Positions 1-38,595 of a stretch of DNA of 38,595 nt are shown piece by piece (positions within the stretch are counted from its first letter, which is position 1; every line of letters starts with the position of its first letter). Made by a program: the position numbers and the translations under genes. The DNA comes from an uncultured bacterium. GTDB lineage: Bacteria > UBP6 > UBA1177. Under the pieces are notes generated by a model. That model did no database searches. It was not told the DNA's origin and was given only the letters and a program-made list of their open reading frames with translations. The stretch lies in NCBI GenBank assembly GCA_905235605.1, contig CAJOMF010000015.1, positions 1 to 38,595 of the forward strand, in the 5' to 3' direction.

Positions 1-284
1 GTGAAAGCGTAAGGAAAATAAGCACGGCCTCCTTTTATTCCCTTAACTTGTATCGAGGTGCAAAAATTGCACCTCGATAATTCAAGTACCTCATCATAGT
101 TTAACTGGAACATAAAATCTTCATCAAATTTCTCAATATTATTCTTTACTTGCCTGTTGAAATTTTTGGTTTCATACCCATATATTTCGGCCAGATCAAA
201 GTCGAGCATTACGCGCATTCCGCGGATCGTGTAGATTTTTGACCGTAAATCGTTCTCGTTGTGAATTACTATCTCGTTTTCCAT
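1..284 (-). CDS. ORF6N domain protein, N-terminal part (runs off window)
   Basis: Reading from the ATG at 282-284 toward position 1 gives 94 residues with no stop. The stretch IRGMRVMLDFDLAEIYG, then NRQVKNNIEKFDEDFMFQL, and finally GGRAYFPYAF match the order and wording of the ORF6N domain (KilA-N/Ant-type, common in phages and mobile elements; probably DNA-binding). The C-terminal part lies outside the window. The gene is divergent from the toxin-antitoxin pair. A long palindrome lies inside the coding sequence and encodes the variable stretch LSRCNFCTSIQ. The start follows a weak ribosome-binding site. Family assignment is confident; the biological role is unknown. Confidence 0.85.
   Translation of the reverse strand, partial: MENEIVIHNENDLRSKIYTIRGMRVMLDFDLAEIYGYETKNFNRQVKNNIEKFDEDFMFQLNYDEVLELSRCNFCTSIQVKGIKGGRAYFPYAF
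46..87. repeat. Perfect palindrome inside the ORF6N gene
   Basis: The arms TATCGAGGTGCAA (51-63) and TTGCACCTCGATA (67-79) are perfect 13-base complements around a 3-base AAA loop. After a 3-base bulge (80-82) the pairing resumes with ACTTG (46-50) against CAAGT (83-87). The hairpin is fully inside coding sequence and keeps the frame open. Confidence 0.85.
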
Positions 285-316
285 ATCCAAACACCAAAAA
301 CAAATTTTTTGCATTA

Positions 317-346
317 ATATTATGATTAAATTTGAAAAAATATCAA
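317..346 (-). promoter_or_regulatory. Probable promoter of the ORF6N gene
   Basis: On the minus strand a TTGATA box (341-346) is followed after 18 bases by TAATAT (317-322), about 33 bases before the ORF6N ATG. The surroundings are very A+T-rich, so chance matches are easy. Confidence 0.4.
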
Positions 347-375
347 CAAATTTTTCTTCAATTTTCAAAAATATC

Positions 376-384
376 TGTTATAAT
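376..384 (+). promoter_or_regulatory. Extended -10 promoter element
   Basis: TGTTATAAT at 376-384 is a perfect extended -10 (TGnTATAAT). The upstream -35 match is weak. It points right toward a tiny ORF at 416 and then the toxin-antitoxin pair, and lies close to the divergent promoter at 317-346. Confidence 0.5.
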
Positions 385-415
385 ATTTGAGTTTTTGTTT
401 TTTGAGGAGAAAGCG

Positions 416-445
416 ATGGTTACAACAACTTATGTAATCGAATAG
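416..445 (+). CDS. Possible 9-residue leader peptide ORF followed by a hairpin
   Basis: A strong Shine-Dalgarno (GAGGAGA, about 403-409) lies just before the ATG at 416, which opens a 9-codon frame MVTTTYVIE ending in TAG at 443-445. The stop overlaps a small stem (GGTAA at 445-449 with TTACC at 458-462, inner pairs CC/GG, one bulged base). The arrangement resembles a translated leader with a regulatory hairpin, but it could also be a decayed gene start. There is no homology evidence. The rest of 285-549 shows only A+T-rich promoter sequence. Confidence 0.25.
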   Translation: MVTTTYVIE

Positions 446-502
446 GTAAACCGGCGGTTACCCTTTCATGATTGGTTGTAGAATTTTTTACAAAAATCGA
501 GG

Positions 503-531
503 TTGACAAAATAGGATAAATCACATAAAAT
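503..531 (+). promoter_or_regulatory. Sigma-70-type promoter for the higBA pair
   Basis: A perfect TTGACA (503-508) is separated by 17 bases from TAAAAT (526-531). The expected transcript start is near 538, almost on top of the GGAG ribosome-binding site (539-542) of the GTG start at 550, so the 5' leader would be only about 12 bases. Confidence 0.7.
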
Positions 532-549
532 ATTTTTTGGAGCAGTTCA

Positions 550-921
550 GTGACAAATTTTGAAGTTGAATTTTATGAGAAAGAGAACGGGGAAAAGCCG
601 GCAAAAGATTTTCTTCTTTCTCTGGGTGTCAAAATGAGGGCAAAAATGGCGGACATGATCTCGATATTGCAGGATAACGGATACGATTTGAGAGAGCCGT
701 ATTCCAAATATTTGTCGGACGGGATTTTTGAGCTGAGAGCCCAGGCTGAAACAAATGCAATGCGAGTTTTCTATTTCTTTTATGTTGACAGACGGATTGT
801 TCTGACTCACGGTTTTATCAAAAAAACGCAGAAAACTCCGGCCGCCGAAATAGAACGAGCGAAAAAATACAGAGCTGATTATTTGCGTAGAAACGGAGAT
901 AAAAATGGGCGAAAAATTTAA
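550..921 (+). CDS. higB: RelE/HigB-type toxin (phage Gp49-like family)
   Basis: The 123-residue protein has the RelE/HigB fold signature of the Gp49-like family: an N-terminal FEVEFYEKENGEKPAKDFL, a basic middle with LREPYSKYL, then GIFELRAQ, AMRVFYFF and the C-terminal FIKKTQKTPAAEIERAKKY. Toxins of this family usually cleave mRNA on the ribosome. The GTG start at 550 is chosen because GGAG at 539-542 is well spaced and a strong promoter ends just upstream. The toxin precedes and overlaps its antitoxin gene by 17 bases, the order typical of higBA and the reverse of most toxin-antitoxin pairs. Expression is probably autoregulated by the antitoxin. Confidence 0.85.
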   Translation: MTNFEVEFYEKENGEKPAKDFLLSLGVKMRAKMADMISILQDNGYDLREPYSKYLSDGIFELRAQAETNAMRVFYFFYVDRRIVLTHGFIKKTQKTPAAEIERAKKYRADYLRRNGDKNGRKI

Positions 922-1192
922 CGATTTTCTCAAAGAACAGCTGAAAGATCCAGATTTTAAGGTGGAATACGAGCTTCTTCAGCCGGAACATGCCGTGATT
1001 CAGGCGATTATCGATGCCCGCAAACAATCAGGACTCACCCAGAAGGAACTTTCGGAACGCACCGGCATCGCACAAGGTGACATCAGCAGAATAGAAAAAG
1101 GTAACGCCAACCCGTCACTTAGGACACTGCAGCGGCTCGCCACCGGAATGGGAATGAAGCTCAAGATCGAATTTCTTCCGCAGAACAACTGA
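905..1192 (+). CDS. higA: HigA-type antitoxin, XRE helix-turn-helix
   Basis: The 95-residue protein has an N-terminal stretch (about 1-35) that probably contacts the toxin. An XRE/Cro helix-turn-helix follows from about residue 36: ARKQSGLTQKELSERTG, then QGDISRIEKGNANPSLRTL. The C-terminus ends GMKLKIEFLP, as in many HigA-type antitoxins. The ATG at 905 lies inside the toxin gene, 17 bases before its stop, consistent with translational coupling. By family knowledge it neutralises the toxin and represses the operon. Intact toxin-antitoxin pairs like this often stabilise mobile islands. Confidence 0.85.
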   Translation: MGEKFNDFLKEQLKDPDFKVEYELLQPEHAVIQAIIDARKQSGLTQKELSERTGIAQGDISRIEKGNANPSLRTLQRLATGMGMKLKIEFLPQNN

Positions 1193-1490
1193 TTTTTCCC
1201 TGCAAATATAAACACAGTTAAACACAACCAAAACCAATTCATAAAAATCCATTCAACAAAATAAGTTTTTCCGCAATCGCCACTCGCATTTCCTCGTTCT
1301 CCGACTCAACATTGTCTAACATCTAAATTTCAAAATCATTCAATAAAATTAGATAGTTGTGCTATTGAAATAAGAAAGGGGATTTTTTATAGTACGAGCG
1401 GATGAAAAAAACCGAAAAAAATCAAAGATTTTTGTTGATTATTTGAGCTGTATCGGGCTTAATAGTAAGGCTTAAACTGAAGGAGTGGCT
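1193..1490. other. Intergenic stretch before the restriction-type operon
   Basis: About 300 A+T-rich bases without a convincing gene. It holds the promoter at 1365-1393 and a weak 6-bp stem AATCAA/TTGATT near 1420-1440. No strong terminator is seen after higA. Confidence 0.5.
1365..1393 (+). promoter_or_regulatory. Promoter of the methyltransferase-helicase-NACHT block
   Basis: TTGAAA (1365-1370), a 17-base spacer and TATAGT (1388-1393) make a good sigma-70-type promoter. The leader to the ATG at 1491 would be about 90 bases. No other convincing promoter was noticed before 6537, so it may drive all three large genes. Confidence 0.55.
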
Positions 1491-2486
1491 ATGCGGGAAA
1501 TAAAGGTCGATGTAAAGGAAAACGAGATATTGAATTCAGATCCGAAACTGCTTTCAATTCTTCTGAAAGATAATTCATCCGGCAAAAATATTGTCTGGGC
1601 GACAGATGATTATGCCGAAAACGGCGAAGGTTATTCGGCAAGTGACCAGATTACAGTTGATTCCATCACTGGTGAAAACGGTGAACTTATAAAGCCGCGC
1701 ACTGAGAAAACAAAGCAGGAGCAGCTTAACCGTATCAGAAACAAGGCGGAAGTTTTCACGCCGTCGTGGATCTGCAACAAAATGAACAATCTTGTCGATG
1801 AATCGTGGTTCGGCTACAAAAATGTGTTCAATACTGAAGGTGAAGACAAGAGCTGGAAAACCAAAAAAAGCAATATCAGATTTCCTAAAGGAAAAACCTG
1901 GCAGGAGTATGTCAGAGAACAACGCCTAGAAATCACTTGCGGCGAAGCTCCGTTTCTTGTCAGCAGATACGACACTGTTTCAGGAGAGATAATCCCGATC
2001 AAAGAGCGCATCGGACTTCTTGATAGAAAGCTCCGTGTTGTTTCGGAAAATGCAACCACTCAAAAACAATGGTATTTTTGGGCAAAAGAAGCTGTAAAAA
2101 GTATTTATGGTTTCGAATGGCAGGGTGACAATGTTCTGCTTGCCAGAGAGAATCTGCTTTTCACATTTTGTGATTATCACGAGAAAAAATTCAGGAGATA
2201 TCCGAGCAAAGAACAATTCCGCAGAATAGCGGACATCATTTCGTGGAATATCTGGCAGATGGACGGATTGAAGTTCGTAATCCCGAACAGTTGTCACGAA
2301 GAACGCTCAATACAATCAGGCTTCTTTTTTGGTGCAGAAGAAGAAAAACTTCATCATTGTGAAGGCTGTGAAAAGAATGATCCGAACAAACACAACGGTA
2401 TTTACTGCTGGATTATGGACTGGTTTGATGGCAAAAAAGGCAAGAAAATCAAGTTCGCAACTTTGTTGAAGGGAGGGTTGAAATGA
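1491..2486 (+). CDS. DNA adenine methyltransferase AdoMet-binding half (restriction subunit M-like)
   Basis: This 331-residue protein carries only the first motifs of an Eco57I/gamma-class N6-adenine methyltransferase. Residues 86-92 KAEVFTP match motif X. Residues 149-156 TCGEAPFL match the AdoMet-binding motif I (usual form D-P-A-C-G-S-G), with Glu in place of Gly. Residues 206-223 YGFEWQGDNVLLARENLL match motif II. The catalytic NPPY is missing here; it lies near the C-terminus of the next protein. The tail is rich in Cys and His (C268, H288, H289, C290, C293, H301, C306), a possible metal site. The start at 1491 follows AAGGAG at 1480-1485; a GTG at 1485 is less likely. The stop overlaps the next start (ATGA at 2483-2486), suggesting coupled translation. 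Such proteins are commonly labelled restriction endonuclease subunit M. Confidence 0.75.
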   Translation: MREIKVDVKENEILNSDPKLLSILLKDNSSGKNIVWATDDYAENGEGYSASDQITVDSITGENGELIKPRTEKTKQEQLNRIRNKAEVFTPSWICNKMNNLVDESWFGYKNVFNTEGEDKSWKTKKSNIRFPKGKTWQEYVREQRLEITCGEAPFLVSRYDTVSGEIIPIKERIGLLDRKLRVVSENATTQKQWYFWAKEAVKSIYGFEWQGDNVLLARENLLFTFCDYHEKKFRRYPSKEQFRRIADIISWNIWQMDGLKFVIPNSCHEERSIQSGFFFGAEEEKLHHCEGCEKNDPNKHNGIYCWIMDWFDGKKGKKIKFATLLKGGLK

Positions 2487-5400
2487 CTTTTAAGGGAACT
2501 TTTAGTTACAAACTGATCTACATCTTTGCAATACCGGATAAGGCTCATGAAGGTTTGCTGAAAATAGGAGAAACAACGATTTCAACCGATAAGACTCCCG
2601 AAAATCTTATCCCGAACTCAAAAGATTTAAACCAAGCTGCGAAAAACCGCATTGATCAGTATACAAAAACAGCTTCAATTTCTTATAATTTGCTGCATGC
2701 GGAACTGGCTGTCAAGTCTGAACTGGTCGATGGGAATAGTATATGTGTTGCTTTTTCCGATAAAGATGTCCATTCTGTTTTGAAACGGTCTGGTATTACA
2801 CCTCACGATTTCCGTGATGACACAAAAGGCAAAGAATGGTTCAAAGTTGATTTGGAAACAGCCAAAAATGCTATCAAAGCTGTAAAAGAAGGAAGGCAAG
2901 CCCTTCAAGGAGGCGAAATATTCGATGGAATGACCCCGATTGTTTTTCGTCCCGAACAGAGAAAAGCAATTGATGAGACAAAATTCCGCTTTGAAGTTAG
3001 TGACCACATGCTTTGGAACGCAAAAATGCGTTTCGGCAAAACATTGACAGCTCTGCAGCTTGTGAAAGAATGCGGGTTCCGGAAAACGATCATCATCACT
3101 CACAGGCCTGTTGTAAACGAGAACTGGTTTGACGATTTTCATAAGATTTTTTATGACGATCCAAGTTATAAATTCGGATCTAAAACCCAAGGCGAAACGA
3201 TAGAAAAACTCATTGAAAAAGAGGATCCAAAATTTGTCTATTTCGCTTCTATTCAGGATTTGAGGGGTTCAGAGGCGGCTGGAGGAAAGTTTGATAAAAA
3301 CCTCTACCAATTTTTGATAGAATGGGATCTTGTAATTACTGATGAAGCACACGAAGGAACTCAGACGAAACTCGGACAAACTGTTACAAATCTTTTGAGT
3401 GACCACAAAAAGAAGCCGAAACGGCTTGAATTGTCGGGGACGCCTTTCAATATTCTGAGCAAATACAGCAAAGACGAAGTCTATACTTGGGATTATGTAA
3501 TGGAGCAGAGAGCCAAAACCGATTGGGAAAAATACCATTTCGGAGACAATAACCCTTATGCCGGATTGCCCAAGTTGCAGATTTATACATATAATCTCGA
3601 CAAATTCCTGCCAGGCTATATTGATGCGGCAGATTCAGCTTTCAATTTTCATGAATTTTTCAGAGTGTGGACAGGAAACCCTGCAAAAGATTTCAAACAA
3701 ATGCCGTCTGATGCAAAAGTCGGTGATTTTATTCACGAAAAAGATGTCAGAAGATTCCTTGATCTCCTTTGCAGAGAAGATGCAGCGAGCAATTATCCGT
3801 ATTCTACCGAAGAGTTCCGTAATTATTTCAGGCACTCTCTATGGATAGTTCCAGGAGTTAAGGAAGCCAAGGCGTTGTCGGCATTGTTCAGGCAACATCC
3901 GGTGTTCCAGAGTTTCAATATTGCCAATGTTGCAGGAGACGGAGACGAAGAGGAAGAATACTCTGATGCAATGAAAAAAGTTCGCAACGCTTTCGGAGAA
4001 GATCCGTCGGAAACATATTCAATCACTATTTCCTGCGGCAGACTGACTACCGGCGTGACTGTTCGTGAATGGACTGCTGTATTTATGCTTGCAGGAACAT
4101 TCTCGACATCAGCTTCAAGTTATATGCAGACGATTTTCCGTGTTCAGTCTCCGGCCAATATAAACGGAAAAATCAAAGAAAACTGCTATGTTTTCGACTT
4201 TGCTCCAGACAGGACTTTGAAAGTTGTTGCGGAAACAGCGAAAATTGCCTCTCGTCCCGGAGAGACAACCCCGAAAGATGAGGATATTTTAGGCGAGTTC
4301 CTGAATTTCTGTCCGATTATTTCGATGGAAGGCTCGAATATGAAGCCTTATGATGTGCCGAAATTGATGCAGCAGCTAAAGAAAGTGTATACGGAAAGAG
4401 TTGTCAATAACGGCTTTGATGATCCGCATATTTACAATGAAAATTTGTTGCGTCTGGATGAAGTCGAAATCAAGGATTTTGAAGAACTTAAAAAAATCGT
4501 CGGAGTCTCAAAGCAAAGCAAGAAAACAGAGGAGATAGACATTAACGATCAGGGCTTTACCGATGAAGAATATGAAATAATAAAAAAGGCAGAAAATAAG
4601 CCGAAAAAGGAACGTTCCAAAGAGGAACTGGCTCTTCTTGAAGAAAAGAAGAAAAAACAGGAGACAAAACAAAAGGCAATTTCTATTCTTCGAGGAATTT
4701 CCATCCGCATTCCGCTTTTGGTTTACGGTGCAGATATTCCGTTAGATAAAGACATTACAGTCGAAAACTTTGCTGAACTGATAGATCCGCAGTCCTGGCA
4801 GGAATTTATGCCGAAAGATGTAACGAAAGAACTGTTCAAAAAGTTCACCAAATATTATGACAAAGATATTTTTGTGGCTGCCGGAAAACGGATCCGTCAA
4901 CTTACAAAAGCGGCAGACGGATTGCCGCCGACAGAGCGGGTTCAGAAAATCGCAGCACTTTTTGCGACATTCAAAAATCCTGACAAAGAAACGGTGCTCA
5001 CCCCGTGGCGTGTAGTAAATATGCATATGAGCGAGTGTTTGGGCGGCTATGACTTTTTTGATGAATCGCATGAAAAAGAGCTGGACGAACCGCGTTTTGT
5101 CGATCGTGGCGAAGTCACGGCTGACACACTGGCAAATACAAAAGCCCAGATTTTGGAAATCAATTCCAAAACAGGCCTGTATCCGCTTTATGTCACATAC
5201 AGCATTTATCGCAAACGTTGCGATGAATGCAAAGATGCACTTACACTTGAAAAACAAAAAGAGCTCTGGAATTTGACGGTAAAAGACAATGTTTTTGTAA
5301 TCTGCAAAACTAAAATGGCCAGATCAATCACAAACAGAACCCTTTGCGGCTATAATGATGTAAAATCAAACACTTACTGTCCTGATGATCTTATAAACAA

Positions 5401-6502
5401 GTTGAAAAACAAATCAGAGCAATTCAAGAAGAAAATTCTTAAGGGTGAAACTTGGGGGAAGGAGGTTAAAGAAATGAAATTCAATGCAATAGTCGGAAAT
5501 CCGCCGTATCAGACAGAAGCGACAGGCGAAGCAAATGGATCTGATCCGATTTATCATCTTTTTATAGATGCGGCTTGTATTTTAGGTGATAGAGTTTCTT
5601 TCATTCATCCAGCCAGATTTTTATCCAATGCCGGAAAAACACCTAAAGTCTGGAATAGAAAGATGTTGAATGATGATCATTTTTCTGTTGTACGGTATTG
5701 GTCAAATGGCAAAGATGTATTTCCGACAGCAGAGATAAAAGGTGGCGTGGCAGTTACTTATTGGGATAAAAATAAAGTTTTTGAAAAAATTGGAACTTTT
5801 GTGGCATATTCAGAATTACGTTCAATCATGAAGAAGGTTTTTGAAAAAAATTTCAATACTTTTGCAGAGTTAGTATGTGCGAGAACTTTGTATCGTTTTA
5901 CAGATACTCTTTATAAAGAAAATGTATGGGCAAAATCTAGACCTAGTGATGGGCATTTATATGATATGAGTTCAAATGCTTTTGATTTGTTTCCTGAATT
6001 GTTTATAGATGAAAAACCTAATGATGATTGCGATTATGCAAAAATTTATGGACTAGTAGAGAAAAGGCGTGCTTATAAATGGATGAAAAAATCTTATATT
6101 AAAGTCCCCGACAATTTTGATTTTTATAAGGTCTTAGTTCCTGCTGCGAATGGTTCTGGTGCGATAGGCGAGGTTTTATCAACGCCAGTAATTGGGTGCC
6201 CTGGAACAGGACACACTGAAACCTTTTTGAGCATTGGAAAATTCACTACAAAAGAAGAAGCGGAAGCTTGTTTAAAATATATTAAAACTAAATTTGCTAG
6301 AGTTATGCTTTCAACTCTTAAAACAACACACCACAACATTCAAAAAACCTGGAGAAATGTTCCTCTTCAAGATTTTACCGAAAAATCAGACATAGATTGG
6401 AGTAAATCAGTGAAAGAAATCGACCAGCAACTTTACAAAAAATACGGGCTTTCAAAGGAAGAAATCGACTTTATTGAAAGCAAAGTGAAGGAGATGGAGT
6501 AA
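2483..6502 (+). CDS. GIY-YIG nuclease / SF2 helicase / NPPY methyltransferase fusion
   Basis: This is a 1339-residue restriction-type protein. Residues 9-135 look like a T5orf172/GIY-YIG domain: YIF at 13-15, KIGET at 27-31, EWFKVDLETA near the end. The expected catalytic Glu is not obvious, so activity is uncertain. Residues 160-600 form an SF2 helicase: motif I MRFGKT at 182-187, DEAH at 287-290, SGTP at 318-321, motif V GRLTTG near 519-524, motif VI QTIFRVQ at 549-555. A charged coiled segment (about 670-740) and a linker domain follow. At 1006-1009 lies the adenine methyltransferase motif NPPY, followed by a probable target-recognition region that is more A+T-rich. Motifs I and II of that methyltransferase are in the upstream gene. 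The order nuclease-helicase-methyltransferase-recognition parallels Type ISP enzymes, with a different nuclease. It probably works with the upstream protein in restriction-modification. Confidence 0.8.
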   Translation: MTFKGTFSYKLIYIFAIPDKAHEGLLKIGETTISTDKTPENLIPNSKDLNQAAKNRIDQYTKTASISYNLLHAELAVKSELVDGNSICVAFSDKDVHSVLKRSGITPHDFRDDTKGKEWFKVDLETAKNAIKAVKEGRQALQGGEIFDGMTPIVFRPEQRKAIDETKFRFEVSDHMLWNAKMRFGKTLTALQLVKECGFRKTIIITHRPVVNENWFDDFHKIFYDDPSYKFGSKTQGETIEKLIEKEDPKFVYFASIQDLRGSEAAGGKFDKNLYQFLIEWDLVITDEAHEGTQTKLGQTVTNLLSDHKKKPKRLELSGTPFNILSKYSKDEVYTWDYVMEQRAKTDWEKYHFGDNNPYAGLPKLQIYTYNLDKFLPGYIDAADSAFNFHEFFRVWTGNPAKDFKQMPSDAKVGDFIHEKDVRRFLDLLCREDAASNYPYSTEEFRNYFRHSLWIVPGVKEAKALSALFRQHPVFQSFNIANVAGDGDEEEEYSDAMKKVRNAFGEDPSETYSITISCGRLTTGVTVREWTAVFMLAGTFSTSASSYMQTIFRVQSPANINGKIKENCYVFDFAPDRTLKVVAETAKIASRPGETTPKDEDILGEFLNFCPIISMEGSNMKPYDVPKLMQQLKKVYTERVVNNGFDDPHIYNENLLRLDEVEIKDFEELKKIVGVSKQSKKTEEIDINDQGFTDEEYEIIKKAENKPKKERSKEELALLEEKKKKQETKQKAISILRGISIRIPLLVYGADIPLDKDITVENFAELIDPQSWQEFMPKDVTKELFKKFTKYYDKDIFVAAGKRIRQLTKAADGLPPTERVQKIAALFATFKNPDKETVLTPWRVVNMHMSECLGGYDFFDESHEKELDEPRFVDRGEVTADTLANTKAQILEINSKTGLYPLYVTYSIYRKRCDECKDALTLEKQKELWNLTVKDNVFVICKTKMARSITNRTLCGYNDVKSNTYCPDDLINKLKNKSEQFKKKILKGETWGKEVKEMKFNAIVGNPPYQTEATGEANGSDPIYHLFIDAACILGDRVSFIHPARFLSNAGKTPKVWNRKMLNDDHFSVVRYWSNGKDVFPTAEIKGGVAVTYWDKNKVFEKIGTFVAYSELRSIMKKVFEKNFNTFAELVCARTLYRFTDTLYKENVWAKSRPSDGHLYDMSSNAFDLFPELFIDEKPNDDCDYAKIYGLVEKRRAYKWMKKSYIKVPDNFDFYKVLVPAANGSGAIGEVLSTPVIGCPGTGHTETFLSIGKFTTKEEAEACLKYIKTKFARVMLSTLKTTHHNIQKTWRNVPLQDFTEKSDIDWSKSVKEIDQQLYKKYGLSKEEIDFIESKVKEME
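5459..5476 (+). promoter_or_regulatory. Strong internal ribosome-binding site and in-frame ATG before the NPPY domain
   Basis: AAGGAGG (5459-5465) sits 8 bases before an ATG (5474-5476) in the same frame as the long gene. Translation from here would give residues 998-1339, a 342-residue protein starting MKFNAIVGNPPY, that is, the catalytic half of the methyltransferase alone. The sequence is plain; use of the start is inferred. Confidence 0.6.
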
Positions 6503-6536
6503 AAAAAACAGATATTAAATATTTGCGGAGAAAAGC

Positions 6537-9500
6537 ATGATAAAATCTATTTGGGATGTCTTCAAATACAACTTTCCAGACAATCCACAAGAAAATTTTG
6601 AATGGATGTGTTATCAATTATTTTGCAAAGAATTTAATAAAGACAATGGTATTTTTAGGCGTTATAATCAACCGGCACTTGAGGCAGAACCTATAGAAGT
6701 CGGAGACGAGATTATTGGTTTTCAGGCTAAGTTTTATACAGTTCCTCTTAATGAAAGAAAATCTGAATTAAAAGAAACAATTGAAAAAGCTAGCAAAAGA
6801 TATAAAAAGCTTACAAAAATTCTTTTTTATATAAATTCTGATTGGACATGTTCTAATAATTCAAAACAAGAAACTGATGATAGGAGGGCTGCAACAGAAA
6901 GAGAAATAGAGGACCATGCATTAAAATTAGGAATAAAAATAGAATGGAGATCTGATGCGTTTTTTAAATCGCCTTTTGTTGCTGTTAACAATGCAGATAT
7001 CTGTCAATATTTTTTTTCAAAATCCACCAATGATTATTATGAAAGAATACGCAAAATTCGAAGACAAAGTATAGAAATTCCTGAGCAGGAAAAATACACC
7101 ACACTTTTAAAACTTGAAAATGGAAACAAAATAACAAAACAGTTTTCTTTATATGAACACATAAGTAATTTATTAAAAGAAAATGAATTAGAAAAATTCC
7201 CCAATATTTTCGTAAGAGGAAATGCTGGGGTTGGTAAATCTACAGAAATGAAGTTTGCATACAACAAACTTCTTGATAAATTATCAACATCAGATAGCTA
7301 TCGTACTTATAATTTTTTACCTACTCCATATCTCTTTGAACTAAAAAATTACTATGAAGGGTGTTTGGGGGAGTTCCAACATGAAACCCCTTTGTTGTTT
7401 ATAGATGGATTGGATGAACTTCCTATTCACAAAATTATGATACTTATCAAAGAACTACATAATATTCAAGCAAAAAATTCTAGTTGCAGATTCATTTTGG
7501 CTGGCAGAGGTGCTTCGTTTATAAATGAAACATGTGAATTTGATCATGTTGATGTGGAACTTTTAACCCATATAGATACAGAAACCCAGGAACTTATATC
7601 AGAATTTAAAGGAACTCCTTTGGAATCTCTAGTTAAAATCCCTTTTTATAGAGATTTTGCCACAACAGACAAAGCTCATTCTCTGAAGACATATAAAGGT
7701 TTTATCTCAGCACTAATATTGGATAAATTAGAAAAAGATAGACAGCGATTGGACAGAAGTGAGAACAGGTCATCTTCTAGTAAATCTGCTTCGAAATTAA
7801 ATTTAGATAAAATACAAGATCGTATTTCAAAATTGGTTTATAATCTCTTTAAATCAGATAGCAGAGTTTTTACAAGAGAAGATTTAGGCGAAGATTGGGA
7901 AGACGACGAGGAGTTCTTTTTTACAAACTCTTCTTTGGTGGATTTCAATAAAAATGATAAAAACTTTAGTTTTTGCTCTAACGTATATTTTGAGTATTTC
8001 CTTGCTAAATATTATTTAACACAAGATTTTGCTCTGATTCAAAAAGATTTTTTTCTTCCTACTGGCAAAGTAATTGTTCATCACATCAATATTATAGCAA
8101 TATTGTTGAATTTACTCCCCACAGAAACGAAACTATATAAAAGACTTTCAAAAAAACTTAATTCCGAAACTCAGGCTTATATTTTGTTAACTGATTACAC
8201 TCTTTTGCCGGTACAAAATAGATTCAATTTTTATAGGAAAATAACAAACGAATATAATGCTGATAAAAAAGTAATTTATTATTCTCGTTTTACAAGAACT
8301 GATGACATATTGGCGAACATAGATTCTTTGGCAGACTCCATGCACAATCTTTTGCCAGAAGATTTTTATAATGAAGCAGTGAAAGAACATTGTGATGTTA
8401 TTGAAAAATTTTTAAAAAATCCAACAATCAATGAAATTGTACCTTTTGAAAATGCCGTCATTTTATTGAGAGCTGGCAAGAGTAATTGGAATTATAAACA
8501 GCAAGAAATGCTGAAAAAAATCTCTGTTCCACTTTTAAAGTTTTTCATAAATCACGAGCTAGCTGAAAAAATTAGAGGGCTTTTATCTGAAGATACTGTT
8601 TTAAGATGGTATGAGAATTATAAATGGACTGAAAATTGGGAGGAAAAAGAATGGATTTCTTTTGTAAAAGAATTAACAAGTGTTGAGAACACAAATTTTT
8701 ATAATTTCAAAGATGCAAAAGAATATTGTTGCAAATTGAAGTTGTTTATTCACTTTCACAATAATACTTTCATTCAAAAAATGCTTGTTCCTCTTGCGAA
8801 AAAAATATTGACATCTACCTCACCAACAGCAATTGCTTCTTGTGTCCCAAATATTATTGATGACAATTTTGAAACCCAAACAGCGGATTTTAATTACGAT
8901 ATTATTCGTTTTACAGATGTTTTTAAGAAGAGTGATGTATCTCTATCGGATATACTGCAAATTTTGCAAATTTATCCTTTAGAATATAGTGCTATTCCTA
9001 TTGAGGCACATGACCTTTATAGAGAAATTCTTAATGCCTTTGGAAGAAATATTTCAGCTATTAAAGATGAAAACATTCCTGAATTTTACAATGTCTTAGT
9101 TAAATATATAGAAACAGGTTCAGGAACTCATATCTATAATTTTAACAAATACATTAAATTGCTTAACGATGATCAAAAAGAGAATGTATTTAATTTGTTG
9201 TTTGCTGATTTGATGAAAAAAACAGGTTGGCAGAATTTGTGGATGTTACCAAACAACACAATATTACCTCTTTTGGATATGTTTGATAAAGAAAAATCAA
9301 TACGTCTTGTTGAGAAACTCAAAAATGTGGATTTGGTTTATAAGAATTGCATTACACATCTTTTCAATTCTATTAAAAATGGCAATTGTATTCATAGAGC
9401 TTATTTCTTGTATATTATTGCGGTATGTGAATATCAACTGTTGTTTCCAGATCAAGCGAAAGAATATAAAGAGCTAGAAAAAAGGCTAAACTCTTTCTAT

Positions 9501-10985
9501 GAGTATAGGGATCGTATTGTTGAGCAAGAAATTGATGTGATCACAAACAAAGACAATAGGTTTAGGAATGAGGTTAATCGTATTTTAGAATATATAGATA
9601 AACACCCGGATTTCTCAGAAAACAAAGACATCTCTGGCAAGTTATTAGACTTGAGGATCTCACATATTGAATCTAAATTAAAGCATGATTATAAAAAAGA
9701 ATATGAATATGAAATATTTTCCCCGTTTGTCATAGATTTGTTTATTCATCAAAACAATTACAATCTTCAATTGAATCATCAGAATATATATGACTGGTTT
9801 TCTGATGAGAAGTGTTTTTGGCGTGATTTATTTTGGGCATATAGTAAATTGGAAGGATTTAACGAATTCCTTAATAAAAATCCTGATTTAATAGATAGAA
9901 TAAAAAAATCCATGCAAGAAGAAGTTCTTTGTTTTTTGGATGAAAATAATGTGGCAATGTATGATGGCGGGCAAAACTGTTTCTGGGTTGTTCCATTTGT
10001 CTATTATTTAGAAAGATTGTATGATAATAAATTGCCTGATTGGTTCGATAAAGATAAAATTTTAAACTTCGTCGCTTATCCTGCTTGGCAACTTTCTGCT
10101 CATATTGAATATGATGTTCATGTGAATCTCGAATTTAAATGGAAAAATTGGAATTCTGTATTTGAATGGATAGAGGAAGTGGCTAGAATTGATAAGGACG
10201 ATATCGTAAAGAAAGCATTGTCATTATTTCCAAAATTAAAAAATGAGGAGTCCAGAGCTCAAATTCTTTCTGCTTTTACCCAAAAAGTAAAATCTGAATC
10301 TGTGTATAAAAATCAAATGCTTGATATAATTATGCAGGTTTCAATAATTGAAATCAAGAAGGATTATAAATGCAATAATAATGATTTAATTAATGGGGTT
10401 TTGTCTTATTTCTGGTCAGAAACAACTGAAAATTTTGTAGAAAGAATTTATTCTTCTATAGATTTCAAAAAATATGATTTGGATGACAAAAATTCTTGTA
10501 GAACAGCTGTGCTCGAATATTTTTGCAACATTGCGACATGTGAACAAAAAGCAAAAGTGATAGAAAGATTGAAAAACAGTATGGATAAGCCGAATATTAA
10601 AATATATCTTGCAAAATTAGGGGATAAAAAAGCGATTTTGGCTATAATTGATGGTTTTTTAAATGGCGACGATTGGAAGAGAATTTGGAATTCCTCCGAA
10701 TTATTTATGAACTCGACAAAATCATTTAAATTACTTCATAAGTGTTGCAAATTATATAGCTATTCTTTGGAAAAAGATTGTGAAAGGAGAAAACTTTTAA
10801 CATGGTTAGCAAAACGAGGTATTAAGCAAAATGCAACCAAATGGAATTTTTTGTATATAAAATATTGTTTGAATAAAGAGATAAAGAAATTGAAGAAAAA
10901 CAGTCTCTATTATGAGCACATACAGGATTTCTTAAATGAAATCGAGCAGAGAGTGTTTTCTTCAAAACAGGTAAATGATAAATAA
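6537..10985 (+). CDS. NACHT-family STAND ATPase with restriction-nuclease-like N-terminus
   Basis: A 1482-residue NLR-like protein. The first 160 residues look like a PD-(D/E)XK-type nuclease: an early helix with E22 (NFEWMCYQLF), acidic residues E49/E51, and GFQAKF at 61-66, where Q-x-K replaces E-x-K as in Mrr-like enzymes. The NACHT core follows: Walker A GNAGVGKST at 228-236, Walker B LLFIDGLDE at 286-294 with the NACHT-typical Asp-Glu pair, and a winged-helix end with FSFCSNVYFEYFLAKYYL. The remaining roughly 900 residues are helical and repeat-like with no recognised family, the usual place of the sensor in antiphage STAND proteins. SD GCGGAG (6525-6530) precedes the ATG. It starts 34 bases after the methyltransferase-helicase gene and is visibly more A+T-rich than the flanking chromosome, suggesting transfer. 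Probable role: abortive-type phage defence by nucleic-acid cleavage after sensing. Confidence 0.75.
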   Translation: MIKSIWDVFKYNFPDNPQENFEWMCYQLFCKEFNKDNGIFRRYNQPALEAEPIEVGDEIIGFQAKFYTVPLNERKSELKETIEKASKRYKKLTKILFYINSDWTCSNNSKQETDDRRAATEREIEDHALKLGIKIEWRSDAFFKSPFVAVNNADICQYFFSKSTNDYYERIRKIRRQSIEIPEQEKYTTLLKLENGNKITKQFSLYEHISNLLKENELEKFPNIFVRGNAGVGKSTEMKFAYNKLLDKLSTSDSYRTYNFLPTPYLFELKNYYEGCLGEFQHETPLLFIDGLDELPIHKIMILIKELHNIQAKNSSCRFILAGRGASFINETCEFDHVDVELLTHIDTETQELISEFKGTPLESLVKIPFYRDFATTDKAHSLKTYKGFISALILDKLEKDRQRLDRSENRSSSSKSASKLNLDKIQDRISKLVYNLFKSDSRVFTREDLGEDWEDDEEFFFTNSSLVDFNKNDKNFSFCSNVYFEYFLAKYYLTQDFALIQKDFFLPTGKVIVHHINIIAILLNLLPTETKLYKRLSKKLNSETQAYILLTDYTLLPVQNRFNFYRKITNEYNADKKVIYYSRFTRTDDILANIDSLADSMHNLLPEDFYNEAVKEHCDVIEKFLKNPTINEIVPFENAVILLRAGKSNWNYKQQEMLKKISVPLLKFFINHELAEKIRGLLSEDTVLRWYENYKWTENWEEKEWISFVKELTSVENTNFYNFKDAKEYCCKLKLFIHFHNNTFIQKMLVPLAKKILTSTSPTAIASCVPNIIDDNFETQTADFNYDIIRFTDVFKKSDVSLSDILQILQIYPLEYSAIPIEAHDLYREILNAFGRNISAIKDENIPEFYNVLVKYIETGSGTHIYNFNKYIKLLNDDQKENVFNLLFADLMKKTGWQNLWMLPNNTILPLLDMFDKEKSIRLVEKLKNVDLVYKNCITHLFNSIKNGNCIHRAYFLYIIAVCEYQLLFPDQAKEYKELEKRLNSFYEYRDRIVEQEIDVITNKDNRFRNEVNRILEYIDKHPDFSENKDISGKLLDLRISHIESKLKHDYKKEYEYEIFSPFVIDLFIHQNNYNLQLNHQNIYDWFSDEKCFWRDLFWAYSKLEGFNEFLNKNPDLIDRIKKSMQEEVLCFLDENNVAMYDGGQNCFWVVPFVYYLERLYDNKLPDWFDKDKILNFVAYPAWQLSAHIEYDVHVNLEFKWKNWNSVFEWIEEVARIDKDDIVKKALSLFPKLKNEESRAQILSAFTQKVKSESVYKNQMLDIIMQVSIIEIKKDYKCNNNDLINGVLSYFWSETTENFVERIYSSIDFKKYDLDDKNSCRTAVLEYFCNIATCEQKAKVIERLKNSMDKPNIKIYLAKLGDKKAILAIIDGFLNGDDWKRIWNSSELFMNSTKSFKLLHKCCKLYSYSLEKDCERRKLLTWLAKRGIKQNATKWNFLYIKYCLNKEIKKLKKNSLYYEHIQDFLNEIEQRVFSSKQVNDK

Positions 10986-10997
10986 CATGAACATGCA

Positions 10998-11093
10998 ATG
11001 CCCCCACTCAACAAACTCAAATCCGGCGCATTCACCCTTGGATTTAAGCGGAAATTGCCGCAGGATGCGGAGAAGAGGAAGGAACGAAGATAA
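10998..11093 (+). pseudogene. Remnant of a second AlbA/Schlafen-domain gene start
   Basis: ATG at 10998 opens 31 codons whose product (MPPLNKLKSGAFT... FKRKLPQDAEKRKE) aligns with the first residues of the intact gene at 11108 (MTLLDEIKSGESRTLEFKQ, then ELPQDARKWVK). DNA identity is also high, for example AAATCCGGCG and CCGCAGGATGCG in both. It stops after about 30 codons, just before the intact copy, so it is a broken tandem duplicate or a recombination scar. Confidence 0.65.
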
Positions 11094-11107
11094 ATTAGGA
11101 GTATAAA

Positions 11108-12526
11108 ATGACCTTACTCGATGAAATAAAATCCGGCGAGAGCCGAACCCTCGAATTTAAGCAGGAACTTCCGCAGGATGCGCGGAAGTGGGTGAAAACA
11201 ATTGTCGCTTTTGCAAACGGAGCAGGCGGCAAGTTCGTGATCGGCGTTAATGACAAGCGGGAATTTGTCGGAATTCCGAAAAGTATTGATCTGTTCGAGC
11301 TGAAAGACAGCATTGCCGACACGATCGCCCACACATGCGAGCCGCAGATCATGTTCGACATAACGGCTGAAAACATCGAAAACGCACAGCTTCTTGTTGT
11401 AACTGTTTTTCCGGGAAACGCCACGCCGTATTATGTGAAATCGCAGGGTAAGGAAAACGGAACTTATATCAGGCTCGGAGCGACGACTCGCAATGCTGAC
11501 TGGACGGCTTTGGATGAACTTTCAAACCGTGGCCGCCATGTTTATTATGACGAACTGCCGTTTACTTCACTGAAAGTTGAAGCTTCTGATATCAAATATC
11601 TCTGCAAGGATTTTTCGGAACGCGCCGAGAGAAAAATCACAAAGAACGAATTGAAAAACTTGAATCTTTTCACCGGCATCAAGCAGGATATCGCGACAAA
11701 TGCTTACGCTATTCTTCTGGGAAAACATGACTATACTTCACGCATTCAGTGTGCAAGATTCAGAGGGACGGAACGCGTCGATTTTCTTGATAAAAAGGAA
11801 TATGAAGGACCGCTTTGCGAGCAGATAGACGGCGCATACAAATTTGTTCTAAACTATCTCAGCATGGCGGTAGAAATAAACGGTATTGTCCGCAAAGAAA
11901 GATACGAACTTCCGCCGAAAGCCATCCGCGAGCTGATCATAAATGCTGTGATTCATCGGAATTACCAGATGAGTTCCAGTGTTCAGGTCGCAGTTTATGA
12001 CGACAGAGTAGAGATTTCTTCTCCCGGCAGCATATATGGTTCTTTGACACTGGAAGAAGCCTTGTCAGGCCGCTCTTCTGTCAGAAACAGGACGCTTGCA
12101 CGCACTTTAGAAAAAATAGATGTTGTTGAAGGCTGGGGAACCGGATTTAAGCGCATTTTTTCTCAATGTGATGAATACGGTGTCAAAAGACCTGAGTTCT
12201 TAGAAATCGGCGATATGCTGCGGGTGAATTTTTATCGTCCCTCTTACACCAAAATCGGCGATAAATCGGCGATAAATACTGAAGTCGGCGATAAATCGGT
12301 GATAAATACTAAAATCGGCGATAAATCGGCGATAAAATTTAAAGATAAGATTCTGGAATATCTAAAAGATAACACCGAGGCCAAAACACAGGATATTTCG
12401 CTGTATATCGGGCTTAAACTATCGAGAACAAAGGATTATCTTTCCGAACTTGTTGAAGAGGGAAAAATTGTTGCCAACGGTGCGAACAAGAACAGAACTT
12501 ATTCACTGGTAAAAGAAAGAGAGTAA
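11108..12526 (+). CDS. AlbA_2/Schlafen-type ATP-binding regulator with winged-helix end
   Basis: A 472-residue protein. Residues 1-130 form an AlbA_2 (Schlafen AAA_4) domain: SGESRTLEFKQELPQDARKW, then AFANGAGGKFVIGVND. The middle and C-terminal part (about 260-380) has the GHKL ATP-binding features of these proteins: ELIINAVIHRNY as the N-box, EISSPGSI as a G1-like motif and GWGTGFKRI. Three copies of a ten-residue repeat follow (382-411), then a winged helix (about 412-470) with DISLYIGLKLSRTKDYLSELVEEGKI. GGAG at 11098-11101 fits the ATG. Such proteins are usually annotated as transcriptional regulators or ATP-binding proteins and are frequent in defence islands; the exact role is unknown. 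A broken copy of its 5' end lies just upstream. Confidence 0.8.
   Translation: MTLLDEIKSGESRTLEFKQELPQDARKWVKTIVAFANGAGGKFVIGVNDKREFVGIPKSIDLFELKDSIADTIAHTCEPQIMFDITAENIENAQLLVVTVFPGNATPYYVKSQGKENGTYIRLGATTRNADWTALDELSNRGRHVYYDELPFTSLKVEASDIKYLCKDFSERAERKITKNELKNLNLFTGIKQDIATNAYAILLGKHDYTSRIQCARFRGTERVDFLDKKEYEGPLCEQIDGAYKFVLNYLSMAVEINGIVRKERYELPPKAIRELIINAVIHRNYQMSSSVQVAVYDDRVEISSPGSIYGSLTLEEALSGRSSVRNRTLARTLEKIDVVEGWGTGFKRIFSQCDEYGVKRPEFLEIGDMLRVNFYRPSYTKIGDKSAINTEVGDKSVINTKIGDKSAIKFKDKILEYLKDNTEAKTQDISLYIGLKLSRTKDYLSELVEEGKIVANGANKNRTYSLVKERE
12251..12340 (+). repeat. Three tandem 30-base in-frame repeats
   Basis: Units 12251-12280, 12281-12310 and 12311-12340 are near-identical, each containing two copies of a 12-base sub-unit around ATCGGCGATAA. 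They encode KIGDKSAINT, EVGDKSVINT and KIGDKSAIKF, a linker between the ATPase and winged-helix parts. A copy-number change would keep the frame. Confidence 0.9.
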
Positions 12527-12534
12527 ACAAACCC

Positions 12535-12571
12535 CAATGACCACCATGAATGCTTGGAGAAAACATAAATG
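12535..12571 (+). repeat. Leader direct repeat, copy 1
   Basis: The 25 bases at 12535-12559 are identical to 13954-13978 and contain the ribosome-binding site GGAG. The next 12 bases up to and including the ATG (12569-12571) are nearly the same in both. Copy 1 is the leader of the first DUF1016 gene. Confidence 0.9.
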
Positions 12572-13594
12572 AATAAAGAACTTGTAAAAAACGATGAAAT
12601 TCAAACAAATGAAAGACTGAATGTTCTTGCCAATACTATTGTTGACGAAGTGAATCTCACAAAATCGTGTCTTGCACTTAATATAAGTGCCGTCATGGTC
12701 AAGACTTATTGGTCTGTTGGACATCACATTGTCGAGTTCGAGCAGGACGGTGGAAAAAAGGCTAAATACGGAACTTCAATGCTGACAAATCTTGCTAAAA
12801 TTCTGACAATGCGTTTGGGAAGAGGTTACAGCCGCCCAAATCTCAATAATATGCGGAAGTTTTACCTGCTATATCCACTTTGTCAGACTTCTGACAAATT
12901 AACATGGAGCCATATCTGCGAGTTAATAACAATAGACGATGATCTTGAACGTAGTTTTTACGAAAAAGAATGTGTGAAAGAAAACTGGGATGTCCGTTCC
13001 CTCCGCCGCCAGATGGATTCCGGTCTGTTTTTGAGACTTGCGGCAAGCAAAGACAAGGAAGGAATTCTTGAACTGGCAAAAACAGGCATTGAAATTCAAA
13101 AACCAATGGATGTCGTAAAAGACACATACACGCTTGAATTTCTTGGACTTCCTGAAATGGAGCGTTATTCCGAAAGTGATCTGGAACAGCGGATTATTGA
13201 CAATCTTCAAACCTTTCTGCTTGAACTCGGTAAAGGGTTCGCGTTCATCGGACGGCAGTATCCGATTACAATAAACAATGTTCATTATCATGTGGATTTG
13301 GTTTTTTATCACCGGATTTTGAAGTGCTTTGTGCTGATTGATTTAAAGAAAAATTCAGTAAAACACGAAGATATCGGGCAAATGAACATGTATATGGGCT
13401 ATTTTGCAAAGGAAGAAAACGAACCGAACGACAATCCGCCTATAGGAATTATTCTGAGTCACAACAAAGATGAACTGCTTGTTGAGTATGCAACTTATGG
13501 AATGGACAGCAATCTGTTTGTCTCAAAATATGAACTGTATTTGCCAAACCGCGAGGAACTGCGCAAATTGGTTAGCGGAATATTGTCAGAATGA
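12569..13594 (+). CDS. DUF1016 / YhcG-type PD-(D/E)XK nuclease family protein, copy 1
   Basis: 341 residues. The N-terminal DUF1016 part has VKTYWSVGHHIVEFEQDG, KYGTSMLTNLAKILT and YSRPNLNNMRKFYLLYP, followed by LTWSHICEL. The C-terminal PD-(D/E)XK part has GKGFAFIGRQYPI, VDLVFYHRILKCFVLIDLK with D243 and D258-x-K260 as likely metal-site residues, and GQMNMYMGYF. The family is widespread in mobile islands and probably nucleolytic; its target is not established. SD GGAG at 12556-12559. A palindrome inside the gene encodes residues CQTSDK. It shares family and layout with the gene at 14498 but is clearly diverged, so it is probably not a recent duplicate. Confidence 0.85.
   Translation: MNKELVKNDEIQTNERLNVLANTIVDEVNLTKSCLALNISAVMVKTYWSVGHHIVEFEQDGGKKAKYGTSMLTNLAKILTMRLGRGYSRPNLNNMRKFYLLYPLCQTSDKLTWSHICELITIDDDLERSFYEKECVKENWDVRSLRRQMDSGLFLRLAASKDKEGILELAKTGIEIQKPMDVVKDTYTLEFLGLPEMERYSESDLEQRIIDNLQTFLLELGKGFAFIGRQYPITINNVHYHVDLVFYHRILKCFVLIDLKKNSVKHEDIGQMNMYMGYFAKEENEPNDNPPIGIILSHNKDELLVEYATYGMDSNLFVSKYELYLPNREELRKLVSGILSE
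12879..12898. repeat. Palindrome inside DUF1016 copy 1
   Basis: TTTGTCAG (12879-12886), loop ACTT, then CTGACAAA (12891-12898): a perfect 8-bp stem. It encodes part of LCQTSDKL directly before LTWSHI. Confidence 0.8.
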
Positions 13595-13604
13595 GAGGAA
13601 TGTT

Positions 13605-13940
13605 TTGAAAGCTGAATATTCTGCGAGCAATTACCGTAATCTCTTAAAACAGAAAGAAGAATTCATTTCGCATAGAAACGACCCTGTAAAGGAACAAGTA
13701 AAGGAACAAGCAAAATCGCTGATTCTTGTTTTAGATGGGGAAAAAAGTAAAAAAGAATTAGTGGAATTGCTAAACTTGAAAGGTTTGAGAAATTTTTCAG
13801 AAAAGTATACTTCCCCAGCTCTGGAAGGTGGTTTTATAGAATTGACGCAACCGGATTCTCCGAACAGTCCTACGCAGAAGTATCGCTTAACGGCGAAGGG
13901 TTTGGCTTTAAAAAAGGAAATTCTGGAAATTACGAAATAA
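13605..13940 (+). CDS. Orphan winged-helix C-terminal fragment
   Basis: From a TTG at 13605, preceded by GAGAGGA (13594-13600), an open frame of 111 residues runs to TAA. The first part is basic and polar, with the repeated PVKEQVKEQ. The second half (LILVLDGEKSKKELVELL, then NFSEKYTSPALEGGFIEL and KYRLTAKG) resembles the C-terminal winged helix found on Fic-domain and AlbA-type proteins, including its typical TQKYRLT ending. No partner domain is present. It starts 10 bases after the DUF1016 stop, so it may be co-translated. It could be a small DNA-binding protein or the surviving tail of a lost gene; the TTG start is uncertain. Confidence 0.55.
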   Translation: MKAEYSASNYRNLLKQKEEFISHRNDPVKEQVKEQAKSLILVLDGEKSKKELVELLNLKGLRNFSEKYTSPALEGGFIELTQPDSPNSPTQKYRLTAKGLALKKEILEITK

Positions 13941-13953
13941 AACGGAGCAAAAC

Positions 13954-13990
13954 CAATGACCACCATGAATGCTTGGAGGAAATATAAATG
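13954..13990 (+). repeat. Leader direct repeat, copy 2
   Basis: This repeats the leader of the first DUF1016 gene (25 identical bases, then a near-identical run to ATG at 13988-13990). Here it precedes only a 29-codon frame, so the leader was copied or a following gene was lost. Confidence 0.9.
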
Positions 13991-14077
13991 GAAATCATGA
14001 TTCAGAAATCATTTGAAGAAGTTCGTTCGATTATTTCCGAAGTAACCAAATTGTGCAGTTTCAGACTGCACAATTAG
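13988..14077 (+). pseudogene. Truncated 29-codon ORF behind the copied leader
   Basis: ATG at 13988 encodes 29 residues beginning MEIMIQKSFEEVRSIISE and ends in TAG at 14075-14077. The start resembles the first helix of DUF1016-type proteins only loosely. The last codons are a palindrome, TTGTGCAGT (14051-14059) with ACTGCACAA (14065-14073), which leads directly into the stop. It looks like a gene cut short at a hairpin; the original identity is unclear. Confidence 0.4.
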
Positions 14078-14150
14078 CAATACCTCTGCAAGCTAACTCC
14101 CCAAAATAATTCCCATTTCCGTTCAAGGCCAGAGATGTTTCTACCGCTTC

Positions 14151-14196
14151 TTGCCTCTCCTGAAGTAGGAGAGGTGTCACGCAGTGACGGAGAGGT
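14151..14196 (+). repeat. Palindromic repeat element, forward copy
   Basis: It is made of two hairpins: CCTCTCCT (14154-14161) with AGGAGAGG (14167-14174), then GTCAC (14176-14180) with GTGAC (14184-14188), followed by GGAGAGGT. Repeats of this design are common in intergenic regions of many bacteria. Confidence 0.75.
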
Positions 14197-14261
14197 CTGA
14201 GATGTTTCGGCTTAGCCTCAATATGACGGAACACCGCGCTCCGGCACTTTGTGCCGCCTGG

Positions 14262-14310
14262 CCCTCTCAGTCGCTATGCGACAGCTCTCCCCAAGGGCGA
14301 GCCAAGGAGT
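14262..14310 (-). repeat. Palindromic repeat element, inverted copy
   Basis: CCCTCTCA is followed by GTCGC (14270-14274) with GCGAC (14278-14282), then AGCTCTCCCC and a GGGCGAGCC tail. Its complement matches the element at 14151-14196, so the two copies are inverted about 70-80 bases apart. Confidence 0.7.
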
Positions 14311-14497
14311 GAGAGACAAGAATGCGGGCGAGACAGGCGCGCTCCGACATGTCACTAAATCGGCAATTAGATTTTAGATTTTAAAATCTTGGAATAATAA
14401 ATAGGTATATTTTTATGTTTTTACTTGATATTTTGTAATTTTAAAATATGATTTCTGAGTATATTTAGCTTTTTAAAAAAATATTTTGAGGTGTAAA

Positions 14498-15523
14498 ATG
14501 AATAGTAGTTTTGTGAATCTTTATCTAAATATTAGAAACATTCTGGCGGATGCTCGTGTTTCATCATACAGAGCCGTGAATTTTGCGATGGTTTCAGCCT
14601 ATTGGAACATAGGCAAGCTGATTGTCGAAGACGAGCAGAACGGCAACAAGCGGGCAGAATACGGGAAAGCTGTACTTGAAGAACTTTCAAAAAAGCTCAC
14701 GACTGACTTCGGCAAAGGGTTTGATGTCAGTAATTTGCGATATATGCGGCTTTTTTACAAGACTTTCCCAATTTGTGACACACTGCGTCACGAATTGACA
14801 TGGAGTCATTACAGGATGTTGCTGCGTGTCAAAAATGAAGCCGCAAGACTGTGGTACATGAATGAAGCTGCGGAGCAGACTTGGTCTACAAGACAACTTG
14901 ACCGGCAGATTTCGGTTCTTTATTACGAGCGGTTGCTTTCAAGTCAGAACAAAGAAGTGGTAAAAAGGGAAGCTGAAACAAAACTTGCAGAATTTGCTCC
15001 GCAGGAGTTCATTCACGATCCGTTCGTTCTCGATTTTCTGAATCTGAAACACTCTCCGAAGCTGGAGGAATCAACGATAGAAGAAGCTTTGATCGACAAG
15101 CTGCAGCAGTTTCTGCTTGAACTCGGCAAAGGTTTCTGTCTCGAAGCAAGACAAAAACTGATGCGCTTTGAAGATGACGACTTTTATATTGACCTCGTTT
15201 TTTATCACTCGATCTTAAAATGCCACATCCTCATAGATTTGAAACTCGGCAAACTCACTCCGGCTGATGTCGGGCAGATGGACAGCTATATCCGTATGTT
15301 TGACGCACAGTACAAGCTAAAAGACGACAACCCGACAATAGGACTCATCCTTTGCTCAGAAAAGAACAATGCGGTTGTAAAGTATTCTGTCCTGAACGAT
15401 GCAAAACAGATGTTTGCTTCAAAATACGAACTCGCGCTGCCGAAACCTGAAGACCTGGAAAAACAAATCAAAATAAATCGAAGTTTCCTCGAGGAGAGGA
15501 AAGACCAGAAAACAGAGAAATAA
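14498..15523 (+). CDS. DUF1016 / YhcG-type PD-(D/E)XK nuclease family protein, copy 2
   Basis: 341 residues from the ATG at 14498 (GAGGTG at 14488-14493 is the ribosome-binding site; an upstream TTG is less likely). The N-terminus is a typical DUF1016 start: NIRNILADARVSSYRAVNFA, then YWNIGKLIVEDEQ and FDVSNLRYMRLFYKTFP. The C-terminal nuclease part has D232 in YIDLVFYH and D247-x-K249 in LIDLK, then GQMDSYIRMFD. A palindrome at 14770-14796 lies where copy 1 has one. The gene is flanked on both sides by palindromic repeats and has its own A+T-rich upstream region, so it may have arrived separately. It ends convergent with the SpoIIE gene. Confidence 0.85.
   Translation: MNSSFVNLYLNIRNILADARVSSYRAVNFAMVSAYWNIGKLIVEDEQNGNKRAEYGKAVLEELSKKLTTDFGKGFDVSNLRYMRLFYKTFPICDTLRHELTWSHYRMLLRVKNEAARLWYMNEAAEQTWSTRQLDRQISVLYYERLLSSQNKEVVKREAETKLAEFAPQEFIHDPFVLDFLNLKHSPKLEESTIEEALIDKLQQFLLELGKGFCLEARQKLMRFEDDDFYIDLVFYHSILKCHILIDLKLGKLTPADVGQMDSYIRMFDAQYKLKDDNPTIGLILCSEKNNAVVKYSVLNDAKQMFASKYELALPKPEDLEKQIKINRSFLEERKDQKTEK
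14770..14796. repeat. Palindrome inside DUF1016 copy 2
   Basis: AATTTGTGAC (14770-14779), a 7-base loop, then GTCACGAATT (14787-14796): a 10-bp stem with one G-T wobble. It encodes ICDTLRHEL just before LTWSHY, the same protein position as the palindrome in copy 1. Confidence 0.8.
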
Positions 15524-15611
15524 TAAAAGATAGGATGGGTTGAAGTTCAAGTATCGAGGTCAAAATTCCCTCATCAAGCTCCAAACCCTCCCCCGAATCC
15601 ATTTGGGAATC

Positions 15612-15660
15612 ACACGCCCTCGTCGCTACGCGCCACTCCCTCTAGCTTAGAGGGAGAGAA
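15612..15660 (-). repeat. Palindromic repeat element, third copy
   Basis: GTCGC/GCGcC followed by CTCCCTCT (15636-15643) with AGAGGGAG (15649-15656). It has the same two-hairpin design as the copies upstream of the DUF1016 gene, in the orientation of the second. It may also serve as a terminator region between the convergent genes. Confidence 0.65.
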
Positions 15661-15682
15661 AAGAGACACACACGCCCGTCAA

Positions 15683-15725
15683 GGCTCCCCTGAAACAGCC
15701 TGTTCTGACCCCCAAAGTGGGAGCC
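15683..15725. repeat. Nested inverted repeat
   Basis: GGCTCCC (15683-15689) pairs with GGGAGCC (15719-15725), and an inner AACAG/CTGTT hairpin sits between them. Confidence 0.65.
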
Positions 15726-15751
15726 AAGATAAGGTTCCCCTCGCCGAATTA

Positions 15752-15813
15752 TCTCCCTTCGCCACACTGGAGAAGGGTTAGGGATGAGGTCGGAGAGGGT
15801 TAGGGATGAGGTC
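15752..15813. repeat. Hairpin and 18-base direct repeat at the SpoIIE gene end
   Basis: CCCTTC (15755-15760) pairs with GAAGGG (15772-15777). AGGGTTAGGGATGAGGTC occurs twice (15774-15791 and 15796-15813), ending just before the stop of the minus-strand gene. The whole stretch 15524-15818 contains repeats only, no gene. Confidence 0.8.
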
Positions 15814-15818
15814 TTATC

Positions 15819-17768
15819 TTATATCTTAAAAGTCAATGTCAGAACGTTGTTTTCGTTTTCGAATCTCCACTCGGTTTTTTCGGCTATCTGCTTTATCAGG
15901 CTGATCCCCATGCCGCCTTTGTCGAAAGATTCGAAATCCTTTTCTGCGGAACTTTCGCCGGCAAACGGGTCGAAGCGCATGCCGTTATCCTTCAGGGTGA
16001 CGGAGAGAACGCCGCCGCCTGCTGAACACGAGAATTTAATGTATGATGCGCCGGAATAGCTGACTATATTCACGAATGCCTCTTCGCACGCAAGGAGTGC
16101 TTTTTTGGCGCTGCCGCTTCCTGCGCATAGTTCCAGAACCGATTCTCGGACGGTTTTAAACTCATCGAGAGAAGGCTTGAGTTCAAGTTCGCTATCTTCA
16201 CCGCGGTAGAAAAGCGAAAGAACCGTTATGTCGTCGAACTGTTCGCAGCCTGCGAAAAACTCTTCAACCGAATTTTTAACTGAATTTGCGGCGGCAGAGC
16301 TCTCTTTCGGAGTGTTATTCTTCAAAAGAGAAAGAAGTCTTTCCGCGCCGTAGAAAGCTTTTTCCGTGTTCACAGCCTCGGTCACGCCGTCGGTATAAAG
16401 CAGGAATCCTTCGCCTTTTTTCAAAGTCAGATTTCCGTTTCTGATGCCTGCGTCTTCAAAAAGACCGAGCGCGATCCCGGGTTCTGGATTCAGTAACGAG
16501 ACTTCGCCTCCTGAAATCAGCAGAGGTGCGTTGTGACCGGCGTTGGCATACTGCACTCTGCCTGTCATCGGATCAATTACAACGATGAAAACCGTGGCAA
16601 ACATCCCTTCCGGATTCTGGGCGCAGAGATCGTCGTTTACTTTGTTGAGAACTGCCGCTGGATCCATGATCTGTTTCATTCTGTCGCGAAGTATCGACTT
16701 CGTGAGTGCCATGAACAGTGCGCCTCCGACACCTTTTCCGGAAATATCGCCTATCATAGCGCAGTAGTTGCCGTTTTCGAGGGTAAAAGCGTCGTAAAAA
16801 TCACCGCCGACCTCTTTTGCCGGCTGCATCAGTGCGGAAACATCGACACCGTTTCTGTTTTCACTGAAGGAAGCCGGAACCATGCCGTACTGTATTTTCC
16901 TTGCAACATCAAGCTGTGCTCTGGACTGCTCGCGCTCCGAGGTGATTGAAGCTATGTTTTCGATGTAGAGGTGAATGTCGCGCGACATCTTTTCGAAAGC
17001 TTCGGCAATGGATCTCATCTCGTCCTGCGAATTTACCTGCAAAGGTTCTTCCTCATGCGACGGATCGAAAGTCCGCATATGGTTTGCGATCGTTTTCACT
17101 GGGGTCACTATCCTGCGGTGGATTATAAAGAAAAGCACCATGTGGGCGATAAAGATGAGCAGCGAGATCGGGATCAGTGCCACAAAGAAATGTCTGGTGA
17201 TCCCTGCATTGTACAGATATAGAGCATCATCAGCGCCGATCAAAGCCCTGGCTTTGCCGTTATTATCGAAAAACGGGACTATCCAGGTCATATCCCCGCC
17301 GAATTCGTTTCTGAGGATAAAGAGTTCGTCGCTTATTTCCCCCTTTATCGCAGCCTGTTCCTGAGCATGGAGCGGATGACAGTCTCTTATCGTGCCAAGC
17401 CCCAGCCGTTCCGCAGCGATACGGTCGTTTTCGTCTTTTGAGGCAACAGCCATGATGTAGTGACACTCGTCGTTCCCTTCGATCGTGTAGACGTAAAGAT
17501 AGTCGAGTTCGAAACCTTTGCATATCGATCTCAGTCTGCGGCGTATTTTGCCGTAAAGTTCTTTGTTTTCCGGATCAGTCACGGTGTCAAGCCCGTATTC
17601 CGAGATTATTGCTCCGGCGACCCTGGCTGCGTTCCTGGAATCATCGCGGGAGGATTTTAGTGCCGACGAGTAGGAATTGCGGTAGGTGACGAGTGCGCAT
17701 GCGGCAATGACCGCGATCAGCTCCAGCGCAAGTACTACGATTATCTCTTTCTGGATGGAGTGTTTCAT
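15819..17768 (-). CDS. Membrane-bound SpoIIE/RsbU phosphatase fused to an anti-sigma-type kinase domain
   Basis: 649 residues. TM1 is at about 8-28, an extracytoplasmic sensor at 30-190 and TM2 at 193-217. HAMP follows (218-272), then a PP2C-type SpoIIE phosphatase (about 285-522) with ARKIQYGMVPASF, GGDFYDAF (321-328), MIGDISGKGVGGALF (338-352) and FDDITVLSLF (511-520). The C-terminus (540-649) is a HATPase_c_2 domain with CEEAFVNIVSYSG (N-box, 561-573), LKDNGMRFDPF and GGMGISLIKQ, like RsbW-type serine kinases. One protein may thus both phosphorylate and dephosphorylate an anti-anti-sigma factor. Its ATG overlaps the stop of the STAS gene by 4 bases, so that STAS protein is the obvious substrate. 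It responds to an unknown outside signal. Confidence 0.88.
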   Translation of the reverse strand: MKHSIQKEIIVVLALELIAVIAACALVTYRNSYSSALKSSRDDSRNAARVAGAIISEYGLDTVTDPENKELYGKIRRRLRSICKGFELDYLYVYTIEGNDECHYIMAVASKDENDRIAAERLGLGTIRDCHPLHAQEQAAIKGEISDELFILRNEFGGDMTWIVPFFDNNGKARALIGADDALYLYNAGITRHFFVALIPISLLIFIAHMVLFFIIHRRIVTPVKTIANHMRTFDPSHEEEPLQVNSQDEMRSIAEAFEKMSRDIHLYIENIASITSEREQSRAQLDVARKIQYGMVPASFSENRNGVDVSALMQPAKEVGGDFYDAFTLENGNYCAMIGDISGKGVGGALFMALTKSILRDRMKQIMDPAAVLNKVNDDLCAQNPEGMFATVFIVVIDPMTGRVQYANAGHNAPLLISGGEVSLLNPEPGIALGLFEDAGIRNGNLTLKKGEGFLLYTDGVTEAVNTEKAFYGAERLLSLLKNNTPKESSAAANSVKNSVEEFFAGCEQFDDITVLSLFYRGEDSELELKPSLDEFKTVRESVLELCAGSGSAKKALLACEEAFVNIVSYSGASYIKFSCSAGGGVLSVTLKDNGMRFDPFAGESSAEKDFESFDKGGMGISLIKQIAEKTEWRFENENNVLTLTFKI

Positions 17769-18058
17769 GCTTCTATATGGAGTCTTTTGTCAAATCCCGC
17801 CATGCTGAGCACGCTCATAATGTCGGACTGGACGTTGCGGAGCGTGAGTTTTCCGTTCATCTTCTTGTGTGCCGCGACTATCTGACGGAGTCCCGCCGAC
17901 GAGATGTATTCCAGTTTCTCGAAGTCAAAGACGAGCGTTTCAGTGTTTCCGTCGAGTTCTGCAACAGCCTTCTCTAGTTCAGGCGAAGACTGGGTGTCGA
18001 GCCAGCCGCTGACCTTCAGGACCGCTTCCGTACCGTTTGTGATCTTCTCTACTGCCAT
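17765..18058 (-). CDS. STAS-domain anti-sigma factor antagonist
   Basis: 97 residues, the normal length for SpoIIAA/RsbV proteins: a full STAS fold with LKVSGWLDTQSSPELEKAV, then LVFDFEKLEYISSAGLRQI. The usual phosphorylated Ser is in YISSAGL (S53 or S54). It would bind and sequester an anti-sigma factor when unphosphorylated. The adjacent overlapping gene provides a matching phosphatase and kinase domain. No sigma factor gene is in the window, so the output is elsewhere. It lies 12 bases after the phosphopantetheinyl transferase gene in the same direction. Confidence 0.9.
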   Translation of the reverse strand: MAVEKITNGTEAVLKVSGWLDTQSSPELEKAVAELDGNTETLVFDFEKLEYISSAGLRQIVAAHKKMNGKLTLRNVQSDIMSVLSMAGFDKRLHIEA

Positions 18059-18070
18059 GATTTCCTCCCT

Positions 18071-18788
18071 TTAAGCATAAATTTTTGAATCGTATTCCGT
18101 TTGTCTGTTTAAAATCTCTCTGAAATCAACTGTTTCGACCTGCATTTCACCGAGTTTTCCTGCAACGCAGAGTGCACATTTGTATCCGTGAAAAGCACCG
18201 TTCTCGACAAAATCATAATTATTCGAATCAAGGTTCTGTCTCACGCTGATACCACCGTTTTTACCGATGATGATACTGAACGAATCGAGCGGCAGCTTCA
18301 TCCCGAGCCCCGTCGCTTTCATAAAACTCTCTTTCAGCGTCCAGTAACGGAAAAAAAGTTCATTCCTCTCTTCCGAAGCCGGAAGGAGCCGCGATATTTT
18401 CATATTCTTCACGGAAAAAGAATTTTTTCGCGATATCAAGGTCAGTTTCCGTCACTTTTTCAATGTCGCAGCCGATCCTGTTTTCAGAGACCGCGACCAT
18501 GACAATTTCTTCAGAATGGGAAATATTGAAATTGAACCCAGCAAGTCCTTTGATAAAAGGCTTTCCGTTGGTTTCAAAGCCGTAACGGATCTCAGGGAGA
18601 GTGATCCCGCAGTCAGTCAGAGCCTTTCTTAAAAGCACCTCAGCGCCTATTGAAAGCACTCTGTCTTTCAGAAAACGGTAGCGGGAGACTTTCTCCTTCC
18701 GCTCTGCCAAAACTGAGTCAAAGGCGACCCCGTAAAGTCCGCTTTCTTTCAAAGGTTCAGTATTTGCGACGTATGCAAGGGTGTTCAT
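18071..18788 (-). pseudogene. 4'-phosphopantetheinyl transferase, frameshifted as read
   Basis: Two overlapping frames make up one Sfp/AcpT-type enzyme of about 239 residues, which loads the phosphopantetheine arm from CoA onto carrier proteins. The first frame (18788-18360) contains FNISHSEE, the GCDIEKV Mg-binding motif and FFFREEYENI. The second (18439-18071) continues with SRLLPASEERNELFFRYW and TLKESFMKATGLG, the conserved W-x-x-K-E-x-x-x-K motif. The switch falls near 18390-18405 and would be repaired by one base fewer in an AAAA run (TGAAAATAT on the coding strand). The frameshift may be real, a sequencing or assembly error, or recoding. All catalytic motifs are intact, so recent damage or an error is most likely. 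It lies between guaA and the STAS gene. Confidence 0.8.
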
Positions 18789-18807
18789 CTATTCTTTTGA
18801 GTCGCTT

Positions 18808-20340
18808 CTATTCCCACTCGATAGTTGCCGGCGGTTTCGAGCTGATGTCCATGACTACGCGGTTTATTCTCTTGACTTCGTTGATGATGCGCGAACTTAC
18901 TTTTTTGAGGAATTTCGGGTCAAATTCGAACCAGTCTGCCGTCATGAAGTCGTCCGTTTTGACGGCGCGCAGTGCCACGACGTATTCGTAAGTGCGGCAG
19001 TCGCCCATGACGCCTACGGTCTTGACGGGAAGGAGCACGACGAACGCCTGCGAAATTTCATCGTAAAGCCCTGCATTCCTGATTTCCTCGATGAAAATGT
19101 GGTCTGCTTCCTTGAGTATATCGCACTTTTCGCCGGTGACTTCGCCCAAAATCCTGACAGCAAGCCCCGGTCCGGGGAAGGGATGGCGCTTGATGAGCTT
19201 CTCGGGGAGACCGAGTCTGAGCCCGAGTTCGCGCACTTCGTCTTTGAAGAGGTCACGCAAAGGCTCGACGAGTTTCAGCTTCATGTTTTCGGGAAGTCCG
19301 CCCACATTGTGGTGGCTTTTTATAGTGGTCGAAGCACCTTTTTTGTTGACGGAACTTTCGATAACGTCGGGATAGATCGTTCCCTGCGCTAAGAAATCTG
19401 CGTCTTTGATCTTGTTTGCTTCGCGCTCGAAAACTTCGATGAACGTGTTCCCGATGATTTTCCTTTTCTTTTCAGGCTCGGTGACACCAGACAGTTTGGT
19501 AAGAAATTCATCACGGGCGTCAACTACGATGAGGTTGAGCATGTCCTTGAAGTTCGCTTCGACCTCTTCGCGCTCGTTTTTGCGCAGAAGACCGTTGTCA
19601 ACGAAGATCGCGGTGAGATTTTTGCCTATCGCCTTGGCCAGAAGCGCCGCGGTGACCGATGAATCGACCCCTCCCGAAAGACCGAGGACCACTTTTTTGT
19701 CCTGAATGGTGTTTTTGAGGTTCTCAGTCGCGATTTTTATGTAGTTCTCCATTTTCCACTCAGCCTTTGCGCCGCACACTTCGAAGAGGAAGTTGGAAAG
19801 CATTTTCCTGCCTTCGAGAGAGTGGTTGACCTCTGGATGAAACTGGACGGCATAGATTTTTTTCTCATCGTTTCCTATCGCTGCGAACGGGATCGTATCA
19901 GTTTTTGCTATCGGATAAAATCCATGCGGGATCTCCGAAACGTAGTCGCTGTGGCTCATCCAAACCTGTGTTTTAGGCGAAATCCCTTTGAAAAAAGGCG
20001 AATCCGGAGCTAGGTTTTCGATGTAGGCGCGGCCGTATTCGCGGCTTTTTCCGCTGCTCAGTTTTCCGCCGAGGCGCGATGAAGTGAGCTGCATCCCGTA
20101 GCAGATGCCGAGTATCGGGATCCCGAGTTCGAAAATTTCGGGATCCACGTCGGGAGAGCCTTCGTCGTTGACTGACGAAGGACCGCCTGAGAAAATTATT
20201 CCTTTTGGCACGAAATCTTTAATGAAATCAAGGGTTACATTGAACGGCTTGAGCTCGCAGTAAACATTCATCTCCCTGATCCTTCTTGCGATGAGCTGGT
20301 TGTACTGTGAACCGAAATCGAGAATGAGAATCTTATCCAT
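18808..20340 (-). CDS. guaA: GMP synthase (glutamine-hydrolysing)
   Basis: 510 residues, full length. The N-terminal class I glutamine amidotransferase has the nucleophile C80 in GICYGMQ, and H168/E170 in VQFHPEV. The ATP-pyrophosphatase domain has the P-loop [10 protein letters not shown] (220-228). The C-terminal dimerisation domain ends [17 protein letters not shown], as in canonical GuaA. It converts XMP to GMP in the cytoplasm using glutamine and ATP. It starts 8 bases after the pepD stop and ends 19 bases before the phosphopantetheinyl transferase, so it is probably co-transcribed with both. Confidence 0.97.
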
Positions 20341-20348
20341 AAAAACCT

Positions 20349-21821
20349 CTATTTGCTGAGTTCTTTCAGCAGTTCTACACAGAAATCCCAGACTTTTCCA
20401 ACAGTTGCGATCTCAAGTCTTTCGTCGGGAGTGTGGGGGTTTTTGATCGTCGGACCGAATGAAACCATGTCCATTCCTTCGTTTTTCGAGCCGATGATGC
20501 CGCATTCAAGTCCTGCGTGGATGATCTCGACTTTCGGAGCATTGCCGAAAAGTCTGGTGTAGATTTCGACGCATTTTTTGTTGAGTGCACTGTCCATGTT
20601 CGGTTCCCAGCTCGGATAACCGTCGCTCGTCTCTGTTTTTGCTCCTGCTGCGACTGCGATCCCTTCGATCTTTCTTGAAAGCCAGTCAAGTTTGCTTTCA
20701 ACGGAGCTCCTCTGGCTTGAAAGTATCGAAACTTTACCTGTTTCGCTTCTCAAAAGAGAGCCTCTGCTGGTCGGCATCGCTATTTTGACCGTCGCGAAGT
20801 TGTTCGAAGTTTCGGGAAGACCTTCGATATCCTTGCTCATAGCGGCTACTCCGTGAGGCATAGCCATCATTATTCCGATGAGTTTCTTAGTATCTTTTTC
20901 GCTGATTTCGTTGCGGTAGTTGTTTGCGACCGGAGTGATGTCGATTTTAATGTTCGGTTCGGCATATCCGATTTCGCTGATTATTTTCCCGCGGAGAGCT
21001 CCCAAAGCAACGGAGACATCCTTGTCTGTCGAGAATACCGCCTTGGTTTCACGCGGGATGGCGTTGTGTGCGCTGCCGCCTTCGATAAAGATGAGTTTTG
21101 TTGCCGCATTCCTTGCCGCTTCGTCGAGCAGTCTTGCTGCGATGATGTTGGAATTTCCTCTGGGAAGATTGATGTCGATGCCGCTGTGACCGCCTGAAAG
21201 CCCCCAGACTTTGAGTTCGTAGAAGAATTTGTCGTCTGCCGGAACTTCAACGGGTTCATACTCGAATTCGATCTTTGTGTCTCTTCCGCCTGCACAGCCG
21301 ATCGTGAAAACGCCTTCGTCCTCGGTGTCGATGTTGAGGAGTATCTTTCCCGTGAGCCAGCCGGGTTTGAGCGTATTCGCGCCGGTAAGACCTGTCTCTT
21401 CGTCGATCGTGAAAAGAAGTTCGAGCGGCGGATGGATTACATCCGGATCAGTTGCAAGAAGAAGCCCCATTGCAAGAGCGATACCGTCGTCAGCACCGAG
21501 CGTCGTGCCGTCAGCTCTGAGCCATTCGCCGTCAACGATGCATTTGATCGGATCTTTGCTGAAATCGTGAGCGCTGCCTGCGATTTTTTCGCAGACCATG
21601 TCCATGTGACCCTGAATAACGACCGTCGGTTTCTCTTCGTAGCCCGGAGTTGCCGGAGCTTTGATGAGGACGTTCATCGATTCGTCTCTTTCTGCTTTGA
21701 GACCGTGTTTTTCTGCCCATTCTACGAGCCATGCGCTGATTTTTTCTTCGTGCTTGCTCTGACGCGGAACCTTGTCGAGTTCTTCGAATAAATCGAGAAC
21801 AGCCTGAGTTTTGTTGTTCAT
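20349..21821 (-). CDS. pepD: Aminoacyl-histidine dipeptidase (PepD-type, M20/M25 family)
   Basis: 490 residues from the ATG at 21821, preceded on the coding strand by GGAGGG; longer frames upstream lack a ribosome-binding site. Metal-ligand motifs of PepD are present: [12 protein letters not shown] (His), [12 protein letters not shown] (bridging Asp), [10 protein letters not shown] (catalytic Glu-Glu), and HAGLECG near the C-terminus. The lid-domain motif GGHSGIDI is also present. Cytoplasmic zinc enzyme cleaving dipeptides such as Xaa-His. First gene of the minus-strand run ending with the SpoIIE gene; divergent from the acyltransferase. Confidence 0.92.
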
Positions 21822-21998
21822 TTTTCCCTCCGAAATGATTGTTAATAAACAAAAACAAACGATTATAGCGATTTTCTTTTTTACGGCAAAAATTATGAGA
21901 AGTATGGTGAAAAACATGCGTATTCTTCGGTATTACTTGATTTTTAAACGTGCTTAATATAAAAATCGCGGTTTTGAGTTATTGACATGGAGAAACTT
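21822..21998. other. Divergent promoter region between pepD and the acyltransferase gene
   Basis: About 177 A+T-rich bases. A possible plus-strand promoter is ACTTGA (21935-21940) with TATAAA (21958-21963), 17 bases apart. No gene is seen. Confidence 0.4.
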
Positions 21999-22895
21999 AT
22001 GTCAGAAAAAAAAGAATTGCTTTACGAAACGCTCAAAGGATGGGAAGATGCACTACCGGACGATATAGTTCCCGCCGTCAGAAATTTTGTTGATGCGCAA
22101 CCCGACAGTTCAGTTTCGGAGTTCCTGGAAAAATATAAAGTTGCAGGTGAGGACTGGGGCTATTCGGAAGGTTCTGAATTTGTCCGCAATATTATGAAAG
22201 TTGTCCTCGATATCATGCTTAAGTTCGATATCAAAGGCACTGAAAATCTTGATAATGCTTTGAATTTACTAGCTGAAGGGAAAGCTGACAGGCTCGTTTT
22301 CGTGGCAAACCACGTCAGTTATTCAGATGCCAATATTTTTGCTGCGGCTTTTGACGAAGATTTTGCCAAGGCGGGGCTTGCAGGACAACTGGCCGTCATC
22401 GCAGGGCCGAAAGTTTTTTCGCATCCCGTCAGAAAATTCGCGAGCATGCACTTCAATTCGCTTCTTATCGCCCAGTCGCAGACTGTTGCATCGGTGCCTG
22501 TTGCATACCCGATCCGAGTTATCGCCAGAGCTGCCGCGAGAGTTGCTGAAGATATTAAGGCGAGAGTTAAAATGTTCCTCGTTTTTCCTGAAGGCAAGCG
22601 CAGCCGTGACGGGAGCATGGATCACTTTCTTGCCGGAGTTTACAGAATGATCGACACAGGTGAAAATGTTCTCGTTCAGCCGGTTTCGATTCTGGGCGGT
22701 GAAAAACTGCTCCCGATATCGCAGGGAAAACTTTATCCGTCAGATATAAGGATAAATGTCGGGAAAGCTGAATATGTTTCTGATATTCTTGAAGAAATCG
22801 GCGATACTCAGGGGCTCAAACAGGCGTTTATGGACAACCTCGGAAAAAAAGTCGCATCCCTTCATCCCGAAGAGCTGCGCGGCGTTTATAAATAG
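21999..22895 (+). CDS. PlsC-type glycerolipid acyltransferase
   Basis: 298 residues from the ATG at 21999, which has GGAG six bases upstream; another in-frame ATG at 21987 contains that site and is less likely. The acyltransferase block I is NHVSYSD (H105-x4-D110), and block III is VFPEGKRSRDG (about 195-205). A helical N-terminal extension of about 80 residues precedes the catalytic domain. It probably transfers an acyl group to a glycerol-phosphate or lysophospholipid at the inner membrane. No transmembrane helix stands out. It begins a plus-strand series of envelope genes; the next gene starts 9 bases later. Confidence 0.82.
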   Translation: MSEKKELLYETLKGWEDALPDDIVPAVRNFVDAQPDSSVSEFLEKYKVAGEDWGYSEGSEFVRNIMKVVLDIMLKFDIKGTENLDNALNLLAEGKADRLVFVANHVSYSDANIFAAAFDEDFAKAGLAGQLAVIAGPKVFSHPVRKFASMHFNSLLIAQSQTVASVPVAYPIRVIARAAARVAEDIKARVKMFLVFPEGKRSRDGSMDHFLAGVYRMIDTGENVLVQPVSILGGEKLLPISQGKLYPSDIRINVGKAEYVSDILEEIGDTQGLKQAFMDNLGKKVASLHPEELRGVYK

Positions 22896-22904
22896 GAGAT
22901 TTTT

Positions 22905-24278
22905 ATGTCGAAAATTTTTCGTTTTCTGTTTGTTGCGGTTTTTGCTGCGGCGTTCATGTCGTGCGATTCTGACACGAAGCTCATTTATCCGCCTGCCGGA
23001 GTTGTAAACCGCGTTACCGATTTTTACTTTTTCAATGACGGAAAAAGTTTTATCTATCTCAGCAGCAACATGAACCGCAGATACGATTTCGGCGAGCTGG
23101 TTCTCATGGAGATCGATGACGAAGGTGATCTCGTCTATAAAAATTCACTTCTTGTTCCCTCCATCGCCGGCAAAATGACGGTTTCATCCGACGAGAAGGA
23201 TGTTTTCGTTACGACACGCGACAAACACGGTGTCGTCAGAGCTAAAATTGCGGGAAAATCAGGAAGTTACAGGCTGCAGTACGAGAAAGGGACGAAAGGG
23301 GATTATCCCGATATTCTGAAAACCAAAAAAGAGCCTTACGCACTTGCTCTCAGCGAAGACGAGTCAAAACTTCTCGTCACCCATATCCTGAACGGCGAGC
23401 TTTCGGTCATCGACATCGAAGACTGGAAGGTGATAAAGACTTCAAAACTCAAATTCGGTGTCACAGAAATACTTTACGACAAAAATTCGGGTTATTTTCT
23501 CGCTTCTCACAGGAGTTCCGGCAATATTTCGCTGATAGAGGCGCGGGAAACTCTCGAAAATTTCAATGTTTCGGTGCTTCAGCTCCCGATAGACCTCCCG
23601 ACGAAAGGATTTGATGTCCGCTCGATCAAGCAGTCGGGCGACGGAGAGCTTTTTTACGCTGTTTTCCAGAACAGTTACAACGAAGACACCTACGAATACG
23701 TTTATGACGAAGACACCGCACCGCAGATCGTCACTTTCAGGATCGAGGACAAAGAACTTAAAATCGTGAAAACTCTTACAGTTGCCGGAAATCTGGGCGA
23801 AATGGCGGTTCTGCCTTACAGCTCCGAAACTGCAGCAAGCGGTGAAGATACGGCTGATGACAGTGATATTGCGGAAGAGAGCGACGAGGATGAGATTAGC
23901 GACGACGATAATTCCGAAACCGATATCGTCGTAAAATCGGCTGAAGATGAAGAAACCGATGAAGAAGAAACTGACGACAGCGATGCGGCTGAAGCGGTGG
24001 AAAACAAAACTTCACAGCGTATCGGAGACTTGATTTTCGTTACGGTTCCGAGCGAGGAAAAAGTTATCATAATCGATTCGGCAAGAAATTCCGTCCGCGA
24101 CGAGATTTCCTACAAAGACGATAAAAAAGACTGCAAACCCTATCAGATTTATGCGAAAAGTACCGGGAATACAACGGGTTATCTTTTTGTTTCGTGCTTC
24201 CAGAACGACAGGGCATACATCTACTCGATAGATCTTATGTCGGAAAAAGTCATTGAGAAAATCGGAGTTCTCGAATGA
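22905..24278 (+). CDS. Lipoprotein with beta-propeller-like repeats and acidic insert
   Basis: 457 residues. The signal peptide MSKIFRFLFVAVFAAAFMSC ends in a lipobox (FMSC, Cys20). The body has repeated strand patterns of the YncE/WD-like type, for example SFIYLSSNMNRRYDFGELVLMEID, ALALSEDESKLLVTHILNG and LSVIDIEDWKVIKTSKL. Residues about 305-365 are a low-complexity Asp/Glu/Ser insert between propeller blades. GGAG precedes the ATG. The stop overlaps the next start (ATGA). The function is unknown; it probably sits in the outer or inner membrane facing the periplasm or surface. Confidence 0.75.
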   Translation: MSKIFRFLFVAVFAAAFMSCDSDTKLIYPPAGVVNRVTDFYFFNDGKSFIYLSSNMNRRYDFGELVLMEIDDEGDLVYKNSLLVPSIAGKMTVSSDEKDVFVTTRDKHGVVRAKIAGKSGSYRLQYEKGTKGDYPDILKTKKEPYALALSEDESKLLVTHILNGELSVIDIEDWKVIKTSKLKFGVTEILYDKNSGYFLASHRSSGNISLIEARETLENFNVSVLQLPIDLPTKGFDVRSIKQSGDGELFYAVFQNSYNEDTYEYVYDEDTAPQIVTFRIEDKELKIVKTLTVAGNLGEMAVLPYSSETAASGEDTADDSDIAEESDEDEISDDDNSETDIVVKSAEDEETDEEETDDSDAAEAVENKTSQRIGDLIFVTVPSEEKVIIIDSARNSVRDEISYKDDKKDCKPYQIYAKSTGNTTGYLFVSCFQNDRAYIYSIDLMSEKVIEKIGVLE

Positions 24279-25930
24279 GAAACGCGTGCAGGTTATTTAT
24301 TATTTGTTTGGTTTTTCTGATTGCTGTATCGTGCAGTTCAAGCGGTCCGAACTACGTTTTCGACAGCCCTGCGGCATATACGACAGTGCAGGGAGCGGTC
24401 TGCAAAAGCGGAAGGACTTCATACATGGCTTTTGTCGTTGACAATACGGCCAAATACGGCGCAAGAATAAAGAAAATCAGCGGCTGCGAGAAAAAAATCG
24501 ATAAAGGTTTCAAAGACAAGCGCGACAAAAAACGCGGAATATATGTCGGCGGGACAGGTGTTTCGATCGACAAAATAATCTCGAACGGAGAGGCTCTTGT
24601 GGCTGTCGCATCCACCGGTCAGGTCATGTCCGAAAACTGGAAGGACAGAAAAAAAGAGGATAAGCGTCTGCCTGATCACAGAGGAAGGATCGTTCTCAGA
24701 AAATTCGATAACAAAATAGAACATGACAAGGAGTTCAACCGCAGTTTTCTTCTCGATTTTTACCCAGAAATCGTGAAAAGCTATGGTGACGAAGGATTTT
24801 TCTTCTCGGGTTCCGATTTCGCGGCATACTACATCGGTTTTGTCGATACTGAAGGAAACGGCGAGTCTCTTCAGATCGATTTTCCTGTTGCCGAAATGGC
24901 TGTTATCGGTCAAAAAGTCTACCTTTTCGATGATCTTACAGGCACGGTTTACACCGTCGGCAAAGATCTGGAACCCGAGGAAGCTGCGGTTCTGGGCGAT
25001 TACATTGAAGGGCGGATGGTTCGTATTTACGGCGGAAAACTGGCATTTTTCAAAGACAACAAGCTCGAAATATTCGATTCCGACCTCAACTCTTTAAATA
25101 CCCTCGAAACCCCTGAGGGCTTTGATATTTCGGCTGTGAACATCTTCCCCTACAGTTCAGCCTACAAATACAGAAAATTCGAAGGGGAAACGCTTTCTGA
25201 AAAAGTTCAGGTTTTCAAAAAAGACTTGAGTGATGAAGAGAAGGAGGCACTTTCCGACGAAAATACCGAAATTTCTGCTTCATGGGAAACGGTTGAAGCC
25301 GGAAACGGCGATATAATCTGGATCGGTATGAAAAACGGGTATGTCAGAGCTTACGATTTTGCTGCTTCGAGCTGGCTGCTGGAACCTTTTGATGATAAGG
25401 CAACTTCTACTTACGAACTTGAAATGAGACCTTATCTTGCTTCAAGCTATGCTTCGTTTCCTAAAAACAGCGAAACGACTTATGACAACGCTCCGTTTAT
25501 CGACAAAATCGAAGTGGCGCGCGGTATCACTTCGCCTATGACCTACAGATTTGTCTACGAAGGACTTGCCGAAGACGGTTCTGCCGCGAAAGGAGCCTAC
25601 GCTGTTACACGGGAGGTCTTCGGCAGAAGAGTTGATGCAGGTACTGCAGCAGAGCTCGCAGGCAGTGATCCCGAAGATTCGTTCTCGTTTGAAGACGACT
25701 TCGTTTCGGTGTCCATCCGCCGCGCAGACGACAGTTTTGCAACGGAGGCTGAAACTTCTTTTTATTTTACGATAGGACAGGGGATCCCGTTCGTGGGATT
25801 TGCTTCGGCAGACATAATGACTGAGATCGAAAGCCCTGCGCCTATGAGATTCTTCGGTTTTTCGTCTCTCACACGCAGATTCGTGGAATATGACATGACT
25901 AAAGATAAAGTTGAAAAGGTCTACAAATAG
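24275..25930 (+). CDS. Second lipoprotein, propeller-like, unknown function
   Basis: 551 residues. Lipobox IAVSC (Cys20) follows a hydrophobic signal (CRLFIICLVFLIAVSC). The body is beta-rich with a Lys-rich stretch (about 55-85, including KKIDKGFKDKRDKKRG) and segments such as VYLFDDLTGTVYTVGKDLE and LEIFDSDLNSLNTLE that look like propeller blades. No enzyme motif is recognised. It overlaps the preceding lipoprotein gene by 4 bases and the next gene follows after 9 bases, so the proteins are probably made together and may form a pair. Confidence 0.7.
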   Translation: MRNACRLFIICLVFLIAVSCSSSGPNYVFDSPAAYTTVQGAVCKSGRTSYMAFVVDNTAKYGARIKKISGCEKKIDKGFKDKRDKKRGIYVGGTGVSIDKIISNGEALVAVASTGQVMSENWKDRKKEDKRLPDHRGRIVLRKFDNKIEHDKEFNRSFLLDFYPEIVKSYGDEGFFFSGSDFAAYYIGFVDTEGNGESLQIDFPVAEMAVIGQKVYLFDDLTGTVYTVGKDLEPEEAAVLGDYIEGRMVRIYGGKLAFFKDNKLEIFDSDLNSLNTLETPEGFDISAVNIFPYSSAYKYRKFEGETLSEKVQVFKKDLSDEEKEALSDENTEISASWETVEAGNGDIIWIGMKNGYVRAYDFAASSWLLEPFDDKATSTYELEMRPYLASSYASFPKNSETTYDNAPFIDKIEVARGITSPMTYRFVYEGLAEDGSAAKGAYAVTREVFGRRVDAGTAAELAGSDPEDSFSFEDDFVSVSIRRADDSFATEAETSFYFTIGQGIPFVGFASADIMTEIESPAPMRFFGFSSLTRRFVEYDMTKDKVEKVYK

Positions 25931-25939
25931 GAGGAAAAA

Positions 25940-26629
25940 ATGAAAGTTGTAAAAATCATGTTCGTTCTGATTTTTGCATTTGCACCGCTTTTTGCGGGCG
26001 ATGCACCGAAAGAAGCACCCAAAAACGAGGCTGAAAGCATAGCTCTGGCGATTTTGGGAAGATATAACGGACTCAAAAGTTTTTCGGCGAAATTCGACCG
26101 CGTTACGACTCAGAACGCTACGAAAAAAAAGAGCCACGACAACGGAACAGTGATGTTTGTTGCTCCCTCTGACATCAGGATGGACGCACTCATGGGAGGA
26201 AAAATGGTCGAGCAGATAATCGTCGATTCTCAGAAGACCTCCATCATCAATTTCGAGAAAAAGAACGTCATGGTGAAGAAATCGGCGAACGAAGCCGCTG
26301 AATACCTCGCTTTCCTCAAAGGTCTCGACGAAGTGAGCAAAAAGTTCACGATCGGCGATTCGACAGGCACGATCGAAAAGGCGAAAAAGACCGGAATGGT
26401 CATCAAGGACGGCTCAAAAATGCTGAAACTTACCCCGAAAATGCCCAATCAGCAGGTAAAATACATATTTATCACAGCGATAAACAACGAGATCGACAGC
26501 GTCATCATCATCGATCTCATGAAAAATATGACGCAGTTCACTTTCAGCGACATCAAACGCGATCCGGCCATCGACAAAAAGGAATTCAAAGTGAACATTC
26601 CCGCGGGATTCGAAGTCACCGATTTCTAG
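25940..26629 (+). CDS. LolA-like outer-membrane lipoprotein carrier protein
   Basis: 229 residues with a Sec signal peptide (MKVVKIMFVLIFAFAPLFAG). The mature part follows the LolA/LolB fold order: ILGRYNGLKSFSAKFDR, then GTVMFVAPSDIRMDAL, IIVDSQKTSIINFEKK and a terminal FKVNIPAGFEVTDF, the last close to the common LolA ending. LolA shuttles lipoproteins across the periplasm. Its position directly after two lipoprotein genes supports that reading, though a dedicated carrier or outer-membrane stress protein of the same fold is possible. GGAGG lies before the ATG. Confidence 0.78.
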   Translation: MKVVKIMFVLIFAFAPLFAGDAPKEAPKNEAESIALAILGRYNGLKSFSAKFDRVTTQNATKKKSHDNGTVMFVAPSDIRMDALMGGKMVEQIIVDSQKTSIINFEKKNVMVKKSANEAAEYLAFLKGLDEVSKKFTIGDSTGTIEKAKKTGMVIKDGSKMLKLTPKMPNQQVKYIFITAINNEIDSVIIIDLMKNMTQFTFSDIKRDPAIDKKEFKVNIPAGFEVTDF

Positions 26630-26668
26630 AAAAACACGTGTTCTCATCAAAAAATTCAAGGAGCAGCA

Positions 26669-29104
26669 ATGAAACAGAAAATTCCTGTGATCGAGTATAA
26701 AAAAGATTTTTCCTACACCGAGCTCACTCTCTGTTTTCCGGGCGGAAGCTCGCTCGAGGATGATAAAACGCTCGGTTTTGCCCACTTCTGCGAGCATCTC
26801 GCTTTCAAACTCAAAGTTGACGGAGTTTCGATTTTTGAATTTGTTTCGGCTTTGGGGGGAAGCAGCAACGCATATACTTCGCACGATGTGATCGCCTTCG
26901 AGATCATGGTGCAGAGCCGCTATGCTGCAAAGGTCATCGCGTTTCTGGAAAAGATCTTCAACACCTCTTTCATGACGATCGGCGATGCAGATTTCAGAGA
27001 GGAGCGCAGAGTCGTTCTCGAGGAAATGGCAATGTATGACGACAGTCCGGCAGACAATCTGCACGAAGCGCTGATGCACAATATCTATACAAAAAATACT
27101 TACGGGCAGAAGATTCTGGGTGAAAATCACACGGTTGGCAAAGCAACGAAAAAAGCGGTCGCCGATTTCTGGAAAAACCGCGTTTTCAATTCGCCTTACC
27201 TCGTTATTGCAGGCGGATATGAAGGAAAGCCGTCAATGGAACTTGATGTTAGTCCCGACTGGAAAAAAGGAAAACTCACTCCGTGGAAAGGGGAGAGGCG
27301 CTTTGAAATTACGAACGGACAGAACAAGTGTTACTTTGCTGCAGGGTGGGATCTGCCGGCTCACACAGGCAGGATCGAAGCGGTGATGAACCTTGTGAGC
27401 GCGATAACCTACAGCATGGATAGCGGCTTTTTATACAACGAACTTGTTTACGAGCACAACACTTTCGACACCTACACCGAAGGGACTGAAACAGGCGTTC
27501 TGGGCTCGACTTACGTTCAGCTCTGCGCAATGCCGCCAGCGAATGTAAAAAAGAGGCTCGAAAAGTGGGCTAAGGTCTGGGACGGCCTTGAATTTACCCA
27601 AAGTCAGGTCGCAAAAGCGCGTGAAGTGCTCCTCAGCAAGGAGTTTTTCAATTCCGAAGGCTTGGGAAACACTCCCGCCATCATGCAGAAAAGTTTTCTG
27701 CTTTACAAAGACGCCGAAAAACTCGACCGCGACTACTTCTATGAACTGTTCCACCTCACAGCCGGCGATCTCAACAGATTTAAAAAAGAATTTTTAGGTT
27801 TTGACAAGGTTTTCATCGGTTTTTCCAAGTCGCCGCGATGCACTTTTAACATAAATTCCTTTGAATTTCCGGCTGCGAAAAGCTCGGACAAGAGCAAAGA
27901 TTTCGCCGCGATTAAAAGCGGCAGACTCAAATGCTTCATCAAAAAACTCGAGGGATCTCCGTTTGTAAGCGGCTGCATACTCAAACGCGGCGGCGCGCAG
28001 ATGAACCTAAATGGGCTTCCAGGTTCGTTCAAACTCGCGGTCTCTTCGATTTTCGCTTCTGCTGACGGAATGACTTTTGATGAGACAAACAGCTATCTTG
28101 ACAAATTCGGGATCAGGATAAAGCCGGTCAACAGCAACTCTTATGCAGGGCTTGAATTTACGGCGCGCGACAGTTTCGTCGATGAGACTGTTGAAATCGT
28201 AAAACGCTTTTTCGACAACAAAATCAAGGAAGAAGATTTCGAAAAAGAGAAACTGAGCACACTTTCGAATCTTTCAATGATGCAGGAATATCCTGAATAT
28301 TTTATCCGTGCGGCTGCAAACAGAGAGCTTTTCGGCGGAACTCCTTGGGAATTCATCTCTGACGGAACGATGGAGGCGGTCTCAAAGATGACGGTCGCCG
28401 ATGCAAGGAAAGTCAGAGAAATTTTTCTTAACAAAAACGACTTCGTCATGGCGATCGCGGGCGCTGCGGAAAAAGAGACTGCTGAAAAACTCCTTGCCTG
28501 TTTCAAAGAGGGCAGAAGCACGCTCGAAACAGTGCCCGCAAAACTCAAACCTTTGAGCGGAGAAACGATAAGAATTCCTGTAAAAGGAAAAGATCAGGCC
28601 TATATTTCAAAAATTTTCAGAGGTCCGTCGCACTACGATAAGGATTTCGACACGATGCGCCTCCTTGAGTGCTATCTTAACGGTGAGCGCTCGCCGCTTT
28701 TCACCGAACTCAGGGAAACAAACGGCCTTGTCTATACATTTTCGTTTTCTATAAGCAATACTCCCGTCGGCGGTTCGGCAAGTTTTATCGCGATAACGAG
28801 CCCCGAAAAGATTCAGGCGGTGCAGGATGTCTTTGAAAAAGCGATCGGCGACGTAATAAACGGAAAACTCGACGAAGCGAGACTCAACGAGACCAAAAAT
28901 ACTCTCGCAACAACGTTCGCAAAGGCGGTCCAGAGCAGCAGTTTCCACTCAGGCAACATCGCGATCGAGGAAGTACTCGCCCTCAAAGCGGGCACTTACC
29001 TCAAGCAGCTTGAGATAATCAATTCCATCACATCCGAAATGATCCGTGCAACTGCCGAAAAGTGGCTCAAGAAAGGAACCTGGATCATGAGCGGAGCTGT
29101 GTAA
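26669..29104 (+). CDS. M16-family zinc metallopeptidase (pitrilysin-like)
   Basis: 811 residues, two fused M16 halves. The active site HFCEH (H39, E42, H43) fits H-x-x-E-H, and the distal zinc ligand Glu is at 118-119 (RRVVLEEMAMYDD), the usual 76 residues away. The inactive second half has the M16 C-domain signature SPLFTELRETNGLVYTFSFS. No signal peptide is visible, so it may be cytoplasmic. AAGGAGC precedes the ATG. It follows the LolA-like gene by 39 bases, including a perfect AACACGTGTT palindrome. Probably degrades peptides; substrate unknown. Confidence 0.9.
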   Translation: MKQKIPVIEYKKDFSYTELTLCFPGGSSLEDDKTLGFAHFCEHLAFKLKVDGVSIFEFVSALGGSSNAYTSHDVIAFEIMVQSRYAAKVIAFLEKIFNTSFMTIGDADFREERRVVLEEMAMYDDSPADNLHEALMHNIYTKNTYGQKILGENHTVGKATKKAVADFWKNRVFNSPYLVIAGGYEGKPSMELDVSPDWKKGKLTPWKGERRFEITNGQNKCYFAAGWDLPAHTGRIEAVMNLVSAITYSMDSGFLYNELVYEHNTFDTYTEGTETGVLGSTYVQLCAMPPANVKKRLEKWAKVWDGLEFTQSQVAKAREVLLSKEFFNSEGLGNTPAIMQKSFLLYKDAEKLDRDYFYELFHLTAGDLNRFKKEFLGFDKVFIGFSKSPRCTFNINSFEFPAAKSSDKSKDFAAIKSGRLKCFIKKLEGSPFVSGCILKRGGAQMNLNGLPGSFKLAVSSIFASADGMTFDETNSYLDKFGIRIKPVNSNSYAGLEFTARDSFVDETVEIVKRFFDNKIKEEDFEKEKLSTLSNLSMMQEYPEYFIRAAANRELFGGTPWEFISDGTMEAVSKMTVADARKVREIFLNKNDFVMAIAGAAEKETAEKLLACFKEGRSTLETVPAKLKPLSGETIRIPVKGKDQAYISKIFRGPSHYDKDFDTMRLLECYLNGERSPLFTELRETNGLVYTFSFSISNTPVGGSASFIAITSPEKIQAVQDVFEKAIGDVINGKLDEARLNETKNTLATTFAKAVQSSSFHSGNIAIEEVLALKAGTYLKQLEIINSITSEMIRATAEKWLKKGTWIMSGAV

Positions 29105-29145
29105 ATCCACTCATCTTGAGCAGAGCAAAGACCTAAAATTTTCTA

Positions 29146-29196
29146 GCGGCGGTCGTTATAACGTAATATCGATATCACGACAAAATTGGCCGCCGC
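29146..29196. repeat. Imperfect inverted repeat, possible structured RNA or operator
   Basis: GCGGCGG (29146-29152) pairs with CCGCCGC (29190-29196), and GTCGT (29152-29156) with ACGAC (29177-29181). It is G+C-rich in an A+T-rich setting. There is no T-run, so it is not a classical terminator. Confidence 0.5.
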
Positions 29197-29293
29197 AATC
29201 ACAAATAAAATCAGACGGTTAAGCAATTTTTTAATTTTTTTTGGAATTTTTGTCAGAAAAATTCTCCCGTTGTGGAACTAAATAAGAGAAGCC

Positions 29294-29321
29294 GGCTGCT
29301 CGTCAGCCTGTTGGTTTTTTT
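29294..29321 (+). terminator. Terminator-like hairpin before the small lipoprotein gene
   Basis: GGCTG (29294-29298), loop CTCGT, CAGCC (29304-29308), then TGTTGG and seven T (29315-29321). It may end transcripts from the peptidase gene or attenuate the small gene starting 17 bases later. Confidence 0.5.
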
Positions 29322-29337
29322 ATTTTGGAGGCAAGCC

Positions 29338-29415
29338 ATGGATGGTAGAATGTTTTTGGCAACGATTCTCTCGCTTGTATTTACTCTTGTTCTGATCGGA
29401 TGCGGCTTGATATAG
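29338..29415 (+). CDS. 25-residue lipoprotein-like peptide
   Basis: ATG at 29338 has a full Shine-Dalgarno GGAGG (29327-29331) six bases upstream. The 25 codons encode MDGRMFLATILSLVFTLV followed by LIGCGLI and TAG. The hydrophobic core and the LIGC lipobox near the end would leave only a four-residue lipidated peptide (CGLI) after processing, like small entericidin-type or lysis-type lipoproteins but shorter still. The context is a terminator-like hairpin upstream and a major outer-membrane-type gene downstream. It could equally be a regulatory leader of that gene. No homology is claimed. Confidence 0.5.
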   Translation: MDGRMFLATILSLVFTLVLIGCGLI

Positions 29416-29495
29416 CGTTCACAAACTTAATTATGTAAAATTAAGCATAATTTCATAAAAAATCTACAAACTTAACAAAAAATTGAGTAAAAAAT

Positions 29496-29522
29496 TTGCA
29501 AAAAGATTTTTTTGTATATAAT
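29496..29522 (+). promoter_or_regulatory. Promoter of the outer-membrane protein gene
   Basis: A perfect TATAAT (29517-29522) follows TTGCAA (29496-29501) at 15 bases (or TTTGCA at 16), in very A+T-rich DNA. The transcript would begin near 29529, about 35 bases before the ATG. Confidence 0.6.
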
Positions 29523-29563
29523 GCCGCCCGTTATTTTTTTGTTTTCTTTTAGGAGGAAAAAAG

Positions 29564-30838
29564 ATGAAACGCGTTATGTTTATGCTTTCGTTTATTTTGA
29601 TTTTTGTTTCTTTGACAGCTCAGGAAGCTCCGGCTGAAGCTCCTGCTGCTGACGAAAACCAGCCCGCGGCTGAACAGGCTGCTCCGGCTGAAGAGGCATC
29701 GGCAGCTGAACAGGCGGCTCCCGCAGAAGAGCCCGCAAAGGAAGCACCTGCACCCGCAGAAGAGCCTGCAAAAGAAGAGGCACCGGCAGAACAGGCTGCA
29801 CCTGCAGAAGAACCTGCAAAAGAAGAAGCACCTGCAGCTGATGCAACCGCAGAAGCTCCGGCAGAAAACAACTGCCCTGCATGTCCGGCATGCGATGCCC
29901 CGGCAGAAGAAGCTCCGGTCGCAGATCCGCACCACTTCATTTACTTCAAGCCCCAGCTTTCGGCAAGCTACATGCACAACAGTCATGTTGCCGGAAAGGC
30001 AGACGGTCACTACTTCCAGACGGATGCAAACATTGTCTTCAACTACAAGTACAAAGAAGGCATGCACGAAGTTCTTACCGACCTCAACTGGAAAGAAGGT
30101 GTAAGCTACACTCCCGCATTCGACGGCTGGGTAATTGCAAACGACCTTTTCAAGTTCGATTTCCGTTACAACCTTATGTTCCACAAGATCGCAGGTTACT
30201 ACCTGAAAGCCGGTCTCGAGACCCACTTCCTTCCGGGTTACGATTACCAGAACGAAGACACCGACTACATTGTAAAAGGTGATGATTCAAGAAATGCGAA
30301 AGGCAAAAGAAAATTCAAAACCGCTGAACCTGGCAAACCTTTCTATATCAATGAAGGAACCGGTATCTTCGTACGTCCGGTCGAACAGGAAGCAGCAAAC
30401 CTCGAAATTTACGCCGGTCTTGCAGGCAGAGAAGTTTTCGTAGGCGATACGCTTGTTCTTGCTGACGATGACGACACTGCTGAACTTGATTTCAAAGGAC
30501 TCAACAATGTTTACGAAATCGGCGGTGAAGCAGGTCTCACCCTCAACGGTTATCTCAAGAACAGAGTAGTTGCCTATGACCTTAGGGCGAAAGTCGTTAT
30601 GCCTTTCTATATGCCGGATGACACGAAAGACAACTACAAAGAAAATCCGGAAGACGATTTCGCATGGGCTGATGCACTTCAGTTCGAAACCCGCTTCAGA
30701 CTTGACTTCAACGTTCACAAATACGTTGCTTTCAACTACGAACTCAACGTCAAGAGAGACTTCGCTGTCGTCCGCGACTGGCAGGTTTCAAACGCTCTCT
30801 ACCTCTCGGTATTCTACGAACTCGACAAGAGATACTAA
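29564..30838 (+). CDS. Probable outer-membrane beta-barrel protein with Ala/Pro/Glu-rich linker
   Basis: 424 residues. Signal peptide MKRVMFMLSFILIFVSLTA, then about 100 residues of Ala-Pro-Glu-Lys repeats (EEPAKEEAPAEQAAPAEEP type), which could span the periplasm or its peptidoglycan, as in some Pro/Ala-rich envelope proteins. CPACPAC at 104-110 closes the linker. The rest (about 125-424) is rich in alternating aromatic strands (HHFIYFKPQLSASYMHNSH, YNLMFHKIAGYYLKAGLETH) and ends in YLSVFYELDKRY, with the aromatic C-terminal residue that barrel proteins need for assembly. AGGAGG precedes the ATG and a strong promoter lies upstream, suggesting abundant expression. Exact family unknown. Confidence 0.75.
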   Translation: MKRVMFMLSFILIFVSLTAQEAPAEAPAADENQPAAEQAAPAEEASAAEQAAPAEEPAKEAPAPAEEPAKEEAPAEQAAPAEEPAKEEAPAADATAEAPAENNCPACPACDAPAEEAPVADPHHFIYFKPQLSASYMHNSHVAGKADGHYFQTDANIVFNYKYKEGMHEVLTDLNWKEGVSYTPAFDGWVIANDLFKFDFRYNLMFHKIAGYYLKAGLETHFLPGYDYQNEDTDYIVKGDDSRNAKGKRKFKTAEPGKPFYINEGTGIFVRPVEQEAANLEIYAGLAGREVFVGDTLVLADDDDTAELDFKGLNNVYEIGGEAGLTLNGYLKNRVVAYDLRAKVVMPFYMPDDTKDNYKENPEDDFAWADALQFETRFRLDFNVHKYVAFNYELNVKRDFAVVRDWQVSNALYLSVFYELDKRY

Positions 30839-30866
30839 TCCCGCAAAGACGTGTCAGGCCGCGTCT

Positions 30867-31769
30867 CTACAAATCAGTTGATAATTCCAGGATTTGTTCA
30901 GGTTTTTTCCACATGACATAATCACGGTTTCTGAGCCATGTGAGCTGTCTTTTCGCCAAGTGTCTCGTATTCTGCGCGATGAGTTCGGAAAGCTCGTCTT
31001 TTGATGTGATTTCGCCTTTGAGATAGCGTTCTGTTTCGGCGTAACCGATCGAACACAAAGCCTTGCAGTTGGAAGGATCGAACCCTTTTTCATTGATTGC
31101 GCGGACTTCTTCGATCAGTCCGGATTCAAGCATGATGCGTGTACGGAGATTGATTTTTTCGTAGAGTTTTGCGCGCTCAATATCGATTCCCAAAGCGACA
31201 AATTTCCCGGAATAAGCGTTTATCCGCGCCATTCTGTTCCATTCGGAAAGTGTTTTCCCGGTCGTTTCTGCTACGAAAAGGCCGCGTTTTATCCGTTGTC
31301 TGTCGTTCGGAGAAGAAATTTGTGAAGCCCACTCGGGATCGGTTTCTTGAAGTTCGGCAAAAAGTTCTTCAGTCGAAAAGTGAGTGAATTTTTCTTCCCA
31401 AAGCCTCATCGTTTTTTCATCCGCTGCCGGAACAGGCGAAAGTCCGTTTATCAAAGCATCGACATAAAAATTCGTGCCGCCGACGACTATCGGAGTTTTG
31501 CCCGACTTTTCTATTTTTTCGATTATCGGAAGAGCCGAAGAAATGTATATCCCGGCACTGATTTCATCTTTGAGATCCCTTGTTCCGATGAGGTGGTGCG
31601 GGATTCCCTGCATTTCGTCAGGCGTCGGAGCGGCGGAACCGATGACAAGATCTTTGTAAATCTGCACAGAATCGGCGCCGACGATTTCTCCGCTCAGTTT
31701 TTTGGCCAGTTCGACTGAAAGGGAAGTCTTTCCAGACGCGGTGGGACCTAGGATAAATACAAGTGTCAT
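30867..31769 (-). CDS. miaA: tRNA dimethylallyltransferase
   Basis: 300 residues from the ATG at 31769. The frame is open further upstream, but the P-loop begins 7 residues after this ATG (GPTASGKTSL). Other family motifs are GADSVQIYKDL, PHHLIGTRD, GGTNFYVDALING (GGTGLY in most homologues) and LCSIGYAE. It adds the dimethylallyl group to A37 of tRNAs reading UNN codons. Its start overlaps the mutL stop (ATGA), so it is co-transcribed with mutL, a pairing seen in many bacteria. Convergent with the outer-membrane protein gene across 28 bases. Confidence 0.95.
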   Translation of the reverse strand: MTLVFILGPTASGKTSLSVELAKKLSGEIVGADSVQIYKDLVIGSAAPTPDEMQGIPHHLIGTRDLKDEISAGIYISSALPIIEKIEKSGKTPIVVGGTNFYVDALINGLSPVPAADEKTMRLWEEKFTHFSTEELFAELQETDPEWASQISSPNDRQRIKRGLFVAETTGKTLSEWNRMARINAYSGKFVALGIDIERAKLYEKINLRTRIMLESGLIEEVRAINEKGFDPSNCKALCSIGYAETERYLKGEITSKDELSELIAQNTRHLAKRQLTWLRNRDYVMWKKPEQILELSTDL

Positions 31770-33673
31770 CGTCTCTGAACTTTTTTCTCGAATTCGTTTT
31801 TCGTCATCACGAAGAAAAACGGTCTTCCGTGCGGACACGAAAGGAAATCGCTTTTGTTCACGGCCTCTATCAGCGCGTCGATCTCTTCATCGGCAAGGAT
31901 ATCGTTGCGTCTCACCGAGGATTTGCACGCCATCTGTGCCAGATGCGAAAGAAAAAAGCGCTCCATCTCTGTCGAATCGCTGTAGGAGGCAAGTTCCCCC
32001 AGCATTTCTTTGATCACTTTTTCCCAGTCAGTCTCAAAACCGAGAGCAGGAGTAGCCCTGAGCGTTGCGGAACTTTCGTCAAACATATCAATGACAAAAC
32101 CTGCTTTTCTGAATTTCCCGCCGTTTTCTTCAAGAGTCGCTGCTTCTGTCGGAGAAAGCCTTATCAGAATAGGCGAGATGAGTTCCTGCGAAAGCCCGTT
32201 GTTTGTCAGCATCGCCTTTTGCAGCGCGGTGTAGGTAATCCTTTCGTGAGCTGCATGCTGATCGAGGAAAACTATCCTGTCATTCATTTCCAGGATGAGA
32301 TAAACTCCGAAAACCACTCCGATTTTTCTGTAATCATGTATCTTCATCCCGAAAAGGTTCCCGTGTTCAGGTTCGGGAATGTAAGCCGGTTCCGCAATTT
32401 CGGTTTCGTGCTTCGCCGGTGTGTAGGCTGGATCATTCTCTCTGATTTTGAAAGGATTTACATAATTTTTAGGCAGAGGCTCATAAACATGACCGCTGAA
32501 ACCTGCATTGGAATTAGGTTTGCTTGCAATTTTGCCGTGAATGAATCCGTCATTTTTCTCTTGAACCGCGTTAAATGGAGGTTTTTCGGCGTTTTCATTT
32601 TTTGCCGGATACTCAAAATTCTGCGAAACCTGCATCGGTAAAGGGCTTAGCTGAGGCACGAAGTCGTTTGCAGGCTCATTTTTCCCACACTTTCTTATCG
32701 ATTGCAGAGCTTGAAGCATAGCTTCGCGTATCAGCGAAGTTACAAGCGAGGTGTTGAGAAAGCGCACTTCGAGTTTCGCCGGATGGACGTTGACATCGAC
32801 AAAGTGCGGGTCGGTTTTTATGAAAAGCATTACCGGAGACTTGAATTCTCCGCCTACAGCCTCTCTGAAAGTGCTGAATATTGCTGAATTTATCGCGCGG
32901 TCGGAAACTATTCTGCCGTTTACAGTTATGACCGAGTGATTCGGGACAGATTCGAGCGGGCTAGGAATGAACGCGTGGACAGAAACGGTGTCCCGGGATT
33001 CTGCAACTGCCGAACCGATGAGCTCTTTCGATATTTTCCAGACAGAAGAGATCCTTTCAAGCTGCGAATTTGCCGCTGCATAGCTGAAAATTATTCGGGA
33101 ATCGCTTTTGAACGAAAACGCTGTCTGGTAGTATGCGACTGCAAAATTCGTAATGATCTCACGGATCTTGCCGTATTCGGTCTTGTCTTCCTTCAGAAAT
33201 TTTCTGCGGGCTGAGACGTTGAAAAATATGTCATCGGCAACGATTTCCGTTCCTTTCGGCATCGAAACCGGCATATTTCGGACAACGGAATTGTTTTTAG
33301 TTTCGATTTTGAAGCCGTTTCCGTGATTTTGTGCGCTTGAAATCGAAAATTTTGTGACTGCTGCAATTGAGGGGACTGCTTCGCCTCTGAAGCCCATCGT
33401 AGCGATATCTTCAAGGTCTTCGATTTTCGTCAGTTTGCTTGTTGCATGGCTTTCCAGCGCCATGAAAAGGTCGTCTTCACTCATTCCGCAGCCGTCGTCA
33501 CGCACTAAAATGTGTTTTTTGCCGCCGCCTTCGATTTCGACTTCGATGTTTTTTGCGCCGGCATCCAAGCTGTTTTCGATGAGTTCTTTCACTATTGAAG
33601 CGGGGCGCTCGACCACTTCACCTGCCGCGATCTTGTTGATTATGGTTTCGGAAAGTTGTCTGATTATTCCCAT
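31766..33673 (-). CDS. mutL: DNA mismatch repair protein MutL
   Basis: 635 residues. The N-terminal GHKL ATPase has KIAAGEVVERPASIVKELIE, IENSLDAGA, DDGCGM and TMGFRGEA. A long Pro/Asn-rich linker (about 335-440) follows. The C-terminal domain has DQHAAHERI, QMACKSSVRR and CPHGRPF. The endonuclease motif D-Q-H-A-x2-E-x4-E is present except for the last Glu, which is Thr (DQHAAHERITYT). MutL links mismatch recognition to strand incision. It starts 2 bases after the stop of the preceding gene and overlaps miaA. Confidence 0.95.
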   Translation of the reverse strand: MGIIRQLSETIINKIAAGEVVERPASIVKELIENSLDAGAKNIEVEIEGGGKKHILVRDDGCGMSEDDLFMALESHATSKLTKIEDLEDIATMGFRGEAVPSIAAVTKFSISSAQNHGNGFKIETKNNSVVRNMPVSMPKGTEIVADDIFFNVSARRKFLKEDKTEYGKIREIITNFAVAYYQTAFSFKSDSRIIFSYAAANSQLERISSVWKISKELIGSAVAESRDTVSVHAFIPSPLESVPNHSVITVNGRIVSDRAINSAIFSTFREAVGGEFKSPVMLFIKTDPHFVDVNVHPAKLEVRFLNTSLVTSLIREAMLQALQSIRKCGKNEPANDFVPQLSPLPMQVSQNFEYPAKNENAEKPPFNAVQEKNDGFIHGKIASKPNSNAGFSGHVYEPLPKNYVNPFKIRENDPAYTPAKHETEIAEPAYIPEPEHGNLFGMKIHDYRKIGVVFGVYLILEMNDRIVFLDQHAAHERITYTALQKAMLTNNGLSQELISPILIRLSPTEAATLEENGGKFRKAGFVIDMFDESSATLRATPALGFETDWEKVIKEMLGELASYSDSTEMERFFLSHLAQMACKSSVRRNDILADEEIDALIEAVNKSDFLSCPHGRPFFFVMTKNEFEKKVQRR

Positions 33674-33675
33674 AG

Positions 33676-34956
33676 TTACGCCAGATTGTTAAGAAAATAA
33701 AGCAAACCGATTATGAAGAGCACATAGAACGCAAGTGCACAGACTGCGATAGCGCGCTGCTTTGCAAGTGAGTTCGAAATCACTTCCCCGTCTTCGTCCT
33801 CGACCACTTTGATGTTTTTCAGCATGATGTACGCAAACAGAAAAAAGCCGAGGATAGAAGAGATTATCAGCATTGTCTGATAGACTGAAAGCTCTTTGCT
33901 GCGCGCCGCGTTGAACTCTTTCTCAAGTTTTTCACCCGAAAAGACGAGAGAAAGAGGCTGGAAAAAAGATGAATTGTAGGAAGTCGTGAAATATCTCTGT
34001 GCAGCAGGGGAAAAGTGCTGAAACGCTTTCGATAAAGCGGAATAATAAGGGTCGTCAACCTTGCCGACAGGTGTCTTTACACTTGAGATCACCGCGAACA
34101 TCGTGCCCGGAGAAGCTGAGTTCATGCTTGCCTGTACCGTGTCGCAGCGTGAGTAGGGTTCAGGCAGGACGAGCCCTTCGTACCCGACTGAAACTATATC
34201 CGTGCCGATCCAAATACCATCGTTGAAACAGTCGGTGTGGACGTTTCTAGTATCGCTGAGGGAGGCGAGAGTAAGCGAATTTTGTGTTTTGTAGAATTTG
34301 AACATCTTGCCAGGATAAGGAATCGGAATATAGGCTGCATCCCCGTTTTCAAACGATACGTTGACCCCCTGATCTTTCCCGAAAACGGTCGTGAATTTCA
34401 TAAAACCGTTGTTCAGTTCGTGCTGCGATCCGTCGAGAAATATCGAAGTGTCGGTGCAGGGTTTGTCGTTTTCGGTGCAATAGAGACCGACAGTTGTCTC
34501 AAATTCGGAAACAGCTCTGAAATTTTCGGGAAGAAGGAATATTTTTCTTGAACCAGCATTTATGATCTTCGCTTTTTCAGCTTCCTGATTTGTCGGTCTC
34601 AGTTTTTTCTGCGGCACAAAATGATAGTCCGAGACATCTTTGTATTTCAGAGGAAAGACAGCTTCCGTCGTGCCGAAGACCACTTTTATTTCCTTCATGT
34701 CGGGGCGAAGGTCGATGAGCCGGGAAGGCTGTTTCACTCCGTTTACAAACACGACCGGATTCGAAACAAGTTCGCCGTCGCGTGAAAGGACCTTGACGAG
34801 TGCCTTTGATCCGGGAGCGGTGGATGTGCCGTAAAGATAGATGAAGTAGTCATATTTCACCATCTGCGTGTTGACGAAAAGGCAGACTGAAATAAAGGCT
34901 GTAAGATATATGACAAGCGATGTTATCTTTAAAAGCAACGGTTTTTTTTCGGACAT
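33676..34956 (-). CDS. Membrane protein with large extracytoplasmic domain, unknown
   Basis: 426 residues. One transmembrane helix near the N-terminus (about 11-30, ITSLVIYLTAFISVCLFV), a beta-rich outside domain (about 32-350) and two C-terminal helices (about 353-372 and 402-424). The outside domain includes two segments of similar design, VLSRDGELVSNPVVFVNGVKQ and CTENDKPCTDTSIFLDGSQ, each offering a polar Ig-like strand pattern, so an internal duplication is possible. Cysteines there may pair. It lies 6 bases after the GAF gene and 2 before mutL, in an apparent operon. No family recognised. Confidence 0.7.
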   Translation of the reverse strand: MSEKKPLLLKITSLVIYLTAFISVCLFVNTQMVKYDYFIYLYGTSTAPGSKALVKVLSRDGELVSNPVVFVNGVKQPSRLIDLRPDMKEIKVVFGTTEAVFPLKYKDVSDYHFVPQKKLRPTNQEAEKAKIINAGSRKIFLLPENFRAVSEFETTVGLYCTENDKPCTDTSIFLDGSQHELNNGFMKFTTVFGKDQGVNVSFENGDAAYIPIPYPGKMFKFYKTQNSLTLASLSDTRNVHTDCFNDGIWIGTDIVSVGYEGLVLPEPYSRCDTVQASMNSASPGTMFAVISSVKTPVGKVDDPYYSALSKAFQHFSPAAQRYFTTSYNSSFFQPLSLVFSGEKLEKEFNAARSKELSVYQTMLIISSILGFFLFAYIMLKNIKVVEDEDGEVISNSLAKQRAIAVCALAFYVLFIIGLLYFLNNLA

Positions 34957-34962
34957 TGCCGC

Positions 34963-35847
34963 TTATTGATTTCTCTGCATTCTTATATAGTTCGCCAGTT
35001 TGTTTATGTAGAGATAAGGTTCCAGGATACTCAAAAGTTCGTTTGCCTTGTCGTAGTCGTTTTTGTCGAAAAGAAGTGAAACCATCTTGTCAGAAAGGTT
35101 GAAAACGCCGGCGATTTTTTTGTTGAGGAATATCGGGATCGACAGGAAATGGTCTTTTGTATATCCCGATGCGGATTTTTTGAACCTCGGATCGTTATCG
35201 ATGTTTTCGACGAAGATCGGTTTCATCGTGTTGACGACAGTCCACGCGACATTCTCGTTTGAAGGCGGGATCTCTATTCCCACGATCTCCTTTTTCGTGG
35301 CTGCTTCGATAACAAGATTGCCTTTGTCGTTGAGGAGCATGATCGAACCTCTTTCGGCGTAGAGCATATCGAGGCTCATTGTAAGTACTTCGTTAAGGAA
35401 CGATCTGAAATCCAGAGCCGATTTTTTAAATATTGCGGTGACTGCTTCGCGGTATTTCTTCACAACCATATTCCTGTGTGCTTCGGCAAGAGCAGACATC
35501 GTTTCTATAGTCTGGGGAGCTATCATCCTGAAGTTCATCAGACCGCAGTGGAAATATTTATCAGGGAATTTTACCCCTTTGATCCAATCTTTGAACTTAG
35601 AGTCAACCGCTGAAAGAACAATTGTCGGAATAAAGTTGAGATAGCATGAATTGTGAAATTCGACAAGGTTCAGTATCTGCGAGTAGTTGTCTTCAATGAT
35701 AAAGACCTGATTTGCAGACCTGTGGTCGTTCACAACATCGTCCATAATGACGTTCGAATGTGTCCAGCCTGAATTTTGAATTATCTGGATAACTTCATCT
35801 TCAATGGTTTTGTTTCTTATCGCCGTACAGATTTTTAAATTCTTCAT
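34963..35847 (-). CDS. GAF-domain sensor protein with receiver-like N-terminus
   Basis: 294 residues. The first about 115 residues resemble a degenerate receiver fold (MKNLKICTAIRNKTIEDEVI, then NQVFIIEDNY and FIPTIVLSAV), lacking a clear phospho-acceptor Asp in the usual place. A GAF domain follows (about 150-270): LDMLYAERGSIMLLNDKGN, IEAATKKEIVG, ENVAWTVVNTMKPIFVENI, SIPIFLNKKIAGVFNLSDK. There is no output domain, so it probably acts by protein contact or ligand sensing. It is upstream of the membrane-protein gene by 6 bases and may share its regulation. Confidence 0.8.
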   Translation of the reverse strand: MKNLKICTAIRNKTIEDEVIQIIQNSGWTHSNVIMDDVVNDHRSANQVFIIEDNYSQILNLVEFHNSCYLNFIPTIVLSAVDSKFKDWIKGVKFPDKYFHCGLMNFRMIAPQTIETMSALAEAHRNMVVKKYREAVTAIFKKSALDFRSFLNEVLTMSLDMLYAERGSIMLLNDKGNLVIEAATKKEIVGIEIPPSNENVAWTVVNTMKPIFVENIDNDPRFKKSASGYTKDHFLSIPIFLNKKIAGVFNLSDKMVSLLFDKNDYDKANELLSILEPYLYINKLANYIRMQRNQ

Positions 35848-35949
35848 GAGCCCTCCGTCAGTTCAACCGCCCGAGTATATTGTTTATTAAATTTACGGCA
35901 AGTTTTTAGTTTTTAGACCTGATTTTCTGTTTCGATACTTGACGTAAAA

Positions 35950-37797
35950 TTATTGCCCCGTTTTTTTCAGCATGTTGGAAACTTGTGAACTGAGATCAGG
36001 ATGCATTTTGTGACGGGACATCTCTTCAAGAGACTCTTTTACAATTTCAGGATTTGATTTTGTATATTTTTTAAGAAGACCGAGAAGATAGTAGTATTGA
36101 TCAGGATCTAAAGTGTTGTCGTGAAGTCTGTCTTTTATCTGTAAAAGATGGTTTTCATTCAGGGAGTATATTGCAAGAGTATTTATTGCCTGGATTTTTA
36201 CAATGTTTTCTTTGTCACTCAGCATATTCAGAAGCATTTTTTCAGATTCTTCGGTCTGAGTATTCCGCACGGCGTTTGCTACAGACGCTCTTATTCTTGG
36301 ATTGACGGACTCTGCGAACTCTGCGGCTTTTTTTACATTATCTGCGATACCTGCATTACCGAGTGCATTAAGAAGTTTTTCAGCCTTTTCCGGATTTTCA
36401 GCTTCATCAAGATCTTTGACAAGCATACTGTTCAACTTCTTTCCCTCTGCGGTATTGCCTTGTTTCATCATTTTTCCGGCAACAGAACCGACAATCAAGG
36501 ATGAAGAGGAAACAAGTTTGCCGCTTTCTTTGGATGTTTTATAAAGTTTTTCGGCGAAATCCATGGTTATAGTGTCAGGATTTTCAAGCAGACTTATGTT
36601 CTGCAGCAGAAGCGGATACAATTCATCGGTTTTGGCCGCATCACTTTTAAGCAGTGTTCTCATAACTTCCTGTGCTTTACTGTCTCCTGACGAAGCGAGC
36701 AGTCCCATGACGAGTATTTTTCCTTCGCTGCTGAAACCGTTTTCATTGAAAACCGGAATCAGATCTTTGGTTCTTTCCGGGTAGAGTTTGAGATATGCTA
36801 CAGTCCGCATGATAAAAAGCTGCTTGTCTCCGATTTTACCGTTAATTCCGAATTCCCGGAGAGTTTTGAGCATTTCGGACGATGTTATTCCTTTTGTCTG
36901 CTGTTCAAGAATTTTTCTCCGGGTGTTTTCCGACATTTCTACAGTTCCGATTCCGGAACTTTTCATTTCGGAAAAATCCGATAGTCTTGGTGATTTGTCG
37001 GCATCGGATATCCCTGTAAGTTCCAGCGAAAAATCCATATTGAAAAGGAATATCAGAATATTTTCAGTGTTGTAAACCGAAGTTCTTTGTTGTCCAGAAG
37101 CACTTTTTATCATTTTATCTTCCACCCTGTGCGTAATATCGGCTGAGTGTTCCTGCATATATTCTGAAATTCCTGAAGGAAAAGCCAGCAACGAGAGATA
37201 TTCATTGAATTTTTTGGTTATCCTGCACGAACCGCCGTTTTTGTCAACGGAATAAACAGCTTTGTAAGAACCGTTCTGATCCTGCTCAAAGGCAGCGTTT
37301 TTTGCCGGACGGGTATTTGTTCTAAAGTATGTTGCAACAAGCTTAACAGTGCTTATAAACACCTGATCTTCATTTTTTGAAAATTTGATATCTGATATTT
37401 TGCCTTCCGGAGAAAGGATAAAGGCTGCTTTTCTATCAAAGAACAGTGCCTGAATTGTTGCTCGGTCATCAAACAGGTTCTTTCCGTTAAACATAAATGA
37501 ACACTTCTCGATTTTATCGAAAGAAAACTCTGCCAGCATATTTCCGTCATCCAGCTTTTTTACCGGATAAAGTGAAAAATCCATCCGGCAGTCAAACAAT
37601 CCGGCTATTTTCTCGTCCGTACCGCCCGGATTGACGAAATAATTGTAAGAATCACTCCTGTATTTCAGTGAAAAAGAGTATTTTTTACCGGGAATCCATT
37701 CAATTAAAGCATTCAAAGATAAAATCCTGTAAACAAAAACCCCTCCGAGAGCCAATAACACAATTATAAGAACGATAAATAATTTTTTACGATTCAT
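35950..37797 (-). CDS. Membrane-anchored HEAT-repeat protein
   Basis: 615 residues from the ATG at 37797; a GTG 15 bases upstream (37812) is the alternative. An N-terminal anchor helix (KKLFIVLIIVLLALGGVFV) is followed by a beta-rich domain (about 35-250) beginning WIPGKKYSFSLKYRS, then a helical superhelix of HEAT-type repeats (about 310-610; for example NPRIRASVANAVRNTQTEES, then KENIVKIQAINTLAIY). The combination of a beta-barrel-like domain and helical superhelix recalls the lipoprotein N-terminal domain of vitellogenin/MTP proteins, and similar bacterial proteins occur in Myxococcota; this is an impression from layout. Function unknown. A gap of 102 bases separates it from the GAF gene. 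Confidence 0.7.
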   Translation of the reverse strand: MNRKKLFIVLIIVLLALGGVFVYRILSLNALIEWIPGKKYSFSLKYRSDSYNYFVNPGGTDEKIAGLFDCRMDFSLYPVKKLDDGNMLAEFSFDKIEKCSFMFNGKNLFDDRATIQALFFDRKAAFILSPEGKISDIKFSKNEDQVFISTVKLVATYFRTNTRPAKNAAFEQDQNGSYKAVYSVDKNGGSCRITKKFNEYLSLLAFPSGISEYMQEHSADITHRVEDKMIKSASGQQRTSVYNTENILIFLFNMDFSLELTGISDADKSPRLSDFSEMKSSGIGTVEMSENTRRKILEQQTKGITSSEMLKTLREFGINGKIGDKQLFIMRTVAYLKLYPERTKDLIPVFNENGFSSEGKILVMGLLASSGDSKAQEVMRTLLKSDAAKTDELYPLLLQNISLLENPDTITMDFAEKLYKTSKESGKLVSSSSLIVGSVAGKMMKQGNTAEGKKLNSMLVKDLDEAENPEKAEKLLNALGNAGIADNVKKAAEFAESVNPRIRASVANAVRNTQTEESEKMLLNMLSDKENIVKIQAINTLAIYSLNENHLLQIKDRLHDNTLDPDQYYYLLGLLKKYTKSNPEIVKESLEEMSRHKMHPDLSSQVSNMLKKTGQ

Positions 37798-38063
37798 GCC
37801 TTTTATTACCACTCAAAAGTTTATAAATATTTCTCTTTTCTCTCATGGATAGTAAAATTGAGAATTTGTGATTCCCACTCTAAAAATCCGTTATTTCTAT
37901 GCATAAAAACTGAAAAATATCAAATTTATTGAAAAATGTTGCAAAAAATCCTAGTCCATGTAGATAAGAAAGAGTGCTTTTTCTAAATTGAGCAGGATTC
38001 TCTATTTGCGGTTTATATCTAACCTCGCCATTGTATGGCATTTTACATTGACGGAGGATGCAA
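37798..38063. other. Divergent intergenic region
   Basis: No gene is seen in about 266 A+T-rich bases. A possible plus-strand promoter is TTGCAA (37939-37944) with TAGATA (37961-37966). A small GCCA/TGGC hairpin (38027-38039) lies near the start of the next gene. Confidence 0.4.
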
Positions 38064-38595
38064 ATGTTAAAAAAAATCATCGGATCACTTGTTATTTTAA
38101 CAATCGCAGGACTGCTGTGTTCTGAAACGGTTTGGGGAGAAGAAGTGAGTTCCAAAACGGAATATGAAGCAGCTCATGATTTCTTTGAAGAACTGCGGAC
38201 AGAGGCCGATAAATGTATTGCTTTGGGATGCGGAGCGGCATCTTTGTGTTCGGAAGACTCTGCTGGCAAACTGAAATGCGAATGTATTGACGGCTATGTT
38301 AAGGATGGTAACGGATTCTGTGTTCCTGACGGATGTGTCGGAGTAACCTGCGGAACAAATTCGACGTGTGTCGGCTATTCAGCTATTCAGAACAATAATA
38401 ATTACGAAAGAACACCGTTTGATTTTGATCTTTGTGAATGCGATTACGGATTTGTCCGTGCCAGCTACGGGATTGAGGAAAAATGTGTTCTGGACAGAGA
38501 TTTTGATGAAACCCGTCTTGTGGTGCTGAATGAAGAAGAATGCGAATATACGGGAGTCTGCAATATAAGGCTGGAATTGGAACAACCTTATGAAA
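38064..38595 (+). CDS. Secreted Cys-rich EGF-like protein, N-terminal part (runs off window)
   Basis: ATG at 38064 has GGAGG at 38053-38057. 177 residues are visible without a stop. The signal peptide MLKKIIGSLVILTIAGLLCS is followed by TVWGEE, a likely signal peptidase I site; the Cys lacks a good lipobox. The mature part has Cys patterns like calcium-type EGF modules of delta-type bacteria: CIALGCGAASLC, then KCECIDGYVKDGNGFCV, then GCVGVTCGTNSTC and LCECDYGFV. Disulfides are likely outside the cytoplasm. The rest of the gene is beyond the window, so its partner domains and function cannot be judged. Confidence 0.8.
   Translation, partial: MLKKIIGSLVILTIAGLLCSETVWGEEVSSKTEYEAAHDFFEELRTEADKCIALGCGAASLCSEDSAGKLKCECIDGYVKDGNGFCVPDGCVGVTCGTNSTCVGYSAIQNNNNYERTPFDFDLCECDYGFVRASYGIEEKCVLDRDFDETRLVVLNEEECEYTGVCNIRLELEQPYE

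Follow-up and report, generated by a model that had tools for sequence, protein, structure and literature searches.

A STAND protein with an Avs4-type nuclease head and a putative sensor of a new family that also occurs behind SIR2 heads

Genomic Locus and Coding Evidence

The stretch of DNA analyzed here (38,595 nucleotides, probably of rumen bacterial origin; hereafter the window) carries an uninterrupted open reading frame of 1,482 codons on its forward strand, whose ATG start codon is preceded by a GGAG-type ribosome site and is aligned with the start positions of Avs4 proteins. The frame lies directly downstream of a restriction-modification (R-M) gene pair, and the features discussed below are as follows.

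1485..2486, + strand: DNA methyltransferase (PADLOC MTase_II, 2e-125), opening the R-M pair that precedes the STAND gene
2483..6502, + strand: helicase-methyltransferase restriction protein (ResIII, Eco57I), whose end is 34 nt upstream of the STAND start
6537..10985, + strand: whole gene for the nuclease-NTPase-sensor STAND protein, 1,482 aa (open frame, full-length relatives, dN/dS)
6537..7061, + strand: predicted effector, an Avs4-type PD-(D/E)XK nuclease (Mrr-like, QxK variant), residues 1-175 (PADLOC, PDB 8dgf, 36-row alignment)
6681..6731, + strand: predicted catalytic residues E49 ... Q63-x-K65 (conservation in 36 sequences)
7134..7856, + strand: NTPase (STAND, NACHT-like), residues 200-440 (Foldseek matches; one relative, L033, above the Pfam NPHP3_N cutoff)
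7218..7241, + strand: Walker A, GNAGVGKS, residues 228-235 (motif)
7392..7418, + strand: Walker B, LLFIDGLDE, residues 286-294, DGxDE form (motif)
7857..8183, + strand: linker within the head, predicted helical/winged-helix, residues 441-549, with the head/sensor exchange point at its end (identity jump at residue 550; AlphaFold2 helices)
8184..10982, + strand: putative sensor, an all-helical solenoid, residues 550-1482 (AlphaFold2 model; generic HEAT-type matches; common to SIR2-headed proteins)
9237..9926, + strand: most divergent sensor block, residues 901-1130, a candidate specificity region (identity dip, raised dS)

Relatives of the window protein were recovered by scanning with an alignment of the nuclease; single-protein pattern scans of genome contigs and viral contigs returned none, nor did a full-alignment pattern scan of viral contigs. 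Relatives in other genomes aligned over the full length at 34-61% identity. The highest value, 61%, was obtained for a protein from the same genus as the window (G022; contig JAGCXM010000031.1, a yak rumen MAG), while relatives from Treponema MAGs showed 34-41% identity. The dN/dS ratio against G022 was approximately 0.3 in both halves of the window protein, which is therefore under purifying selection. Full-length relatives and this ratio together place the frame far beyond chance. The gene is the sole copy in its own genome. An Rfam search of the window gave no match, and the number of promoter-like sites in the window was near chance expectation.

The helicase-methyltransferase protein upstream of the STAND gene has a weak GIY-YIG-like T5orf172 match at its N-terminus. 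Downstream of the STAND gene, one gene encodes an AlbA_2 protein and two encode YhcG nucleases. Judged by gene content, the R-M, AlbA_2 and YhcG neighbors form a defense-island setting. A toxin-antitoxin-like pair was also noted by eye in the same island.

The N-Terminal Head

The window protein matched the PADLOC Avs4 model over residues 1-245 (1e-61) and the sequence of PDB entry 8dgf (Avs4) over residues 1-243 (3.8e-39). It scored 197 bits (2.8e-58) on the NCBIfam Avs4 model, NF041815, and its relatives scored 172-202 bits; the full-length cutoff of this family is 1,500 bits. The PADLOC, NCBIfam and PDB matches were limited to approximately residues 1-248, and residues 1-245 matched nothing besides Avs4. 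Likeness to E. coli Avs4 ended at residue 242, and BLAST yielded no match past residue 245. Across 36 aligned proteins E22, E49 and K65 (the last being the residue singled out in the initial annotation) were invariant and Q63 was present in at least 90%, with the window motif, Q63-A-K65, representing the QxK form of the PD-(D/E)XK site. By sequence homology, the N-terminus is thus specifically an Avs4 nuclease head, not a generic one, and nuclease activity is predicted.

Residues 1-640 were also modeled with AlphaFold2 (mean pLDDT 76.5). The best PDB match of this model by Foldseek was Avs4 (8dgf, 3e-20), followed by NLRC4, NOD2 and NLRP3 at approximately 1e-8; the TM-scores of these matches were low (0.3-0.4), so they support the fold class and not the details. 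In keeping with the PD-(D/E)XK fold that the initial annotation had expected there, the N-terminus resembles the Avs4 nuclease. The same annotation had described a nuclease-NACHT (NLR-like) protein with visible Walker A, Asp-Glu Walker B and Q-x-K motifs. All three motifs are present, as are the effector-NTPase-sensor order typical of STAND proteins and the PD-(D/E)XK-type N-terminus, but the Pfam NACHT profile did not match the window protein at E 0.1. The NTPase is therefore best termed NACHT-like, a label that rests on the DGxDE form of Walker B and on fold similarity. One relative, L033, passed the Pfam cutoff of the STAND family NPHP3_N. With an effector, an NTPase bearing Walker A and B motifs and a predicted repeat sensor, the window protein belongs to the STAND NTPase superfamily.

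The Putative Sensor and Its Occurrence

Some 900 C-terminal residues had been noted previously as resembling nothing recognizable. Indeed, residues 550-1482 (approximately 930 aa) had no match in the Pfam, PADLOC or NCBIfam models, and comparison with PDB sequences, including as a profile, gave nothing credible. The AlphaFold2 model of this region, built from a four-row alignment and of moderate confidence (mean pLDDT 70), contains about 50 helices and almost no strand. Foldseek returned generic HEAT-type proteins as its best PDB matches, with TM-scores near 0.2, and did not return Avs4. The model thus supports a helical solenoid and nothing finer. Within the solenoid, identity to the nearest relative dropped to 53% at residues 901-1130, from 75-76% on either side. 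A profile comparison of the sensor with the Avs4 C-terminus by hhalign gave a probability of 0.2% and an E-value of 0.34. Because there is no profile similarity between the two, the Avs4 target, i.e., the phage portal, should not be transferred to the window sensor.

Profile searches found the sensor in three of 28 genomes from the small phylum to which the window belongs; all three are of the window's genus, and one has just a fragment. It was also found in eight of 274 genomes of the Treponemataceae, the family of the Treponema genome G028. No further convincing case was seen among 393 genomes sampled from the wider Spirochaetota, and neither 393 sampled Bacteroidales genomes nor 391 sampled Clostridia genomes gave a credible match. 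Two weak matches were not accepted as relatives, namely L098 from a Clostridia genome (117 residues, E 1e-4) and L086 from a Spirochaetota genome (2.9e-4, with two stops). Phage records (query P0001) gave no match, and in plasmid records only Avs4-type heads were matched and no sensor. As these surveys were samples, the range of the sensor may be wider. The small number of sensor-bearing genomes says little about the signal sensed. The narrow range, i.e., rumen-type bacteria from two phyla, points to candidate phages or signals.

One Sensor Behind Two Heads

In three Treponema genomes (L071, L072 and L073) the same sensor stands behind a head composed of SIR2 and a STAND NTPase. Pfam SIR2_2 was above cutoff in both of the SIR2-headed proteins that were scanned, and the GAGAS, TTNFD and HGD motifs were found in all three. 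Identity between the window protein and its SIR2-headed relatives overall rose from approximately 30% to 44-72% at residue 550. In 25-residue blocks against L071, it was mostly 20-36% over residues 275-549, 72% over residues 550-574 and approximately 50-60% thereafter. A similar jump, from 32% to 64% at residue 550, separated the nuclease-headed Treponema protein L069 from the SIR2-headed L071. Effector, NTPase and linker thus seem to have been exchanged together as one head, and the whole head, up to approximately residue 550, appears to be the exchanged unit, with heads and sensors behaving as exchangeable modules.

A clean split of the sensor tree into SIR2-headed and nuclease-headed branches was considered and not adopted: in the maximum-likelihood tree the nuclease-headed L069 grouped with the SIR2-headed L071, thereby mixing head types, yet monophyly of the two SIR2-associated sensors was not rejected (AU p 0.10). 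The tree therefore fixes no number of exchanges.

The nuclease-headed copies are themselves of mosaic descent. The window protein and G022 were 75-76% identical in most of the sensor and 41-54% identical in the head, and the window head was equally close or closer to the Treponema protein L006 (60% identity in the nuclease) than to G022. In the NTPase tree G022 joined Treponema L069, and a grouping of G022 with the window was rejected (AU p 0.027); in the sensor tree it was the grouping of G022 with L069 that was rejected (AU p 1e-35). Head and sensor trees are thus in conflict for the window and G022. Along the sensor, dS against G022 was 0.12 at residues 721-780, 0.2 at residues 1201-1320 and 1.2 at residues 901-1130, with approximately 0.6 for comparison. 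This pattern suggests repeated patchwise exchange. We interpret it as recombination; unequal constraint alone would not shift dS like this.

The idea that STAND proteins swap effectors is generally accepted, and the present family offers a natural experiment in receptor modularity, with one sensor borne on two chemically different heads. Should the trigger be found, it would provide direct proof that target recognition sits in the solenoid and moves separately from the effector, and would add a sensor class beyond the family libraries searched.

Proposed Mechanism

The window protein is probably an abortive antiphage STAND receptor that acts as a single protein, in the manner of Avs and bNACHT proteins. 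From these characterized relatives we infer its antiphage role, sensing, oligomerization and DNA cleavage. At rest, the NTPase would hold ATP or ADP and be kept inactive by the sensor. Upon infection, the helical sensor (residues 550-1482) would bind some signal of the infection, most probably a phage protein. Oligomerization of the NACHT-like NTPase would then bring together the Avs4-type nuclease heads at the N-termini, which would cut phage and host DNA and so lead to abortive infection. The nucleases of Avs1-4 cleave phage and host genomes upon recognition of terminase, portal or another phage protein, and Avs5 uses SIR2 as its effector (PMC12931631). Defense by bNACHT25/32 requires the DNase head (PMC12169576).

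The Restriction-Modification Flank and Alternative Readings

The R-M pair preceding the STAND gene bears on what the sensor might watch. Both R-M genes have homologues upstream of a SIR2-headed gene in Treponema G079 (52% identity for the methyltransferase and 56% for the helicase-methyltransferase). In three other loci a remnant of the R-M gene 3' end lies directly upstream of the STAND gene, with lengths of 147 bp (G128), 48 bp (G219) and approximately 24 bp (G022); no chance match to the 24-bp scar occurred in 200 shuffles. Of the eight readable loci, five had the R-M 3' end in this position, whole or as a scar; these five span both head types and two phyla. It was absent from the remaining three (G028, G090 and G029). 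In G028, a different R-M system lies upstream, with YhcG and AlbA_2 downstream. As the R-M 3' end recurs at the same place in several loci, the R-M tail and the sensor form shared flanks on either side of exchangeable heads. A stricter reading, which we hold only tentatively and rate as doubtful, is that sensor and R-M tail are fixed flanks between which whole effector-NTPase heads, nuclease or SIR2, have been exchanged in place across two phyla. In its strongest form, the sensor would guard the linked R-M system, with the alarm conserved and only the killing head changed.

Such a guard is the best-surviving alternative to a sensor of phage proteins. Here the sensor would watch an R-M protein of the adjoining system and, once restriction is inhibited by a phage, set off its head, be it nuclease or SIR2. 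PrrC, encoded beside EcoprrI, provides a precedent for guarding a restriction system. The interval of only 34 nt between the R-M and STAND genes, and the recurrence of the same R-M 3' end across phyla and head types, are consistent with this idea, as is the indirect, guard-type sensing proposed for bNACHT25 (PMC12169576). However, G022, G128 and G219 retain merely the scar of 24-147 bp beside a STAND gene that is intact or nearly so, another R-M type adjoins in G028 and none in G090, and recombination at a shared flank would explain the scar equally well. We therefore regard a guard of the adjoining R-M system as unlikely.

The antiphage receptor proposed above was also weighed against an ordinary Avs4 whose C-terminus is a diverged portal sensor. 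The unmistakable Avs4 head and a distant similarity between the NTPases (hhalign E 3e-4) favor this reading, but similarity stops near residue 245. Among 47 full-length proteins with an Avs4-type nuclease, 36 have bodies in one Avs4 cluster, from which the four of the window family are separate; the sensors lack a profile match to each other and, as described, Foldseek with the sensor model did not return Avs4. An ordinary Avs4 is accordingly quite improbable. Of equally low probability, in our estimation, is a suicide protein triggered by stress, a plasmid or a mobile element and having no specific antiphage role: STAND proteins do have other uses and the island includes the toxin-antitoxin-like pair, but head, architecture and island all fit characterized antiphage STAND proteins. 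Lastly, decay into a gene without function, which two broken or fragmentary relatives might suggest (G079, interrupted by an IS21-type insertion, and G020, reduced to a sensor fragment), is most improbable for the window copy, which is intact with all motifs present and has a dN/dS near 0.3 over its whole length.

Comparison with Known Systems

Like Avs4 (AVAST type 4; E. coli, PDB 8dgf), the window protein begins with this nuclease (residues 1-245 are 37-40% identical) and has the same order of domains. It differs in the NTPase type, with DGLDE where Avs4 has VVDSAEKL in the place of Walker B, and in its sensor, which is unrelated by sequence. With an Avs4 head on an unmatched sensor, and a score of 197 bits where the family cutoff is 1,500 bits, the window protein is therefore not Avs4 proper; as regards Avs4, this speaks against the placement in a characterized clade that would have refuted the initial annotation. 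Avs5 (SIR2-STAND) resembles the SIR2-headed Treponema relatives in its architecture of SIR2, NTPase and helical repeats; the head of the window protein, in contrast, is a nuclease, SIR2 being confined to relatives with the same sensor, and PADLOC Avs5 models matched none of the five relatives scanned. The clade 6 proteins bNACHT25/32 (PD-(D/E)XK-NACHT-NCH1) likewise combine a PD-(D/E)XK DNase head, a central DGxDE NTPase and a C-terminal sensing region, whereas the window protein has no Pfam NACHT match, an Avs4-type nuclease and a predicted solenoid sensor of approximately 930 aa.

The same nuclease head is also carried by Clostridium proteins of approximately 1,450-1,620 aa (L008, L013, L015 and L024) and by Moraxellaceae proteins of approximately 1,250 aa (L005 and L047), whose bodies do not cluster with the window family. 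These account for four and two, respectively, of the 47 full-length carriers, and one further protein stands alone, such that this one nuclease head is found on at least five different bodies. Among them, by the sequence comparisons made here, the window protein is a STAND receptor that joins an Avs4 head to a new sensor family, absent from the family libraries searched.

Genes flanking the STAND gene

Upstream of the STAND gene, the restriction-modification genes and the region 5' of them include the following features:

1-368 (-) and 550-1192 (+), ORF6N/KilA-N-like fragment and small HigB/HigA-like gene pair
2483-6502 (+), restriction protein

The N-terminus of the restriction protein weakly matches the GIY-YIG-like T5orf172 domain and is followed by a helicase and then an Eco57I-type methyltransferase. 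With a separate methyltransferase gene preceding it, this layout is unusual; the same layout is kept in Treponema genome G079. The ORF6N/KilA-N-like fragment was identified by eye, as was the small gene pair, which looks like a HigB/HigA toxin-antitoxin.

Downstream, two YhcG genes lie inside 2 kb:

12569-13594 (+), YhcG (DUF1016) PD-(D/E)XK gene
13470-13940 (+), ORF with a Fic-like_C domain
14486-15523 (+), YhcG (DUF1016) PD-(D/E)XK gene

The second YhcG gene shares 73% identity with the YhcG adjoining the STAND gene in Treponema G028. The Fic-like_C ORF overlaps the end of the first YhcG gene and may be the tail end of an AlbA_2-type protein that has been disrupted.

Variant, broken and fragmentary relatives

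In the G028 STAND relative (L006), Walker A reads GSHGISKS, with serine replacing the glycine before the lysine; the rest of the protein is intact. Two other relatives are broken or fragmentary:

L093, about 6600-9315 (G079), interrupted SIR2-headed gene
L003 / L097, 8360-9218 (G020), sensor fragment

The SIR2-headed gene breaks near the counterpart of window residue 1148, and the two-gene element interrupting it looks like IS21. The fragment from G020, a genome of the window's genus, covers window residues about 1178-1344 at 80% identity. It follows the start of a methyltransferase ORF at a contig end; it is either what remains of a broken gene or the product of a join made in the assembly.

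Other bodies carrying the Avs4 nuclease head

In three more groups (L008, L013, L015 and L024; L005 and L047; L051), the Avs4 nuclease head is joined to a body that falls outside the Avs4 cluster; these groups are possibly additional receptor families.
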